From Flavobacterium ammoniigenes (GTDB taxonomy: Bacteria > Bacteroidota > Bacteroidia > Flavobacteriales > Flavobacteriaceae): a stretch of DNA of 64,000 nucleotides. Shown piece by piece: positions 1-64,000 of this stretch. The stretch is taken from positions 310,001 to 374,000 of the forward strand of contig NZ_AP025184.1 in assembly GCF_020886055.1 (NCBI RefSeq), in the 5' to 3' direction. How positions within the stretch are numbered: position 1 is the stretch's first letter; every line of letters starts with the position of its first letter. The notes beneath the pieces are model-generated. The model saw only the letters and a program-made list of their open reading frames with translations, searched no databases and was not told where the DNA came from. Made by a program: the position numbers and the translations under genes.

Positions 1-766
1 CATTAAGCGCTTTTAAGGCGTATCTAGCAATTTCTATGTCAATTGTACCGTTACCCTTAATTTGTGCAAAATCACGCACTCTACGCAACAATGCGTTGGC
101 TATACGAGGCGTGCCTCTACTTCGTCCAGCAATTTCAATGGCAGCTTCAAGGTCAATAGGCATTTTTAAAATACCAGCACTACGTTCAATAATGGTTGTC
201 AAAAGCTCAGTAGTGTAATATTGTAAACGAGAGGAGATTCCAAAACGAGCACGCATTGGAGCAGTTAATAAACCTGAACGAGTAGTTGCTCCAATTAGCG
301 TAAAAGGATTTAAATTAATTTGAACCGTTCTAGCGTTTGGACCAGATTCAATCATAATATCAATCTTGAAATCTTCCATAGCCGAATACAAATATTCTTC
401 TACAATTGGACTCAAACGATGAATTTCATCGATAAATAAAACGTCTCGTTCTTCAAGATTAGTTAATAAACCCGCTAAATCTCCAGGTTTATCAAGAACA
501 GGACCTGAAGTGATTTTGATTCCTACTTGCAATTCGTTAGCCAAAATATTAGCCAAAGTAGTTTTCCCTAAACCCGGAGGCCCATGAAATAAAGTATGGT
601 CTAAAGCTTCATTGCGTTGATTCGCCGCTTCTACAAAAACCTTAAGATTTTCAAGAATTTGATCTTGTCCTGCAAAATCATCAAATGAAAGCGGTCTCAA
701 TCTTTTTTCAAGATCAAGTTCTTCTGGGTTGTAACCTTTTGTAGTGGGGTCTAAATTTTCGTTCAT
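1..766 (-). CDS. ruvB: Holliday junction branch migration helicase RuvB (3' end cut by window edge)
   Basis: This is the ATPase motor that drives branch migration of Holliday junctions with RuvA and RuvC. About 255 N-terminal residues are present and the rest lies outside the window. The start is the ATG at 766 (protein begins [16 protein letters not shown]). Visible are the Walker A motif GPPGLGKT (about residue 63), Walker B with LFIDEIHRL, and the sensor/arginine-finger segment [18 protein letters not shown], all standard for RuvB. The frame stays open to base 1. The gene follows a terminator-like hairpin at the end of the respiratory operon, so it probably has its own promoter. Identity is certain from the motifs. 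Confidence 0.97.
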
Positions 767-821
767 GAAACAAATATAGAGAAAGATTAGTAAGAAATAA
801 TCGTGCTAATAAAGTTGAAAT

Positions 822-850
822 AAAAAAGCCTCTACAATAGAGGCTTTTTT
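822..850. terminator. Hairpin terminator after ctaD
   Basis: A 12-bp stem (AAAAAAGCCTCT paired with AGAGGCTTTTTT) with a 5-base loop begins 4 bases past the ctaD stop. A/T runs on both sides let it work on either strand. On the minus strand it ends the act-cta operon. Confidence 0.85.
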
Positions 851-853
851 ATA

Positions 854-2638
854 TTAGTGATGTAAAACTTCTTCACCTGGTTTCATTGGAACATTCTGCG
901 GTACAAAATCTTCATCATGAGCTGGATTACTGTAATCGTATGGCCATCTGTGTACTTCAGGAATTTCTCCTGGCCAGTTTCCGTGAATATGTTCAACAGG
1001 CGCAGTCCATTCTAACGTATTTGATTTCCATGGATTTTGTTCCGCTTTCTTTCCGTAAAAAATGCTTACAAAGAAATTGTATAAGAACACCAATTGGAAA
1101 GCTCCACCAATTAAAGCAAATGTTGTAATTAATACATTCACATTTTGTAAATCGTCAAATAATGGAAAGTTAGTATTCGTATAATAACGTCTCGGCAAAC
1201 CAGCTAATCCAATAAAGTGCATTGGAAAGAAAACTCCATAAGCACAAACTGCTGTTACCCAAAAGTGAATATACCCTAAATTTTTGTTTAACATTCTTCC
1301 AAACATTCTTGGGAACCAGTGATAAATTCCAGCAAACATTCCATAAAGAGCAGAAATACCCATTACTAAGTGAAAGTGAGCTACAACAAAATACGTATCG
1401 TGAACATTAATATCCAAAGTACTATCTCCTAAAATAATACCAGTTAAACCACCAGTAATAAAAGTAGAAACCAATCCAATTGAAAACAACATGGCTGGAT
1501 TAAACTGTAAATTTCCTTTCCACAAAGTAGTAATGTAGTTAAATGCTTTTACAGCAGATGGAATTGCAATCAACAAAGTAGTAAAGGTAAATACCGAACC
1601 CAAGAATGGATTCATACCCGATATAAACATATGGTGACCCCAAACTATAGTTGATAAAAATGCAATTGCTAAAATAGACATGATCATCGCTCTGTAACCA
1701 AAAATTGGTTTACGAGAACTAGTTGCGATAACTTCAGATGTAATACCTAAAGCTGGCAATAATACAATATATACCTCAGGGTGACCTAAGAACCAAAATA
1801 AATGTTCGAATAATACTGGTGATCCTCCTTGATAGTGAAGTACTTCTCCAGCAATATAAATATCAGACAAGAAAAATGAGGTTCCAAAACTTCTATCAAA
1901 AATCAACAATAAAGCTGCAGATAATAATACTGGGAAAGATACAATCCCAATGATAGCAGTCACAAAGAAAGCCCAAATAGTAAGAGGCAATCTTGTCATT
2001 GTCATACCTTTAGTACGCAAGTTAATAACGGTAACAACATAATTTAAAGATCCCATTAAAGAGGAAGCAATAAAAATAGCCATAGATACTAACCAAAGTG
2101 TCATACCGGTTCCTGAACCAGGAATCGCTTGTGGCAATGCACTTAAAGGAGGGTAGATTGTCCATCCTGAAGAGGCAGGTCCTGCTTCAACAAATAAAGA
2201 ACAAACCATAATAACACTTGACAAGAAAAACAACCAATAGGAAATCATATTCATAAATCCTGACGCCATGTCTCGAGCACCAATTTGAAGTGGAATCAAT
2301 AAATTACTGAAGGTACCACTCAAAGCAGCTGTCAAAACAAAGAAAACCATAATGGTTCCATGAATGGTAACCAAAGCCAGGTAAATATCATTAGCCATTA
2401 CTCCATCTGGAGCAAATTTATCTCCTAATAAAATATTAAAAATTTTGAATGACTCCTCTGGCCATGCCAATTGCATTCTGAAAAGCAAAGACATTCCAAC
2501 TCCAATAATTCCCATTACAATACCAGTTAATAAGTATTGTTTAGCAATCATTTTATGGTCAATACTAAAGATATACTTAGTAATGAAGGTTTCTTTATGA
2601 TGATGATCGTGTTCGTGACCGTGTAAATCTGCTGACAT
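854..2638 (-). CDS. ctaD: Cytochrome c oxidase subunit I (aa3-type haem-copper oxidase)
   Basis: Catalytic subunit that reduces O2 to water and pumps protons across the inner membrane. It has 594 residues with 12 or more membrane segments. Visible haem and copper ligands are the early haem histidine (about H93), the CuB site GHPEVY (H286, Y290) including the proton-channel glutamate E288, the HH pair near 335, and the VAHFHLVMG segment with the last two haem histidines. The HPEVY motif places it in type A1. The N-terminus is unusually histidine-rich (seven His between residues 6 and 14). It is the last gene of the operon, 29 bp after ctaC. In Flavobacterium this oxidase is known to form a supercomplex with alternative complex III. 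Confidence 0.97.
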   Translation of the reverse strand: MSADLHGHEHDHHHKETFITKYIFSIDHKMIAKQYLLTGIVMGIIGVGMSLLFRMQLAWPEESFKIFNILLGDKFAPDGVMANDIYLALVTIHGTIMVFFVLTAALSGTFSNLLIPLQIGARDMASGFMNMISYWLFFLSSVIMVCSLFVEAGPASSGWTIYPPLSALPQAIPGSGTGMTLWLVSMAIFIASSLMGSLNYVVTVINLRTKGMTMTRLPLTIWAFFVTAIIGIVSFPVLLSAALLLIFDRSFGTSFFLSDIYIAGEVLHYQGGSPVLFEHLFWFLGHPEVYIVLLPALGITSEVIATSSRKPIFGYRAMIMSILAIAFLSTIVWGHHMFISGMNPFLGSVFTFTTLLIAIPSAVKAFNYITTLWKGNLQFNPAMLFSIGLVSTFITGGLTGIILGDSTLDINVHDTYFVVAHFHLVMGISALYGMFAGIYHWFPRMFGRMLNKNLGYIHFWVTAVCAYGVFFPMHFIGLAGLPRRYYTNTNFPLFDDLQNVNVLITTFALIGGAFQLVFLYNFFVSIFYGKKAEQNPWKSNTLEWTAPVEHIHGNWPGEIPEVHRWPYDYSNPAHDEDFVPQNVPMKPGEEVLHH

Positions 2639-2667
2639 ATTTATATACTTTATAAATTTTTATTTAA

Positions 2668-3825
2668 TTATTTCATTGCAACTTTAGAAGCAACAGTGTC
2701 TGAACTAACAGCTATAGAGTCTGAAGCAGAACCATCTGCAGCTGGAGCAGGTTCATTAGAAGCCTTCACTTCTTTAACCAAAGCCACTTTATCAGATAGC
2801 CAAGCTTTATATTCTTCAGGAGTGTCTACAACAATTTTCATCTGCATATTGTAATGGGAAGCTCCACAAATTTTATTACATAATAAAAGGTAATCAAAAG
2901 TGTAAGGATCTAAAGCAGTATTACCTGCAGCAACTAAATCAGCACTCTTCTTAGTTCTTAATTCATTAATTCTTGACACTTTTTCAACCATAAATGGTAA
3001 CTCTCTATACTCGGCAGTAGTGTAAACAGGAGTAAAAGCAAACTGAGTAACCATACCAGGAACACAGTTCATCTGAGCTCTAAAGTGAGGCATGTAAGCT
3101 GAGTGCAATACATCTTGAGAACGAAGTTTAAAAAGTACTTTCTTTCCTTTTGGAATATGCAATTCAGAGGTTACAAAATCATCTTGTGCGTTAGGATCAG
3201 ACAAATCCATACCAACAGCATTAACACCATCAATAAGTCTCACATTTGCTTTTCCTAAAACATTATCAGCACCTGCATAACGAGCAGTCCATTTAAATTG
3301 CTGGGCATACAATTCAATAACAATTACATCTTCGTCTTCATCAACAAACATAATATTATTCCATGCATACAAACCGTATAAAATCAAACCGGCTAATACT
3401 ACTGCTGGAATCGAACTCCAAATAGCTTCTAACTTATTGTTATCAGCAAAAAAAGTTGCTTTTTGATCTTTTTTTCCTCTGTATTTAAAAGCAAAGAAAT
3501 GCAATAAAACTTGAGTAACCGCTTGTACTATGAAAATTAAAACCCAAGTGATATTCATTAAAGTATCTACATCTGAACCATGCTCTGAAGCAGGAGTATG
3601 TAAGGGAAGATCGCCCCATCTAATTAAACCATAAATTGTAAAAATATAAATGAAAGCTAAAAAGCCAAACATCAAATATCCTTGAACATTGTTATCATTA
3701 TCATTTGCAATTTGAGAATCATTCGTACTTGAATTACCTACTTGAGTTAAATCAAATATTTTGGTTAACTGCCAAATTGCTACAGCTAATAAAACTAAAA
3801 CTATAATTACCAACAAACTTGTCAT
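2668..3825 (-). CDS. ctaC: Cytochrome c oxidase subunit II
   Basis: Accepts electrons through the binuclear CuA centre and passes them to subunit I. The 385-residue protein has hydrophobic segments near 2-21, 49-69, 90-112 and 138-157, more than the usual two, followed by the cupredoxin domain. CuA ligands are visible as H241, C316, C320, H324 and M327 in the motif CNKICGASHYNM. The usual glutamate between the cysteines is lysine here, although only its backbone binds copper. There is no CXXCH, so no fused cytochrome c. About 40 residues are inserted between the two ligand regions. The C-terminal tail is Ala/Ser-rich. It sits 20 bp after actF. Confidence 0.95.
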   Translation of the reverse strand: MTSLLVIIVLVLLAVAIWQLTKIFDLTQVGNSSTNDSQIANDNDNNVQGYLMFGFLAFIYIFTIYGLIRWGDLPLHTPASEHGSDVDTLMNITWVLIFIVQAVTQVLLHFFAFKYRGKKDQKATFFADNNKLEAIWSSIPAVVLAGLILYGLYAWNNIMFVDEDEDVIVIELYAQQFKWTARYAGADNVLGKANVRLIDGVNAVGMDLSDPNAQDDFVTSELHIPKGKKVLFKLRSQDVLHSAYMPHFRAQMNCVPGMVTQFAFTPVYTTAEYRELPFMVEKVSRINELRTKKSADLVAAGNTALDPYTFDYLLLCNKICGASHYNMQMKIVVDTPEEYKAWLSDKVALVKEVKASNEPAPAADGSASDSIAVSSDTVASKVAMK

Positions 3826-3845
3826 CTGTTTTTATTTAAATATTA

Positions 3846-5324
3846 TTAATAATGAAAATGTTTACTCTCTTCAATAAATGGATTTCTTTTAGCCAATAAA
3901 GGAGCTTTAGTTAATGCTGTGAAAACAACATAAATAAACAACCCTAAGAAGAAAAGAACAGAAGCAATTTCAGATACTCCAATAAACCACTGGTCACCAA
4001 CAGTACCCGGCATAATCATGTTGAAGAAATCAACATAGTGACCTAGTAAAATAACTGTTCCAGCCATCACCAATACCCAAGTAATTCTTTTGAAATCAGT
4101 ATTGATTAAAATCAATAATGGAAATAAAAAGTTCATAACAACGGCTCCAAAAAATGGAAGGTTGTATAATTGGATTCTTGTTACGTAGTAGGTGATTTCT
4201 TCAGGAATGTCAGCATACCATATTAACATGAATTGTGAGAACCATAAATAAGTCCAGAATACACTAATTCCAAACATGAATTTAGCTAAATCATGGATAT
4301 GACTAGTATTAACATGTTCTAAATAACCTTTTGATTTTAAATACAAAGTTATCATTGCAATCGTGGTAATACCACTCACAAAGAAACTTGCAAATACATA
4401 CCATCCAAATAAAGTACTGAACCAGTGAGGATCAATTGACATAATCCAATCCCAAGACATAATTGATTCAGAAACGATGAAGAATACCAAAAATCCAGCA
4501 GATATTTTGAAGTTCTTTTTGTAATTCAAATTATCGTCCGCTTCATCTTGAGCTAAACAGTTTTTTCTTGAATAATAACGATATGCATTCCATCCTAACA
4601 AGAAAATAGCTGCTCTAACAATCCAAAATGGGAAATTCAAATATCCTGATTTACCAGCAATAATTGCATCATAATTAGCATTAGTAGGATCAGTAACACC
4701 TTCGCCTAACCAAACAAACAAATGATTGAAATGCAACCCAGATAACACCAAGAATAAAAAGAATACAACAGAACCTACAGGTAGGTAGGCTGTAATACCC
4801 TGCATTACTCTGAATAAAACTGGAGACCAACCAGCTTGAGCAACTTGTTGGATAGCATAAAATGCTAATGTTCCCATTGAAATTAACAAAAAGAAAATAC
4901 AAGCAACATACAAAGCAGCCCATGGCTTATTTTGCAATTGATGCAACACATGAGTTAAATGTTCTTCATGTTCAGCATGAGCATCACCTTCATGCGTCTC
5001 AGTGCCTTCCTGTTTAACACCAGCATGAGATTCTGCTTTTACATCATGCGATGGATCAGCTTCATGTACCTCAGTGGCTTCCTGTTCTTTTTCAACAGAT
5101 GCTTCCGATTTTGCCTCATGAGACTCAGTTGCTTCATGCTTAACAGCAGCATGACCACCATGAGTTTCAGCAGCCAAAAGTGCTTCTACTTCTTTTATAT
5201 CTTTAGGAGCAGTATAAAAACCATAACCAATTCCTAAAAGACCTACAGCCATAAGGATTAGTGAAAAAGTTTTTAATTTACTTGAAAATGTATACATATC
5301 TTTTACGATCAGTTTGTTCAACAA
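3846..5324 (-). CDS. actF: Alternative complex III membrane subunit ActF
   Basis: Integral membrane subunit of the quinol-oxidising alternative complex III, a paralogue of the NrfD-like ActC. The 492-residue protein starts with one membrane anchor (about 17-37), then has a hydrophilic stretch of roughly 80 residues (about 50-130) made almost only of His, Glu, Ala, Lys and Thr, then about nine membrane helices. The hydrophilic stretch carries loose repeats of the type ATESHEA, ATEVHEA and GTETHEG. The core resembles the family. The repeat insert is unusual and could bind metal or be a disordered spacer. The gene lies 7 bp after actE and 20 bp before ctaC. Confidence 0.9.
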   Translation of the reverse strand: MLNKLIVKDMYTFSSKLKTFSLILMAVGLLGIGYGFYTAPKDIKEVEALLAAETHGGHAAVKHEATESHEAKSEASVEKEQEATEVHEADPSHDVKAESHAGVKQEGTETHEGDAHAEHEEHLTHVLHQLQNKPWAALYVACIFFLLISMGTLAFYAIQQVAQAGWSPVLFRVMQGITAYLPVGSVVFFLFLVLSGLHFNHLFVWLGEGVTDPTNANYDAIIAGKSGYLNFPFWIVRAAIFLLGWNAYRYYSRKNCLAQDEADDNLNYKKNFKISAGFLVFFIVSESIMSWDWIMSIDPHWFSTLFGWYVFASFFVSGITTIAMITLYLKSKGYLEHVNTSHIHDLAKFMFGISVFWTYLWFSQFMLIWYADIPEEITYYVTRIQLYNLPFFGAVVMNFLFPLLILINTDFKRITWVLVMAGTVILLGHYVDFFNMIMPGTVGDQWFIGVSEIASVLFFLGLFIYVVFTALTKAPLLAKRNPFIEESKHFHY

Positions 5325-5331
5325 TTATATA

Positions 5332-5874
5332 TTATAATTCGCTTTTAAGTTTAAGAACATAGTTAGCTACTAACCAACGTTCTTTAGCATCCAATTGATT
5401 GGCATGTGAACCCATGGAGTTTAAACCATAAGTAATTACATGAAAAATACTACCTTCTGTAATTGGTCTATCAGCATAACTTGGAACTCCAAGGAATTTT
5501 TCTCTTTCTACTAATTTCCCTTTACCATTTCCAGCAGCACCATGACAACTGATACAATAGATTTCGTAAAGTTCTTGTCCTTTTACAATGTCTTTTTGAA
5601 TAGAATCTAAAGGAGATTTCAAATTAGCTTTTGCTAACTCATAACCAGCAGTTGAATTTTCATACTCATAAGGCTCAAACCCCCTATTTATTGTTCCAAC
5701 AACTGGAAGTTGTCCTTCTTTCCCATCTTTAAAAGCTGCAGACTCAGAATAGGTTTCATAACCTACCGATTCGTACATGTTTGGAAAATACTGATAATTG
5801 GGTGCTGATTTATCATGACATGAAACCAAAGTGGTCATCCCAAACAAACACGCTATTTTAAATATATTTTTCAT
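5332..5874 (-). CDS. actE: Alternative complex III cytochrome c subunit ActE (lipoprotein)
   Basis: Mono-haem cytochrome c subunit of alternative complex III. The 180-residue protein has a lipoprotein signal ending in TLVSC (Cys about 19), so it should be lipid-anchored on the periplasmic side. One haem site, CISCHG, lies about residues 107-112. A distal methionine is likely within the later MGSHANQL segment. It is expected to pass electrons from ActA towards the oxidase. It lies 8 bp after actD and 7 bp before actF. Confidence 0.92.
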   Translation of the reverse strand: MKNIFKIACLFGMTTLVSCHDKSAPNYQYFPNMYESVGYETYSESAAFKDGKEGQLPVVGTINRGFEPYEYENSTAGYELAKANLKSPLDSIQKDIVKGQELYEIYCISCHGAAGNGKGKLVEREKFLGVPSYADRPITEGSIFHVITYGLNSMGSHANQLDAKERWLVANYVLKLKSEL

Positions 5875-5882
5875 AACTAGGA

Positions 5883-6407
5883 TTAATGCTTTTCAATTAC
5901 TTTAACTTCTACAGCCCCAGTGTTCTCAAAAAATGAAACTAATTCTGCTTCATTATCATGAACAGCAACTTCCATCAAAAAATGGTCATCTGTAGTTCTA
6001 ACATCTGGATTCTCTGCTTCTTTAAATGGCCATAATTTACTTCTCATATAAAAAGTAATTACCATTAAGTGTGCTGCAAAAAATACTGTTTCTTCAAACA
6101 TAATTGGAACGAAAGCTGGCATGTTTTCGATATAACTAAAACTTGGCTTCCCACCAATATCTTGAGGCCAATCTTGAATCATAATGTAATTCATCATCCA
6201 AGTTCCAAATGAAATTCCGCACAACCCATACAAAAAAGCACAAATAGCTAAACGTGTTGGTGCCAATCCCATCGCTTTATCCAAACCGTGAACAGGAAAT
6301 GGACTAAAAACTTCTTCGATATGATAATGAGCTGCACGTGTTTTTTTAACGGCATCCATTAATACATCATCGTCATTATAAATGGCGTATATTATTTTAT
6401 TACTCAT
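5883..6407 (-). CDS. actD: Alternative complex III subunit ActD (DUF3341)
   Basis: Small inner-membrane subunit of alternative complex III. The 174 residues show a cytoplasmic N-terminal domain with the VFSPFPVHGLDKAMG motif typical of DUF3341, then two membrane helices (about 55-77 and 100-118) and a short C-terminal domain. Its first 8 bases overlap the end of actC, which suggests translational coupling. No redox cofactor is predicted; in solved structures of this complex the family is structural. Confidence 0.93.
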   Translation of the reverse strand: MSNKIIYAIYNDDDVLMDAVKKTRAAHYHIEEVFSPFPVHGLDKAMGLAPTRLAICAFLYGLCGISFGTWMMNYIMIQDWPQDIGGKPSFSYIENMPAFVPIMFEETVFFAAHLMVITFYMRSKLWPFKEAENPDVRTTDDHFLMEVAVHDNEAELVSFFENTGAVEVKVIEKH

Positions 6408-7800
6408 GGTGTGACTCTTTATTTGCTCTTTCTCTAATATAATTATCTCCAGTTGCTTTTAATATTGTTTTAACCTCTGCTTGTGCAATTACAGGGAATG
6501 TTCTAGCATACAATAAAAACAATACAAAGAAGAAACCGATTGTTCCAATGAAAATTCCAATGTCAACAAATGTTGGCGAGAACATCGTCCAAGAAGATGG
6601 AAGATAATCTCTGTGTAATGAAGTAACGATAATTACGAAACGTTCAAACCACATACCAATATTAACGACAATTGAGATGATAAATGAGAACATAATACTT
6701 GTTCTTAATTTTTTAAACCACATGAATTGAGGAGAAAATACGTTACAAGTCATCATAGACCAGTAAGCCCACCAGTAAGGTCCTGTTGCTCTGTTCAAGA
6801 AAGCATATTGCTCGTATTCAACACCTGAATACCAAGCCACAAATAATTCAGTGATGTAAGCAACTCCAACAATAGAACCTGTGATCATGATTACAATGTT
6901 CATTAACTCAATATGTTGAACAGTAATGTAGGCTTCTAAATTAGATACTTTTCTCATAATAATAAGCAAGGTATTAACCATTGCAAATCCAGAGAATACC
7001 GCTCCTGCAACAAAGTATGGAGGGAAAATGGTAGTATGCCATCCTGGAATTACTGAAGTAGCAAAGTCCATCGATACAATAGTGTGTACAGAAAGTACTA
7101 AAGGAGTAGCTAAACCTGCAAGAACTAAAGAAACTTCTTCAAAACGTTGCCAATCTTTAGCTCTTCCACTCCATCCAAAACTCAGAATAGAATAAATTCT
7201 TTTGTGAAAAGGAGTAATCGCTCTATCTCTTAACATCGCAAAATCAGGCAATAATCCAGTCCACCAGAAAACTAATGATACAGAAAGATAGGTAGAAATT
7301 GCAAATACGTCCCATAATAAAGGAGAGTTAAAGTTTACCCAAAGAGACCCAAATTGATTTGGAATTGGTAACACCCAGTAAGCTAACCAAGGACGTCCCA
7401 TGTGAATAATTGGAAACAAACCAGCTTGAATTACAGAAAAAATAGTCATTGCTTCTGCAGAACGGTTAATGGCCATTCTCCAACGTTGACGGAAAAGTAA
7501 TAATACTGCAGAAATCAAAGTTCCTGCGTGACCAATACCTACCCACCAAACGAAGTTAGTGATATCCCAAGCCCAGCCCACGGTTTTATTTAATCCCCAT
7601 GTTCCGATTCCTGTAGATACAGTATAGATAATACAGCCTAATCCCCAAAGGAACGCTGTTAATGCGATTGAAAACACAATCCACCAATGTTTGTTAGCTT
7701 TACCTTCAACAGGAGCTGCAACATCTACTGTTACATCGTGATAAGATTTATCACCAATAACTAAAGGTTTTCTAATGCTTGATTCGTAGTGAGACGACAT
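6400..7800 (-). CDS. actC: Alternative complex III NrfD-like quinol-binding subunit ActC
   Basis: Polytopic subunit that holds the quinol oxidation site, related to NrfD/PsrC. It has 466 residues with about ten membrane helices. The segment NFVWWVGIGHAGTLISA and the downstream IHMGRPWLAYW stretch match the conserved parts of the family near the quinone site. It lies 35 bp after actB and overlaps actD by 8 bp. With ActF it forms the membrane core of the complex. Confidence 0.94.
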   Translation of the reverse strand: MSSHYESSIRKPLVIGDKSYHDVTVDVAAPVEGKANKHWWIVFSIALTAFLWGLGCIIYTVSTGIGTWGLNKTVGWAWDITNFVWWVGIGHAGTLISAVLLLFRQRWRMAINRSAEAMTIFSVIQAGLFPIIHMGRPWLAYWVLPIPNQFGSLWVNFNSPLLWDVFAISTYLSVSLVFWWTGLLPDFAMLRDRAITPFHKRIYSILSFGWSGRAKDWQRFEEVSLVLAGLATPLVLSVHTIVSMDFATSVIPGWHTTIFPPYFVAGAVFSGFAMVNTLLIIMRKVSNLEAYITVQHIELMNIVIMITGSIVGVAYITELFVAWYSGVEYEQYAFLNRATGPYWWAYWSMMTCNVFSPQFMWFKKLRTSIMFSFIISIVVNIGMWFERFVIIVTSLHRDYLPSSWTMFSPTFVDIGIFIGTIGFFFVLFLLYARTFPVIAQAEVKTILKATGDNYIRERANKESHHE

Positions 7801-7835
7801 AATCCTTTATCTTGTTTCTTAATTAATATTTTATA

Positions 7836-10800
7836 CTAGGTGTTTCTAACTTTAACGTGATAAATCACATTTGGCTTAGTTCCTACATGCTCTAATAAAT
7901 GGTACATTCTATCATCAGCAGCTAATTTAGTTACTTTTGCTTCAGCATCATTTACATCTCCAAATACCATTGCTCCAGTAGCACAAGCATTTGAACAAGC
8001 GGTTTGGAATTCACCATCTTTAATTGCTCTACCCTCTTTTTTAGCTTTAAGAATTGTTGCTTGGGTCATTTGAAGACACATAGAACATTTTTCCATAACT
8101 CCACGAGAACGAACATTCACGTCTGGGTTCAATACCATACGACCTAAATCATCATTCATATGATAATCAAACTCGCTGTTTTGACTGTATAAGAACCAGT
8201 TGAAACGACGCACTTTATACGGACAGTTGTTAGCACAGTAACGAGTTCCAACACATCTGTTGTACGCCATGTTATTTTGACCTTGACGACCGTGAGAAGT
8301 AGCCGCAACAGGACAAACAGTTTCACAAGGTGCGTGGTTACAGTGTTGACACATAACTGGTTGGAAAGCCACTTGAGGATTATCTCCTGCTTTTTCCATT
8401 TCGTTAAATGTTGACAATGAACTTGACAAACCTGCAATGTTTTCTTTTCTTTCGTTATCCCCTTCAAAAGTACTTTCAGAAGAATAATATCTATCAATAC
8501 GCAACCAGTGCATATCTCTACTTCTTCTAACTTCTGCTTTACCAACTACAGGAACATTATTCTCTGCATGACAAGCGATAACACAAGCACCACAACCAGT
8601 ACAAGCATTTAAATCGATAGAAAGATTAAAGTGATGTCCAATTGAACGATCAAATGAATCCCATAAATCAACTTTAGTAGACTCTACTTCTTTGTGATCC
8701 AAAGATACCATAGGAACTTCATTCCATTCTTTAGCATCTTTAGTGTTGAATATTTCTAAGGTAGTTTCTTTAATAATATCGCCTCTTCCCATTAAGGTTT
8801 TTTGACCTTGAACACAAGCAAACTCATGCTCTCCATCAGCTTTCGCTATAGAAACGGATTGCACATTATTAAACCCTTTATATAAAGCGTAAGCATTAAT
8901 ACCTACTGACATTTCTTCTTTTAAAGCCGCTTTACGACCATATCCTAAAGCCAAACCTACAGTTCCAACCGCTTGACCTGGTTGAACAATTACAGGTACA
9001 TTTTCTAATTTTGTACCCTCTGTAGTTGTAATAGTTGCATAACTACCATTTAAACCTCCATTAGCAACAATTTCATTGGTTAATCCTAATTTTTTAGCAT
9101 CAGCATTAGAAACTGTAACATAGTTATCCCAAGAAACTCTTGTTATTGGATCTGGAAATTCTTGCAACCAAGGATTGTTAGCTTGTTGACCATCACCTAA
9201 ACCAGTTTTAGTGTATAAAACCAATTCAAATGCTTCAGCAGCTTTTGATTTTGATAAAGCAGATGCTGCAGCAGCATAATCAGCTGAACCTGCAGACGCA
9301 GTTGGAATAGCTCCAACAAACACACCATCGTGTAACACTTTATTCCAAGAAGAACCTGCAATTATAGTAGCAGCTGTTCCTTTGATATAATCGTAATAAG
9401 TTCCAGCATTACCATTCAACGACAATAAAACATCTTGAAATTGTTTGGTATTAAATAAAGGACGGATTGTAGGCTGAGTAAGACTGTAAGTTCCTTTAGT
9501 CAAGCTTAAATCATTCCAAGATTCTAAATAATGAGGAACTGGTGCAGCGATTGTAGCAACTGAAGCCGTTTCATCTTCTTTCAAAGAGAAAGCAACTGAA
9601 GTAGTTACTTTTTTAAGTCCTTCTACAAAAGAAGCACTATCTGCCAATGTATAAACTGGATTAACGCCACTCATAATTAATGTATGAACGCTACCTGCTT
9701 TCATTTCATTAATCAATTGAGCTACTTTCTCGTTTGATCCTTTTCTAATTTGTCTTGTTCCAGAAGTAGTAAAAGCTTCACTAGCCAATTTTTGGTTGAT
9801 TGCTAATACTAATAATTGAGCATTTTTATCTTGAATTCCAGATACCAATACTCCTTTTGAACCAGCAGCTTTCAATTGTTGTGCTGCTTTAGTTACTTCT
9901 GATTTGTATTGATCTTCTAAATTCACCGCAACAGAGGATCCTGTTACAACATTATATATATGTACTAATGCTTGTTTTTGATTAGCAGTTGACATTGGTA
10001 AACGCTTGTCAGCAGCCGCTCCAGATAAAGTCATATTCGCTTCCAATTGGAAGTGACGAGACATTTTACCGTTATTAGGAATTCTACCTTGAGCATAACC
10101 GGCTCCATAACCTCCACCTTGCCAATCTCCAAGGATATCTGCTCCAACAGAAACGATTAAAGAAGCTTTAGCAAAATCGTAGTCCACTAAGGCTCTTTCA
10201 CCATATACTGTTTCAAAAGCATCCAATGCTTCTGAAGAGGAAACTGCATCGTAAACAACATGTTTTGCATTTGGATTTTTAGCGATAAATTCACCGATCA
10301 ACTTTTCAGTTGAAGGACTCGCTAAAGTATTTGTTAATACAACTACTTGACCTCCTTTTGCTTTAGCTTCTACAATGCTTGATGCAATTTTAGCATTCAC
10401 ATCTGACCAACTTGCATTAGCTCCAGCGATTTTTGGTTCTTTCAAACGCATACTATCGTACAACGACAAGATAGACGCATGAACTCTAGCATTCGCAGAA
10501 AATTTTGCTCCAGCAATAGCATTGTTATCAATTTTAATTGGACGACCTTCACGTGTTTTTACTAATAAATTAGCAAAATCGAAACCGTCAAAAACAGTTG
10601 TCGCATAATAGTCTGCTACACCAGGAATAATTTGTTCCGGTTGCAACACATAAGGTATTGATTTATGAACAGGACCTTCACATGCAGCAAGAGTTGCAGC
10701 AGCTGTACTAAATCCAACGTACTTTAAAAAGTCACGACGTGTTGTAGAAGAGGATAATGAATCACTATTTCCTAAAAATTCATCTGTAGGAATTTCTTCA

Positions 10801-10889
10801 ACGAATTCGTTATTTTTAAGCGCCTCAACAATAGAACTATTTCCGTCTAGTTCCTCAACACTTTTCCAGTATTTTTTGTTTGATGACAT
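7836..10889 (-). CDS. actB: Alternative complex III iron-sulfur subunit ActB (Tat-exported)
   Basis: Large periplasmic subunit of 1017 residues that combines a molybdopterin-oxidoreductase-like domain with a four-cluster ferredoxin domain. A twin-arginine motif (TTRRDFLKYVGFS, about residue 50) precedes a hydrophobic stretch ending at AACEG, indicating Tat export. The middle looks like a molybdopterin domain, but the family has lost the cofactor. The C-terminal part shows the cluster motifs CTGCGACVIACH, CQHCNHAPCETVCP, CVGTRYCANNCPY and the pair CSMC with ACSNACATGA. It carries electrons from ActC quinol to the haems of ActA. It lies 29 bp after actA. Confidence 0.95.
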   Translation of the reverse strand: MSSNKKYWKSVEELDGNSSIVEALKNNEFVEEIPTDEFLGNSDSLSSSTTRRDFLKYVGFSTAAATLAACEGPVHKSIPYVLQPEQIIPGVADYYATTVFDGFDFANLLVKTREGRPIKIDNNAIAGAKFSANARVHASILSLYDSMRLKEPKIAGANASWSDVNAKIASSIVEAKAKGGQVVVLTNTLASPSTEKLIGEFIAKNPNAKHVVYDAVSSSEALDAFETVYGERALVDYDFAKASLIVSVGADILGDWQGGGYGAGYAQGRIPNNGKMSRHFQLEANMTLSGAAADKRLPMSTANQKQALVHIYNVVTGSSVAVNLEDQYKSEVTKAAQQLKAAGSKGVLVSGIQDKNAQLLVLAINQKLASEAFTTSGTRQIRKGSNEKVAQLINEMKAGSVHTLIMSGVNPVYTLADSASFVEGLKKVTTSVAFSLKEDETASVATIAAPVPHYLESWNDLSLTKGTYSLTQPTIRPLFNTKQFQDVLLSLNGNAGTYYDYIKGTAATIIAGSSWNKVLHDGVFVGAIPTASAGSADYAAAASALSKSKAAEAFELVLYTKTGLGDGQQANNPWLQEFPDPITRVSWDNYVTVSNADAKKLGLTNEIVANGGLNGSYATITTTEGTKLENVPVIVQPGQAVGTVGLALGYGRKAALKEEMSVGINAYALYKGFNNVQSVSIAKADGEHEFACVQGQKTLMGRGDIIKETTLEIFNTKDAKEWNEVPMVSLDHKEVESTKVDLWDSFDRSIGHHFNLSIDLNACTGCGACVIACHAENNVPVVGKAEVRRSRDMHWLRIDRYYSSESTFEGDNERKENIAGLSSSLSTFNEMEKAGDNPQVAFQPVMCQHCNHAPCETVCPVAATSHGRQGQNNMAYNRCVGTRYCANNCPYKVRRFNWFLYSQNSEFDYHMNDDLGRMVLNPDVNVRSRGVMEKCSMCLQMTQATILKAKKEGRAIKDGEFQTACSNACATGAMVFGDVNDAEAKVTKLAADDRMYHLLEHVGTKPNVIYHVKVRNT

Positions 10890-10918
10890 ATATAAATATT
10901 AAAAACTTAATAATTTGA

Positions 10919-12256
10919 TTAATAGTGACATTTACCACATTCTAAACCTCCCATTTGAGCAGCAGTCAATTTGTCTACGCCATATTTTTTAGAAAGTTGT
11001 TCGTGGATTTTAGTGTAATATTCATTACCCTCCATTTTAACATCGGTCTTACGGTGACAATCAATACACCATCCCATAGTTAAAGGAGCAAACTGTTTTT
11101 GAATTTCATATTCCTCCACAGGACCGTGACAAGTTTGACATTCCACACCAGCAACAGTTACGTGTTGTGAGTGATTGAAGTATACAAAGTCAGGTAAATT
11201 GTGAATACGAACCCATTTAACAGGTTGTGTTTTTCCAGTATACGATTGAGTTGTTTTATCCCAACCCACAGCAGTGTATAATTTTTGGATTTGCTCATCA
11301 TAAAAAGCTTTGCTGTACTCTGGAGTAGCAGTGGTTTCAGCAACCTCAGCAATGTTTTTATGACAGTTCATACAAACATTTAATGATGGAATACCAGCAT
11401 TTTTACTAACTCTAGCTGCAGAGTGACAGTATTTACAATTGATTTCATTATCTCCAGCATGAATTCTGTGAGAATAATGAATAGGTTGAATTGGAGAATA
11501 TTCTTGATCAACACCTACTTGCATTAAGAAACCATACACTAAATAAGCACCAGACAACAATAAGAATATTGCTGTTACCAATACTAAAAATTGATTCTTA
11601 ACAAATGCTTTCCATATAGGAGTAGTTGGTTGTTTAGGAGCTACTTCAATATTGTTAGCTTTAGCCACTTTACGTAATACGTTGTTTACTAAAAACAACA
11701 TTACTACTAACATCGCCATCACCAATGCCAAGGCTCCTAAAATAATAGTATTGGTTATTCCACCTTCAGCTTGCGGTGCAGCTCCCTCAGTTCCAGGAAC
11801 AGCGGCAGCAGTAGCAGCAGGCGCTTCTTCTTTTGGAGTAGAAGTATATGCAATTATATTATCAATGTCTGCTTCTGATAATTGTGGAAAAGCAGTCATC
11901 ACTGCTTTATTATTTTCTTCAAAAACTTTTACAGCAGCTGCGTCTCCAGATTTAATTAAATCAGAACTGTTGTGAACCCACTTGTAGATCCACGACATCT
12001 CATATTTAGCAGCTATCCCTCTTAAAGCAGGACCAGTAGCTTTGGCATCTAGTTTGTGACATGCCGCACAATTTGCATTGAAAAGCTCTTTTCCAACTAC
12101 AGGATCGCCTCCAGTTGTAGCAGTCGGAGCGGCTGCAGCTGCATCAGCCGCAGGAGCAGCTTCTTGAGCAAATGAAGTTAAAGAGAAAGTTAGCATTAAT
12201 GCTAAGCAGAAATATAATTTCCTTACGATCGAATTATGGTTACCCATCTTTTTCAT
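10919..12256 (-). CDS. actA: Alternative complex III multihaem cytochrome ActA with fused N-terminal mono-haem domain
   Basis: First gene of the respiratory operon, 445 residues. Six haem c sites are visible. One is CAACH (about 63-67) in an N-terminal class I cytochrome domain after a signal peptide and Ala-rich linker. The other five (CKYCH, CMNCH, CQTCH, CIDCH and CGKCH) are in the C-terminal pentahaem ActA domain. Two membrane helices (about 168-190 and 222-244) separate the two parts. ActA alone normally has five haems, so this is a cytochrome c-ActA fusion. Start choice: ATG at 12256, with a second ATG three codons later at 12247 equally possible. Confidence 0.93.
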   Translation of the reverse strand: MKKMGNHNSIVRKLYFCLALMLTFSLTSFAQEAAPAADAAAAAPTATTGGDPVVGKELFNANCAACHKLDAKATGPALRGIAAKYEMSWIYKWVHNSSDLIKSGDAAAVKVFEENNKAVMTAFPQLSEADIDNIIAYTSTPKEEAPAATAAAVPGTEGAAPQAEGGITNTIILGALALVMAMLVVMLFLVNNVLRKVAKANNIEVAPKQPTTPIWKAFVKNQFLVLVTAIFLLLSGAYLVYGFLMQVGVDQEYSPIQPIHYSHRIHAGDNEINCKYCHSAARVSKNAGIPSLNVCMNCHKNIAEVAETTATPEYSKAFYDEQIQKLYTAVGWDKTTQSYTGKTQPVKWVRIHNLPDFVYFNHSQHVTVAGVECQTCHGPVEEYEIQKQFAPLTMGWCIDCHRKTDVKMEGNEYYTKIHEQLSKKYGVDKLTAAQMGGLECGKCHY

Positions 12257-12344
12257 ATAGTATAATGATTATCTACTAAAATTAGTTTTGCTTTTGCTCC
12301 AAACATTGTTTAGAAAAAACAAATACATTCTTTTAAAACTTGCA

Positions 12345-12374
12345 CAAAAATACGACTTAAGAACTATTCTCAAA
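12345..12374 (-). promoter_or_regulatory. Promoter of the act-cta operon
   Basis: On the minus strand TTTG (12374-12371), 18 bases, then TATTTTTG (12352-12345). This fits the Bacteroidetes -33/-7 consensus. It predicts a leader of about 80 bases before actA. Confidence 0.7.
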
Positions 12375-12426
12375 ACCTTAAAATAGTCTTAAATTCAATT
12401 TATATTAATTCTAAATAATATTTACC

Positions 12427-12457
12427 TTTAGTATTCTCTTTGTAAATATTACTTTTG
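12427..12457 (+). promoter_or_regulatory. Promoter of the SPOR-domain gene
   Basis: TTTA (12427-12430), 19 bases, then TACTTTTG (12450-12457). The -7 box overlaps a possible upstream TTG start at 12455, which favours the ATG at 12476 as the real start. Confidence 0.6.
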
Positions 12458-12475
12458 TATAAAAACGATCACATT

Positions 12476-12865
12476 ATGAGAATTTTAACACTTTGCCATT
12501 GGGTTTTACTACCCATTCTGGTTGCTTTACCAACTAGTTCTGTATTAGGCCAAAACGTCAAAAATAGTCCTAAAAACGAGTCAAAATTCGAACAATTACT
12601 CGCCGAAAAACGAAAATTAAATAACGTTATAACTTCAAACGACAGATATAAAATTCAGATTTTTAGTGGCGAAAATGAAAAAGCAAAAAAAACAATATTG
12701 CAATTCAAACAAGAATTTAACGACATAGAAGCTACTATAGTTTTCAATACCCCAAATTATAGAGTATGGGTTGGTAATTTCAAAACCCGAATGGAAGCCG
12801 AAAGATATTTTACAGAGATCAAAAAGAAATACAAAAACCTACTTTTAATAAAACCTACAAAATAA
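12476..12865 (+). CDS. Exported SPOR-domain protein
   Basis: A 129-residue protein with a signal peptide (hydrophobic core then SSVLGQ), a short charged linker, and a C-terminal SPOR domain of about 75 residues (KIQIFSGENEKAKK to the end). SPOR domains bind denuded septal peptidoglycan in many bacteria, so a cell-envelope role is likely. ATG at 12476 is chosen because the frame upstream runs into the -7 box. It stands alone between the divergent act operon and the convergent infB. Confidence 0.85.
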   Translation: MRILTLCHWVLLPILVALPTSSVLGQNVKNSPKNESKFEQLLAEKRKLNNVITSNDRYKIQIFSGENEKAKKTILQFKQEFNDIEATIVFNTPNYRVWVGNFKTRMEAERYFTEIKKKYKNLLLIKPTK

Positions 12866-12880
12866 AGTACACAACAAGTC

Positions 12881-12915
12881 AAAAAAAAATCCCGAATAAA
12901 TCGGGATTTTTTTTT
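12881..12915. terminator. Bidirectional terminator between the SPOR gene and infB
   Basis: A stem of AAATCCCGA paired with TCGGGATTT, extended by A and T runs on both sides, with a 5-base loop. It serves two convergent genes. Confidence 0.88.
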
Positions 12916-12920
12916 GAATT

Positions 12921-15698
12921 TTATTTCAATTTCTTTTTGATAGCTACTTCATGGTAAGCCTCAATAACATCTCTTTCTTCGATATCATTGTATCCTTTGA
13001 TTTGAATACCACAATCGTATCCTTTAGTCACTTCTTTCACATCGTCTTTGAAACGTTTTAAAGCAACTAATTCGCCATCAAATACAACAACTCCTTCTCT
13101 AACTACACGAACCTTAGCGTTTCTTGTAATTTTACCATCCATCACCATACATCCTGCAATAGATCCAACTTTAGAGATTTTAAATATCTCTCTGATTTCA
13201 GCTGTACCCAATACTTCTTCTTTCATTTCTGGCGCTAACATTCCTTCCATAGCATCTTTCAAGTCATCAATAGCTGCATAGATAATAGAGTAATAGCGGA
13301 TATCAATTTCTTCTTTATCAGCTAACTGTCTTGCATTTCCTGCAGGGCGAACATTAAATCCGATAATAATTGCATCAGAAGCAGAAGCTAACATAACGTC
13401 AGTCTCCGTGATTGCACCCACTCCTTTGTGGATAATATTAATTTGAACTTCTTCCGTAGATAGTTTAGAGAACGAATCAGACAATGCCTCAACAGAACCG
13501 TCAACATCTCCTTTAAGAATTACGTTCAATTCTTTAAATTGACCTAGTGCGATTCGTCGTCCAATTTCATCCAATGTAATATGTCGTTGCGTTCTTACTG
13601 ATTGCTCGCGCATCAATTGAGAACGTTTTGAAGCAATTTGTTTGGCTTCTTTTTCATCTTCAAAAATATTGAATTTATCACCCGCTGTAGCTGCTCCATC
13701 CAAACCTAAAACAGATACTGGAGTTGAAGGTCCTGCTTCGATTACTACATGACCGCGTTCATCATGCATGGCTTTAATTTTACCATGATGTTTACCTGCC
13801 AACATATAATCTCCAATTCTCAATGTTCCGTGTTGAACTAATAAAGTAGAAACATATCCTTTACCTTTATCCAAGAAGGCTTCTACAACAGTCCCTTGAG
13901 CTGCTTTATTTGGATTTGATTTTAAATCTAAAATTTCAGCTTCAAGCAATACCTTTTCAAGTAATTCTTTGACACCTAATCCAGTTTTTGCAGAAATATC
14001 ATGGGATTGAATTTTACCACCCCAATCTTCAACTAATAAATTCATACCAGCTAATCTTTCTTTAATCTTATCTGGATTAGCATTTGGCTTATCTACTTTA
14101 TTGATTGCGAAAATAATTGGAACACCCGCCGCTTGAGCGTGACTAATAGCCTCTTTTGTTTGTGGCATAATGTCGTCATCGGCAGCAATTACAATAATAG
14201 CGATATCGGTAACTTGAGCTCCACGAGCACGCATTGCCGTAAAGGCTTCGTGACCTGGTGTATCTAAAAAGGCAATTTTTTGTCCGTTATCTAAGGTTAC
14301 ACCATAAGCACCAATGTGCTGTGTGATTCCTCCAGACTCTCCTGCTATAACATTTTCTTTACGAATGTAATCCAATAAAGAGGTTTTACCGTGATCTACG
14401 TGTCCCATTACCGTTACAATTGGCGCTCTGAACATTAAATCTTCTTCTTTATCTTCAACAACTTGTATTGCTTCTTCAATATCTACAGTTATGAATTCTA
14501 CTTCGTAACCAAATTCATCCGCAACAATAGTTAATGTTTCAGCATCCAAACGCTGATTCATCGTAACCATAATTCCTAGTGACATACAGGTACCAATTAC
14601 TTTAGTAATAGGCACATCCATCATAATAGCGATTTCACCAACAGTAACAAATTCAGTAACTTTAATTGTTTTACTTCCTTCGTCTAATGCTCTTTGTTCT
14701 TCATCTGATTTTTGACGGTGTGTATCTCTTTTATCTCTTCTGTATTTGGCAGCTTTAGATTTACCCCCTTTACCTTGAAGTTTTTCAAGAGTCTCACGAA
14801 TTTGATTTTTAACTTCTTCTTCCGTAGGTTCTACTTTTGCAACAATAGCAGGTCTATTTCCTTTTACAAAACCAGGTTTAGCGCTTCTATTTGCATTGTA
14901 ACCCCCTCCAGCATTAGGAGTTATTTTATTTGGATTTGGAGCTCCTGGCTCACCTGGAGTAGATGGCTTGGCTACAATTCTTTTTCTTTTATTTTTTCCA
15001 GCATTAGCTCCAGCTCCTATTGCACCCGGTGCACCTGGTTTATTAGGAGTTATTTTTGGATCTTCTTTTTTCTTTTTAGGTTTATTGAACTGAGACAAAT
15101 CAATAGTTTGACCTGTCAATGTTGCGCCTGATAATTTCTGATATTGAGTAGTAATCGTTTCGTCTATTGGAGCATCGTCTGAATTACCTTCGGTGGTTGC
15201 CTCCGGAGCGACTACTTTTTTCTCCTGTTTAGGAGCCACCTCAACAACAGGTTTTACTTCTTTTTTGTCTGAAACTGGTTTTTCCGAAGGAGTATCTTGA
15301 GGAACGCTTTGGGTTTTACCTTCTGTAGGAGCAGCTTTTTTTGGATTGAGTTCAATTTTTCCAACTTGAATCGGACCTGTCACTACTGCTTTCGCTTTAA
15401 TAACTTCTTGGCGTTCTTCTTCTTGTTTGCGTTTTTCCTCAATTTCAAGCTCACGTTGGATACGTAATGCTTCTTTTTCTTTTCTTTTCTCTTCTCCTAC
15501 TTCTTTAGAAGCCTCTTTATTCCCCTTATCGCCCGCAAATTGACTTTGTAGGATACCAAACTCACGTTCAGAAATTTTAGCATTTGGATTTGCATCAATA
15601 GCAATTCCTTTATCCTTAAGATAATCTACTGCTCTTTCTAACGAAATGTTTAATTCCCTTAAAACCTTGTTAATTCTTATTACTCTCTCTTCAGACAT
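12921..15698 (-). CDS. infB: Translation initiation factor IF-2
   Basis: GTPase that brings initiator tRNA to the ribosome. The 925 residues begin with an IF2_N domain (RVIRINKVLRELNISLERAV), followed by a long Lys/Glu/Pro/Gly-rich linker (about 60-310), a second N-domain, the G domain (GHVDHGKTSLLD and NKVDKP), and the C-terminal beta-barrel and fMet-tRNA-binding domains. Length is normal for Bacteroidetes. It is the last gene of rimP-nusA-infB, with a 74-bp gap after nusA. Confidence 0.98.
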   Translation of the reverse strand: MSEERVIRINKVLRELNISLERAVDYLKDKGIAIDANPNAKISEREFGILQSQFAGDKGNKEASKEVGEEKRKEKEALRIQRELEIEEKRKQEEERQEVIKAKAVVTGPIQVGKIELNPKKAAPTEGKTQSVPQDTPSEKPVSDKKEVKPVVEVAPKQEKKVVAPEATTEGNSDDAPIDETITTQYQKLSGATLTGQTIDLSQFNKPKKKKEDPKITPNKPGAPGAIGAGANAGKNKRKRIVAKPSTPGEPGAPNPNKITPNAGGGYNANRSAKPGFVKGNRPAIVAKVEPTEEEVKNQIRETLEKLQGKGGKSKAAKYRRDKRDTHRQKSDEEQRALDEGSKTIKVTEFVTVGEIAIMMDVPITKVIGTCMSLGIMVTMNQRLDAETLTIVADEFGYEVEFITVDIEEAIQVVEDKEEDLMFRAPIVTVMGHVDHGKTSLLDYIRKENVIAGESGGITQHIGAYGVTLDNGQKIAFLDTPGHEAFTAMRARGAQVTDIAIIVIAADDDIMPQTKEAISHAQAAGVPIIFAINKVDKPNANPDKIKERLAGMNLLVEDWGGKIQSHDISAKTGLGVKELLEKVLLEAEILDLKSNPNKAAQGTVVEAFLDKGKGYVSTLLVQHGTLRIGDYMLAGKHHGKIKAMHDERGHVVIEAGPSTPVSVLGLDGAATAGDKFNIFEDEKEAKQIASKRSQLMREQSVRTQRHITLDEIGRRIALGQFKELNVILKGDVDGSVEALSDSFSKLSTEEVQINIIHKGVGAITETDVMLASASDAIIIGFNVRPAGNARQLADKEEIDIRYYSIIYAAIDDLKDAMEGMLAPEMKEEVLGTAEIREIFKISKVGSIAGCMVMDGKITRNAKVRVVREGVVVFDGELVALKRFKDDVKEVTKGYDCGIQIKGYNDIEERDVIEAYHEVAIKKKLK

Positions 15699-15772
15699 AA
15701 AACCTTTTTATTATTATCTTTTTATTGTATTTCTTAATTTATAAAAATTAAGATGCGTATTCCAGAATTAGA

Positions 15773-17020
15773 TTAATTATCAAATTCTTCTTTTAGTATT
15801 TTGATCACATCTAGAATTGTTTCCTCTTCCAAATCGGTTCTTCTAACTAAATCTCCTACTTCCTGTTTTAAAATACTTCTAGCTGTATCCAACCCAATTT
15901 TAGCAAATTCGTCGATTATCCATTCTTCAATTTCATCAGAGAATTCAGTTAATTCAATATCATCTTCTTCTCCACTAGCAACATCTCCTTCACGAATTAC
16001 ATCTAATTCATATCCAGTCAATAAACCGGCTAATTTAATGTTATGACCTCCTCTACCGATTGCTTTAGAAACCTCTTCTAGTTTCAAGAACACTTCAGCT
16101 CTTTTGGTTTCTTCGTTAATTTTAATCGAAGATACTTTAGCTGGGCTTAAAGCACGAGTGATATACAATTGATTATTGGTTGTGTAATTAATTACGTCAA
16201 TATTTTCATTTCCTAATTCACGAACAATTCCGTGAATACGTGATCCTTTCATTCCCACACAAGCTCCCACAGGATCAATTCTATCATCATAAGAATCTAC
16301 GGCTACTTTTGCTTTTTCGCCAGGAATTCTCACTACATTTTTAACCATAATTAAACCGTCAAAAACTTCAGGAATTTCTTGTTCAAATAACTTCTCTAAA
16401 AACACATCTGATGTTCTAGACATTACGATCTGAGGCTTATTGCCTTTCAATTCTACACTTTCGATAATTCCACGAACATTATCTCCTTTGCGGAAAAAGT
16501 CAGAAGGAATTTGTTTTTCTTTAGGCAAAACAATTTCATTTCCTTCATCATCAACCAAAATTACAACTCTTGGTCTAACGTGGTGTACCTCGGCAGTATA
16601 AATTTCACCGATAATATCTTTAAATTGTTTGTACAAATTAGTATTATCGTGTTCGTGTATTTTTGAAATTAAATTTTGGCGTAAAGCTAAAATAGCTCTT
16701 CTTCCTAAATCAATTAATTTTACTTCTTCAGAAACCTCTTCGCCAATTTCGAAATCGGCTTCAATTTTTCTTGCTTCAGTAAGTGTTATTTCTTCGTTTT
16801 CTAAATCCAAATCTTCGTCGGCAACGATCACTCGTCGTCTCCAAATCTCCATATCTCCTTTATCAGGATTGATAATGATATCGAAATTATCATCTGAACC
16901 GTATTTTTTCTTTAATGCATTTCTAAATACATCTTCTAAAATTGCCATAAGCGTTACACGATCAATAAGTTTATCATCTTTAAACTCTGAAAATGAATCG
17001 ATTAATGCTAAATTTTCCAT
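15773..17020 (-). CDS. nusA: Transcription termination/antitermination factor NusA
   Basis: RNA polymerase-associated factor acting in pausing, termination and antitermination. The 415 residues contain the N-terminal polymerase-binding domain (starting MENLALIDSFSEFKDDK), an S1 domain, and two KH domains (PVGACVGMKGSRIHGIVRELG and GRGGHNIKLAGLLTG). It lacks the acidic C-terminal repeats of the E. coli protein, as is usual outside gammaproteobacteria. It lies 13 bp after rimP. Confidence 0.97.
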   Translation of the reverse strand: MENLALIDSFSEFKDDKLIDRVTLMAILEDVFRNALKKKYGSDDNFDIIINPDKGDMEIWRRRVIVADEDLDLENEEITLTEARKIEADFEIGEEVSEEVKLIDLGRRAILALRQNLISKIHEHDNTNLYKQFKDIIGEIYTAEVHHVRPRVVILVDDEGNEIVLPKEKQIPSDFFRKGDNVRGIIESVELKGNKPQIVMSRTSDVFLEKLFEQEIPEVFDGLIMVKNVVRIPGEKAKVAVDSYDDRIDPVGACVGMKGSRIHGIVRELGNENIDVINYTTNNQLYITRALSPAKVSSIKINEETKRAEVFLKLEEVSKAIGRGGHNIKLAGLLTGYELDVIREGDVASGEEDDIELTEFSDEIEEWIIDEFAKIGLDTARSILKQEVGDLVRRTDLEEETILDVIKILKEEFDN

Positions 17021-17033
17021 GCGAAATCTTTAT

Positions 17034-17498
17034 TTAAAATGTTACTGTAACAATTGCTTCTTTAATATCTGAGTAAGGAAGTTCCAACGTTTTTTGAACG
17101 GTCTCTTTTCCTTTTCCAATTTTCTTTGGTTCTCTTGCTTGCCAAGACAAAACTACAAAATCATCATTAGCTTCTACTAATTCTGCTTCAATATTTTCTG
17201 TTGATGTCTTCACTATCAGCGTTCTACCAACATTTTTTTTGTATTGTCTTACCATTTTTAATGGCGAACCCACTCCTACCGAGGCTACTTCTAGTGAATA
17301 ATCTTGTTCTTCTCTGTCTAAATTACCTTCGATTGATCGACTAACATCGATACAATCTTGCAATGCAACCCCATTGTCTCCGTCAATATTGACAATCACT
17401 TTGAAAGCATCTGTAATCGTTAAGTCAATTAAAAAAAGACTTGGTTTTTCAGAAAGACATTCTTCTACTAGCGTATTTACTTTTTCTTTGAACGTCAT
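17034..17498 (-). CDS. rimP: Ribosome maturation factor RimP
   Basis: Needed for maturation of the 30S subunit. From the ATG at 17498 (MTFKEKVN) it is 154 residues, matching the family. An in-frame ATG at 17534 would add 12 residues but lies at the base of a strong leader hairpin, so I prefer the internal start. Motifs include [21 protein letters not shown] and a C-terminal Sm-like domain ([19 protein letters not shown]). First gene of rimP-nusA-infB. Confidence 0.92.
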
Positions 17499-17511
17499 AG
17501 TTGTATAAAAA

Positions 17512-17532
17512 GAGGGGACGATTAGTCCCCTC
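17512..17532 (-). promoter_or_regulatory. GC-rich hairpin in the rimP leader
   Basis: GAGGGGAC and GTCCCCTC form a perfect 8-bp stem with a 5-base loop, 13 bases before the rimP ATG. There is no T-run after it, so it is not a terminator. It may be an mRNA-stabilising or regulatory structure. Confidence 0.6.
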
Positions 17533-17560
17533 ATTATCTAGATTTTAATAAATAACGATG

Positions 17561-17589
17561 CAAATATAGTGTTTTTTTTAATATTTAAA
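17561..17589 (-). promoter_or_regulatory. Promoter of rimP-nusA-infB
   Basis: On the minus strand TTTA (17589-17586), 17 bases, then TATATTTG (17568-17561). It predicts transcription starting around 17555, upstream of the leader hairpin. Confidence 0.6.
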
Positions 17590-17687
17590 ATAATCCTAAT
17601 AGATTTAAAAATTGATCTCTATATTATGAATTAGAATTTCAGTAATTAGTAGTTCCTAAAAGGAATACCCAAAACCTATTAAAAACA

Positions 17688-17722
17688 AAAAAGTTTTACG
17701 AAATGAATCATAAAACTTTTTA
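17688..17722 (-). terminator. Terminator after the thioredoxin-like gene
   Basis: AAAAGTTTTA pairs with TAAAACTTTT across a 12-base loop, with flanking A and T runs. It lies 20 bp past the stop of the gene ending at 17742. Confidence 0.6.
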
Positions 17723-17741
17723 TTGTGACTATATTATATTG

Positions 17742-18038
17742 TTACAGTTGTTCTTGTACCAAGTTAATAATTGCGTTTGCATCTAGCTCTCCAGCTTGTC
17801 GCCAAACCATCTGGCCTTCTTTGTAAATCATTAGAGTTGGCAATCCTTTTATTCGAAGCGCCTCGGCTAGCTCTTGATTTTTATCAACATCTATTTTAAT
17901 CACTTTGGCTTTATCACCAAGTGCGGCCGCAACATCGCGTATAACTGGATGCATTGATACCGAAGACTCATTCCAATCAGTGTAAAAATCAATTAACACT
18001 GGAATTTGTGCGTTTATAAGTTCTCCAAATTTTGACAT
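17742..18038 (-). CDS. Thioredoxin-fold protein without the redox CXXC
   Basis: The 98-residue protein follows thioredoxin from end to end: VLIDFYTDW, IDVDKNQELAEALRIKG, then the cis-proline segment GLPTLMIYKEGQ (P67). At the active site, where thioredoxin has WCGPC, it reads WNESS (residues 22-26), and there is no cysteine anywhere. It therefore cannot be a disulfide reductase and may bind partners or act as a chaperone-like scaffold. A -7 box TACATTTG on the minus strand at 18098-18091 could be its promoter. Confidence 0.85.
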   Translation of the reverse strand: MSKFGELINAQIPVLIDFYTDWNESSVSMHPVIRDVAAALGDKAKVIKIDVDKNQELAEALRIKGLPTLMIYKEGQMVWRQAGELDANAIINLVQEQL

Positions 18039-18112
18039 AAAACCAAAAATTTAATTTTTATAATCTGCTTTAAAAGAGATAAATATTTTACAAATGTAGT
18101 ATTTTTAGTTAA

Positions 18113-19348
18113 TTACACTAATTTATTGCCTTTTTTTAGCTCTATTACTGTAATTTCTGGCATAATTCCTACTCTTCCTGAGTACGCATGGAATCCAAAT
18201 CCACGGTTTACATAAACATATTTCCCTTTATTTTCATACAAACCTGCCCATTGCTTATACACATACTGTACCAAACTCCATTTAAAGTAACCTGGAATTT
18301 CAATACCAAACTGCATTCCATGCGTATGGCCTGATAATGTTAAATGAAAATTTTTCTGGTGGTGTTGCACTATATAATCCCAATGACTTGGATCGTGGCT
18401 CATCAATATTTTAAAATCCTTTGATGTTAATCCTTCAGAAGCTTTGTCGATATCTCCTAATTTTTTGAAATTGTGCCCCCAATTTTCAACACCTACTAAT
18501 GCAAGTTTTTGACCTCCTTTTTCAATAAATGTGTGCTCGTTCAAAAGCAATTTGAAATCAATTTGACCGTATAAATTTTTGATCGCTTGAAAATTAGCTT
18601 CTTTTTCTTTTTCAGAAGGCCAGGTCACGTATTCCCCATAGTCATGATTTCCAAGAACAGAATACTTTCCATATTTATGTTCCTTAATTCTATTAAAAGT
18701 ACTAATCCACGGAATCATTTCCTTAGCATGCGTATTCACGATGTCTCCTGTAAATAAAATCATATCGGAATTCTGAGCATTAACCAAGTCTATTGCATAA
18801 TTGATTTTTTCCGGATTATCAAAACTACCGCTATGCACATCCGAAATTTGAGTAATTGTAAAACCATCGAACTCCTCCGGTAAGTCTGGAAAATAAATTT
18901 GCTGTTTAATTACTTTAAAATTGTATTTCCCTTCCAAAATACCATATAGTAAAGATAAAAAAGGAATTGCGGCCAACCCCATTCCTAACTGGCTTACAAA
19001 TTTTCTTCGAGAAGCAAAAAAAGGTTGGTCCCGCTCTTTCTTAGCTAAAAAAGTAACCGATCCTATTCCGATTCTAAATACATCTTCGGTTACCATCACA
19101 ATTGCCAACACAATTTTAGGCAAATAGACCATTAATACAAGCCCTAATACAAACATCGTTTGTTGCGTTTGACCTTTGGAACGATCAAATTGAGAGATCG
19201 TATACAAAAAGTAAACCGCAAACAATAAGGAAATGGCTTGGTACAACACCAATATTTTTTTTCGTTGTATCAATGTTCGAAAAGCTTGAAAAGAAAACCA
19301 TTCTATAGCCGCCCAAATAAGAAAAAAGAGTAGTAAAACAACATTCAT
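18113..19348 (-). CDS. Membrane-anchored calcineurin-like metallophosphoesterase (YkuE/YaeI-like)
   Basis: A 411-residue protein with about four N-terminal membrane helices (within 1-140) and a C-terminal metallophosphoesterase domain. Metal-binding motifs in order are ISDVHSG, LFTGDIVN, VLGNHDYGE, MSHDPSHWD and SGHTHGMQFG. All metal ligands are present, so it should be an active phosphodiesterase or phosphatase. The substrate cannot be told from sequence. Relatives of this architecture act on lipid head groups or cell-wall intermediates. It stands alone, divergent from polA. Confidence 0.88.
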   Translation of the reverse strand: MNVVLLLFFLIWAAIEWFSFQAFRTLIQRKKILVLYQAISLLFAVYFLYTISQFDRSKGQTQQTMFVLGLVLMVYLPKIVLAIVMVTEDVFRIGIGSVTFLAKKERDQPFFASRRKFVSQLGMGLAAIPFLSLLYGILEGKYNFKVIKQQIYFPDLPEEFDGFTITQISDVHSGSFDNPEKINYAIDLVNAQNSDMILFTGDIVNTHAKEMIPWISTFNRIKEHKYGKYSVLGNHDYGEYVTWPSEKEKEANFQAIKNLYGQIDFKLLLNEHTFIEKGGQKLALVGVENWGHNFKKLGDIDKASEGLTSKDFKILMSHDPSHWDYIVQHHQKNFHLTLSGHTHGMQFGIEIPGYFKWSLVQYVYKQWAGLYENKGKYVYVNRGFGFHAYSGRVGIMPEITVIELKKGNKLV

Positions 19349-19492
19349 TTATAATGCACTAAATTATTTCGGGAACAAAATAACAACTTAATTACTCACA
19401 ACAGGATTTAATTAATTAAAATTTAACTCTTCAAGAAAAATTTCATTGGGTTTCCTTATTTTTACAGATTCAAAATTTAGAACAAAATACCA

Positions 19493-22321
19493 ATGTCTGC
19501 TAAAAAACGCCTTTTCCTTCTTGATGCCTACGCCCTAATTTTTAGAGGTTATTATGCCTTTATAAAAAATCCTAGAATAAACTCAAAAGGGATGGACACC
19601 TCTGCTATCATGGGATTTATGAATTCCTTGATGGATGTCATTAAAAGAGAAAAACCAGATCATTTGGCCGTAGCTTTCGACAAAGGAGGGAGCGATTTGC
19701 GAAACGACATTTACCCAGAATACAAAGCCCATCGCGATGCTACACCTGAAGCCATCAAAATTGCAGTACCTTATATACAAGAATTGTTGCGCGCAATGCA
19801 CATCCCTATTATAGAGGTAAAAGGATATGAAGCAGACGACTTAATTGGAACCATTGCCAAACAGGCTGAAAAACAAAATTACCAAGTTTTTATGGTGACT
19901 CCAGATAAGGATTTTGCACAATTGGTGTCTGAAAATATTTTCATGTACAAACCTGCTCGTATGGGTAACGGAATCGAAATTTGGGGCATCCCAGAAGTAT
20001 TGGCAAAATTTGAAATAGACAGACCCGAACAAGTGATTGATTTTCTTGGAATGATGGGCGACGCAGCCGATAATATTCCGGGATTGCCAGGTGTAGGAGA
20101 AGTTACTGCTAAGAAATTATTGAAAGAATTTGGTTCTATGGAAAACTTGTTGGCCAACACCGACAAGCTGAAAGGAAAAATGAAAGATAATATTGAAGCC
20201 AATAAGGAAAAAGGGCTTTTATCTAAGACCTTAGCAACAATTTTATTAGACTGTCCAGTCCAATTTAACGAAACCGACTATAAATTGTCTACCCCTGATG
20301 TAGAGAAAACAGATGCATTATTTAACGAATTGGAATTTCGAAGAATGGCCGATCAATTTGACGCCATCTTTAAAAAAGGAGAAACTGCTCCGGTAGTTGA
20401 CGATTCCAAATTATACAAAAAACCACAACCCAAAACGGAAGAACAATTTGACCTTTTTGGAAGTGCTATCGATGAAGGTTCAGAAGAAACGCGCCACCAA
20501 TATTACAATACCTTAGAAAACACAACCCATTCGTACCAAATTATTCAAGGCGATTTAGGGATTAAATTGTTATTGCAAAATTTACAAAATCAAACATCGG
20601 TTTGTTTTGATACCGAAACCACAGGACTTGATGCTTTGCACGCAGAGTTAGTTGGAATTTCATTTTCATATGAAAAGGGAAAAGGGTTTTATATTCCGTT
20701 TCCAGAGAACCAAGCGGAAGCGCAATCTTTGGTTGAAAAATTAATTCCGTTTTTTGAAAATGAAAACATCGAAAAAATTGGTCAGAATTTAAAATACGAC
20801 TTAAAAGTATTGTCTAATTATGGTATCACTGTTAAAGGAAAGTTATTTGACACCATGATTGCACATTATTTGATCAACCCTGACATGCGCCATAATATGG
20901 ATATTTTATCCGAAACCTATTTGAAATATGCGCCGCAATCTATTGAAGTGCTGATTGGTAAGAAAGGAAAAAATCAAAAATCGATGCGGGAGGTTCCTTT
21001 GGAAGAAATTAAAGAATATGCCGTTGAAGATGCTGATGTAACCTTGCAACTTGCAGAAATTTTCAACACCGAATTAGACAAAACACATACTAAAAAACTA
21101 TTTGAAGAAATTGAAATTCCATTGGTTACTGTTTTGGCCAGCATGGAAAAAGAAGGAATCAATTTGGATGTTCCTTTTTTGAATTCATTATCTAAAGAAT
21201 TAGGAGACGATATTGCCAAATTAGAAAGTCGCATTTATGAAATAGCAGGCGAGAAATTCAATTTGGCTTCGCCAAAACAATTGGGAGATATTTTATTTGA
21301 CAAATTGAAAATTGGTGGCGCCAAACAAAAGAAAACCAAAACGGGTCAATACGCAACAGGGGAAGAAATCTTAAGTTATTTGGCCAAGGACAACGAAATT
21401 GTAAGTGCCATTTTAGATTGGCGCTCGTTAATCAAATTACAAAATACGTATGTCGAAGCATTGCCATTGCAAGTAGACGCCAAAACGCATCGCGTTCATA
21501 CCGATTATATGCAAACCGTTGCCGCTACAGGTCGTTTGAGTTCAAATAATCCGAATTTGCAAAACATTCCTATTCGAACCGAACGCGGAAGACAAATTAG
21601 AAAAGCATTTATTGCAAGGGATGAAAACTATACTTTACTCTCTGCCGATTATTCGCAAATAGAACTTCGAATTATTGCAGCATTGTGTGGAGAAGAAAAT
21701 ATGATCAAAGCTTTTCAACAGGGCGAAGACATTCATAAAAGTACCGCTGCCAAAGTATTTAATGTACCTTTAGAAGAAGTAACTAAAGAACAACGTAGTC
21801 ATGCTAAAACGGTTAACTTCGGAATTATATATGGTGTTTCGGCATTTGGATTAAGTAATCAAACTTCGCTTTCTCGCGCAGAAAGTGCCGCCTTGATCGA
21901 AGCGTATTACATTACTTATCCAAAACTAAAATCCTACATTCAGGAGCAAATAGAAAGCGCTAGAGAAAATGGTTTTGTACAAACTATTTTAGGACGTAGA
22001 CGTTATTTAAAAGACATCAACTCGGCCAACGCCATTGTGAGAGGTGCCGCAGAGAGAAATGCGGTAAACGCCCCAATTCAAGGAAGCGCTGCCGATATTA
22101 TAAAAATAGCGATGATCAATATTCACAAAAGATTAATTGCTGAAAATTGGAAATCAAAAATGCTTTTGCAAGTACATGACGAATTGGTATTTGACGTTCA
22201 CAACAGTGAATTGGAAAAAATCCAACCGATGATCAAACAGGAAATGGAACAAGCGGTGGTTTTAAGTGTTCCTTTAGAAGTGGAAATTGGAATAGGAAAA
22301 GATTGGCTAGAAGCCCATTAA
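19493..22321 (+). CDS. polA: DNA polymerase I
   Basis: Repair and Okazaki-fragment polymerase, 942 residues. It has the N-terminal 5'-3' exonuclease (RLFLLDAYALIFRGYYAF; GDAADNIPGLPGVGEVTA), a 3'-5' exonuclease domain with intact acidic residues (VCFDTETTGLD; QNLKYDLKVL; YAVEDADVT), so proofreading is likely active, and the polymerase domain with motif A (DYSQIELRI), motif B (KTVNFGIIYG) and motif C (VHDELVFDV). A near-consensus -7 box TATTTTTA lies at 19457-19464. Confidence 0.98.
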   Translation: MSAKKRLFLLDAYALIFRGYYAFIKNPRINSKGMDTSAIMGFMNSLMDVIKREKPDHLAVAFDKGGSDLRNDIYPEYKAHRDATPEAIKIAVPYIQELLRAMHIPIIEVKGYEADDLIGTIAKQAEKQNYQVFMVTPDKDFAQLVSENIFMYKPARMGNGIEIWGIPEVLAKFEIDRPEQVIDFLGMMGDAADNIPGLPGVGEVTAKKLLKEFGSMENLLANTDKLKGKMKDNIEANKEKGLLSKTLATILLDCPVQFNETDYKLSTPDVEKTDALFNELEFRRMADQFDAIFKKGETAPVVDDSKLYKKPQPKTEEQFDLFGSAIDEGSEETRHQYYNTLENTTHSYQIIQGDLGIKLLLQNLQNQTSVCFDTETTGLDALHAELVGISFSYEKGKGFYIPFPENQAEAQSLVEKLIPFFENENIEKIGQNLKYDLKVLSNYGITVKGKLFDTMIAHYLINPDMRHNMDILSETYLKYAPQSIEVLIGKKGKNQKSMREVPLEEIKEYAVEDADVTLQLAEIFNTELDKTHTKKLFEEIEIPLVTVLASMEKEGINLDVPFLNSLSKELGDDIAKLESRIYEIAGEKFNLASPKQLGDILFDKLKIGGAKQKKTKTGQYATGEEILSYLAKDNEIVSAILDWRSLIKLQNTYVEALPLQVDAKTHRVHTDYMQTVAATGRLSSNNPNLQNIPIRTERGRQIRKAFIARDENYTLLSADYSQIELRIIAALCGEENMIKAFQQGEDIHKSTAAKVFNVPLEEVTKEQRSHAKTVNFGIIYGVSAFGLSNQTSLSRAESAALIEAYYITYPKLKSYIQEQIESARENGFVQTILGRRRYLKDINSANAIVRGAAERNAVNAPIQGSAADIIKIAMINIHKRLIAENWKSKMLLQVHDELVFDVHNSELEKIQPMIKQEMEQAVVLSVPLEVEIGIGKDWLEAH

Positions 22322-22327
22322 TCATAT

Positions 22328-22359
22328 AAAAAATCCATTCAATAGAATGAATTTTTTTT
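22328..22359. terminator. Bidirectional terminator between polA and the LacI-type gene
   Basis: The inverted repeat AATCCATTC / GAATGAATT has one mismatch and is flanked by A and T runs. It lies between convergent genes. Confidence 0.7.
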
Positions 22360-22362
22360 GTT

Positions 22363-23391
22363 TTATACTCTTGCCGTAGTTTCCCGTTCTTTTAAAACGG
22401 TTTTAATGATTTTTGTTTCGTAAGGCGGTTCTTCTTCTGAAACATCTTCCAAACGTTTAATTAATAATTTGGCTGCTTCTTCTCCAATCTCAATTCCGTG
22501 TTGACTAACTGTAGTCAAACTTGGAGACAATCTTCTCGAAGCTAAAATTCCATCGGCAAAACCAATAATACAAAGTTCTTCGGGAATTTTATATCCTTTT
22601 TTCAATCCCATTCGTAAAGCAGCAACCGAGTCGTTTTCTTCTAAAGCGAAGATACCGTCGATTGTATTGTTAGCAAAAACAGTCTCCATTTGAATTTTTA
22701 AATCGTCTTCTGAGTCGGTTCTAATGATAAGATTGTTATTAACCGGAATATTATTTTTTTCTAAGGCTTTTAAATAACCTTCAAATCGCAACTTTCCTAC
22801 ACTTAAATTATCAACAGAGGAAAGCAAGGCAATATTTTTACAGCCTAAATCAATCAAACGTTGTGTGGAATCTAAAGCCGAATCGAAATCGTCGACAATA
22901 ACTTTATCACAATCAATCCCTTCGGCAATTCGGTCAAACATAACAATAGGAGTGCCATCGTTGATGATTTCTTTAAAATGGTCGTAGCTGTTTTGCTTTT
23001 GCGCTTCTTCAGAAACGGATAGAATAAATCCGTCAATCGTTCCATTACTCAACATCTCTAGTGTATGCGCTTCTTTTTCTAAAGACTCATTAGAGATACA
23101 CATAATAACATTATAACCTCTTTCATCGGCTACTTTTTCTATTCCGCTAAAAACTTTTGCAAAAAACGAATTCAAAATATCAGGTATAATAACACCTATT
23201 GTTTTGGTTTTTCTATTCTTCAAATTCAAACCAATCACGTTGGGCTTGTAGTTTTTAAGCTTAGCGTATTCCTTTATTTTGGTTTTGGTTTGTTCGCTAA
23301 TTTCAGGACTATCGTTAAGTGCTTTTGAAACTGTTGACACAGACACATTAAGTTCTTTAGCGATTTGTTTAAGAGTTGCTTTAGCTTTCAT
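22363..23391 (-). CDS. LacI-family transcriptional regulator
   Basis: A 342-residue DNA-binding regulator. The N-terminal helix-turn-helix reads TLKQIAKELNVSVSTVSKAL (about 6-25), with the hinge region after it. The rest is a periplasmic-binding-protein-like sugar-sensor domain (TIGVIIPDILNSFFAKVFSG). The ligand and operon are not clear, because its neighbours are housekeeping genes and no transport or catabolic gene is adjacent. It is likely to act on distant genes. Confidence 0.93.
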   Translation of the reverse strand: MKAKATLKQIAKELNVSVSTVSKALNDSPEISEQTKTKIKEYAKLKNYKPNVIGLNLKNRKTKTIGVIIPDILNSFFAKVFSGIEKVADERGYNVIMCISNESLEKEAHTLEMLSNGTIDGFILSVSEEAQKQNSYDHFKEIINDGTPIVMFDRIAEGIDCDKVIVDDFDSALDSTQRLIDLGCKNIALLSSVDNLSVGKLRFEGYLKALEKNNIPVNNNLIIRTDSEDDLKIQMETVFANNTIDGIFALEENDSVAALRMGLKKGYKIPEELCIIGFADGILASRRLSPSLTTVSQHGIEIGEEAAKLLIKRLEDVSEEEPPYETKIIKTVLKERETTARV

Positions 23392-23617
23392 AAGTAGAAT
23401 TTAAAGTGCTAAAATAAGAAAAAAAACGGTTGAATGACGCGATTTGACTAATCTCAACACGATTATCATTCAAAAAAGATAGGAAAAATCAATGCTTTTT
23501 TAAAAAAAAGGCCTCGTTTAACCAAAAATAGAGTCATAAAAAAATAAAAACGCAGAGTGTCCCAAAAATAAATCCTTTAGCTACTGATAATCAGAACTAA
23601 ATAATATTTTAGGACAA

Positions 23618-23648
23618 TTTGTATTTCAGAAAAATAATTGTACTTTTG
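23618..23648 (+). promoter_or_regulatory. Promoter of rplM-rpsI
   Basis: A perfect Bacteroidetes promoter: TTTG (23618-23621), 19 bases, TACTTTTG (23641-23648). It is the best match in the window, as expected for a ribosomal operon. Confidence 0.85.
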
Positions 23649-23649
23649 C

Positions 23650-23667
23650 ATCCCCTTTATTGGGGAT
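23650..23667 (+). promoter_or_regulatory. Hairpin at the 5' end of the rplM leader
   Basis: ATCCCC (23650-23655) pairs with GGGGAT (23662-23667) across a 6-base loop, immediately after the -7 box. The mRNA would start at or inside this hairpin. It could stabilise the transcript or form part of an L13 autoregulatory site. Confidence 0.5.
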
Positions 23668-23693
23668 GGAATGTTTAATTAAAAATAAAAATT

Positions 23694-24149
23694 GTGAACA
23701 CATTAAGCTACAAGACAATTTCAGCTAACAAAGCCACTGTATCAAAAGAGTGGATTGTTGTTGATGCTGATGGTCATAACTTAGGTCGTCTTGCTTCAAA
23801 AGTCGCTATGATTTTGAGAGGTAAATACAAGCCAAGTTATACACCGCACGTGGACTGTGGAGATAACGTTATCGTTATCAACGCAGAAAAAATCAACCTT
23901 ACAGGTAACAAATTGGATGAAAAAACATACATCCGTCACACTGGTTACCCTGGAGGACAAAGAACTTTGACTGCAAAAGTATTGCAATCAAAAAACCCAG
24001 CTTTATTAGTAGAAAAAGCTGTAAAAGGAATGTTACCTAAAAATAAATTAGGAGCTGAACTTTTTAGAAATTTAAATGTTGTTGTTGGTTCTGAGCACAA
24101 ACAAGGCGCTCAAAAACCAAAAACTGTTAACCTAAACGATCTTAAGTAA
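23694..24149 (+). CDS. rplM: 50S ribosomal protein L13
   Basis: A 151-residue large-subunit protein. It starts at a GTG (23694); the sequence around it (NTLSYKTISANKATVSKEW) fits the family and no ATG precedes it. Conserved L13 motifs are VVDADGHNLGRLASKVA and YIRHTGYPGG. The stop overlaps the rpsI start by one base (TAATG), indicating coupled translation. Confidence 0.97.
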   Translation: MNTLSYKTISANKATVSKEWIVVDADGHNLGRLASKVAMILRGKYKPSYTPHVDCGDNVIVINAEKINLTGNKLDEKTYIRHTGYPGGQRTLTAKVLQSKNPALLVEKAVKGMLPKNKLGAELFRNLNVVVGSEHKQGAQKPKTVNLNDLK

Positions 24150-24535
24150 TGGGAGTTATTCACAAAATCGGTAGAAGAAAAACCGCTGTTGCACGTGTTT
24201 ATGTTTCGGAAGGAACAGGAGTAATCACTGTAAACAAAAAAGAATTCGCAACTTACTTTCCTACAGCTACTTTACAGTACAAAGTGTTACAACCAATGTC
24301 TATGACAGAGAATGCTAACAATTTTGACGTAAAAGTAAATGTATACGGAGGTGGTTCAACTGGTCAAGCAGAAGCTGTAAGAATGGCATTAGCACGTGTA
24401 ATGTGTGAAGTAAATGCTGAAAACAGAGCAATCTTGAAACCAGAAGGTTTATTAACTAGAGACCCTAGAATGGTTGAACGTAAGAAATTCGGTCAGAAGA
24501 AAGCTCGTAAGAGATTCCAATTCTCTAAACGTTAA
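24149..24535 (+). CDS. rpsI: 30S ribosomal protein S9
   Basis: A 128-residue small-subunit protein whose C-terminal tail (KKARKRFQFSKR) reaches the P-site tRNA. It begins with the S9 motif IGRRKTAVARVYV and includes GGGSTGQAEAVRMALAR. It is coupled to rplM through a one-base stop/start overlap. Confidence 0.98.
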   Translation: MGVIHKIGRRKTAVARVYVSEGTGVITVNKKEFATYFPTATLQYKVLQPMSMTENANNFDVKVNVYGGGSTGQAEAVRMALARVMCEVNAENRAILKPEGLLTRDPRMVERKKFGQKKARKRFQFSKR

Positions 24536-24605
24536 TATTACCTGTCTTGTTCAAATGGGACAAGACATCGTTCATTTATTATTGAATTTTAAAAACACAG
24601 TTATT

Positions 24606-24700
24606 GTTGCTCCTACTGAGGTAGGGAATAGTTTAGCATCTAAATGTATATAGCCGAGCAATCGCCATCTATACATTGCTAATCAACAGAACGTAAACTA
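24606..24700 (+). ncRNA. Candidate structured leader of rpsB-tsf (pseudoknot)
   Basis: Several complementary segments fit together: TAGTTTA (24629-24635) with TAAACTA (24694-24700), AATGTATA (24643-24650) with TATACATT (24670-24677), and CCTAC (24612-24616) with GTAGG (24621-24625). The apical loop GAGCAA (24656-24661) can pair with TTGCTC (24607-24612), giving a pseudoknot. The outer helix ends 9 bases before the rpsB ATG. Autogenous control of rpsB-tsf by S2 through a leader pseudoknot is known in E. coli; the parallel here is my inference. Confidence 0.5.
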
Positions 24701-24709
24701 GTACAAAAA

Positions 24710-25507
24710 ATGGCAAACAAAGTTGAAGTAAAAGAATTACTAGAAGCAGGTGTTCACTTCGGACACATGACTAGAAAATGGGATCCAAACATGGCTCCTT
24801 ACATTTATATGGAACGTAATGGAATCCACATTATCAATCTATATAAAACAGCAGCAAAAATTGAAGAAGCTAATGAAGCTTTGAAAAAAATCGCTGCATC
24901 AGGTAGAAAAATCTTATTCGTTGCTACCAAAAAACAAGCAAAAGATATCGTAGCTGAAAAAGCTAAAGCAGCAAACATGCCTTACATCACTGAAAGATGG
25001 CCAGGTGGAATGTTGACTAACTTCGTAACTATCCGTAAAGCTGTTAAAAAAATGGCTACTATTGATAAAATGAAGAAAGACGGAACATTCATGACTCTTT
25101 CTAAAAAAGAGCGTTTGCAAGTAGATCGTCTTCGTGCTAAATTAGACAAAAACTTAGGTTCTATCGCTGACATGTCTAGACTACCTGCAGCCTTGTTCGT
25201 AGTGGATATCAAAGCAGAACACATCGCAATAAAAGAAGCACAAAAATTAAACATTCCAGTTTTCGCAATGGTGGATACGAATTCAGACCCAAGAGAGGTT
25301 GATTACGTTATCCCTGCAAATGATGATGCTTCTAAATCAATCGATAAAATTTTAACTTTAGTTACTGCAGCTGTAGTGGAAGGTCTTTCTGATAGAGGAT
25401 CTGAAAAAGACGCTGACGAAGTTGCTGCTCCTGCTGCTGAAGCAGTTGCCGCTCCTGTTGAAGTAGAAGCTGCTCCTGCTGCTGAAGCTCCTGCAACTGA
25501 AGAATAA
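24710..25507 (+). CDS. rpsB: 30S ribosomal protein S2
   Basis: A 265-residue small-subunit protein. Conserved segments are ELLEAGVHFGHMTRKWDPNMAPYI, ERWPGGMLTNF and DTNSDPREVDYVIPANDDA. The C-terminal 35 residues are an Ala/Glu/Pro-rich tail, common in Bacteroidetes S2. It pairs with tsf, the universal arrangement. Confidence 0.98.
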   Translation: MANKVEVKELLEAGVHFGHMTRKWDPNMAPYIYMERNGIHIINLYKTAAKIEEANEALKKIAASGRKILFVATKKQAKDIVAEKAKAANMPYITERWPGGMLTNFVTIRKAVKKMATIDKMKKDGTFMTLSKKERLQVDRLRAKLDKNLGSIADMSRLPAALFVVDIKAEHIAIKEAQKLNIPVFAMVDTNSDPREVDYVIPANDDASKSIDKILTLVTAAVVEGLSDRGSEKDADEVAAPAAEAVAAPVEVEAAPAAEAPATEE

Positions 25508-25520
25508 ATAAAACCATTAT

Positions 25521-25585
25521 AAGATTGAAAGATTTGAAGATTAGCAATTGTAACCAATGAATTAATCCTTAAATTTTTCAATCTT
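25521..25585 (+). repeat. Inverted repeat in the rpsB-tsf gap
   Basis: AAGATTGAAA (25521-25530) and TTTCAATCTT (25576-25585) form a perfect 10-bp stem around a 45-base AT-rich loop. With no clean T-run after it, it could be an mRNA-processing or partial attenuation site. Confidence 0.45.
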
Positions 25586-25608
25586 TTACTCTTTAAATTA
25601 ATAAAATT

Positions 25609-26433
25609 ATGGCAACAATTACTGCTGCAGACGTAAATAAATTAAGAACAATCACAGGTGCAGGTATGATGGACTGTAAAAAAGCCTTGGTTGAAGCTGA
25701 CGGAGATTTTGATTTAGCGATCGAAAACTTACGTAAAAAAGGACAAAAAGTAGCGGCTAACCGTTCTGATAGAGAATCTACAGAAGGTGCTGTTATCGCT
25801 GTTGTAAACGACGCTAAAACATCAGGTGTTGTAATCTCATTAAACTGTGAAACTGACTTCGTTGGTAAAAACGAATCTTTCGTGAAATTAGCACAAGAAT
25901 TAGCTGCTTTAGCTTTGAACTTTGATTCTAAAGACGCTTTCTTAGCAACTGATTTCCACGGAATCACTGTAGCTGAAAAATTGATTGAGCAAACTGGAGT
26001 AATCGGAGAAAAAATTGAAATCAGTTCTTTCGAAAGATTAGAAGGAGCTTTCATTGGTTCTTACATCCACGCTGGAAACAAAATCGCTACTTTAGTTTCA
26101 TTATCTGCTAATGTTGCTGGAGCTGAAGAAGCTGCTAGAAACGTAGCCATGCAAGCTGCTGCTATGAACCCAATTGCTTTGAACGAAGCTGGTGTTGATG
26201 CTGCGGTTATTGAAAAAGAAATCGAAATTGCAAAAGAGCAATTAAGAGCGGAAGGTAAACCAGAAGCCATGTTGGAAAACATTTCTAAAGGAAAAATCCA
26301 ACGTTTTTACAAAGACAACACTTTAGTAAACCAAGATTATATCAAAGATGGTTCTATGAATGTTGCTGCTTACGTAAAATCAGTAGATGCTAACTTAACT
26401 GTTACAGGATTTAAAAGAGCTGCTTTAGGATAG
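25609..26433 (+). CDS. tsf: Elongation factor Ts
   Basis: Nucleotide exchange factor for EF-Tu, 274 residues. It has the N-terminal UBA-like domain (VNKLRTITGAGMMDCKKALV) and the core TDFVGKNESFVKLA. It is followed by a strong terminator. Gene order rpsB-tsf supports the call. Confidence 0.98.
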   Translation: MATITAADVNKLRTITGAGMMDCKKALVEADGDFDLAIENLRKKGQKVAANRSDRESTEGAVIAVVNDAKTSGVVISLNCETDFVGKNESFVKLAQELAALALNFDSKDAFLATDFHGITVAEKLIEQTGVIGEKIEISSFERLEGAFIGSYIHAGNKIATLVSLSANVAGAEEAARNVAMQAAAMNPIALNEAGVDAAVIEKEIEIAKEQLRAEGKPEAMLENISKGKIQRFYKDNTLVNQDYIKDGSMNVAAYVKSVDANLTVTGFKRAALG

Positions 26434-26462
26434 TCTAAAGTAGATTTTTCAATCTTCAATAT

Positions 26463-26495
26463 AAAATCCCATTCCTAACAGAATGGGATTTTTTT
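26463..26495 (+). terminator. Terminator of rpsB-tsf
   Basis: AAAATCCCATTC pairs with GAATGGGATTTT over a 6-base loop, followed by a T-run. Confidence 0.88.
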
Positions 26496-26549
26496 GTGCC
26501 AATAATTAAAAATAAAAATAGTAAGTTTGAAATACTAAACACAGCACCA

Positions 26550-27206
26550 ATGTTCAAATCCAAAAAAGACATCGTATTTGTAATCCTAGCCGGGATTTTT
26601 ATTACCAATGCGGTGGTGGCCGAATTAATTGGTGGAAAACTAATTCAAATTGGACCATTTGTGATGAGTATTGGTATTTTACCATGGCCCATTGTCTTTT
26701 TAACAACCGATTTAATCAACGAATACTTTGGCGAAAAAGGAGTGCGTCGACTATCCCTACTTACCGCGTGCCTGATCGCTTATGCATTTATTATTTTACT
26801 TTTAGGCATTGCTATTCCCGCTGCCAAAGGAATTAGCCCCGTAAGCGACGCTCAATTTCAAGCTGTTTTTGGACAAAGTATGTGGATCATCTTCGGAAGT
26901 ATTATCGCATTCCTAGTTTCTCAATTAATTGATGTGACCGTATTTTGGTATTTCAAAAACAAAACAGGCGATACAAAAATTTGGCTCCGAGCAACCGGCT
27001 CAACGGTTATTTCTCAATTATTTGATTCATTCATAGTGTTAGGAATTGCATTTTGGTTGCCTGGTAAAATTGACTTTGAAACTTTTATTGGCTCCGCATT
27101 AACGGGCTATACTTTTAAATTAGGTATAGCAGTACTTTTAACGCCGATGATTTATATTGGTCACCGAATTATAAAAAACTATATAAATAGCGATATACCT
27201 GCTTAA
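26550..27206 (+). CDS. Queuosine precursor transporter (YhhQ/VUT family)
   Basis: Inner-membrane protein of 218 residues with about six membrane helices, beginning MFKSKKDIVFVILAGIFITNAVVAELIGGKL. The VAELIGGKL segment and the FLTTDLINEYFG motif match the family that imports preQ0/preQ1 for tRNA queuosine. An in-frame GTG at 26496 would abut the tsf terminator, so the ATG at 26550 is preferred. It ends one base before tag, so the two are probably cotranscribed. Confidence 0.88.
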   Translation: MFKSKKDIVFVILAGIFITNAVVAELIGGKLIQIGPFVMSIGILPWPIVFLTTDLINEYFGEKGVRRLSLLTACLIAYAFIILLLGIAIPAAKGISPVSDAQFQAVFGQSMWIIFGSIIAFLVSQLIDVTVFWYFKNKTGDTKIWLRATGSTVISQLFDSFIVLGIAFWLPGKIDFETFIGSALTGYTFKLGIAVLLTPMIYIGHRIIKNYINSDIPA

Positions 27207-27207
27207 A

Positions 27208-27768
27208 ATGGATAAAAATAGATGCAAATGGTGCGTAGGCATTCCAATTTACGAAGCCTATCACGATCACGAATGGGGAGTTCCAGTATATGACGACCAA
27301 AAATTATTTGAATTTTTGATCTTGGAAACGTTTCAAGCTGGATTAAGCTGGATTACCATCCTGAAAAAAAGAGAAAATTTTCGTGCTGCATTTGATCAAT
27401 TTGATTACCAAAAAATAGCGCTATACAATGAAAGAAAAATTGAAGCATTATTACAAGATACTGGAATTATTCGTAACCAGTTAAAAATACGTGCTACAAT
27501 TACTAATGCCATTGCTTTTATGGAAGTGCAAAAAGAATTCGGTAGTTTTAGCAAATACATTTGGCAATTTACGGATGGAAAGCCCATTATCAATCACCCA
27601 CAAACCATGAGAGATATTACATCCACTACACCACTTTCAGATGCTATCAGTAAAGACTTGAAAAAACGCGGGTTCAAATTTGTAGGTTCGACTGTAGTGT
27701 ATGCGAATATGCAAGCTACTGGTATGGTAGATGATCATGTGGCTGATTGTTGGAAAAGAACTAGCTAA
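27208..27768 (+). CDS. tag: DNA-3-methyladenine glycosylase I
   Basis: Base-excision repair enzyme that removes 3-methyladenine, 186 residues. The zinc ligands of the Tag family are present: the N-terminal CKWC and YHDHEWG segments and the C-terminal DDHVADCW. The helix-hairpin-helix region and FQAGLSWITILKKRE motif are typical. It starts one base after the transporter stop. Confidence 0.96.
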   Translation: MDKNRCKWCVGIPIYEAYHDHEWGVPVYDDQKLFEFLILETFQAGLSWITILKKRENFRAAFDQFDYQKIALYNERKIEALLQDTGIIRNQLKIRATITNAIAFMEVQKEFGSFSKYIWQFTDGKPIINHPQTMRDITSTTPLSDAISKDLKKRGFKFVGSTVVYANMQATGMVDDHVADCWKRTS

Positions 27769-27795
27769 ATACGATTCACGATTTGTTGTTCAAGT

Positions 27796-28431
27796 CTAAC
27801 TTGTCAGAATTTTAATGAATTCATCTCTTGCTATTTCACGACAACCTAAACTTTCTAAATGCGGATTGTAAATTTGGCAATCCAACAGTTTATAATTATT
27901 TGCTTTCAAATGCCGTGACCAATGGATAAATGCAACTTTTGAAGCATTGGATACTTTTGAAAACATACTTTCTCCACAGAAAATAGTTCCTAAATCAACT
28001 CCGTACAAACCACCTACTAATTCGTCCTCTTCCCAAACCTCAACCGATTTGGCTATGCCTAATTGATTCAACTTACAATAGGCTTCAATCATCTCATTAG
28101 TAATCCAAGTGCCCTGTTGACCTTCCCGTTTAATTTTTTGACAATTGGAAATAACTCCTTTGAAATCTTGATTAAAAGTTACTTTAAATTTTTTCCGATT
28201 CAAAATATTGCGCATACTTTTGGACACGACTAAATCTTCAAAAAACAAAACCATTCTGGGATTCGGCGACCACCACAAGATGGGATCTCCGGGTTCAAAC
28301 CATGGAAAAATCCCGCTTCGGTAAGCCAATACTAATCGCTCGGGAGATAGGTCTCCGCCAATAGCTAAAAAGCCGTCTTCATTTGCTTTTGATACGGATG
28401 GAAAAACTAAGTCTTGGGTAAGGTAATGCAT
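27796..28431 (-). CDS. aat: Leucyl/phenylalanyl-tRNA-protein transferase
   Basis: Adds Leu or Phe to N-terminal Lys or Arg of proteins, marking them for ClpAP through ClpS. From ATG at 28431 (MHYLTQDLVFP) it has 211 residues; an in-frame ATG four codons earlier is less likely. Family motifs are FPWFEPGDPILWWSPNPRMV and GGLYGVDLGTIFCGESMFS. It lies convergent with tag. Confidence 0.96.
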   Translation of the reverse strand: MHYLTQDLVFPSVSKANEDGFLAIGGDLSPERLVLAYRSGIFPWFEPGDPILWWSPNPRMVLFFEDLVVSKSMRNILNRKKFKVTFNQDFKGVISNCQKIKREGQQGTWITNEMIEAYCKLNQLGIAKSVEVWEEDELVGGLYGVDLGTIFCGESMFSKVSNASKVAFIHWSRHLKANNYKLLDCQIYNPHLESLGCREIARDEFIKILTS

Positions 28432-28468
28432 GATTTTGAACAACTATTGCTACAACAAATATACTATT

Positions 28469-28500
28469 AAAAAAAACAGCCGTCAATAAGGACGGCTGTT
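28469..28500 (-). terminator. Terminator of nrdB-nrdA
   Basis: AACAGCCGTC and GACGGCTGTT form a perfect 10-bp stem with a 6-base loop, then a T-run on the minus strand. It lies 22 bp past the nrdA stop. Confidence 0.88.
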
Positions 28501-28522
28501 CAAGTTGGTATTTGTAGTGATT

Positions 28523-30949
28523 TTATGAACCACACATTTCGCAGTCCTCTGGACCAGCATTACGAGCTTGTTCAATCATAGCTCTGTATTCTTCAGCTGT
28601 CATTTCAACTGCTTCATTAAGCACTGCAACAGGTTGTTCTTTAACTTCCAACTCCACTACAGCTTCTGGCTCTGCTATTTTATCATTGTTTACCGTAAAC
28701 TTAATTGCATCTACTGCTGATTTGGTTCTTAAGTAATACATTCCTGTTTTCAATCCAGATTGCCAAGCATAGAAATGCATCGAAGTCAATTTAGAATAAT
28801 TAGCATCTTGCATGAATAAGTTCAACGATTGTGATTGGTCAATAAAATATCCTCTATGACGTGACATGTCGATAATATCTTTCATTGACATTTCCCAAAC
28901 CGTTTTGTATAATTCTTTCAAATCTTGCGGAATCACATCAATGTTTTGAACAGATCCGTTTTCACGCATGATTTGCTGTTTCAAGGTTTCGTTCCACAAT
29001 CCTCGCTCCACTAAATCGTGTAATAAGTGTTTGTTCACTACGATAAACTCTCCTGACAATACACGACGTGTATATAAGTTTGAGGTATACGGTTCAAACG
29101 CTTCATTATTTCCTAAAATTTGAGAGGTCGAAGCTGTTGGCATTGGCGCTACCAATAACGAGTTTCTAACTCCGTGTTCTACTACTTCTTTACGTAACGA
29201 TCCCCAGTCCCAACGACCTGATAATTCTTCGTCTTTCATTCCCCACAAGTTGTGTTGGAATTCTCCCTGAGAAATTGGAGACCCTTTGAAAGTAGAATAC
29301 GGTCCTTCTTCTTTAGCCATTTCCATCGAAGCGGTTACCGCTGCAAAGTACAATGTTTCGAAGATTTCTTGGTTTAATTTTTTTGCTTCATCACTTGTAA
29401 ATGGCATACGCAACATAATGAAAGCATCGGCCAATCCTTGTACCCCAAGTCCTACAGGACGGTGACGTAAATTAGAGTTTTCTGCTTCTTGAACTGGGTA
29501 GTAATTTCTATCAATTACTTTATTCAAGTTGCGGGTTACACGTTTAGTTACATCAAACAATAATTGGTGGTTGAAACTTCCGTTTTCAACGAACATTGGT
29601 AACGAAATAGAAGCCAAGTTACACACCGCAATTTCGTCTTTCGAAGTGTACTCCATGATTTCGGTACACAAATTAGACGAACGAATAGTTCCTAGATTCT
29701 TTTGATTAGATTTACGGTTAGCCGCATCTTTATACAACATATATGGTGTTCCAGTCTCAATTTGAGATTCTAGAATTTTTTCCCATAATTCACGTGCTTT
29801 AATGGTTTTTCTACCTTTTCCTTGCGCTTCATATGAGGTATACAATGCTTCAAATTCATCACCATATACATCATACAATCCTGGACATTCGTTAGGACAC
29901 ATTAAGGTCCAAGTAGTATCTTCTTGCACACGTTTCATGAACAAATCAGATGTCCACATGGCAAAGAATAAATCTCTTGCACGCATTTCTTCTTTTCCTG
30001 TGTTCTTTTTCAAATCCAAGAAATCAAAAATATCTGCATGCCAAGTTTCGATATAAATCGCAAAACTTCCTTTACGTTTTCCTCCTCCTTGATCTACATA
30101 ACGAGCGGTGTCATTGAATACTCTCAACATTGGAACAATTCCGTTAGATGTTCCGTTAGTGCCACGAATATAAGATCCTGTTGCACGAACATTGTGAATT
30201 GATAATCCAATTCCCCCTGCAGATTGTGAGATTTTGGCGGTTTGTTTTAAGGTATCGTAAATTCCATCAATACTATCATCTTGCATAGCCAAAAGGAAAC
30301 AAGAAGACATTTGTGGTTTTGGAGTTCCAGCATTGAATAATGTTGGCGTAGCATGTGTAAAGAATTTTTTCGACATTAAGTCGTAGGTTTCAATCACTGA
30401 ATCCAAATCATTCATGTGGATTCCCACCGATACACGCATCAACATATGTTGTGGGCGCTCTACAATTTTTCCGTTGATACGCAATAAATACGAACGCTCT
30501 AAAGTTTTAAATCCGAAATAATCGTAATTAAAATCTCTATTATAAATGATATGCGAATTTAAAAACTCCGCATTTTCTTGAATTACTTTGTGTACTTCTT
30601 CTGACAATAAAGGAGAAGCTTGGTTGGTTCTTGGATTTACATAATGATACATTTCATTCATCGTTTCTGAGAATGATTTGTTCGTGTTTTTATGCAAATT
30701 TGAAATCGCAATACGTGCCGCTAATTGGGCGTAATCCGGATGCGCAATTGTCATTGAAGCTGCGGTTTCAGCCGCAAGATTATCTAATTCTGATGTAGTA
30801 ACTCCGTCATACAATCCTTCAATCACACGCATTGCTACTTTTACAGCATCAACTAAATCATTTAAACCATAACATAGTTTTTTAATTCTATCTGTGATTT
30901 TGTCAAACATTACCGGTTCTTTATGACCGTCTCTTTTTACTACATACAT
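28523..30949 (-). CDS. nrdA: Class Ia ribonucleotide reductase, alpha subunit
   Basis: Reduces ribonucleoside diphosphates to deoxyribonucleotides. The 808 residues begin with an ATP-cone ([20 protein letters not shown]), so dATP feedback is likely. Active-site elements are the cysteine in [16 protein letters not shown], the NLCTEI and AVCNLAS segments, and the radical-transfer tyrosine pair in [11 protein letters not shown]. The C-terminal CEMCGS supplies the cysteine pair re-reduced by thioredoxin or glutaredoxin. It lies 104 bp after nrdB. Confidence 0.97.
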
Positions 30950-31053
30950 AATCTTGTGGTTTTAAGAAAACAAAAAATCCCTTCTTTGCTTTCGAGTATT
31001 TGTTATTATTTTTTGCGCCGCAGCGCGGTAATCGAATTAAAATCTAGTTCCGA

Positions 31054-32031
31054 TTAAAAATCGGCATCGAATGTAATTTTTTGAGCTTCAGAATCCGTAT
31101 TCATTACTCCTGCTTTTTGGTATTCGCCCACACGTTTTTCAAAGAAGTTAGTTTTTCCTTGTAACGAAATCATGTCCATAAAATCAAAAGGATTCGATGA
31201 ATTATATACTCTGTCGCAACCCAATTCTACCAAAAGTCTATCTGTAACAAATTCTAAGTATTGAGTCATCAAATTGGCATTCATTCCAATCAAACTTGCA
31301 GGAAGTGATTCTGTGATGAATTTTCTTTCGATACTCAATGCATCGGTTAAAATTTCGGTGATTCTCGCTTTAGGCACTTTATTTACTAAGTGATTGTTGT
31401 GTAAATGAACTGCAAAATCACAGTGCATTCCTTCGTCTCGTGAAATCAACTCATTAGAAAAAGTCAAACCTGGCATTAAACCACGTTTCTTTAACCAATA
31501 AATAGAACAGAAAGAACCTGAGAAGAAGATACCTTCTACGGCTGCGAAAGCAATCAAACGTTCTGCAAAAGACTCCGAGCTAATCCATTTCAAAGCCCAT
31601 TCTGCTTTTTCTTTGATAGCTGGAAAGGTTTCGATAGCATGGAACAATTCGTGTTTTTCAGCTTCGTCTTTCACATAGGTATCAATCAATAATGAATACG
31701 TTTCACTGTGAATATTTTCCATCATGATTTGGAAACCATAGAAAAATTTGGCTTCTGGATATTGTACTTCCGACACAAAATTTTCAGCTAAATTTTCGTT
31801 TACAATTCCGTCAGAAGCTGCAAAAAATGCCAATATGTGTTTGATGAAATATTTTTCATCTGCATTTAATTTATTATTCCAATCATTCAAGTCGGTATGC
31901 AAGTCAATTTCTTCAGCGGTCCAAATACACGCTTCTTGTTTCTTGTACCATTCCCAAATATCTTGGTGTTTGATTGGAAAAATAACAAAACGATCTTTGT
32001 TTTCTTGTAAAATTGGTTCAATAGCAGACAT
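31054..32031 (-). CDS. nrdB: Class Ia ribonucleotide reductase, beta subunit
   Basis: Di-iron subunit that makes the tyrosyl radical, 325 residues. The radical tyrosine is present (FFYGFQ, about Y98), with iron ligands in the following [16 protein letters not shown] and in [13 protein letters not shown]. The tail ITFDADF matches the C-terminal peptide that docks on NrdA. It precedes nrdA in the same direction. Confidence 0.97.
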
Positions 32032-32299
32032 AAATACTGGTTTATTTTTTTGATTGAAAATACATTAGATTTTGGAATGGTTGGGGTTTACAAAGATTGT
32101 AAAATATTGCGGGTATAAAAAGTCAAACTTATTCACAATCGGCTCTAGTTTTTAACAAAGTCGAAAAAACATAGCAATTCTAATCCAAAACATAATTAAC
32201 TATAAATCAATGTTTTGAAAAATTAAAAATCGATGTAGTCCCGTGAAATATAGGATTTTTAGAAAATTTGCAAACTGTAAATTGCCGAGGTAGGTAGTC

Positions 32300-32866
32300 T
32301 TATTTTTTTAGATCCAAAGCTACTTTTTCAAGCTCTAAATACCAATCTTCGCCAAACTTTCTTACTAGAGCTTCTTTGACAAATTTATAGACCGGAACTT
32401 GTAATTCTTTACCTAAAGTACAGGCGTCATTACAAATGTCCCATTTGTCATAATTAACAGCAGTAAACTCTGAAAAATCTTTTACTCGAATTGGATACAA
32501 ATGACAGGAAACTGGCTTTTTCCAACTCACAATTCCTTCGTTGTAGGCTTGTTCAATCCCGCATAATGCCGTTGCGCCATCAAAAATAACATAGGCACAA
32601 TCTTTACCTTCAATTAAAGTAGTTTCAAAATCACCATCTTCTCCTTTAACCCAAGTTCCTTGCGCTTCGATTGCGGCAATTCCTTCAGGGCGTAAATAGG
32701 GTTTTACTTTTGGATAAATTTCTTCCATGATTTTAGTTTCATCTGCACTTAAAGGAGCACCAGCATCCCCATCGATACAACAATTCCCTTTACAAGCAGA
32801 TAAATTACAAACAAAATCTCTTTCGAGTATTTCTTCAGAAACGATGGTTTTTCCTAATTGAAACAT
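32300..32866 (-). CDS. DUF3109 cysteine-rich protein
   Basis: A 188-residue protein from ATG at 32866 (MFQLGKTIVSEEILERDFVC). Ten conserved cysteines are visible in CNLSACKGNCC, DCAYVIF, LCGIEQ, SCHLYPI and CNDAC, suggesting a bound metal or iron-sulfur cluster. The family is widespread in Bacteroidetes and has no established function. A -7 box TACCTTTG on the minus strand at 32901-32894 overlaps an upstream in-frame start at 32896, which is why I use the internal start. Confidence 0.85.
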   Translation of the reverse strand: MFQLGKTIVSEEILERDFVCNLSACKGNCCIDGDAGAPLSADETKIMEEIYPKVKPYLRPEGIAAIEAQGTWVKGEDGDFETTLIEGKDCAYVIFDGATALCGIEQAYNEGIVSWKKPVSCHLYPIRVKDFSEFTAVNYDKWDICNDACTLGKELQVPVYKFVKEALVRKFGEDWYLELEKVALDLKK

Positions 32867-33012
32867 TGGATACATATATTGAATAATGAAGCGCAAAGGT
32901 AATCAAAGCAGTTGAAGAAAATAACACTAAATTGACCTTAAATTAAAATGTCGATGGAAATATCCTCATCATTAATTTCTTTAAAAGTGTACCTTTACAG
33001 CAAAAAAAAGAG

Positions 33013-33591
33013 ATGTTTGAAATTGACTTTAGAGAGATCCTGACTGTTGGAATGGTATTGTTTGCCGTAATTGATATTGTAGGCAGTATTCCAATTATAG
33101 TAGATTTACGAACCAAACACGGACATATTGAATCTGAAAAAGCATCACTCGTTGCTGGAGTAATCATGATTGTTTTTTTATTTATAGGAGAAGAATTTCT
33201 AAAGATCATTGGAATAGATGTTCACTCCTTCGCCGTTGCAGGTTCTTTCGTTCTTTTTTTCATTGCCTTAGAAATGATTTTAGGAATTCGGATTTATAGA
33301 GACGAAGAATCGAGTTCGGCTTCAATAGTACCAATTGCCTTTCCATTAATTGCGGGTGCAGGAACCATGACCACGTTGCTTTCATTACGTTCAGAGTTTC
33401 ACACCATTAATATCCTAATTGCAATTGTTTTGAATTTAATCTTGGTCTATATCGTTTTAAAACTGTCTTCCAAATTAGAAAAGATGCTAGGCAAAAACGG
33501 ATTAGGGGTTATTCGCAAAGCGTTTGGGGTAGTACTTTTAGCAATTGCTGTTAAATTATTTGCCGCTAATGTTAAAGGTTTGTTTGTGTAA
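33013..33591 (+). CDS. MarC-family integral membrane protein
   Basis: A 192-residue protein with six predicted membrane helices in two similar halves, as in the MarC/UPF0056 family. Its VLFAVIDIVGSIPIIVDL and FPLIAGAGTMTTLLSL segments are the conserved repeats. Function of the family is unknown; the old link to multiple antibiotic resistance has not held up. It is followed by two small genes in the same direction. Confidence 0.88.
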   Translation: MFEIDFREILTVGMVLFAVIDIVGSIPIIVDLRTKHGHIESEKASLVAGVIMIVFLFIGEEFLKIIGIDVHSFAVAGSFVLFFIALEMILGIRIYRDEESSSASIVPIAFPLIAGAGTMTTLLSLRSEFHTINILIAIVLNLILVYIVLKLSSKLEKMLGKNGLGVIRKAFGVVLLAIAVKLFAANVKGLFV

Positions 33592-33656
33592 TTATTAATT
33601 TTATAAATTTACGGCTCCTTTTTAGGTAAAGAAATTGGAATAATAAAACCCAACCT

Positions 33657-33854
33657 ATGAAAATTTTTACACTTGTCTTAATTTTATTGGCATCCGCATT
33701 GCTTATTTTTAACACCACTCGATTGAACTTCAATGATGTATTTGCTGGTGAAAGTATGTATGCTTTGATCGGAATTGCGGCTTCTTTTTGTGCCATTTTA
33801 ATTTTGTTGATCTTTAGAATGTCAAAAGAGATAGAAAAAAGAATGAATGACTAA
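33657..33854 (+). CDS. Small membrane protein, unknown
   Basis: 65 residues with two hydrophobic helices (about 2-22 and 35-57) and a basic C-terminus (FRMSKEIEKRMND). I do not recognise a family. It overlaps the next gene by 8 bases, so translation is probably coupled and the protein may act with that oxidoreductase. The overlap and the clean ATG support a real gene. Confidence 0.7.
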   Translation: MKIFTLVLILLASALLIFNTTRLNFNDVFAGESMYALIGIAASFCAILILLIFRMSKEIEKRMND

Positions 33855-34464
33855 TACCTTTGATGTTCTCATAATTGGAGGCGGCGTTTCTGGAATGTCC
33901 TGCGCGCTTGTTTTAGGTTCGGCCAAAAACAAAGCCTTTGCCTCAGAGAAAAAAATTGGCATTTTTACCCACCAAAAATCATCTGCTTTACAAGAAGCCA
34001 TTTTTAATAATGCCTATGGTATTCCTCCTGGAAAACTTGGATCAGAATTATTAATTGAAAGTAAATCTCATCTCACTTCAACCTATCCGCATATCGTTCA
34101 GATTGCTGATGAAAAAGTGTTGAAAATAGAAGGGGAATATCCCAATTTTACGATAATCTCAAATAAAAATTCCTATTCAACTCAAACTATTATTGTAGGA
34201 ATTGGTTCTGCGAACACCTTCAATATTGAAGGACTTACTCAGTTTGTTGAGCCTCATCAAAAAGCTTTAGCCGAAAAACAACGGATTCAACTACAAAATA
34301 CAGATCATAAAGTAACTGAAGGCATTTATGTTATTGGAACATTGGCTGGGTGTAGAAGTCAGCTTACTATTGCAGCTGGAAGTGGAGCTGCGGTTGCCAC
34401 TGACTTGCTTACCTTATGGAACGAAGGGGTTCCTGTTCAAGTGCATGATAGCACTAAAAAATAA
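33847..34464 (+). CDS. Short FAD-dependent oxidoreductase (thioredoxin reductase-like, no CXXC)
   Basis: A 205-residue protein. The N-terminal Rossmann motif VLIIGGGVSGMSCALVLG binds FAD, and the C-terminal GIYVIGTLAGCRSQLTIAAGSG is the second FAD contact as in thioredoxin reductases. The central NADPH domain and the redox CXXC are missing, so it is about 100 residues shorter than TrxB. It may use another electron donor or act only as a flavin carrier. It overlaps the small membrane protein upstream by 8 bases. Confidence 0.8.
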   Translation: MTNTFDVLIIGGGVSGMSCALVLGSAKNKAFASEKKIGIFTHQKSSALQEAIFNNAYGIPPGKLGSELLIESKSHLTSTYPHIVQIADEKVLKIEGEYPNFTIISNKNSYSTQTIIVGIGSANTFNIEGLTQFVEPHQKALAEKQRIQLQNTDHKVTEGIYVIGTLAGCRSQLTIAAGSGAAVATDLLTLWNEGVPVQVHDSTKK

Positions 34465-34469
34465 CTTAT

Positions 34470-34901
34470 TTATTCTTCAAGAATAGCAATCTGCTCTACC
34501 TCAATCCCTGCTTTTGTTAAAAATTGAAGCCCTGAATCGTCGCGATAACCATTGTGATACACGACTCTTTTTATTCCAGATTGGTGAATTAGTTTACTAC
34601 ACTCTTTACAAGGAGAAAGGGTAATATATAAAGTGGCGCCTTCACAAGATTGTGTAGAACGGGCTACTTTAAGAATTGCATTGGCCTCAGCATGTAAAAC
34701 ATCCCAGCGGGTCAATCCTTCTTCGTCTTCACAGCAGTTTTCAAATCCCGAAGGTGTTCCATTGTATCCATCCGAAATAATCATTCGGTCTTTAACAATA
34801 ATAGCACCAACCTGTTTGCGTTTACAGTATGATAATTGACTCCACTCTTTTGCAATTCGCAAATAGGCCTTATCGTACTTATTTAATTTTTTATCTTCCA
34901 T
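34470..34901 (-). CDS. dCMP/cytidine deaminase family protein (ComEB-like)
   Basis: Zinc deaminase of 143 residues, probably converting dCMP to dUMP for thymidylate synthesis. Zinc ligands and proton shuttle appear as LHAEANAIL and PCKECSKLI. The GYNGTPSGFENC motif is typical of dCMP deaminases. Start: ATG at 34901, two bases after the upstream gene's stop; an ATG at 34916 would overlap it by 13. Confidence 0.9.
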   Translation of the reverse strand: MEDKKLNKYDKAYLRIAKEWSQLSYCKRKQVGAIIVKDRMIISDGYNGTPSGFENCCEDEEGLTRWDVLHAEANAILKVARSTQSCEGATLYITLSPCKECSKLIHQSGIKRVVYHNGYRDDSGLQFLTKAGIEVEQIAILEE

Positions 34902-34903
34902 CT

Positions 34904-35497
34904 TTATTGATTCCAAATTTCATTTTCTATAATCATTGGTACCACAACACCAATTATAAATGCCGATCCTACTAAAATCCAATCTCTTCTTGAAAATTTA
35001 AATAGGCTTTGCACACCATATGCCACGATCAACATCGCGAGTACCACTGTAATTTGCGCTCCTTCAATTCCTAAAGCAAACTCCAACAAAGGTACTAATT
35101 TGGAATTGGAACTGCCTCCCAACAGGGTTTTAAAATAATTTGAAAATCCTAAACCGTGAATTATTCCGAAGAAAAGCGTGATCAAGTACACCAAATTCAA
35201 ATTTTCTTTTCTATTGGTTTTGCCAAGAGTAAATAGATTAAAAACAGCAGTAGTTAATATCGTTATAGGGATTAGCAATTCAACAATAGTAGCTTTGATC
35301 ACCAAGATTTCATAAACAGATAACAATAAAGCAGTCGTATGGCCTAACGTAAAAAGCGTAACAGAAAACAGTAATCTTTTCCAATCTTTGAAGGTAAAAG
35401 GCAAAACTAAAGCCATCATAAACAAGACATGATCATAAGCCTGGATATCTAAAACATGATGCAAGCCAATTTGAAAGTAAACCCAAAACTCTGACAT
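34904..35497 (-). CDS. HupE/UreJ-like membrane protein
   Basis: A 197-residue protein with six or seven membrane helices. Histidines in GLHHVLDIQAYDHVLF, TLGHTTALLL and GIIHGLGFS match the HupE/UreJ_2 family, some members of which move nickel or cobalt. No hydrogenase or urease gene is nearby, so the substrate is open. It probably shares a transcript with the dCMP deaminase gene. Confidence 0.82.
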   Translation of the reverse strand: MSEFWVYFQIGLHHVLDIQAYDHVLFMMALVLPFTFKDWKRLLFSVTLFTLGHTTALLLSVYEILVIKATIVELLIPITILTTAVFNLFTLGKTNRKENLNLVYLITLFFGIIHGLGFSNYFKTLLGGSSNSKLVPLLEFALGIEGAQITVVLAMLIVAYGVQSLFKFSRRDWILVGSAFIIGVVVPMIIENEIWNQ

Positions 35498-35666
35498 AAA
35501 CTATTTTTAGTTTCTAATTATTGGTAAACTTACAATTAATTTTGAAAAAGCGAATTTTGTTGAATGAGAAAAATTTTGCAATAAAAAAACATTCCAAATA
35601 AGCACTAACCATAGTCTACTTTTGAAAAAATATGTACCTTTATGCTTATTATTAAACCCACTTATT

Positions 35667-36098
35667 ATGTCATTTTCCGATTTATTTGATAGCGAATTCA
35701 AAGCCAGAAACAAAGGTCATTTTTCAGCTATAGTTAGAGTAGCACTTGCCGATGGACATTCTTCTGCAGAGGAAAAAGCTTTCTTAGACAAATTAGCAAC
35801 CAACCTTCAAATTTCTACCTCAGAATATGAAGAAATTTTAGAAAACCCATCTTTATATCCCATCAACCCGCCGTATTCGTATAATGAAAGATTAGAACGC
35901 TTATTTGATTTGGGACGTATGGTACACATTGATCATCATTTAGGTGATGGGCAAGAAAAATTATTAGAAAAATTGGGTGTTGCTTTGGGCTTTACGCCAA
36001 GTAATGTGAGCTATATCATTCACAAAGCACTTACTTTAATCGATAAAAAAGTAGACTTAGACACTTTTATTTACGAAATGAAAAACATGTATAAATAA
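35667..36098 (+). CDS. TerB-like protein
   Basis: A 143-residue all-helical protein from ATG at 35667 (MSFSDLFDSEF). The VRVALADGHSSAEEKAFLDKL and HHLGDGQEKLLEKLG segments match the TerB/DjlA-N fold, which has acidic metal-binding positions. No other tellurite genes are nearby, so this is likely a general Bacteroidetes member of unknown role. A -7 box TACTTTTG lies at 35617-35624. Confidence 0.8.
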   Translation: MSFSDLFDSEFKARNKGHFSAIVRVALADGHSSAEEKAFLDKLATNLQISTSEYEEILENPSLYPINPPYSYNERLERLFDLGRMVHIDHHLGDGQEKLLEKLGVALGFTPSNVSYIIHKALTLIDKKVDLDTFIYEMKNMYK

Positions 36099-36122
36099 TT
36101 CCTTTGTACTCTTTGAATGTAG

Positions 36123-36146
36123 AAGCCCTTTTTAAGGGCTTTTTTT
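36123..36146 (+). terminator. Terminator of the TerB-like gene
   Basis: AAGCCCTT pairs with AAGGGCTT over a 3-base loop, followed by T6. Confidence 0.85.
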
Positions 36147-36215
36147 ATTCAACAATCTGATGTAATTCAAAAGTCAAGTCACAAATAATGTATTTTTTGT
36201 GAAAATGACATAAAT

Positions 36216-36248
36216 TTTGTTGCGAAGCTTGCTATCATTGTATATTTG
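36216..36248 (+). promoter_or_regulatory. Promoter of the GNAT-aspartate kinase operon
   Basis: TTTG (36216-36219), 21 bases, TATATTTG (36241-36248). The spacing is slightly long for the consensus. Confidence 0.5.
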
Positions 36249-36309
36249 TCAAACAAATAACTGAATTAGACCTATTATTATAAAATTTAACTCATTACGT
36301 TTTTAATTT

Positions 36310-36789
36310 ATGACTATTCGAAAAGGAAAACCGGAAGATATGAAAGGCGTTTTGGCTCTAATCCAGGAATTAGCTGATTATGAAAAAGAGCCTAATGCGG
36401 TTGTTATTACTGTAGACGATTTAATTCGAGATGGATTTGGAACTCATCCTTTATTTCATGTATTTGTAGCCGAAGTTGATGATAACATTGTTGGTATCGC
36501 TTTGTACTATTACCGTTATTCTACATGGAAAGGAAAAACGATTCATCTAGAAGACCTAGTAGTAAAACAAAGCATGAGAGGAACCGGTCTTGGTTACGCC
36601 TTGTATTCAGAAATAATTAAACAGGGTAAAAAAGATAACGTACGACGTATTGAATGGGCTGTCCTGGATTGGAATACTCCAGCTATAGCATTTTATGAAA
36701 ATTCGGGTGCGAAAGTATTTGACGAATGGAAAATAGCTCAAATGGACGAAGAAAGCATCAATTATTTTGTTGAAAATAAACTAAAATAG
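36310..36789 (+). CDS. GNAT-family N-acetyltransferase
   Basis: A 159-residue acetyltransferase. The acetyl-CoA loop QSMRGTGLGYALYSEII (about 88-104) and the C-terminal AIAFYENSGAKVF are clear. Overall pattern resembles diamine (spermidine/thialysine) N-acetyltransferases, including the YYYRYSTWKGKTIHLEDLVV stretch. Nine bases separate it from the aspartate kinase gene, so the two form an operon. Substrate is inferred only from family resemblance. Confidence 0.88.
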   Translation: MTIRKGKPEDMKGVLALIQELADYEKEPNAVVITVDDLIRDGFGTHPLFHVFVAEVDDNIVGIALYYYRYSTWKGKTIHLEDLVVKQSMRGTGLGYALYSEIIKQGKKDNVRRIEWAVLDWNTPAIAFYENSGAKVFDEWKIAQMDEESINYFVENKLK

Positions 36790-36798
36790 CATATAACT

Positions 36799-38052
36799 AT
36801 GAAAATATTCAAATTTGGTGGCGCCTCAGTTAAAGATGCCGATGGAATCAAAAACGTATATGACGTATTACAAAAAGCAGGGTATGAAGATGTTCTTTTA
36901 GTTGTTTCTGCTATGGGAAAAACGACTAATGCATTAGAAATAGTAATCAAAAATTACTTCGATAAATCTCCTGAGTTAAGTGCATCAGTTCAAGAAATTA
37001 AGAAATACCACAATCAAATCTTATTGGATTTGTTTGAAAATGACAAAGATCCAGTTTTCACAGCTGTCAATGAGCAATTCACTGATCTAGAATACTTTTT
37101 AGCACACAATAAATCGCCAAATTACAATTTTGTTTACGATCAGATTGTGAGTTTTGGAGAATTAATTTCAACTACAATTCTAAGTCATTTTATGAATTTT
37201 ATGGGTGTTAAAACCCAATGGATCGACGTACGAAATTTTATTAAAACAAACGCCAATTATAGAGATGCAGAGGTAGATTGGGAATTAACTCAAAAAAATA
37301 TTGCCAAAAACATAGCTCCTAAAATTTTAAATATCACACAAGGTTTCTTAGGATCAGACGAAAACAACTTTACTACCACTCTAGGCCGTGAAGGTTCTGA
37401 TTATACTGCTGCTATTTTTGCTTATTGCTTGAATGCAGAAAGTGTAACTATTTGGAAAGATGTACCAGGAGTAATGAACGCAGATCCACGTTATTTTGAA
37501 AACGCGAGTTTGTTAAATCAGATTTCCTATAGAGAAGCTATTGAATTAGCATTCTATGGCGCTTCAGTAATTCACCCAAAAACATTACAACCGCTACAAA
37601 AGAAAGAAATTCCTTTGTATGTTAAATCATTTATCAATCCATTATTAAAAGGAACCAGCGTTTCCAAAGGAGTGGATTTAGAACCTCATTTACCTTGTTT
37701 CATTGTGAAAAGAAACCAATTATTAATTTCACTTTCTTCTATTGACTTCTCTTTCATAATGGAGGAAAACATCAGTGAAATTTTTGGATTATTCCACGAT
37801 CATAAAATCAAAGTGAATTTAATTCAAAATTCGGCGATCAGTTTCTCCGTATGTGTTGAGGATAAATTTGGCGAATTCAATACATTGAATGCTGTACTAT
37901 CGAAAAAATTCAAAGTTGATTTTGAAGAAAATGTTACGCTGTATACTATTCGTCATTTTGATGATGCGGCAGCAAAAACAGTTGAAAATGATAAAACTGT
38001 TTTATTAAAACAAATCAGTAGAGAAACAATGCAAATTGTAACTAAGGAATAA
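36799..38052 (+). CDS. lysC: Aspartate kinase (monofunctional)
   Basis: Phosphorylates aspartate, the first step towards Lys, Thr and Met. The 417 residues start with KFGGASVKDADGI (ATP site), include LGREGSDYTAAIFA (substrate loop) and end with ACT-type regulatory sequence, which suggests feedback by an amino acid. There is no homoserine dehydrogenase domain. It is at the short end of the family. Confidence 0.94.
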   Translation: MKIFKFGGASVKDADGIKNVYDVLQKAGYEDVLLVVSAMGKTTNALEIVIKNYFDKSPELSASVQEIKKYHNQILLDLFENDKDPVFTAVNEQFTDLEYFLAHNKSPNYNFVYDQIVSFGELISTTILSHFMNFMGVKTQWIDVRNFIKTNANYRDAEVDWELTQKNIAKNIAPKILNITQGFLGSDENNFTTTLGREGSDYTAAIFAYCLNAESVTIWKDVPGVMNADPRYFENASLLNQISYREAIELAFYGASVIHPKTLQPLQKKEIPLYVKSFINPLLKGTSVSKGVDLEPHLPCFIVKRNQLLISLSSIDFSFIMEENISEIFGLFHDHKIKVNLIQNSAISFSVCVEDKFGEFNTLNAVLSKKFKVDFEENVTLYTIRHFDDAAAKTVENDKTVLLKQISRETMQIVTKE

Positions 38053-38072
38053 GAACAATATCTCTTTAAAAT

Positions 38073-38100
38073 AAAAAAGCACCTATATAGGTGCTTTTTT
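38073..38100. terminator. Bidirectional terminator
   Basis: AAAAAAGCACCTATATAGGT is the start of a near-perfect palindrome with a stem of about 12 bp and T6 at the end. It lies between the convergent aspartate kinase and carbonic anhydrase genes. Confidence 0.87.
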
Positions 38101-38103
38101 ATT

Positions 38104-38739
38104 TTAAAATTTTAACTGATACACATCGTCTAAATCTTTATCCGAACTGATATTCACATCAAGATCGGTGACAAACCCCGAGTTCAATCCATACACCCAA
38201 CCGTGTAAAGTTAAATCTTGACCTTTTTTCCAAGCCGACTGTACTATTGATGTTTTTGCCAAATCAAACACTTGTTCTTTCACATTCAATTCAACAAACT
38301 TATTGAAGCGTTCTGTTTCATCTAGGATAGAATCCAAATAGTGATTGTGCAAACGGTAAACATCTTTGATATGGCGAATCCAATTGTCAATTATCCCAAT
38401 AGAATCATTGCTCATAGCCGCTTTAACCCCACCGCAACCGTAATGACCACAAACTAAAACGTGTTTTACTTTAAGCACATTGACTGCGTAATCTAACACA
38501 CTCAACATATTCATATCAGAATGAATCACCATATTGGCAATATTTCTATGTACAAATACCTCTCCTGGCTTGGCGCCAATGATTTCATTCGCTGGTACTC
38601 GGCTATCTGAACAACCTATCCATAATAAAGGCGGCGTTTGACCTTTCGCCAAATCCTCAAAATAATTGGGGTCTAATTCTAACGATTCTTCTACCCACCT
38701 CTTATTGTTATCCAGTATTTTTTTATAGAATTCTTTCAT
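38104..38739 (-). CDS. Beta-carbonic anhydrase
   Basis: Interconverts CO2 and bicarbonate in the cytoplasm, 211 residues. Zinc ligands and the catalytic dyad are visible as C43, D45 and R47 in IGCSDSRVPANEI, and H99 and C102 in CGHYGCGG. It lies 44 bp after the SulP transporter gene on the same strand, which suggests the two work together on bicarbonate. Confidence 0.96.
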   Translation of the reverse strand: MKEFYKKILDNNKRWVEESLELDPNYFEDLAKGQTPPLLWIGCSDSRVPANEIIGAKPGEVFVHRNIANMVIHSDMNMLSVLDYAVNVLKVKHVLVCGHYGCGGVKAAMSNDSIGIIDNWIRHIKDVYRLHNHYLDSILDETERFNKFVELNVKEQVFDLAKTSIVQSAWKKGQDLTLHGWVYGLNSGFVTDLDVNISSDKDLDDVYQLKF

Positions 38740-38783
38740 TCTCTTTTTTATTTTAAAGGTATTAAACTAATTTAAAACCACAA

Positions 38784-40430
38784 TTATTCTTTGTCGAAAT
38801 GTTTGACTTCTTTTTGAACCATTACTCTTTTCAACGCATCGTACTCATGAACAATAGTAACATGATTATCATCATTATTTTGTAATTGGTATTCTTTTTT
38901 AAATCCTTTTAGTTTTACTTTAATATGTTCTTCTTTAGCTCTAATTGTTTTGAATTCATGAATCAAATCCAAAATATCATGGGCAATATAAATGGTGTCT
39001 TTGGCATCAATAATCACCTTAGAATTTCCTGGTATTGATTGTAATGTTTCTTTGATAGCCGCTTTATTTAAGAACGAAACTTCCTGAGCTAGATCAATAT
39101 GAATTACATCACCATCTGCATATTCTTCTTTTCTAAAAATATAAGCTCTTTTTAAATTGCCTTTTAAAATAAACACTACGCTAATGATCATTCCGAGCGC
39201 TACACCTTTTAACAAGTCTGTAAAAACTACCGCAATTAAAGTTGCTATAAACGGAATAAACTGGTATTTTCCTTTTTGCCAAAAATGAACAAATGTTGCA
39301 GGCTTTGCTAATTTATACCCTACTAAAAGCAAAACAGCAGCCAGAGTAGCTAAAGGGATTTTATTCAGTAGAAACGGAATCGAAAGCACACTAATTAAAA
39401 GCAAAATACCATGAATAATGGCTGACATTTTGGTTTTGGCTCCTGCATTGTTATTAGCTGAAGTTCGAACAACTACAGAAGTCATTGGCAAACCACCCAA
39501 AAGCGAACTTACAATATTTCCTATACCTTGCGCCTTCAGTTCCACATTAGTATTAGTATATCTTTTTTGAACATCCATTCTATCCGAAGCTTCAATACAC
39601 AATAAGGTTTCGATAGAAGCCACAATTGCAATAGTTAGCCCTACTACCCAAACTTGCGGATTTAAAATGCCTTCAAAATTAGGTGTAACTATAATTTGCT
39701 TAAAATCTTCTATTGAAGACGGGACAGGCAAGGAAACTAAATGTTCTTTAGCGATAGCCAAACTACTTCCTGAATTGACAAAGAATTCATTTAAAACGAT
39801 TCCGGCGATAACTGCCACTAAAGCTCCAGGAATTAATTTTAATTTTTTTAGAAACGATATTTTATCCCAGGCAATCAAAATACACAATGACAATATCGAA
39901 ATCACAATCGAACCTAATTGCACATAATTAAAAACGTGAAGCAAAGAAGAAAAAGTGTTACTCCCATCAGCTTGAATAAAAGATTGGTCGCCTTCAAAAT
40001 CACTATCAAAACCAACGGCATGAGGCAATTGTTTCATAATTATAATGATTCCGATACCAGCTAACATTCCTTCGATTACATTAGTAGGAAAATAATTTGA
40101 AATCGTACCTGCTTTTAAAAATCCAAGAACCAATTGAAATAAACCCGCAATAAAAACAGCAGTTAAAAATACATCAAAGGCACCCAAATCAGTTATAGCA
40201 GTTAAAACGATAGCGGTTAATCCCGCTGCCGGACCTGAAACACTAATATGAGATTGACTTAGATAGCCTACTACAATTCCGCCAATAACTCCGGAAATAA
40301 TTCCGGAAAACAAAGGAGCTCCAGAAGCCATTGCAATTCCTAAACACAAAGGTAGCGCCACCAAAAAAACCACTAAACCTGAAGCAAAATCAGATTTAAA
40401 GTTAGCAAAAAGATTAATTTTTTTTGACAT
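38784..40430 (-). CDS. SulP-family anion transporter, possibly bicarbonate
   Basis: A 548-residue inner-membrane protein with 10-14 membrane helices (FASGLVVFLVALPLCLGIAMASG near the N-terminus; ISVSGPAAGLTAIVL) and a C-terminal STAS domain (about 430-520). SulP proteins carry sulfate, bicarbonate or other anions. The adjacent carbonic anhydrase gene, and the absence of sulfate-assimilation genes, favour bicarbonate. Confidence 0.9.
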   Translation of the reverse strand: MSKKINLFANFKSDFASGLVVFLVALPLCLGIAMASGAPLFSGIISGVIGGIVVGYLSQSHISVSGPAAGLTAIVLTAITDLGAFDVFLTAVFIAGLFQLVLGFLKAGTISNYFPTNVIEGMLAGIGIIIIMKQLPHAVGFDSDFEGDQSFIQADGSNTFSSLLHVFNYVQLGSIVISILSLCILIAWDKISFLKKLKLIPGALVAVIAGIVLNEFFVNSGSSLAIAKEHLVSLPVPSSIEDFKQIIVTPNFEGILNPQVWVVGLTIAIVASIETLLCIEASDRMDVQKRYTNTNVELKAQGIGNIVSSLLGGLPMTSVVVRTSANNNAGAKTKMSAIIHGILLLISVLSIPFLLNKIPLATLAAVLLLVGYKLAKPATFVHFWQKGKYQFIPFIATLIAVVFTDLLKGVALGMIISVVFILKGNLKRAYIFRKEEYADGDVIHIDLAQEVSFLNKAAIKETLQSIPGNSKVIIDAKDTIYIAHDILDLIHEFKTIRAKEEHIKVKLKGFKKEYQLQNNDDNHVTIVHEYDALKRVMVQKEVKHFDKE

Positions 40431-40523
40431 GATATTGGACTAAATTACACATAAAGACAAAACACACTTTTGTTAGTGTGTCCAAAATTTTTAAATCGAT
40501 TGGATTAAAAAATGAATTATGAT

Positions 40524-40805
40524 TTAACTTAGTTTTGGTGGCGGAATAAGAATTCCTAAAGAAATAGTATAGTATTTAACTGAATTTTCCGAAGAGATAA
40601 ATTGATTTCTTACCGAAGGTAAATACAGTTTATTGTGAATTTGTTCGAAATAAAAAATGAGTTTGAAATCTTTTTGAACTTGCTCTTCTTCCGAAAAATT
40701 AGAAACTACCGAGACATCTCCATCATTTTCAATAGCACTAACTACGGTAGGTGTTATTAAAAATAAAACGAATAAAAATAGTAATATACTGGCTAGTTTT
40801 TTCAT
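40524..40805 (-). CDS. Small exported protein, unknown
   Basis: 93 residues: an N-terminal signal peptide (SILLFLFVLFLITPTVVSA), then about 65 mostly polar residues ending GILIPPPKLS. I recognise no family. A -7 box TATTTTTG sits about 5 bases before the start on the minus strand. It lies 88 bp downstream of the histidine kinase gene, so it may be partly cotranscribed with it. Confidence 0.6.
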   Translation of the reverse strand: MKKLASILLFLFVLFLITPTVVSAIENDGDVSVVSNFSEEEQVQKDFKLIFYFEQIHNKLYLPSVRNQFISSENSVKYYTISLGILIPPPKLS

Positions 40806-40892
40806 TACAACAAAAATAGAATTAATCTTGTAGTAAAGGCGCTAATTTTAAAAAAATTAACACTGTTTATTGATGTTTCGGAAATATTTGCT

Positions 40893-41954
40893 CTATCTTT
40901 TTTTCGAAGCTCTATCAATAGTAAATGAGAATTCAGAACCAACACCGTATTCACTTTCTACATATATTTTTTGCTTGTGGGCTTCTACAATATGTTTGAC
41001 AATAGACAACCCTAAACCAGAGCCTCCCTCTGAACGAGAACCGCTTTTATTCACCCTGTAGAATCGTTCAAAAAGTCGTGGAATATTTTGTGATTCTATT
41101 CCTTCACCATTATCTGTTACTCGGACTAATATTTTTTTACTTGTAAAGCCAGTTACCGAAATTTCCGTTTCGCCTCCTTCTTTTCCATACTTAATTGAGT
41201 TTACAATTAAATTAATAATTACCTGTTGTAGCTTATCCTTGTCAGCTGCCACCCACATGGGTTTATTATTATGTTCAAGTACCAATGAAATATTTTTTTT
41301 AGAAGCTTTCATTTCTAACATATCCACAATACTTTGAATTAATTCTACTATGTCAAATTCTGCTATTTCTAAATTGAGTTCACCTGATTCTAACTTACTA
41401 ATCATATCCAAATCCTCAACGATATAAATGAGTCGTTCAACACCCTTTTCGGCGCGATCCAAATATTTTTTCAAAATAGTCTTGTCCTCAAATGCCCCAT
41501 CAGTTAAAGTAGACAAATAACCTTGAACCGTAAATAAGGGCGTTTTTAATTCGTGAGAAACATTGCCTAAAAACTCTCTTCGGTAGTGTTCACGAACTTG
41601 TAACATTTCGATTTCCAACTTTTTATCGGTAGCAAATTTTTTAACCTTTCTTGACAATGTTTCCATATCTGTTGCAATGGGTTGATTGGCTAAGGAAGGT
41701 GCATCCAATAAAGCGACATCATCGTAGATTTTTTTAATTCTGTTGTAAATAAATCTTTCTATTCGGTATTGCAAGACTAAAAAAGAGAATACAAACAAAA
41801 CCATAAAAAAAATGGCACCATAAATCCAAACGGTATCTTTATCATATTTTAACGAAACTCGAAGAAGAATCATCCCAAAAAAAGTCGCAAAAAGACTAAT
41901 TAAAGAGGATGATTTTATAGCAAACTGATAATTTCTTTTAAAATTTTTTTTCAT
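40893..41954 (-). CDS. Sensor histidine kinase (PhoR-like)
   Basis: Inner-membrane kinase of the two-component pair, 353 residues from ATG at 41954 (MKKNFKRNYQF). Two membrane helices (about 12-33 and 44-62) are joined by a very short loop, so there is no periplasmic sensor domain. No PAS domain is seen. The phospho-accepting histidine is in FLGNVSHELKTPLFTVQGYL. ATP-binding boxes are VIINLIVNSIKYGKEGG, VTDNGEGIE and GGSGLGLSIVKHI. An in-frame start at 41987 lies inside a hairpin, so the later ATG is chosen. E. coli PhoR likewise has almost no periplasmic part. Confidence 0.92.
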   Translation of the reverse strand: MKKNFKRNYQFAIKSSSLISLFATFFGMILLRVSLKYDKDTVWIYGAIFFMVLFVFSFLVLQYRIERFIYNRIKKIYDDVALLDAPSLANQPIATDMETLSRKVKKFATDKKLEIEMLQVREHYRREFLGNVSHELKTPLFTVQGYLSTLTDGAFEDKTILKKYLDRAEKGVERLIYIVEDLDMISKLESGELNLEIAEFDIVELIQSIVDMLEMKASKKNISLVLEHNNKPMWVAADKDKLQQVIINLIVNSIKYGKEGGETEISVTGFTSKKILVRVTDNGEGIESQNIPRLFERFYRVNKSGSRSEGGSGLGLSIVKHIVEAHKQKIYVESEYGVGSEFSFTIDRASKKR

Positions 41955-41973
41955 TACAAAAAGGGGTATAAAT

Positions 41974-42000
41974 AAAAAACAACGCAATAAATTGCGTTGT
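41974..42000 (-). terminator. Terminator-like hairpin between response regulator and kinase genes
   Basis: ACAACGCAAT and ATTGCGTTGT form a perfect 10-bp stem around a 2-base gap, followed by T6 on the minus strand. It lies within one apparent operon and could lower kinase expression relative to the regulator. Confidence 0.7.
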
Positions 42001-42026
42001 CTAAAGTACTATTATTTTTTAAAAAA

Positions 42027-42710
42027 CTAGACTTCTAATTTATAGCCCACTCCTTTAATTGTTTTGAAAAAATCATCTCCTATTTTCTCTCTCAATTTTC
42101 GAATGTGAACATCAATTGTTCTTCCGCCTACAATGACATCATTTCCCCAAATTTTATCTAAAATTTCTTCTCTTTTAAATACTTTTCCAGGTTTCGAGGC
42201 TAATAAGTAAAACAATTCAAATTCTTTTCTTGGTAAGGAAATTTCGACCCCATCCTTAATAATAATATACTCCTCTCGATTAATTTCAATTCCACCAACC
42301 GTTAAAGTACCAACGTTTTTTTGTTGATCATTAAAACGTCTTAGCAAAGCGTTTACTTTACTAACCAATAATTTTGGTTTGATTGGTTTACTAATGTAAT
42401 CATCAGCACCTGCATCGAAGCCTGCTACTTGAGTATAATCTTCATTACGAGCGGTAAGAAAGGTAATAATTACATTAGGCAATTCAGGTAGTTTTCTAAT
42501 GATTTCACAGGCCTCGATACCATCCATTTCAGGCATCATGACATCCATGATAATTAAATCTGGCAAGTCCGATTTTGCTTTTGCAACTGCTTCTTTTCCG
42601 TTGGAAGCGGTACAAATTTGATATCCTTCTTGAGATAAATTATACCCCACAATTTCTAAAATATCTGGTTCATCATCAACCAATAAGATTTTAGCTTTAT
42701 TCTTTGCCAT
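42027..42710 (-). CDS. OmpR/PhoB-family response regulator
   Basis: DNA-binding partner of the adjacent kinase, 227 residues. The receiver domain has the acidic pocket (D12, D13), phospho-acceptor D56 in DLIIMDVMMPEMDG and the conserved lysine in ISKPIKP. The C-terminal winged helix is clear (RKEFELFYLLASKPGKVFKREEILDKIWGN; TIDVHIRKLREKIG). This class binds direct repeats spaced 11 bp apart, and such repeats lie immediately upstream. The target is probably the PHO regulon. Confidence 0.93.
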   Translation of the reverse strand: MAKNKAKILLVDDEPDILEIVGYNLSQEGYQICTASNGKEAVAKAKSDLPDLIIMDVMMPEMDGIEACEIIRKLPELPNVIITFLTARNEDYTQVAGFDAGADDYISKPIKPKLLVSKVNALLRRFNDQQKNVGTLTVGGIEINREEYIIIKDGVEISLPRKEFELFYLLASKPGKVFKREEILDKIWGNDVIVGGRTIDVHIRKLREKIGDDFFKTIKGVGYKLEV

Positions 42711-42793
42711 AGTTTACTTTATTTGAATCTAAGTTATACTTATTTAGATTAACAAGTTGTAAATATATAGAAATTTACAAACCGAAAACCGAG

Positions 42794-42873
42794 TTAACCT
42801 AAATTTAATCTAGTAACAATTTGGTAATATTAAGTTATTGAAAATATAACAAAGTGATAACCTCGAAACAACA
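42794..42873 (+). promoter_or_regulatory. Array of 11-bp-phased PHO-box-like repeats
   Basis: Hexamers of type NTAACA start at 42813 (GTAACA), 42824 (GTAATA), 42835 (TTATTG), 42846 (ATAACA), 42857 (ATAACC) and 42868 (ACAACA), each exactly 11 bp apart. A second pair, TTAACC (42794) and TTAATC (42805), has the same spacing in another register. The array lies between the divergent regulator and receptor genes and ends 9 bp before the receptor's -7 box, the usual place for an activator of the PhoB class. Confidence 0.65.
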
Positions 42874-42882
42874 TTGCCGCGG

Positions 42883-42890
42883 TTAATTTG
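42883..42890 (+). promoter_or_regulatory. -7 box of the TonB-dependent receptor gene
   Basis: TTAATTTG, one base off the TAnnTTTG consensus, 23 bases before the ATG at 42913. No TTTG -33 box exists at the right distance; the phased repeats occupy that position. Confidence 0.5.
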
Positions 42891-42912
42891 CAGAAAAATT
42901 AAAACTATTAAA

Positions 42913-45690
42913 ATGAAATTAAAATTTGTATTAATTACATTATTTATTTGTGCAATAGGTTTCGCACAAACCAAAGGTACTGTTTCAGGTACGCTTTTAG
43001 ACAAAGAATCAAAAAATCAACCGCTGCCTTTTGCTAATGTCCTTATTAAAGGAACTTCAATTGGAGTAAACACTGACATTGATGGAAAATATTCTATCAG
43101 TCTTCCTGCAGGTAATTATACTATCCAATTTAGTTTTGTTGGATATGAAAACATAGAAATGCCAATTTCTATTAAAGCTAATGAAACTCTTGTTATCAAT
43201 AAAACTTTAGGCTCTGGAAACTACACTTTGAAAGATGTAGTAGTTAAAGCCAGTGGTAATAGAGAAAAAGAAACCGTTTTACTTTATGACCAAAAAAAGG
43301 CTGTAGTTATTAAACAGAGTATTGGAGCGCAAGAAATGGCTCGTAAAGGTGTAAGTGATGTTGAAGAAGGTTTAACTAAAGTTACTGGAATTACTAAAGT
43401 AGATGGTAGAGGTCTTTTTGTAAGAGGACTAGAAGACCGATACAACAATTTGTTAATTAACGATTTGGCGGTTCCATCGAACAACCCATTCAAAAAAATA
43501 ATCCCTTTAGACATTTTTCCAACTGATATTGTAAGTGTTATTGATACCTACAAAACTTTCAATACCAATATTTATGGTGATTTTGCTGGAGGAACTTTCA
43601 ATATAGCTACTTCTAAAGGAACTAAAAGCCAATCTAAAATTAATTTTGGTGTAGGATATACTTCTAATAACAACTTAAGAAAATTCCTTACATCTAAAGA
43701 TGCAACCTCAACCGCAGACTTTTTTGGTTTTTCAGGCTCAGAAAGAGACTTCCCAAAAGTATTTGGCAATGTCCCAAGTAATCGTGTGTTAACAGCTAAC
43801 GAAGCTTCGACTCAATTTGGATCAGGATTTGATGTTGAACAAGCTAACTCACCACTAAATACAAGTTTTGGAATTTTAAATTCAGAAAAATTTACAGTTG
43901 GAAAAAATAGCAATTCATTGCAATATTTAGTTTCGTTCAACTTTGACAACAAATACCAATATAGAGAAGGTGTAGATCGTTTTTTTAATGCTGCTCAAGG
44001 AAATTACGATAATGATTTGTTTAACAAACAATACAAATACATCACTAATTCATCTGCATTAGCATCATTGAATTTTAAATCAGAACGATTGAATTTAACT
44101 TCAAATACATTTTATTTAAAATCTACAGAGAACATGATCCAAGATCAATTGGGTTACACCAACTCTGCAACAATCAATAATAATGGTTTTATTAGAATGA
44201 ATCAATTGACTCAATCTGACTTTTTAAATACACAATTGTTTGGTACTTATAAAGTATCTAAAGATGATAGAAAAAATATTAAAGCGGGAGTTTCATTCAC
44301 AAAAACAGGATTTCAATTACCAGATAGAAAATCATTTAAAGGGGTATTATTGGATGATAATACAACTGCGATTAGTTATACAGGAAATAGTTTGTACAGA
44401 CAAACTATGGATGTAGATGGTAAATTCCACGTTTCAAGCATGCTTGAATATTCATGGCTTTTCGGAAAAAAAGACAACAAAGATGCTCATAAATTGACTG
44501 TTGGTTACAATTCATACATTAATAGAATGGACTCAAAATTCAGATTCTTAGTTTCTGATAGAGTGGGTGCCAATGCTGTGTCTTTTAACACAAACAACCC
44601 TGATGCTACATTAGCAAGTGAAATTACAAATGGAAAATTTACTTATAGAGAAGGAACTAATTCTACATATAAAGCAAAATTATTAGAATATCTAAATGCT
44701 GGTTATGCAGATGTAGCTTTTAAATTTAATGATGTATACGAAATGAACTTTGGAGTTAGAGTGGAACAAAGTTTGAGATTAACTAAATACAGAAATCCAG
44801 GTTCATTTAATGATCCTTACCAAAAAAAATCAGTAGAAGATTTAGATATATTACCATCTTTAAATATGAAGTATAAATTTAATGATGCTTCCAACTTTAG
44901 ACTTGCAGCTTCAAAAACCATAACTAGACCTGTAATCATGGAATCATACCCTCTTGAGTTTGTAAACTTAGATGGAACTATTGAAAATGGTAATCCAAAT
45001 GTTGTGAATAGTGATAATTATAATTTTGATTTGAAATATGAATTTTTCCCAACTGCGAAAGAATTACTAGCTGTTACTACTTTTTCAAAACTAATTCAAA
45101 ACCCAATTGAAAGATTGTTTACGCAATCAGCTGGTAGTGGTGGACAAATCATTACATATGACAACTCAAATAAAGCATTGCTTGTGGGTGCAGAGTTAGA
45201 ATTGCTTTTACAACTTGATAGAATTTCTGATAACTTCAAAAATTTATCATTAGGATTTAATACTTCGTTGATGTATTCAAAAGTAACTATCAATAAAAAC
45301 AATACAACTGAAACGAATCCTGACAGAAGATTGCAAGGTGCCTCTCCTTGGTTAATTAACGCTGACTTAAAATACGATTTTGATTTTTCAAGCAATTGGA
45401 ACAATACAGTATCATTAGTCTATAATGTATATGGAAAAAGAATCTTTGCTGTTGGGACAAATGGTTTAGATCATTACTACGAGCAACCTTTCAATAAACT
45501 AGATTTAGTTTGGAGTAATAAAATTGGAAAGAAATGGGATGCGAAATTCTCAATAGATAATATTTTAAATCCAAAATATAGTATCAAATTAGGAGAAGAA
45601 AGTAAACTGCCAATTACTGAGTCAGATTTAACCGTTAAAGATTACACCAGAGGTGTAGGCTTTTCATTAAATGTATCTTATACTTTCTAA
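42913..45690 (+). CDS. TonB-dependent outer-membrane receptor with CarboxypepD_reg-like domain
   Basis: Outer-membrane importer, 925 residues from ATG at 42913. Signal peptide (LKFVLITLFICAIGFAQ), then a CarboxypepD_reg-like domain (about 20-105), the plug (about 125-240, with DRYNNLLINDLAVPSNNP), and a 22-strand barrel ending in aromatic SYTF. No SusD partner follows; instead a beta-helix lipoprotein gene lies 139 bp downstream. Divergence from a PhoP/PhoR-type system and the phased repeats in the promoter suggest induction by phosphate starvation. The substrate is unknown; phosphate or an organophosphate is my inference. Confidence 0.93.
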   Translation: MKLKFVLITLFICAIGFAQTKGTVSGTLLDKESKNQPLPFANVLIKGTSIGVNTDIDGKYSISLPAGNYTIQFSFVGYENIEMPISIKANETLVINKTLGSGNYTLKDVVVKASGNREKETVLLYDQKKAVVIKQSIGAQEMARKGVSDVEEGLTKVTGITKVDGRGLFVRGLEDRYNNLLINDLAVPSNNPFKKIIPLDIFPTDIVSVIDTYKTFNTNIYGDFAGGTFNIATSKGTKSQSKINFGVGYTSNNNLRKFLTSKDATSTADFFGFSGSERDFPKVFGNVPSNRVLTANEASTQFGSGFDVEQANSPLNTSFGILNSEKFTVGKNSNSLQYLVSFNFDNKYQYREGVDRFFNAAQGNYDNDLFNKQYKYITNSSALASLNFKSERLNLTSNTFYLKSTENMIQDQLGYTNSATINNNGFIRMNQLTQSDFLNTQLFGTYKVSKDDRKNIKAGVSFTKTGFQLPDRKSFKGVLLDDNTTAISYTGNSLYRQTMDVDGKFHVSSMLEYSWLFGKKDNKDAHKLTVGYNSYINRMDSKFRFLVSDRVGANAVSFNTNNPDATLASEITNGKFTYREGTNSTYKAKLLEYLNAGYADVAFKFNDVYEMNFGVRVEQSLRLTKYRNPGSFNDPYQKKSVEDLDILPSLNMKYKFNDASNFRLAASKTITRPVIMESYPLEFVNLDGTIENGNPNVVNSDNYNFDLKYEFFPTAKELLAVTTFSKLIQNPIERLFTQSAGSGGQIITYDNSNKALLVGAELELLLQLDRISDNFKNLSLGFNTSLMYSKVTINKNNTTETNPDRRLQGASPWLINADLKYDFDFSSNWNNTVSLVYNVYGKRIFAVGTNGLDHYYEQPFNKLDLVWSNKIGKKWDAKFSIDNILNPKYSIKLGEESKLPITESDLTVKDYTRGVGFSLNVSYTF

Positions 45691-45726
45691 TACTACTTAA
45701 CATTAAAAAAACATTTAGATTTAGTT

Positions 45727-45767
45727 TTAATCACATTTTAATAACAATTTAAATAACTAAAATAAGC
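45727..45767 (+). promoter_or_regulatory. Weak PHO-box-like repeats before the lipoprotein gene
   Basis: TTAATC (45727), TTAATA (45738), ATAACA (45741), ATAACT (45753) and ATAAGC (45762) lie upstream of the -7 box at 45779. Spacing is irregular (11, 3, 12 and 9), so this is the least convincing array of the locus. Confidence 0.35.
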
Positions 45768-45778
45768 ACATCTGAAAG

Positions 45779-45786
45779 TACTTTTG
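45779..45786 (+). promoter_or_regulatory. -7 box of the beta-helix lipoprotein gene
   Basis: A perfect TACTTTTG, 43 bases before the ATG at 45830, suggesting its own transcript in addition to read-through from the receptor gene. Confidence 0.55.
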
Positions 45787-45829
45787 AATTGTTAAAAAAC
45801 ATAAACTAAATTAAATTAAAAAAATTATT

Positions 45830-47032
45830 ATGAAAAAAATCGCATTAAGTATAGCTATCATTGCTGCTGTTTTTACAGGTTGTACTATTGACGACGAAAC
45901 TGAAGTTGTAAAAGTTCCAGTAACTGGAGAAATTACAGGTGATTTAACTGTTTCAAAAACCTATGCTTACGGAAATTATACCCTAAAAGGTTTTGCTAAA
46001 GTTGCAAGTGGTGTAACAATCACTTTTGAAGCTGGATCTACAATAACAGCTGACAAAGCAGATGGTGAAGATGCATTTGTAATCTTAAATGGTGGAAAAT
46101 TAATTGCAGTTGGAACAGCTACTGAACCAATTGTATTTACTGAAAAATCAAAAGTTGCAGGTTCATGGGGTGGTATAATCATGTATGGAAATGCACCTAT
46201 CGTTAATTCGGCTACTAACGCAGCACCTCAAACAGCAACTTCAGAAGATGGACTTGCTTTACCTTATGGTGGTTCTGATGCAGCACATAATGGTGGAACA
46301 TTAAAATATGTGCGTGTTGAATATGCTGGACAAGTTATTACTCAAAACAATAAAGAACAAAATGGTTTCTCATTTTACTCTGTTGGATCAGGTACAACTT
46401 TAGAAAACTTAGTTTCTTATAAAGGAAATGATGACGGTTTCGAATTCTATGGTGGAACTGTTAGTATGAAAAACGCAATTTCTTACGGAAATTCTGATGA
46501 CGCTTTTGACTGGCAAGATGGTTGGAGAGGACAAGAAAATACAAACTGGTATTCTTACCAAGAAGGAGTTGCAAATTATGGTGTAGAAGCTGAAGCTAAA
46601 AGTGTTAACAATGCATTTTGGCCTAAAGTAACTAATATCACTTTGAAAAGAGCTGCTGGTACTGCTACTGAAGCTCAATCAGAAATCCAATTAGATGCTT
46701 TCCAATTCAAAAAAGAAGGTAATGGAGAATACAGTAACATCGTGATTGATGGGTTCAAAAACCAAACTACTCCAACTGCTAAAAACGGTGGTGCAATTCA
46801 AATTTTAGATTTAACAACTTTCAACAACCAAGTTGTAGCTGGAAAAATCAAATTAACAAACGTTACCATCACAAACACTGACAATACGTTTATTTCAGGA
46901 GCGTCAACATTCACTGTATCTGCAACTAGCTTTAATCCTGCTTCAAACTGGGCAACTTCTACTACTGCTACAGGTGCTGCATTAACAAATGGAGCTTGGT
47001 CTACTGTTAACGGAGCTACTTTGATCAAATAA
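45830..47032 (+). CDS. Surface or periplasmic beta-helix lipoprotein
   Basis: A 400-residue lipoprotein with lipobox FTGCTI (Cys about 18). The mature part is a right-handed parallel beta-helix: a TLKGFAKVASGVTITFEAGSTI capping strand, then repeated short turns such as LKYVRVEYAG, LENLVSYKGNDDGFEFYGG and MKNAISYGNSDDAFDWQ. The two NDDGFEF / SDDAFDW turns carry clustered acidic residues, as in binding or catalytic clefts of this fold. Older databases label some relatives as transporters, which the sequence does not support. Position after a TonB receptor suggests it is the binding partner. Confidence 0.82.
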   Translation: MKKIALSIAIIAAVFTGCTIDDETEVVKVPVTGEITGDLTVSKTYAYGNYTLKGFAKVASGVTITFEAGSTITADKADGEDAFVILNGGKLIAVGTATEPIVFTEKSKVAGSWGGIIMYGNAPIVNSATNAAPQTATSEDGLALPYGGSDAAHNGGTLKYVRVEYAGQVITQNNKEQNGFSFYSVGSGTTLENLVSYKGNDDGFEFYGGTVSMKNAISYGNSDDAFDWQDGWRGQENTNWYSYQEGVANYGVEAEAKSVNNAFWPKVTNITLKRAAGTATEAQSEIQLDAFQFKKEGNGEYSNIVIDGFKNQTTPTAKNGGAIQILDLTTFNNQVVAGKIKLTNVTITNTDNTFISGASTFTVSATSFNPASNWATSTTATGAALTNGAWSTVNGATLIK

Positions 47033-47073
47033 TTATAATTAAGTAGTATTTCCTTCTACTTTAATTAGAAATA

Positions 47074-47109
47074 AAAAACCCCTGTTAGGAATTCCTAACA
47101 GGGGTTTTT
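47074..47109. terminator. Bidirectional terminator, 36-bp perfect palindrome
   Basis: A perfect palindrome centred on GGAATTCC with A5 at the left and T5 at the right ends the receptor-lipoprotein unit and the convergent MORN-like gene. Confidence 0.9.
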
Positions 47110-47128
47110 CTATTAATCTACTACAAGA

Positions 47129-47473
47129 TTAATTTAAAGCAACTGTTCCATTGCTCCATTTTTTTACTGATTGAATATTGTCTTTAGAAAAATCTACTTC
47201 AGACAAACCTTCATTGTTCCAGAAAAACCAGTTACCTACTTTTTCACCTTTGGCATACTCAGCAATAGCAATCTTTAATCCGTTCTCATTGTACGAAATC
47301 CATTTTCCGTCTAATTTACCATCAACAAAAAATCCTTCTTGTTGCACTTTTCCATTCTCATGGTAATACGTTGCTTTTACTATCCCGTTTACTTCTTCTA
47401 ATTTAGGCTCTCTATTTTGTGCAAAAGTTACACTAGATACTACTAACACTGCAATCATCATAATTTTTTTCAT
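47129..47473 (-). CDS. Exported MORN-variant repeat protein (YwqK-like)
   Basis: A 114-residue protein with a signal peptide (MIAVLVVSSVTFAQ). Three or four MORN-variant repeats are visible: YYHENGKVQQEGFFVDGKLD, GKWISYNENGLKIAIAEYAKG and GNWFFWNNEGLSEV. Proteins of this kind are sometimes annotated as YwqK antitoxins, but no toxin gene is nearby and it is exported, so that label would mislead. A -7 box and PHO-box-like repeats precede it. Confidence 0.82.
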   Translation of the reverse strand: MKKIMMIAVLVVSSVTFAQNREPKLEEVNGIVKATYYHENGKVQQEGFFVDGKLDGKWISYNENGLKIAIAEYAKGEKVGNWFFWNNEGLSEVDFSKDNIQSVKKWSNGTVALN

Positions 47474-47506
47474 TTTGTTAGGTTTTAATTGTTAATAATT
47501 CGATAA

Positions 47507-47514
47507 CAAATATA
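47507..47514 (-). promoter_or_regulatory. -7 box of the MORN-like gene
   Basis: A perfect TATATTTG on the minus strand (47514 to 47507), 33 bases before the ATG. The nearest phased repeat is 8 bases upstream. Confidence 0.6.
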
Positions 47515-47522
47515 GACATTAA

Positions 47523-47572
47523 TTTACATCTACCAAACATTTACTTAACAATTTGGTAACATTAGGATAAAA
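47523..47572 (-). promoter_or_regulatory. 11-bp-phased PHO-box-like repeats before the MORN-like gene
   Basis: Read on the plus strand, TTTACA (47523), CAAACA (47534), TTAACA (47545), GTAACA (47556) and ATAAAA (47567) are each exactly 11 bp apart. The core AACAATTTGGTAA is identical to the receptor promoter array. They end 8 bases from the -7 box of the minus-strand gene. Confidence 0.6.
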
Positions 47573-47741
47573 ATATACTTGGTTTTTCATTAAAAATTAT
47601 ATAAATACTTGATTTATAATAATTTACAATGTTAAATTAAATTTAATAAAATAAGATTATTTTTCGCCCAAACGATTTTTCTCTCTTTTTAGTATACTTA
47701 CTTAATAAAAAATTGTATTTTTATGCAGTTACTATAAGCAT

Positions 47742-48074
47742 ATGAAGAAGTTGTATTTCATTCCTTTATTGTTTTTGCTTTTATTTACTTTGAATGTTAC
47801 AGCTCAAGAAGTAAAACAGCAATCCAAAATACAAGAGTCAGCCATTGAAGGTTTGAGCTTGTATCCAAATCCTGTAACAAATGGGAGAGTTTATATTGCT
47901 ACTAAAAATGATGCAGAAAAAGAAATTCAAATTTTTGATGTTTTAGGTAAAAAAGTATTTCAATCCCAATTAAATACAAAAGAATTAAACATCTCGTCTC
48001 TTTCACCTGGTGTGTACATCATCAAAATAAGAGAAGAAGAAAGTACTGCCACACGAAAATTAATCATACGTTAA
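47742..48074 (+). CDS. Mini-protein with a T9SS type A sorting domain
   Basis: 110 residues: a signal peptide (YFIPLLFLLLFTLNVTAQ), about 18 polar residues, then a complete C-terminal type A sorting domain (LSLYPNPVTNGRVYI; IQIFDVLGKKVFQ; LSPGVYIIKI; KLIIR). The protein is therefore almost only a sorting signal, with little cargo. It should be exported through the type IX secretion system. A -7-like box TATTTTTA lies at 47716-47723. Confidence 0.85.
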   Translation: MKKLYFIPLLFLLLFTLNVTAQEVKQQSKIQESAIEGLSLYPNPVTNGRVYIATKNDAEKEIQIFDVLGKKVFQSQLNTKELNISSLSPGVYIIKIREEESTATRKLIIR

Positions 48075-48122
48075 TTAAACGTTATCAGTTTTTAACCTTC
48101 TGAAAACAATTAGATTACAATT

Positions 48123-48161
48123 GTAATGATTTCGTAATATTTGGTAAACAACCCAATAACA
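48123..48161 (+). promoter_or_regulatory. PHO-box-like repeats before the metallophosphoesterase-glycosyltransferase pair
   Basis: GTAATG (48123), GTAATA (48134), TAAACA (48145) and ATAACA (48156) are 11 bp apart. The last ends 9 bases before a -7-like box, the same geometry as at the TonB receptor promoter. Confidence 0.55.
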
Positions 48162-48170
48162 CACTCTTTT

Positions 48171-48178
48171 TATTTTCG
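48171..48178 (+). promoter_or_regulatory. -7-like box of the metallophosphoesterase gene
   Basis: TATTTTCG, one base off the consensus TAnnTTTG, 12 bases before the ATG at 48191. There is no -33 TTTG. Confidence 0.45.
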
Positions 48179-48190
48179 TAAAAACATTTT

Positions 48191-49009
48191 ATGAAAAAGA
48201 AAAGAAAACTCCCTTTAGTAGTTTTAAGCGATATACATTTAGGCACTTACGGCTGTCATGCAAATGAATTAGTGTCTTATCTAAAATCAATTCAACCCGA
48301 AATGTTGGTCCTTAACGGAGACATTATCGATATTTGGAATTTCACTAAAAGCTATTTCCCAGCTTCACATATGAATGTATTGCGACAAATTTTAAAAATG
48401 TCCAATCAAGGAACCAAAGTAGTTTACATTACTGGTAACCATGACGAAGCTCTCCGTAAATACTCTGACACCAATCTAGGTAATATTGAATTGGTGGACA
48501 AACTTATCTTAGAACTCGACGAAAAGAAAATTTGGATTTTTCATGGAGATGTGTTTGATTCATCTACAAAAGGATATGCCAAAATAATTGCAAAATTAGG
48601 AGGCAAAGGCTATGATTTATTGATACTTATAAATACCTTTTTGAATTGGCTACTTGTATTAGTTGGAAAAGAAAAGAGAAGTTTTTCTAAAAAAATTAAG
48701 GATAGTGTAAAAAAAGCCGTGGCTTTCATCTCCAATTTTGAAACCACTGCAGCTGAAATTGCTATAGAAAAAAAATACGACTATGTGATTTGCGGTCATA
48801 TTCACAAACCACAAATGAAAGAAGTATCCAATGAAAATGGAAAAGTTATGTATTTAAACAGTGGCGATTGGGTAGAAAATTTAACTGCATTAGAATACAA
48901 CAAAAAGAAATGGAGACTCTATTATTATCAAAAAATAGATTATACCAATCAAACAGAGTCTATTGACGATGCCATAATCAACGACATTGTAAGTAAAATT
49001 TTAGCTTAA
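48191..49009 (+). CDS. Metallophosphoesterase, PlcP-like (LpxH superfamily)
   Basis: 272 residues. All calcineurin-type metal motifs are present: VLSDIHLG (D14, H16), NGDIID (D44), TGNHDEA (N83, H84), FHGD (H118) and CGHIHKP (H203, H205). The GCHANELVSYL stretch after the first motif and GTKVVYITGNHDEALR resemble the PlcP group, usually annotated as UDP-2,3-diacylglucosamine diphosphatase, that removes phospholipid head groups during phosphate starvation, rather than classical LpxH. A hydrophobic stretch (about 142-160) could hold it at the membrane. It is separated by 5 bp from a glycosyltransferase gene. The PlcP role is inference. Confidence 0.8.
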   Translation: MKKKRKLPLVVLSDIHLGTYGCHANELVSYLKSIQPEMLVLNGDIIDIWNFTKSYFPASHMNVLRQILKMSNQGTKVVYITGNHDEALRKYSDTNLGNIELVDKLILELDEKKIWIFHGDVFDSSTKGYAKIIAKLGGKGYDLLILINTFLNWLLVLVGKEKRSFSKKIKDSVKKAVAFISNFETTAAEIAIEKKYDYVICGHIHKPQMKEVSNENGKVMYLNSGDWVENLTALEYNKKKWRLYYYQKIDYTNQTESIDDAIINDIVSKILA

Positions 49010-49014
49010 GCCAA

Positions 49015-50004
49015 ATGAAAATATTTTACGCTATTCAAGCTACCGGAAATGGACATATCAGTCGCGCGATGCAATTGTATCCGTATTTACAGAAATTTGG
49101 TGAAGTCGACTTCTTCATGAGTGGCAGTAATGCTAGTCTAGCGATTGACTTACCCGTAAAATTTAAAAGCCAAGGCTGCAGTTTATTTTATAGTAAATGT
49201 GGCGGATTGGATTATTGGAAAATTGCCAAAAATATTCGCCCTTTACAAATGCTTAAAGAAGCAAAAGCATTACCACTAAAAGATTACGATGTAATTATCA
49301 ATGACTTTGATTCCATTACTTCTTTAGCATGTAAATTGCAAAAGGTGCATTCTGTACAATTGGGTCACCAAGCTAGTTTTGTATCAAAGCATACACCAAG
49401 ACCTGACAAGAAAAGCATAATGGGAGAAACAATTTTAAAACATTATGCCTCAGCACCCAAAAATATTGGATTGCATTTTGAAAAATACGATTCGTTTATT
49501 GTGCCTCCTATTATTAAAGAGGAGATTCAGCAAGCTAATCCTAAAGATTTAGGTCATATTTCGGTCTATTTGCCTTCGTTTGACGTATCCTGTTTAGAAA
49601 AAGCGTTTCGTAGCTTACCCAATCAAGAATTTCATTGGTTTTTGGGCGACATAAAAACAAAACAAAAATTAGGGAACATCACCTATTATCCGGTAAATCA
49701 AGCTGATTTTAACGAAAGTCTAATCAATTGTCATGGAATAATTACTGGCGGTGGATTTGAAACTCCAGCAGAAGCTTTGTTCCTTAGAAAAAAAATACTA
49801 AGCATCCCGATTCAAAACCACTACGAACAAGAATGTAATGCTGCGGCATTGAAGAAAATGGGCGTACCTGTGGTTTATGAAGTCGGTGATGATTTTGATA
49901 CCATCATCCAAAACTGGCTTTCAACAGATACTCCCATGCCTTTGATTCAAGCCAATGATATCAATACTACTTTACAGTATTTATTTGATACTTATAAAGA
50001 CTAA
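49015..50004 (+). CDS. GT28-like glycosyltransferase, candidate diacylglycerol glucosyl- or galactosyltransferase
   Basis: 329 residues in two Rossmann domains of the GT-B fold. The N-terminal loop ATGNGHISRAMQ (about 9-20) and the donor-binding GGGFETPAEALFLRKK (about 245-260) followed by NHYEQECNAAAL match MurG, plant MGD and related GT28/GT1 enzymes. No membrane helix is seen, so it is probably peripheral. It starts 5 bp after the PlcP-like gene. Together they could turn phospholipid into diacylglycerol and then into glycolipid. The acceptor is not shown by sequence. Confidence 0.8.
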   Translation: MKIFYAIQATGNGHISRAMQLYPYLQKFGEVDFFMSGSNASLAIDLPVKFKSQGCSLFYSKCGGLDYWKIAKNIRPLQMLKEAKALPLKDYDVIINDFDSITSLACKLQKVHSVQLGHQASFVSKHTPRPDKKSIMGETILKHYASAPKNIGLHFEKYDSFIVPPIIKEEIQQANPKDLGHISVYLPSFDVSCLEKAFRSLPNQEFHWFLGDIKTKQKLGNITYYPVNQADFNESLINCHGIITGGGFETPAEALFLRKKILSIPIQNHYEQECNAAALKKMGVPVVYEVGDDFDTIIQNWLSTDTPMPLIQANDINTTLQYLFDTYKD

Positions 50005-50009
50005 AATTG

Positions 50010-50033
50010 AGCTCCTTAAAGGGAGCTTTTTTT
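50010..50033 (+). terminator. Terminator of the metallophosphoesterase-glycosyltransferase operon
   Basis: AGCTCC pairs with GGAGCT over a short loop, followed by T7, starting 6 bases after the glycosyltransferase stop. Confidence 0.85.
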
Positions 50034-50040
50034 ATGCCCG

Positions 50041-50071
50041 TTTCTTTTCCCATTTATTTGGATTACTTTTG
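50041..50071 (+). promoter_or_regulatory. Promoter of the LuxE-like gene
   Basis: TTTC (50041-50044), 19 bases, TACTTTTG (50064-50071). It predicts a start near 50078 and a very short leader before the TTG start. Confidence 0.6.
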
Positions 50072-50088
50072 TGAAAAAATAATTCTTC

Positions 50089-51069
50089 TTGATTTCATCT
50101 CACGATATATTCACTATTAGTAATCAAAAGCAATTTGACAAAATGGCTTTGAAAGTTTTTCGTTACCAATACGAAAACAATGGGGTGTATCGCGAATTTT
50201 GCGATTTCTTAAAAACCGACGTGCAAAAAGTAAAAACCATCCAACTAATTCCTTTTTTGCCTATTCAGTTTTTTAAAAGTCACGAAGTAGTGTCAAATTC
50301 TAATCCTATCCAAACTACTTTCACAAGCAGCGGTACAACCGGAATGGTTACGAGCAAACATTTAGTTACTGATGTCAGTATTTATGAAGAAAGCTACCGT
50401 AAAGCATTTTCGCAATTTTATGGCAACATTGAAGATTATGTAGTAGTGGCTTTGCTTCCCTCCTATTTAGAGCGAGAAGGGTCGTCATTAATTCATATGG
50501 TGGATGATTTAATTCAACTATCCAATCAAGCTGATAGTGGATTTTATCTTCACAATTATGATGAATTAATTGAAAAATTAATTCAGTTAGACCAATCAGG
50601 TCAAAATGTAATTTTGATCGGCGTTACCTATGCTTTATTGGATTTAATAGAAAAACATTCTTTCCAGTTAGAAAACACTATTATTATGGAAACAGGTGGT
50701 ATGAAAGGAAAACGCAAGGAAATGATTCGCGAAGAATTACACCAAGAACTTTGTAATGGCTTTGGAGTCAAGTCCATCCATTCGGAGTATGGAATGACAG
50801 AATTACTATCGCAAGCCTACTCTTTAGGTGACGGAATTTTTGAATGTCCATCATGGATGCAAATTAGTATTCGGGACACAGAAGATGCATTATCTTACAT
50901 TAGAGATGGAAAAACAGGCGGAATCAATGTAATTGACTTGGCCAATATCAATTCGTGTTCGTTTATTGCTACTCAAGACTTGGGTAAAAAATACAGTAAC
51001 GGGAGTTTTGAAGTGTTAGGTCGATTTGACCATTCCGATATTAGAGGATGTAATTTAATGGTAGTTTAA
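50089..51069 (+). CDS. LuxE-like acyl-protein synthetase/adenylating enzyme
   Basis: A 326-residue protein of the LuxE/ANL superfamily. The phosphate-binding loop TFTSSGTTGM (about 82-91) and the HSEYGMTELLSQAYS motif mark an adenylate-forming enzyme that would activate a carboxylic acid. No luciferase or fatty-acid reductase genes are near, so it is an orphan and its substrate is unknown. The start is a TTG at 50089; the first ATG (50143) would cut into the conserved N-terminus. It has its own promoter. Confidence 0.8.
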   Translation: MISSHDIFTISNQKQFDKMALKVFRYQYENNGVYREFCDFLKTDVQKVKTIQLIPFLPIQFFKSHEVVSNSNPIQTTFTSSGTTGMVTSKHLVTDVSIYEESYRKAFSQFYGNIEDYVVVALLPSYLEREGSSLIHMVDDLIQLSNQADSGFYLHNYDELIEKLIQLDQSGQNVILIGVTYALLDLIEKHSFQLENTIIMETGGMKGKRKEMIREELHQELCNGFGVKSIHSEYGMTELLSQAYSLGDGIFECPSWMQISIRDTEDALSYIRDGKTGGINVIDLANINSCSFIATQDLGKKYSNGSFEVLGRFDHSDIRGCNLMVV

Positions 51070-52007
51070 AAAGTATATACCAGACCAATACCCAACATTT
51101 GTTTTAATTGAAGTTTTGGACCTAGAGTAACTTGGTTACCATTCACTTCTTCTTTAGCCTTTATATCATCGTCGTAAATAATTCGCGCACCAATAGTAGC
51201 TCTTACATATTGATTGACAACTAGGTCTAGCATAAAGTCATAATCAATATCGATGTTACCAAAGTTGTTAATGTAATCGGAGTACAAGACCAATTTATTG
51301 ACTAATATAACATTCTTTACAATTTCTTTTTTGTAGTAACTGGTAAATAAAAACCCTAATTCTGTTTTTGAATTTTTTCCATTGATAAGGATATTCCCAT
51401 TCGAATCGTAGAGCGCTTTAGTAACCCCAAAAGCACCTTGATTAGCCAATCGCTGATCTAATACCAAAGTGTTTTTAAACGTAAACGGAGAAATATAAAA
51501 CACTCTATGTTTTGATTTACTGGCATTTTCAGCACCAACACCAAGAAAAAAATAGGCTGGTGCAAACAATCTAGAGATCGCTTTGTCCGTATTTGGATAG
51601 GCATATCCATTAGTAAATTGCGTGTTGAAATTAAATTTAGCCGAATGGTACCAATTGGTAATAGTATCCTTTCTATACCCAAAAGTTGAGTTAATTTGGA
51701 TGGCGTCGTCAGTCTTTCTCATCTCAAACCCATCTTGCTTATTTAGACCATAGCGAATGGATAAATCATTGACCCATTTTTGATTTCCTTTGGCATAAAT
51801 TCTGGAAAAATCTCCTTTCAACAAACCCGAAATAGCACTATTCCCTCCGGCACTCCAGTTCACAAATGCAATTTCTGAAATATCAAATCCTACTTTGTTT
51901 TTTTTGGTCCAATGCGTGGTCGTATCAGGTATTTTGGCATCAATTACTTGTTGAGCAAAGATAGAAGCCGAAAAAAGAAAAAGAAAAAAAGAAAATCCTA
52001 ACCTCAT
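51066..52007 (-). CDS. DUF3078 outer-membrane beta-barrel protein
   Basis: 313 residues with a signal peptide (SFFLFLFSASIFAQQ). The segment FDISEIAFVNWSAGGNSAISG is the hallmark of DUF3078, followed by alternating beta strands and an aromatic end LGIGLVYTF, so it should sit in the outer membrane. Function is unknown. Its stop overlaps the convergent LuxE-like gene by 4 bases. It follows dxs by 18 bp and is probably cotranscribed with it. Confidence 0.85.
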   Translation of the reverse strand: MRLGFSFFLFLFSASIFAQQVIDAKIPDTTTHWTKKNKVGFDISEIAFVNWSAGGNSAISGLLKGDFSRIYAKGNQKWVNDLSIRYGLNKQDGFEMRKTDDAIQINSTFGYRKDTITNWYHSAKFNFNTQFTNGYAYPNTDKAISRLFAPAYFFLGVGAENASKSKHRVFYISPFTFKNTLVLDQRLANQGAFGVTKALYDSNGNILINGKNSKTELGFLFTSYYKKEIVKNVILVNKLVLYSDYINNFGNIDIDYDFMLDLVVNQYVRATIGARIIYDDDIKAKEEVNGNQVTLGPKLQLKQMLGIGLVYTF

Positions 52008-52025
52008 TATACTTTGTTTATATCC

Positions 52026-53804
52026 TTAATTGTTGAGCAGTTCTTGAAAAAAACTTTGCAAACTACTAACGTCAATTTTACAAAATTGTTGCAATTCTAA
52101 AATAGTTCCTTGTTCTATAAATTCATCCGGCACACCCAGTATCTGTATTTTAGAAGGGTAATTATTTGCAGCCGCAAATTCTAAAATTGCACTCCCAAAA
52201 CCACCACTAACTACTCCATCTTCAATAGTGATAACCGTTTCAAATTTTGAAAAAATAGTATGTAAAAGCGTTTCGTCTAATGGTTTTACAAAAGGAAAAT
52301 CAAAATGTGCAATACCATTTGGAAGATTTAAATTTTCCAAAGCTTGCGTTACATTATTTCCAATGGTTCCATTGGATAAAACAGCAAATTGAGTTCCTTC
52401 TTGTATACATTGGCCTTTACCAATAGCTATTTTTTGATAGGGTGATTTCCAACGACTATTTTGCCCGCGACCTCTTGGATAACGAATTGCTATAGGGTGA
52501 TCTAATCCTAGTTGAGCCGAGTATAAAATATTTTGTAAGTCTGTTTCATTTCTTGGCGAATAAACTATTAAATTCGGAATACATCGCAAATAAGCCAAAT
52601 CAAAAACGCCATGATGCGTAGCGCCGTCTTCACCTACCAAACCGGCACGATCCAAACAAAAAATTACAGGCAAATTTTGCAAAGCCACATCATGAATTAC
52701 TTGATCATATGCTCTTTGTAAAAAAGTAGAATAGATATTACAAAAAACGACCATGCCTTGTGTAGCCATTCCAGCGGCTAATGTAACCGCATGTTGTTCG
52801 GCAATCCCAACATCAAAAGCGCGTTTTGGAAAAGCATCCATCATCAATTTAAGCGAACTTCCCGTTGGCATAGCTGGCGTAATTCCAATGATGTTGTCAT
52901 TCTTTTGAGCCAAATCCAAAATAGTTTCGCCAAAAACGTCTTGGTATTTTGGCGCTAGATTTTCATCTGATTTTGGGATAATATTTCCTGTATTGGCGTC
53001 AAATTTTCCTGGCGCATGGTATTGCACCTGATTTTCTTCTGCTTGTTGTAGTCCTTTTCCTTTGGTGGTAATGATGTGCAGGAACTTTGGCCCTTTTACT
53101 TTTTTAAGTCGTTCTAATTCTTGGATTACCGCTTGAATATCATGCCCGTCAATAGGTCCTGAATAATCAAAATTCAAGGACTTAATCATGTTGTTTTGTC
53201 TTGGATTTTTTCCCTCTTTGACTGCTGTCAAATAGTTTTTCAAGGCTCCCACACTGGGATCAATCCCAATCGCATTATCATTTAGAATAACCAATAAATT
53301 GGCATCGGTAACTCCCGCGTGATTTAAACCTTCAAATGCCATTCCCGAAGCTATTGATGCATCGCCAATGACTGCAATATGTTGTCTTTCTGTCTCACCT
53401 TTCAAATTGGCAGCAATGGCCATTCCCAAAGCGGCAGAAATAGAAGTAGACGAATGGCCTACACCAAAAGCATCGTACTCGCTTTCGCTTCGTTTTGGAA
53501 AACCAGAAATACCATGAAGCTGTCTGTTGGTATGAAAAATATCTCTACGACCGGTCACTATTTTGTGACCGTAGGCTTGATGCCCCACATCCCAAATCAA
53601 ACAATCCTTGGGTGTGTTAAAAACATAATGCAAAGCAATCGTTAATTCTACTACTCCCAAGCTAGCGCCTAAATGCCCTTCTTTTACCGAAACCACATCA
53701 ATAATGAAGTCGCGCAACTCTTGAGCCAATTGCGGCAACTGATGCACATCGAGTTGACGTAAATCAGTAGGACTGTTAATGCTTGAAAGTAAATTGTTTG
53801 ACAT
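52026..53804 (-). CDS. dxs: 1-deoxy-D-xylulose-5-phosphate synthase
   Basis: First enzyme of the MEP isoprenoid pathway, joining pyruvate and glyceraldehyde 3-phosphate with thiamine diphosphate. From ATG at 53804 (MSNNLLSSINSPTDLRQLD) it has 592 residues. Motifs are VGHQAYGHKI, the thiamine-binding GDASIASGMAFEGLNHAG through LNDN, and the transketolase C-terminal part (DVGIAEQHAVTLAAGMA). A -7 box lies only four bases upstream of the ATG, suggesting a leaderless transcript. Confidence 0.97.
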   Translation of the reverse strand: MSNNLLSSINSPTDLRQLDVHQLPQLAQELRDFIIDVVSVKEGHLGASLGVVELTIALHYVFNTPKDCLIWDVGHQAYGHKIVTGRRDIFHTNRQLHGISGFPKRSESEYDAFGVGHSSTSISAALGMAIAANLKGETERQHIAVIGDASIASGMAFEGLNHAGVTDANLLVILNDNAIGIDPSVGALKNYLTAVKEGKNPRQNNMIKSLNFDYSGPIDGHDIQAVIQELERLKKVKGPKFLHIITTKGKGLQQAEENQVQYHAPGKFDANTGNIIPKSDENLAPKYQDVFGETILDLAQKNDNIIGITPAMPTGSSLKLMMDAFPKRAFDVGIAEQHAVTLAAGMATQGMVVFCNIYSTFLQRAYDQVIHDVALQNLPVIFCLDRAGLVGEDGATHHGVFDLAYLRCIPNLIVYSPRNETDLQNILYSAQLGLDHPIAIRYPRGRGQNSRWKSPYQKIAIGKGQCIQEGTQFAVLSNGTIGNNVTQALENLNLPNGIAHFDFPFVKPLDETLLHTIFSKFETVITIEDGVVSGGFGSAILEFAAANNYPSKIQILGVPDEFIEQGTILELQQFCKIDVSSLQSFFQELLNN

Positions 53805-53808
53805 GGTG

Positions 53809-53816
53809 CAAATGTA
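53809..53816 (-). promoter_or_regulatory. -7 box of dxs
   Basis: A perfect TACATTTG on the minus strand with only four bases between it and the ATG, so the mRNA may start at or near the initiation codon. Confidence 0.5.
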
Positions 53817-53829
53817 CAAATTGAATTCT

Positions 53830-53837
53830 TATTTTTG
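53830..53837 (+). promoter_or_regulatory. -7 box of tadA
   Basis: A perfect TATTTTTG with only four bases between it and the ATG at 53842. It mirrors the dxs arrangement on the other strand. Confidence 0.5.
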
Positions 53838-53841
53838 CCAA

Positions 53842-54285
53842 ATGGAAAACCCTTTCAACGATACCTATTTTATGAAAAAAGCCTTACAAGAAGCTGAAAT
53901 GGCTTTTGATAAAGGCGAAATTCCGGTAGGAGCAGTAATTGTAATTAATAATACCATCATTGCACGCAGTCATAATCTAACCGAGTTGTTGCATGATGTT
54001 ACGGCTCATGCCGAAATGCAAGCCATTACAGCCGCAGCCAATTTTTTAGGCGGAAAATATTTGAAAGACTGCACTTTGTATGTCACACTGGAGCCTTGTC
54101 AAATGTGTGCGGGTGCTTTGTACTGGAGTCAAATTTCCAAAATTGTCTACGGAGCTAGCGACGAGCAACGGGGTTGTACCGCAATGGGAACTCAATTACA
54201 TCCTAAAACTGAAGTAGTTTCTGGGGTATTAGCAGAAGAAGCCGCAACTCTGATGAAACGTTTTTTTGCAGAGCGAAGAAAATAA
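53842..54285 (+). CDS. tadA: tRNA-specific adenosine deaminase
   Basis: Converts A34 to inosine in tRNA-Arg(ACG), 147 residues from ATG at 53842 (MENPFNDTYFMKKALQEAEMA). Zinc motifs are TAHAEMQAI and LEPCQMCAGALYWS. Longer upstream reading would cross the promoter. It is divergent from dxs. Confidence 0.95.
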   Translation: MENPFNDTYFMKKALQEAEMAFDKGEIPVGAVIVINNTIIARSHNLTELLHDVTAHAEMQAITAAANFLGGKYLKDCTLYVTLEPCQMCAGALYWSQISKIVYGASDEQRGCTAMGTQLHPKTEVVSGVLAEEAATLMKRFFAERRK

Positions 54286-54312
54286 CTTCCAATTTATCTC
54301 ACAATAAAGTAT

Positions 54313-54346
54313 AAAAAAACCGCCAATCTTTCGAAAGGCGGTTTTT
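54313..54346. terminator. Bidirectional terminator between tadA and rng
   Basis: AAAACCGCC pairs with GGCGGTTTT, with CTTTCGAAAG inside the loop able to form a second small stem, and A/T runs outside. Confidence 0.8.
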
Positions 54347-54349
54347 GTT

Positions 54350-55903
54350 TTATTCTGAAATAACATTCCCTTTTTTATCAAAGAAATGGTATTCTAAATA
54401 CGTGTAAGCGTCACGTGGTATGATTTTCACCCATTTTTTATGTTCAAAGAACCACTTTGAACGTATTGATGGAAAACCTTTGGTAAGGTATGCAGCCACA
54501 AAAGGATGTACATTAAGTACAACAGATGGATGGCTTTTTACTAATCTTTCTAGATCTAAAGTAATCTTGTCAATAATAAGAATTGGCGCTTCAATTTCGC
54601 CACTTTCATTATTCGGATCTTCTTCTCTAGTTTTAATATTCATTTCTGGTCTTACGCGTTGTCGTGTAATTTGAACTAATCCAAATTTACTTGGCGGTAA
54701 GATCTTGTGTTTGGCTTTATCATCACTCATTTCTTCTCGTAAGAAGTCGAATAATACTTTGCGATTTTCAGGATTCGCCATATCAATAAAATCAACTACG
54801 ATGATTCCGCCCATATCGCGAAGACGCAATTGTCTTGCTATTTCGGCGGCAGCAATCATATTGACTTCCATGGCGGTATCTTCTTGATTAGAAGCTTTAT
54901 TCGAACGGTTTCCACTATTCACGTCAATAACGTGTAATGCTTCGGTATGTTCGATAATAAGGTAAGCCCCTTTACTCATAGAAACCGTTTTTCCAAACGA
55001 AGTCTTGATTTGTCTCTCTATATTGTATTTCTCAAAAATGGGAGTATCATTGGATTGATAAAACTTCACAATTGATTCTTTGGATGGGGCAATTTCTTGC
55101 ACATAATCCTTGGTTTGTTGGTACAACTCTTCATCATCAATTTGAATACCACTGAAGGTATCGTTAAATACGTCTCGTAATATTGAAGACGCTCTATTGA
55201 GCTCTCCTAATACTTTTGACGGATGATGAGCAGTTGGTAATTTCTTACACATTGCAGTCCATCTGCTAAGCAGGTTCTGCAAATCTTTTTCTAATTCGGC
55301 TGTATTTTTGCCTTCGGCTACTGTACGTACAATAACACCAAATCCTTTTGGTTTAACTGATTGTACGAGTCTTTTCAAACGGTCCTTTTCTTTTTTGTCT
55401 TCTATTTTTTGAGAAATAGAAACACGATCAGAAAAAGGAACTAACACAATAAAACGTCCAGCAAGAGAAAGCTCAGCGCTAATTCTTGGTCCTTTGGTTG
55501 ATATTGGTTCTTTTACGACTTGCACTAAAATTGATTGATTGGCACTCAAAACATCTGTAATGGTACCATCTTTATCAATTTCATTGTCAAACTGAAATGA
55601 TTTTAGGGAGAAATCTTTTAATTTACCTGCGCTTACAAGTTTTATGAATTTCAGTTGGGAAGCTAAATTAGGACCTAAGTCATGATAATGTAAAAAGGCA
55701 TCTTTTTCGAAGCCAACATTCACAAAAGCAGCATTTAATCCAGCAACAGGTTTTCTGATTTTGGCAATAAAAATATCACCAACTTGAAAGTTGCTTTTTT
55801 CTTCTTCCTTGTGTAATTCAATTAGTTTTCCATCTTTTAATAAGGCAAAATCTACGGCTTCTGAACTGGATCGAATGATTAATTCTTTATTCACGCTGTA
55901 CAT
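54350..55903 (-). CDS. rng: Ribonuclease G/E family endoribonuclease
   Basis: 517-residue RNase for rRNA and mRNA processing. It has the S1 domain near the N-terminus (DIFIAKIRKPVAGLNAAFVNVG), the 5'-sensor region, and the catalytic metal site with ALHVIDVNSGN and GGIIVVDFIDM. The CPxC zinc-link motif that joins subunits in E. coli RNase E/G is missing; after RPEMNIKTREE the chain has no cysteine. It lacks the long C-terminal scaffold of RNase E, so RNase G-like. Confidence 0.93.
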   Translation of the reverse strand: MYSVNKELIIRSSSEAVDFALLKDGKLIELHKEEEKSNFQVGDIFIAKIRKPVAGLNAAFVNVGFEKDAFLHYHDLGPNLASQLKFIKLVSAGKLKDFSLKSFQFDNEIDKDGTITDVLSANQSILVQVVKEPISTKGPRISAELSLAGRFIVLVPFSDRVSISQKIEDKKEKDRLKRLVQSVKPKGFGVIVRTVAEGKNTAELEKDLQNLLSRWTAMCKKLPTAHHPSKVLGELNRASSILRDVFNDTFSGIQIDDEELYQQTKDYVQEIAPSKESIVKFYQSNDTPIFEKYNIERQIKTSFGKTVSMSKGAYLIIEHTEALHVIDVNSGNRSNKASNQEDTAMEVNMIAAAEIARQLRLRDMGGIIVVDFIDMANPENRKVLFDFLREEMSDDKAKHKILPPSKFGLVQITRQRVRPEMNIKTREEDPNNESGEIEAPILIIDKITLDLERLVKSHPSVVLNVHPFVAAYLTKGFPSIRSKWFFEHKKWVKIIPRDAYTYLEYHFFDKKGNVISE

Positions 55904-56134
55904 TTTTATCCGAACAATGGGTTGTTTGTCGCTGATTATTTGTTATTGGAAAACACCAAAAACTAGCAACCATTAACTACAACTTATAGTAAGGATGGAT
56001 TAAACAATATTTTTAACAGGTATTGAACCCGGTGAAAACTAGCTGGCAGCGGACAGTGCTATGTAGTCAGTAAACTGAATACTAAAAACTGGTGCTTGAT
56101 TACTAATCTTCGATTTCAATGAACGTTTAAAAAG

Positions 56135-56161
56135 AAAAAAGTAGTTTAAAACTACTTTTTC
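56135..56161 (-). terminator. Terminator overlapping the stop of the 30-residue gene
   Basis: AAAAAGTAGTTT and its complement form a stem whose 5' half includes the TAG stop, followed by a T-run on the minus strand. Confidence 0.7.
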
Positions 56162-56244
56162 TTCTTGTGACGGTTAGCTCTCGCTCTTTTTTTACGTTTG
56201 TGCGTCGCTACCTTATGTCTCTTTCTTTTTTTACCACTTGGCAT
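56152..56244 (-). CDS. Very small basic protein, candidate Bacteroidetes ribosomal protein
   Basis: 30 residues, beginning MPSGKKRKRHKVATHKRKKR and ending HKKKK. Nineteen of 30 are Lys, Arg or His and there are no acidic residues, which fits a protein buried in rRNA. I recall nearly identical short proteins across Bacteroidetes in the same place beside HU and RNase G. A lineage-specific ribosomal protein, bL38, has been reported from Flavobacterium johnsoniae, but I cannot say whether this is it. It lies 30 bp after HU and a terminator overlaps its stop. Confidence 0.8.
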   Translation of the reverse strand: MPSGKKRKRHKVATHKRKKRARANRHKKKK

Positions 56245-56274
56245 ATCTTGTAGATTTTATGATTAATTATTCTT

Positions 56275-56565
56275 TTATTTTGCTTCGTTATTGATTTTTA
56301 CGCCTTCTACAAAAACTTTTGCCGGTTTAAAAGCAGGAATATTGTGAGCAGGAATTTTTATGGTTGTGTTTTTTGAAATGTTTCTACCTGTTTTTTCAGC
56401 TCTTGTTTTTACGATAAAACTTCCAAAACCTCTTAAATATACGTTATCTCCAGTCTCTAATGAAGTTTTAACTTCATTCATAAAAGTTTCTACAGTTGCC
56501 TGAACATCTCCTTTTTCTAGACCTAATTTCTCTGAAATTTTCGCTACGATATCTGCTTTCGTCAT
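56275..56565 (-). CDS. HU/IHF-family DNA-binding protein
   Basis: Nucleoid protein of 96 residues from ATG at 56565 (MTKADIVAKISEKLGLEKGDV). The DNA-binding arm appears as LRGFGSFIVKTRAEKTGRNI followed by IPAHNIPAFKPAK. An in-frame start at 56613 would overlap the -7 box, so it is rejected. It probably shares a transcript with the 30-residue gene. Confidence 0.95.
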   Translation of the reverse strand: MTKADIVAKISEKLGLEKGDVQATVETFMNEVKTSLETGDNVYLRGFGSFIVKTRAEKTGRNISKNTTIKIPAHNIPAFKPAKVFVEGVKINNEAK

Positions 56566-56610
56566 TTTCTTTCCTAATTTATAAAATGTTGTACTATTTT
56601 TTTGAGTTTG

Positions 56611-56618
56611 CAAATATA
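56611..56618 (-). promoter_or_regulatory. -7 box of the HU gene
   Basis: A perfect TATATTTG on the minus strand, about 45 bases before the chosen ATG. No clear -33 box. Confidence 0.5.
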
Positions 56619-56675
56619 TGAATTAAAAAAACAATTATTCAAGCTAATTCATTAAATTTTAATCACATAAACTTT

Positions 56676-56683
56676 TACTTTTG
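56676..56683 (+). promoter_or_regulatory. -7 box of mutY-ssb-gldD
   Basis: A perfect TACTTTTG, 17 bases before the mutY ATG. The -33 region is AT-rich without a clear TTTG. Confidence 0.5.
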
Positions 56684-56700
56684 CAAACAAATATTTAACA

Positions 56701-57732
56701 ATGGATTTTTCTAAGTTATTGATAGATTGGTATTTACAAAATAAACGCGATTTACCTTGGCGAAATACTACAAATCCATACCCGATTTGGCTCTCAGAAA
56801 TTATGCTCCAACAAACGCGAGTAGCGCAAGGAATGCCTTATTTTTTTTCCTTTACAAACGCCTTTCCTACCGTTTTTGATTTGGCTCATGCCAATGAGGA
56901 ACAAGTATTGAAATTATGGCAAGGGCTGGGCTATTATTCTCGTGCCAGAAACTTGCATCAAACCGCACAATATATTGCTAACGAACTTGGCGGCGTTTTT
57001 CCGAGTAACTACAAAGACTTACTTCAGTTGAAAGGAATTGGCGAATATACTGCTGCAGCCATTGCCTCATTTGCTTATAACGAAGTAGTTCCAGTGGTAG
57101 ACGGCAATGTTTTTAGAGTGCTTTCGCGCTATTTTGATATTGAAACAGATATTGGTTCGGCTTCCGCCAAAAAGGAATTCAGCAATTTGGCGATGGAATT
57201 AATTCCAAAAGAAAATCCGGCAGTATTCAATCAGGCCATCATGGAATTTGGCGCTTTACAATGTGTTCCAAAAAACCCCAATTGTTCTGATTGTATTTTT
57301 AACCAAAGCTGTGCCGCTTTGCAAAAAAAGAAAGTTGACCTGCTTCCTGTAAAATTGAAAAAACTAAAAATTAGAAACCGATTTTTCAATTACCTCATCT
57401 TTACTGATGATCTAGACAACACCATTATTCAAAAAAGAACGGACAAAGGTATTTGGCACAACCTTTATGAATTCCCTTTAATTGAAACCGAAAAAGAAGA
57501 AAATTTTGGTGCTCTTTCAAAGCAAATCAAAACCAATTTTCAAGACTTTGATATTGTTTCTATAGGAGAAGAAAACTCCAAAAGTATCCTCCATAAATTG
57601 TCACACCAACATTTGCATATTAAATTCTGGAATGTAAAAGTGGGCGGTATCCTGCCAAACGGAATTAACTCAACCGATTTGAAAACCTATCCATTCCCTA
57701 TCGTGCTTCATAATTTTATCGAAGCAAAATAA
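56701..57732 (+). CDS. mutY: A/G-specific adenine glycosylase
   Basis: Removes A mispaired with 8-oxoguanine, 343 residues. The helix-hairpin-helix LKGIGEYTAAAIASFAY and catalytic VVDGNVFRVLSR are followed by the 4Fe-4S cysteines (CVPKNPNCSDCIFNQSC). The C-terminal NUDIX-like domain (about 225-343) recognises 8-oxoguanine. First gene of a mutY-ssb-gldD cluster. Confidence 0.97.
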   Translation: MDFSKLLIDWYLQNKRDLPWRNTTNPYPIWLSEIMLQQTRVAQGMPYFFSFTNAFPTVFDLAHANEEQVLKLWQGLGYYSRARNLHQTAQYIANELGGVFPSNYKDLLQLKGIGEYTAAAIASFAYNEVVPVVDGNVFRVLSRYFDIETDIGSASAKKEFSNLAMELIPKENPAVFNQAIMEFGALQCVPKNPNCSDCIFNQSCAALQKKKVDLLPVKLKKLKIRNRFFNYLIFTDDLDNTIIQKRTDKGIWHNLYEFPLIETEKEENFGALSKQIKTNFQDFDIVSIGEENSKSILHKLSHQHLHIKFWNVKVGGILPNGINSTDLKTYPFPIVLHNFIEAK

Positions 57733-57762
57733 AAATCCTATCTTTGAATCAAATACTACACT

Positions 57763-58176
57763 ATGAATGGAACAGTAAATAAAGTGATTCTTATCGGCTA
57801 TCTGGGAGACGAAGTCAAATTACATTATTTTGAAGGAGGCAATTGTATTGGCCGATTTCAATTGGCTACTCATGAAGTGTACATTAATAAAACAACCAAC
57901 GAGAAAATCACTTCTACCGAATGGCACAATTTAGTAGTACGAAATAAGGCTGCTGAATTATGTGAAAAATACCTTTCAAAAGGAGATAAAATTTATGTAG
58001 AAGGCCGTATCAAATCGCGTCAGTGGCAAGCTGAAGATGGCACAACCAAACATACCTCTGAAATTCAGGTGGTTGAATTTACGTTTTTGAACACTAAGAA
58101 AGATTCGGAAAACAATAAGACAACTCCATCAGAACCCCAAACAACTAATTTACCTATTAACGATTTGCCTTTCTAA
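57763..58176 (+). CDS. ssb: Single-stranded DNA-binding protein
   Basis: 137 residues: an N-terminal OB fold (NKVILIGYLGDEVKLHYFEGG; STEWHNLVVRNKAAELCEKYL), a short Asn/Thr/Pro-rich linker, and the tail INDLPF, which matches the conserved C-terminal DLPF tip for partner proteins. It lies 30 bp after mutY and 23 bp before gldD. Confidence 0.96.
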   Translation: MNGTVNKVILIGYLGDEVKLHYFEGGNCIGRFQLATHEVYINKTTNEKITSTEWHNLVVRNKAAELCEKYLSKGDKIYVEGRIKSRQWQAEDGTTKHTSEIQVVEFTFLNTKKDSENNKTTPSEPQTTNLPINDLPF

Positions 58177-58199
58177 TCGATGTTTTTTAAGAATACACT

Positions 58200-58763
58200 A
58201 TGCCCAAACAAACTATCCTTTTTGCAACACTTATTATGCTAGCCTTAACTGTGTTGAGTTGTAAAAAAGAGGTATTACCAAAACCCTCGAGCCATTTACG
58301 ATTGGACTATAAAGAAGCTAATTATGAACCATTTGAAAGTGAAAGCCCATTTACTTTTGAAATGAATGCCGATGCTATAATTAAAGGAGAAAAAGAGTGT
58401 GGTTATACAATTCACTATCCTAAAATGAAAGCAACCATTTATTTGAGTTACAAACTTGTGAATGGTAATATCAAAAAATTATTGCGTGATGCTCAAAAAT
58501 TGACTTACGAACATGTAATCAAAGCGGATGATATTGTGGAACAACCTTATCTAAATCCGCAGCAAAAAGTGTATGGAATGTTCTATCAAGTGGATGGGAA
58601 CGCGGCAACCAATTCCCAATTTTATGCTACTGATAGCACGAAACATTTTGTTACTGGTTCGGTTTATTTTTATGCTAAACCCAACTTCGATTCCATTATG
58701 CCTGCAGCTAGTTATATTAAAAACGATATGCAGCGACTTATGGAAACTTTGAAATGGAAATAA
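58200..58763 (+). CDS. gldD: Gliding motility lipoprotein GldD
   Basis: A 187-residue lipoprotein (lipobox TVLSCKKE) needed for gliding and type IX secretion in Flavobacterium johnsoniae. Typical GldD sequence follows (HLRLDYKEANYEPFESESPF; CGYTIHYPKMKATIYLSY). In F. johnsoniae the gene just upstream of gldD is gldE; here ssb is directly upstream and gldE is missing. The presence of gldD and a T9SS sorting domain suggests the organism has the type IX system. Confidence 0.95.
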   Translation: MPKQTILFATLIMLALTVLSCKKEVLPKPSSHLRLDYKEANYEPFESESPFTFEMNADAIIKGEKECGYTIHYPKMKATIYLSYKLVNGNIKKLLRDAQKLTYEHVIKADDIVEQPYLNPQQKVYGMFYQVDGNAATNSQFYATDSTKHFVTGSVYFYAKPNFDSIMPAASYIKNDMQRLMETLKWK

Positions 58764-58765
58764 AT

Positions 58766-58794
58766 AAAAAAGCATCCGAAAAGGATGCTTTTTT
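58766..58794. terminator. Bidirectional terminator
   Basis: AAAAAAGCATCC with a short loop and its complement AGGATGCTTTTTT. It separates gldD from the convergent HMA lipoprotein gene. Confidence 0.85.
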
Positions 58795-58814
58795 ATTTGC
58801 TATGTCAATGCAGT

Positions 58815-59192
58815 TTATGATTTAGGCAAAACTACTTTGTAGGTCTTACCGTCTGCAGTCGCTTCAACTACTTTAGTCAAATTGTCTTGATTTTGAACTG
58901 TTTTATCAAATACAACCGTAGCTTTTTTCGAATCAAAATCTACTGTTGCTTTTTGAACACCTTCTAGAGCACCTAGTTCTTCTTCGATGGTTTTGGCACA
59001 ACCAATGGCGCAAGTCATTCCTTCAATTTCAAAACTAGCCGTTTGTACATTTTGTGCAGCAATTACAACTTCTTTTTTAGGTGTTTCAGTTGCTTTTTCA
59101 GCTGTTGCTTCCGTTGTGTCAGCTGCTTTTTTGCAGGATACCGATAAAAGACCAGCCAATGCTAAAGTGACTATTGTTTTTGTGATTTTCAT
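58815..59192 (-). CDS. HMA-domain lipoprotein (metal binding)
   Basis: 125 residues from ATG at 59192. Lipobox SVSCKKA (Cys about 19), a 30-residue Ala/Thr/Glu linker, then a heavy-metal-associated domain with EGMTCAIGCAKTIEEEL, where CAIGC is a CxxxC rather than the usual CxxC. It may bind copper or zinc at the cell surface or in the periplasm. No efflux ATPase is adjacent. Confidence 0.88.
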   Translation of the reverse strand: MKITKTIVTLALAGLLSVSCKKAADTTEATAEKATETPKKEVVIAAQNVQTASFEIEGMTCAIGCAKTIEEELGALEGVQKATVDFDSKKATVVFDKTVQNQDNLTKVVEATADGKTYKVVLPKS

Positions 59193-59288
59193 ATGTCTCA
59201 ATTTTATTACTTTGATGATGACAAAATTAATTAAAAAAAAGCGGCCAGTTTCACAAAATAAGTAGAATTTTGGACAAACTATTATTCT

Positions 59289-60155
59289 ATGGAATCCAAA
59301 CAACTCAAATGGGTACTTCTAACCATTCTTTCTTTAATTTGGGGAAGCTCCTTTATTCTTATAAAAAAAGGATTAATTGGACTAACTCCAATACAACTTG
59401 GTTCTTTACGTATTATTTTTTCAGCGCTTTTTTTGGTACTTATTGGATACAAAAGTGTATCAGTCTTAACTAAGTCACAATGGAAATATGTTGCCTTAAC
59501 CGCTGTTTTCGGAACTTTTATACCCGCTTATCTTTTTGCATTAGCAGAAACTGAAATTGATAGTTCGACAACGGCTATTCTGAATTCACTCACCCCATTA
59601 AATACTTTAGTATTAGGAATGCTAGCTTTTGGAATACCCTTTAAACGAAATCAATTTATTGGAATATGTATTGGTTTATTAGGAAGTATTTTGTTGGTTT
59701 TTAATGGCGCCTCCAATCATCCAGAACAGAATTATTACTATGCTCTTTTGGTTATTATTGCATCCATTTGTTATGCAACTAACGTTAATTTGATCAAAAA
59801 ACATTTACCATCTGTAGCTCCTCTAAGTATAACTACAGGTAATTTTTTGACATTATTAATTCCTGCTTTAGTGTTATTGTACTGCTCAGGATTTTTCGAG
59901 ATAGTGGCTATTTCAGAAGTGCAAAATGCCATGGGATACATTGCAATATTAGGGATAGTGGGTACGGGAATTGCCAATATTATCTTCTTTAAATTAATTC
60001 AATTATCATCTCCTGTTTTTGCTACTTCAGTAACTTACTTAATTCCTATTGTGGCATTCTTTTGGGGATTATTAGACAACGAAATGCTCACACCAATTCA
60101 ATTTGTTGGAGCATTTGTTATCTTAATAGGTGTCTACCTTTCGGCAAAGAAATAA
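59289..60155 (+). CDS. EamA/DMT-family transporter
   Basis: 288 residues with ten predicted membrane helices in two repeats, the drug/metabolite transporter plan (LSLIWGSSFILIKKGL near the start; GIVGTGIANIIFF in the second half). Substrate is unknown. It stands alone between terminators. Confidence 0.92.
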   Translation: MESKQLKWVLLTILSLIWGSSFILIKKGLIGLTPIQLGSLRIIFSALFLVLIGYKSVSVLTKSQWKYVALTAVFGTFIPAYLFALAETEIDSSTTAILNSLTPLNTLVLGMLAFGIPFKRNQFIGICIGLLGSILLVFNGASNHPEQNYYYALLVIIASICYATNVNLIKKHLPSVAPLSITTGNFLTLLIPALVLLYCSGFFEIVAISEVQNAMGYIAILGIVGTGIANIIFFKLIQLSSPVFATSVTYLIPIVAFFWGLLDNEMLTPIQFVGAFVILIGVYLSAKK

Positions 60156-60186
60156 AAAAAGGCGGTCTACAAAGACCGCCTTTTTT
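60154..60186. terminator. Bidirectional terminator
   Basis: AAAGGCGGTCT pairs with AGACCGCCTTT over a 4-base loop, with A and T runs outside. It lies between convergent genes and overlaps the last bases of the upstream stop. Confidence 0.88.
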
Positions 60187-60205
60187 AGTATACACAAAAT
60201 GTTAT

Positions 60206-62254
60206 TTATTGAAAATCAGCATCGGTTACCCCTTCGTTAATTTTAACATCGGTCATTTTAATATTCAATTCAAAACCTACATTCTGAATCATGTTAAAAG
60301 GAACTTTCACTCCTTTTACTTCACGATAATCCAAATATGAATTGGTTTTATTCATCGTTTTTCCGCCTTGCTCAATGGAAATAACATCCGCTATTTTCAA
60401 TCCTGATTTAACATCATAATACAAGGTCGTTTTTCCGTTTTTCAAAGCATAAGCTTCTGTTCCATTAATCGTCTCAATTCCTGTCAAACTTACCTCTGGT
60501 TTTTTCAACAAATTCAATTCTTCGATTGGAGTAGCAACTGCTTTCATGTCTTCTAAATCATTTCCTTTAAGTTCAACTTTTTGACCTTGTTGAACTACGA
60601 AAGCACCTTTCTCATTAACGACTTGTTTCATCAAGCTCATTCCGCCCATAGTTATTTCTACAGCTAATTTTCCTTTAACTGAAATTTTAGAATTAAAACT
60701 CAAAGGCGCTGGCGCTTGCGGAATAGTGGTTGATCCTACCATTGCAATCGTTTTTACAGCAAGAGCCGCTTTTTCGCCACCAATCGCTTTAATGTAATTA
60801 TCTAAAACCGTTTTAGCTGTTATTCCTTTTGGAACATCTTTTTTGAAAACTGGTTTTTCAACCGCGTTTCCATATTTGTCAAAAAACAAAATTGGAATTT
60901 TTAATTTTTCAAGTGCTGGAACTACATCAGCTCCTTTACCAACAATCAAAATTCGGCTATTATCTGCCAAGAAATATTTATTAGCTACACGCATCACATC
61001 ATCAGCAGTTACCGCATTGATATTTTTAATGTAGTTTTCATAGAAATCAGCTGGTAAGTTTTGTGTTTGGATACGTAAAGCATAACCTGCAACCGTTTGT
61101 GGTTTTTCTATTTGCATTACAAATCGACCAATATAACCGGCTTTTACACTAGCTAACATTTCGTCAGTAACTTTCTCGGTTCTGATTTTTTTATACTCTT
61201 TAAAAATTTCGACTACTGTACTATCCGTTACCGCATTTCGCACTTGAGTTGATGCTTCAAATTTGGTTAGGCGTTTGTCTCCACGTATACTAGATCCGGC
61301 ACCATAAGTCCATCCATGTGCTTCTCTCAAATTCATATTCAAATAACTATTAAAGTCACCTCCTAGAATTTGATTGGCTACCAAAGCTGGAAAATAATCT
61401 GGATCCGTCATTTTAAGGTTAACCAAATTGACCACGGCTACTTCAGACTGAACAGCGTTTGGCATATCTACAAAATTGATTTGCGAAAAAGCTACATCCT
61501 TAGGCTCAGCATAGTTTTGAACTGGAGCCGCTGCTTTTTTCCAAGAACCGAATAATTTTTCTACGGCTTTCTTAGTTTCAGAAAAATTTACATCACCTAC
61601 AATAATTAGATAGGCATTTTCAGGAACAAAATAGCTGTTGTAATTGGCCTCAACATCGGCAAGTGTTACGTTTTTGATTGTAGTTTCAGTAACATATTCC
61701 CCATTGGGATGGTCTTTGCCAAAAGTCAAGAAATCATTTATTCTAGAAGCTACAGCTGGAACACTTTTTTCATTGGCTTTTAAACCTTCAATTATTTTCG
61801 CTTTTTCTTTATCAAATTCTTCTTGAGTGAAGTTAGGATTCAAAGCTCCTTCCGCTAACAATTGTAATACACGCCCTGAATATTTAGAAAGAGAATTACC
61901 TGAAGCGCCATTGGAACTAAAGTTTATACTGGCTCCCATAAAATCGATTTCTTCATTGAAAGCGGATTTAGAGATTTTTTTGGTTCCGTTTCCAATAAGA
62001 CTACTGGTCAAATCAGCAACTCCTTTTTTAGCGCCTTCTGTATAGGGTGCATTATCCAAAGTTAAGGTAAAAGAAACTCGAGGTAATTTATGATTTTCAA
62101 CTATCATTACTTTCAACCCGTTCTTCAATTGAAAAGAAGCTGGCTTCCCTATTTTTATGGTTGGGGCAGGTCCTGATTTGGGTTGAGGTATGATTTGTCC
62201 TTGCATTATCGCTGTTATAAATAAGCTTGATAAAATTATGATTGATTTTTTCAT
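60206..62254 (-). CDS. M16-family peptidase homologue, probably non-catalytic
   Basis: 682 residues with a signal peptide (SIIILSSLFITAIMQGQ). It has the two-domain M16 fold in its first 450 residues (GLKVMIVENHKLPRVSF) and an extra beta-rich domain of about 200 residues at the C-terminus. The zinc motif HxxEH is absent: the region reads KKGVADLTSSLIGNG. It probably pairs with the adjacent active M16 protease, as in two-subunit members of the family. The gap to that gene is 8 bp. Confidence 0.88.
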   Translation of the reverse strand: MKKSIIILSSLFITAIMQGQIIPQPKSGPAPTIKIGKPASFQLKNGLKVMIVENHKLPRVSFTLTLDNAPYTEGAKKGVADLTSSLIGNGTKKISKSAFNEEIDFMGASINFSSNGASGNSLSKYSGRVLQLLAEGALNPNFTQEEFDKEKAKIIEGLKANEKSVPAVASRINDFLTFGKDHPNGEYVTETTIKNVTLADVEANYNSYFVPENAYLIIVGDVNFSETKKAVEKLFGSWKKAAAPVQNYAEPKDVAFSQINFVDMPNAVQSEVAVVNLVNLKMTDPDYFPALVANQILGGDFNSYLNMNLREAHGWTYGAGSSIRGDKRLTKFEASTQVRNAVTDSTVVEIFKEYKKIRTEKVTDEMLASVKAGYIGRFVMQIEKPQTVAGYALRIQTQNLPADFYENYIKNINAVTADDVMRVANKYFLADNSRILIVGKGADVVPALEKLKIPILFFDKYGNAVEKPVFKKDVPKGITAKTVLDNYIKAIGGEKAALAVKTIAMVGSTTIPQAPAPLSFNSKISVKGKLAVEITMGGMSLMKQVVNEKGAFVVQQGQKVELKGNDLEDMKAVATPIEELNLLKKPEVSLTGIETINGTEAYALKNGKTTLYYDVKSGLKIADVISIEQGGKTMNKTNSYLDYREVKGVKVPFNMIQNVGFELNIKMTDVKINEGVTDADFQ

Positions 62255-62262
62255 GATGTCTC

Positions 62263-63588
62263 TTAGTTTTGGGATTTATCTTTAACTGGAACATAATCCA
62301 ACACCATTCTTTGGTTTGGGTTCAAATACTTCTTTGCTACCTCTCTAATTTCTTCAGCAGTAATAGAGTGGTACATTTCGATTTCGGTGTTGATCAAGTT
62401 CACATCTCCATACAACAAATGATAAGTTGCTAAATTACTAGCAATTCCTTCAATAGTTGAATTACTATTTACGTATTGATTGTCAAATTGATTTTGTAGT
62501 TTTTGCAAATCTTTGTCTGAAATTAATTCCGTTTGAAGCTTCACAATTTCTTCATCAATTTCGGCTAATAAATTAGCTGCTGTAAATGGAGATTGTGGTA
62601 ATCCATACAAAATGTACGTTCCATGATCTTCTTGACTGTAGTTGAACGCTCCAATTTGAAGTGCCATTTTCTTATCGTCTACAATTTTCTTGTACATTCT
62701 AGAACTTTTTCCATCGCTCAAGATAGACGAAATCATATCCAAAATACGTGCTTCACGTGTTTTCATTGAAGGTGTTCTATAAGCAGTAACTAACATTGGT
62801 AATTGAATATTCGGGTCTTCAAAATTGGCTTTGATCGTTTCGGTAATCGGAGCTTCTTCAAAAGTAGCACGCTTGATTGGTGTTCCTTTTGGAATTACGC
62901 CAAAATATTTTTGAATCCATTCTTTAGCTTGTTCTGGTTTAAAGTCTCCAGCAACCACTAAAACGGCATTATTAGGAATATAGAATTTTTTATTAAACGC
63001 TTGAAATTCCTCTAGCTTAGCTGCATCCAAATGTTCCATAGAACCAATTGTTGTCCAACGGTATGGATGATTTTTAAACATATTTTTCTTTACTTGTGGT
63101 AGTATTTGTCCGTATGGACTATTGTCATAACGCAATCTTTTTTCTTCTTTTACCACTTCGTTTTGAGTATCAACGCCAATTTGATTGATCACCGGATGAA
63201 GCAAACGTTCTGCTTCCATCCACAATCCTAACTCTAAATTATTAGAAGGGAAAACTTCGTAATAATAGGTTCTATCTTCGGTAGTGTTAGCATTATTCAC
63301 GCCTCCATTTCCGGTAACGATTTTAAACCATTCGCCACGTTTTATATTTTCAGTTCCTTCAAACAATAAATGTTCGAAAAAGTGCGCAAAACCAGTACGA
63401 TCTGGTTGTTCATCTTTGGCACCAACATGGTACATTACCGAAGTAACCACAGTAGGGGCTGAGGGATCGTTGTGCAAAATTACATGCAATCCATTGTCTA
63501 AGTCGTATTCCTCAAAGGCGACTTTCTGAGCAGAAGCAACTCCTCCCAGCATCAATGCAGCACTTAACATCATGATAGATTTTTTCAT
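62263..63588 (-). CDS. M16-family zinc protease
   Basis: 441 residues, signal peptide (SIMMLSAALMLGGVASAQ). The inverted zinc motif HFFEH is present in GFAHFFEHLLFEG (about 67-71), with the downstream glutamate expected within YYYEVFPSNNLELGLWMEAERL. It should be an active periplasmic or outer-membrane-facing protease, with the next gene as its partner subunit. Confidence 0.93.
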   Translation of the reverse strand: MKKSIMMLSAALMLGGVASAQKVAFEEYDLDNGLHVILHNDPSAPTVVTSVMYHVGAKDEQPDRTGFAHFFEHLLFEGTENIKRGEWFKIVTGNGGVNNANTTEDRTYYYEVFPSNNLELGLWMEAERLLHPVINQIGVDTQNEVVKEEKRLRYDNSPYGQILPQVKKNMFKNHPYRWTTIGSMEHLDAAKLEEFQAFNKKFYIPNNAVLVVAGDFKPEQAKEWIQKYFGVIPKGTPIKRATFEEAPITETIKANFEDPNIQLPMLVTAYRTPSMKTREARILDMISSILSDGKSSRMYKKIVDDKKMALQIGAFNYSQEDHGTYILYGLPQSPFTAANLLAEIDEEIVKLQTELISDKDLQKLQNQFDNQYVNSNSTIEGIASNLATYHLLYGDVNLINTEIEMYHSITAEEIREVAKKYLNPNQRMVLDYVPVKDKSQN

Positions 63589-63777
63589 AAAGATTAATAA
63601 TTTTAAGTTAGATTTAGGTTGAATAGTCCTAAAGAAATTGAATTAGATACTTCTTTAGTATTATTGTTACATCAAAAATAGTTTTTTTAATTTGAATATG
63701 TTCATATTTTCAAGTTTGACAAAAAATTAACAGTTGAAATGACTTTAAAAGAGCCCCAAAACTTTTTTTACTAAGGG

Positions 63778-63808
63778 ATTGCACAGTAAATTATTAGTTG
63801 TATATTTG
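63778..63808 (+). promoter_or_regulatory. Promoter of rplU
   Basis: ATTG (63778-63781), 19 bases, TATATTTG (63801-63808). The spacing matches the rplM promoter exactly, with one mismatch in the -33 box. Confidence 0.65.
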
Positions 63809-63837
63809 CAACCTTAAAATTAATAAAACAATTTCGT

Positions 63838-64000
63838 ATGTATGCAATCGTAGAGATAGCAGGGCAACAATTTAAAGTAAGCAAAGACTTAAAGGTTTAT
63901 GTTCACCGTTTGGCTAACGAAGAAGGTTCAAAAGTTTCTTTTGACAAAGTTCTTTTAGTTGACGATAAAGGGAATGTAACTTTAGGCGCCCCAGCTATAG
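63838..64000 (+). CDS. rplU: 50S ribosomal protein L21 (cut by window edge)
   Basis: The first 54 residues are present, starting [19 protein letters not shown], the L21 signature. ATG at 63838 lies about 30 bases past the promoter. The remainder, and probably rpmA (L27) after it, is outside the window. Confidence 0.95.

What the first reader, a model, noticed from the sequence alone, without database searches (positions are those of the whole stretch)
42794..42873. Eight NTAAC-type repeats, six in an unbroken 11-bp phase, between a PhoP-type regulator and a TonB receptor
Hexamers begin at 42813, 42824, 42835, 42846, 42857 and 42868, each 11 bp apart, and four of the six contain TAAC or TAAT. 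Another pair (42794, 42805) has the same spacing. PhoB/PhoP-class regulators bind direct repeats with 11-bp period; the Bacillus subtilis and cyanobacterial boxes are TTAACA- and CTTAACC-like. The array ends 9 bp before a -7 box that has no -33 box. I infer a PHO box for this genus, acting on the receptor and perhaps on the regulator itself.
Basis: partly seen in the sequence, partly recalled or inferred. Interest (0 to 1): 0.78.

Follow-up and report, generated by a model that had tools for sequence, protein, structure and literature searches.

The report
Flavobacterial phosphate-regulator (PhoB) DNA operator
The repeats are very probably the landing strip of the phosphate-starvation regulator PhoB in Flavobacterium: an evenly spaced row of short DNA words, kept at a fixed distance from the promoter in relatives and found in front of several phosphate genes.

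Summary
The array is real and conserved. In 49 of 59 Flavobacterium-group loci read, a homologous receptor stands next to the regulator. In these 49 plus the window, TAAY pairs 11 bp apart number 131 against 5.0 in shuffles, and the layout 0,11|19,30,41,52,63,74 with its 8-bp step is conserved. In the 45 of 50 with a recognisable -7 box, that box always starts 14 bp after the last slot, and a -33 TTTG is found in 2 of 45. 11-bp-phased repeats also precede pstS, DUF47-pitA, a plcP-like gene and two porin O/P genes. A pattern of three half-sites plus -7 box hits 64 times against 9 for its reversed control in 61 genomes; without the promoters it was modelled on, 25 against 9. In print, the corresponding F. 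johnsoniae locus is induced by phosphate depletion, and Riemerella PhoP binds TTTAACA. Best reading: a PhoB operator replacing the -33 contact of the receptor promoter. Against: bare repeats are not enriched genome-wide. Binding and phosphate control in this strain are inferred. New member of a known kind.

The parts
40893..41954 (-). Histidine kinase, PhoR-like
   Evidence: HisKA + HATPase_c; nearest NCBIfam models PnpS, WalK and PhoR, all below their cut-offs
42027..42710 (-). Response regulator, PhoB type
   Evidence: Response_reg + Trans_reg_C; best NCBIfam models TIGR02154 PhoB (208 bits, cut-off 296) and NF053854 PhoB (205 bits, cut-off 270), both below cut-off
42760..42767 (-). Putative -7 box (TATATTTA) of the regulator gene
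   Evidence: A minus-strand TAnnTTTR-like word lies 35-37 bp from slot 0 in 41 of 50 loci (the word was chosen after looking at the sequences)
42794..42810 (+). Sub-array 1: half-sites TTAACC and TTAATC, 11 bp apart
   Evidence: slot 0 is TAAY in 36 and TTAC in 11 of 50, slot 11 is TAAY in 43 of 50
42813..42873 (+). Sub-array 2: six half-sites at 11 bp (42813, 42824, 42835, 42846, 42857, 42868)
   Evidence: TAAY in 46, 44, 1, 42, 48 and 9 of 50 loci; slot 41 is a xxAAC-type site, slot 74 is TTAC in 27 of 50
42883..42890 (+). -7 box TTAATTTG of the receptor promoter, no -33 box
   Evidence: Starts 14 bp after the last slot in 45 of 45 loci with a box (5 of 50 have none by the pattern); TTTG in the -33 neighbourhood in 2 of 45
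42913..45690 (+). TonB-dependent receptor with CarboxypepD_reg-like domain
   Evidence: gene order as F. johnsoniae PhoR-PhoB-Tbdt-FII, Fjoh_0543-0546 (PMC8115612); orthology not tested
45830..47032 (+). Lipoprotein, FII-like by position
   Evidence: No Pfam or NCBIfam match; tblastn hits (E <= 1e-10) in 107 fetched loci, overlapping loci counted apart; an 11-bp TAAY pair also lies in its own upstream region in the window and 11 relative stretches
48123..48161 (+). Second candidate operator: GTAATG, GTAATA, TAAACA, ATAACA on the 11-bp grid
   Evidence: Only hit of a grid scan of the window on both strands; reversed control 0
48171..48178 (+). -7-like box TATTTTCG, 14 bp after the last half-site and 20 bp before the ATG
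48191..49009 (+). Metallophosphoesterase, candidate plcP (lipid remodelling)
   Evidence: PF12850/PF00149; LpxH models match far below cut-off; the name PlcP is an inference
49015..50004 (+). Glycosyltransferase downstream in the same direction, candidate glycolipid synthase
   Evidence: PF13528, TIGR00661 below cut-off

Best explanation
42794-42873 is the operator (PHO box array) of the PhoB-type response regulator encoded next to it. Shown: a conserved 11-bp grid of TTAACA-like half-sites, in two registers (2 + 6) separated by a conserved 8-bp step, locked 14 bp upstream of a -7 box that lacks a -33 box; phased repeats of the same kind before other phosphate genes. Inferred: phosphorylated PhoB binds head-to-tail along the half-sites, its promoter-proximal subunits take the place of the missing -33 contact and recruit RNA polymerase to the receptor-lipoprotein promoter at low phosphate; the upstream pair probably serves the divergent phoB gene (autoregulation).
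For: Positions. Conservation with shuffled controls. Same architecture in L164, L168 and L180 (other genera, receptor found) and L170; an 11-bp TAAY pair within 150 bp upstream of the regulator in 26 of 29 other-genus loci and 15 of the 25 loci, of which 23 are from other families. Grid fixed to the -7 box: TAAY at -25 (43), -36 (41), -58 (39), -69 (41) of 45 at the receptor; at -14 (9), -25 (10), -36 (11) of the 11 of 19 PstS loci with a box; at -24 and -35 (21 each of 30) at DUF47-pitA. 11-bp pair before plcP-like genes in 9 of 9; grids before porin O/P genes in G043 and G044. Pattern of grid + -7 box 64 vs 9 reversed control: 30 near this regulator, 9 at pstS, 1 at pitA. In print: F. johnsoniae low-Pi transcript change, FC column, PhoB 3.06, Tbdt 8.02, FII 9.91 (PMC8115612, passages); Riemerella PhoP motif TTTAACA and EMSA at -156 to -121 of phoPR (PMC9603813, passages and section 5); the E. 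coli box lies 10 bp upstream of the -10 box and the cyanobacterial box is tandem CTTAACCT, 8 bp + 3 bp (PMC1906773, passages).
Against: Bare repeat patterns are not enriched: 3xTAAY 13 vs 21 control in this genome, TTAACAN5TTAACA 246 vs 285 in 61 genomes. The window's own copy is weaker than many: slots 41 and 74 read TTATTG and ACAACA, and the strict grid + -7 pattern does not match this genome (0 hits). The next two model hits in this genome (L191, L192) stand before no recognisable phosphate gene. At pitA, in 19 of the 26 loci with a pair an open frame runs on to a stop inside the second half-site, so that conservation may be partly coding; L210 (this genome), L216 and L239 have no such frame. 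At the plcP-like relatives the pair is there but its distance to a -7 box is not constant. 24 of the 64 pattern hits are unassigned by position; one of these was followed up and is a porin O/P promoter. No binding or expression data exist for this genome.
Confidence: 0.85

Rival explanations
1. The array is the operator of another OmpR/PhoB-type regulator with a similar half-site, and the phosphate link is incidental.
For: OmpR-family regulators share the direct-repeat mode (recalled); two paralogues that align over nearly the full length at 34-35% identity in this genome; the Riemerella motif was found similar to that of ArcA (PMC9603813).
Against: The array adjoins this regulator in the 50 loci with the receptor (46 were in register for the model), 8 of 9 loci without a receptor hit keep an 11-bp pair, and phased repeats precede pstS, pitA, plcP-like and porin O/P genes.
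Confidence: 0.08
2. The array regulates the regulator gene only (feedback), and the receptor is driven otherwise.
For: 11-bp phased TAAY remain upstream of the regulator where no receptor homologue was found: 8 of 9 such genus loci, and 26 of 29 other-genus loci, of which only 3 gave a receptor hit in the stretch held; Riemerella EMSA upstream of phoPR.
Against: The distance to the receptor -7 box is invariant (45 of 45) and the half-sites point towards the receptor; the receptor is strongly induced in F. johnsoniae.
Confidence: 0.05
3. Compositional chance or intrinsic DNA curvature in an AT-rich intergenic region.
For: AT-rich DNA; bare repeats are common.
Against: 131 vs 5.0 expected pairs, position-specific profile, fixed promoter distance, spacings off the layout far less frequent.
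Confidence: 0.02

Closest known systems
E. coli PhoB PHO box
   Same: Direct repeats with 11-bp period; last repeat about 10 bp upstream of the proximal promoter box (PMC1906773 and PMC4415409, passages)
   Different: Half-site TTAACA-like instead of CTGTCAT; eight half-sites in two registers; Bacteroidota -7 box (TAnnTTTG type, consensus recalled) instead of the sigma-70 -10 box
Cyanobacterial SphR PHO box
   Same: At least three tandem CTTAACCT repeats of 8 bp, predicted with 3-bp linkers, i.e. 11-bp period (PMC1906773, passages)
   Different: Other phylum; no 2+6 layout with 8-bp step described in the passages read
Riemerella anatipestifer PhoP binding motif (also a flavobacterium in the wide sense; taxonomy recalled)
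   Same: Most conserved letters TTTAACA; binds upstream of its own operon and of a TonB receptor gene (PMC9603813, passages and section 5)
   Different: Reported as a motif similar to ArcA's; in what I read no 11-bp array, promoter distance or phosphate operator is described; orthology of the two regulators not tested here
Bacteroides fragilis PhoB at pstC
   Same: PhoB of the phylum binds a phosphate promoter by EMSA (PMC3547664, passages)
   Different: The words consensus and motif do not occur in its main text

Membership tests
PHO box (PhoB/PhoP operator) | Tandem direct repeats of about 6-8 bp at 11-bp period | tested here: met
PHO box (PhoB/PhoP operator) | Located about 10 bp upstream of the proximal promoter box, distal box missing | tested here: met
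   9 bp from the last hexamer; fixed distance in 45 of 45 with a box; TTTG at -33 in 2 of 45. The promoter itself is predicted, not mapped
PHO box (PhoB/PhoP operator) | Occurs before several phosphate-acquisition genes of the same organism | tested here: met
   DUF47-pitA and plcP-like operon in this genome; pstS and porin O/P in relatives. This genome has no pstS over the family cut-off and no PhoX match
   13 vs 21; 246 vs 285. With the -7 box added, 64 vs 9 in the genus, but 0 hits in this genome
PHO box (PhoB/PhoP operator) | Bound by PhoB, phosphate-dependent | not testable with these tools
   Only relatives in print: EMSA in Riemerella, low-Pi induction in F. johnsoniae
PhoB response regulator | Receiver + winged-helix output domain; match to a PhoB equivalog model | tested here: inconclusive
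   Domains present; PhoB models are the best two hits but below cut-off

The most novel reading that the evidence does not exclude
Flavobacteriales share a two-register PhoB operator (2 + 6 half-sites with a conserved 8-bp step) that works as a two-way switch: the six-site run replaces the -33 contact of the receptor promoter, while the out-of-phase pair, at a conserved 35-37 bp from the regulator's own -7 box, sets autoregulation. A fixed grid-to-minus-7 rule (half-sites at -14, -25, -36 ...) would define the phosphate regulon of the group.
Probability: 0.4. Interest if true: 0.62.

Novelty: new member of a known kind. Interest (0 to 1): 0.5.

Why it matters
The low-phosphate response of Flavobacterium (receptors, lipoproteins, phosphatases) is known from omics (PMC8115612), but in the paper searches made here (listings, with passages of some papers) I saw none that defines a PHO box for the genus. 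The grid rule found here gives a testable operator and a way to predict the regulon in a group that mobilises organic phosphorus in soil and water, and it suggests how a PhoB-type activator could serve promoters of the Bacteroidota -7/-33 type.

Tried and rejected
Bare-repeat patterns genome-wide: no enrichment. Sequence model of the six-site run in this genome: the array stands out (33.7 bits); of the ten best places after it that I looked at (16.5 to 10.9 bits), one precedes a phosphate operon (DUF47-pitA, 10.9 bits, E 1.1) and one lies in this locus (window 47518). As a control I took 256 ORFs from 20 relative stretches and the window; 54 had an 11-bp pair, more than at any other distance tested (9 to 34), but by position 18 of the 54 are the receptor genes and 12 the lipoprotein genes (in the rows shown, 8 of the 11 relatives match it by tblastn; 3 are by place only), and 12 are a 224-aa-type gene with a TAATaaaattaTAAT element that is probably unrelated (8 looked at; 4 by size and place). 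So it is a poor control, and I rely on shuffles, reversed patterns and the weak PstS-like group (0 of 11). PhoX family: 11 of 61 genomes, none in this one; upstream regions not analysed. The small T9SS-tail gene at 47742: no grid upstream in 16 relatives (at most 1 of 4 slots).

Rows left out: of 60 genus relatives with the regulator, G003 was not fetched (match at a contig end), leaving 59; 10 of these had no receptor hit upstream (L063 ends before the region). For model R1, 46 of the 50 arrays were used (L018, L020, L023, L026 dropped as out of register). For plcP, 8 of 14 tblastn hits were used (the other 6 lack the 5' end). Of the 19 PstS loci L300-L318, 17 are over the family cut-off and 2 (L317, L318) below, although my scripts label the whole group as over it.

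Full report
The window lies in a 2,263,087-base single-contig genome. The nearest named matches of its regulator are mostly Flavobacterium (80 loci); the genus of the window is inferred from that. The array stands between a PhoB-type response regulator with its histidine kinase on the minus strand and a TonB-dependent receptor followed by a lipoprotein on the plus strand.

Conservation. The regulator is present in 61 of 61 genus genomes searched. I read 59 relative loci; 49 have a homologue of the receptor divergently upstream. In these 49 plus the window, TAAY pairs 11 bp apart number 131 against 5.0 (s.d. 2.4) in dinucleotide shuffles; the mean template score is 5.4 of 8 against 1.6. These genomes are related, so the shuffles overstate the independence of the counts. 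A leave-one-out position-weight fit returns eight conserved slots at 0, 11, 19, 30, 41, 52, 63 and 74, so the 8-bp step between second and third half-site is conserved as well. Slot 41 is a weaker xxAAC-type site and slot 74 is TTAC in 27 of 50. The -7 box starts 14 bp after slot 74 in 45 of the 45 loci in which a box was recognised (5 of 50 had none by the pattern); its second base is T rather than A in all 45, and TTTG in the -33 neighbourhood occurs in 2 of 45. On the other side, a TAnnTTTR-like word of the regulator lies 35-37 bp from slot 0 in 41 of 50 (the word was chosen by eye first). The consensus of the Bacteroidota promoter (-7 TAnnTTTG, -33 TTTG) is recalled, not taken from a call.

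Beyond the genus, the regulator is in 77 of 80 Flavobacteriaceae genomes, one per genus (E <= 1e-70), and in 46 of 60 genomes of the order (E <= 1e-50). Of 29 loci from other genera, 26 have an 11-bp TAAY pair within 150 bp upstream of the regulator (other distances: 1 to 14 of 29), in several as TAACattaaggTAAC followed by a TTACA in phase, where no receptor was found in the stretch held. Of the 25 loci (23 from other families) it is 15 (other distances 2 to 6).

Other phosphate genes. The DUF47-pitA operon of this genome (PF01865 and PF01384) has TTAACAATAGCTTAACA 47 bp upstream of its start. Of 30 genus loci, this genome included, 26 have an 11-bp pair. In 19 of these 26 an open frame runs on to a stop inside the second half-site, so the words could be kept as coding; L210 (this genome), L216 and L239 have no such frame, in L211 and L234 the frame ends at the first half-site, and L236 is too short to tell. 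Of 19 PstS loci (17 over the family cut-off), 13 have the pair and 11 have a -7 box, with TAAY at -36 (11), -25 (10) and -14 (9). The weak PstS-like group has 0 of 11. In the window itself a scan for three of four half-sites on the grid with a -7 box found one place, 48123-48178, and none in the reversed control; the array in question does not pass that scan, because two of its four proximal slots are off consensus. The place precedes a metallophosphoesterase and a glycosyltransferase, a pair that resembles the published plcP-glycosyltransferase operon for lipid remodelling at low phosphate (PMC4796936, passages); that paper also reports putative Pho boxes near plcP. Eight of eight plcP-like relatives and the window have the 11-bp pair, but in the relatives its distance to a -7 box varies. 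A porin O/P gene in G044 (PF07396) and one in G043 (named by me from its sequence) have full grids.

Regulon-wide test. Bare repeats fail: 13 against 21 reversed-control hits in this genome, 246 against 285 in 61 genomes. Three half-sites plus the -7 box at the fixed distance give 64 against 9 in the same 61 genomes: 30 within 300 bp of the regulator, 9 at pstS, 1 at DUF47-pitA and 24 others, one of which is the G043 porin promoter. I wrote the pattern after seeing the receptor and pstS promoters, so the part not seen before is 25 against 9, and some of these 25 are the same site in related genomes. This genome has no hit with that strict pattern.

What it works like and what it is. The anatomy is that of a PHO box: 11-bp direct repeats ending about 10 bp upstream of the proximal promoter box, with the distal box missing. 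E. coli and cyanobacterial boxes are described with the period, and the E. coli box with the distance (PMC1906773, PMC4415409, passages). In F. johnsoniae the same gene order (Fjoh_0543-0546) responds to phosphate depletion: transcript FC values 0.76 (PhoR, adjusted p 0.056), 3.06 (PhoB), 8.02 (Tbdt), 9.91 (FII); the table heads the column FC, and the text uses log2FC (PMC8115612, passages). In Riemerella, DAP-seq of PhoP gave TTTAACA as the most conserved letters and EMSA showed binding at -156 to -121 of phoPR (PMC9603813, passages and section 5); the window's array is at -84 to -163 of its regulator. I did not test that the Riemerella PhoP is the orthologue.

So the array is most likely the PhoB operator of this genus. 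Activation of the receptor by replacing the -33 contact is the favoured mechanism; the role of the 2-site sub-array in autoregulation is a weaker inference, since the half-sites point away from the regulator gene. It is a new member of a known kind with a long, two-register layout. In the paper searches made I saw no description of such a box for Flavobacterium.

Noticed in passing
window 47518-47573: A further pair TTAACaatttggTAACattag, third-best place of the array model after the array itself (14.8 bits), lies between the MORN-variant gene (47129-47473, minus) and a T9SS-tail gene; the same words occur upstream of the T9SS-tail homologue in L417.
   Followed up: partly
window 45691-45829: TAAY words also precede the lipoprotein gene; 11 of 20 relative stretches (one of the 20 covers the other side of the locus) have an 11-bp pair there, so the lipoprotein may have its own PhoB site.
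   Followed up: partly
L163, L166, L172, L188 upstream of the regulator: Where no receptor was found, the divergent side shows a TTGGCAT-N5-TTG word that resembles a sigma-54 promoter (consensus recalled).
   Followed up: no
G000:C1:1899922-1899964 (L191) and 2225003-2225042 (L192): Next-best model hits in this genome (16.5 and 16.3 bits), near genes with no evident phosphate role.
   Followed up: no
L402:10937-11608 and similar ORFs in 11 other relative stretches: A 224-aa-type gene some kilobases from the regulator has a TAATaaaattaTAAT element with 11-bp spacing; probably unrelated.
   Followed up: partly
window 38784-40430 and 38104-38739: A SulP-type permease (PF00916) next to a gene that looks like a beta-carbonic anhydrase (named from its sequence only), suggesting a bicarbonate uptake pair.
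   Followed up: no
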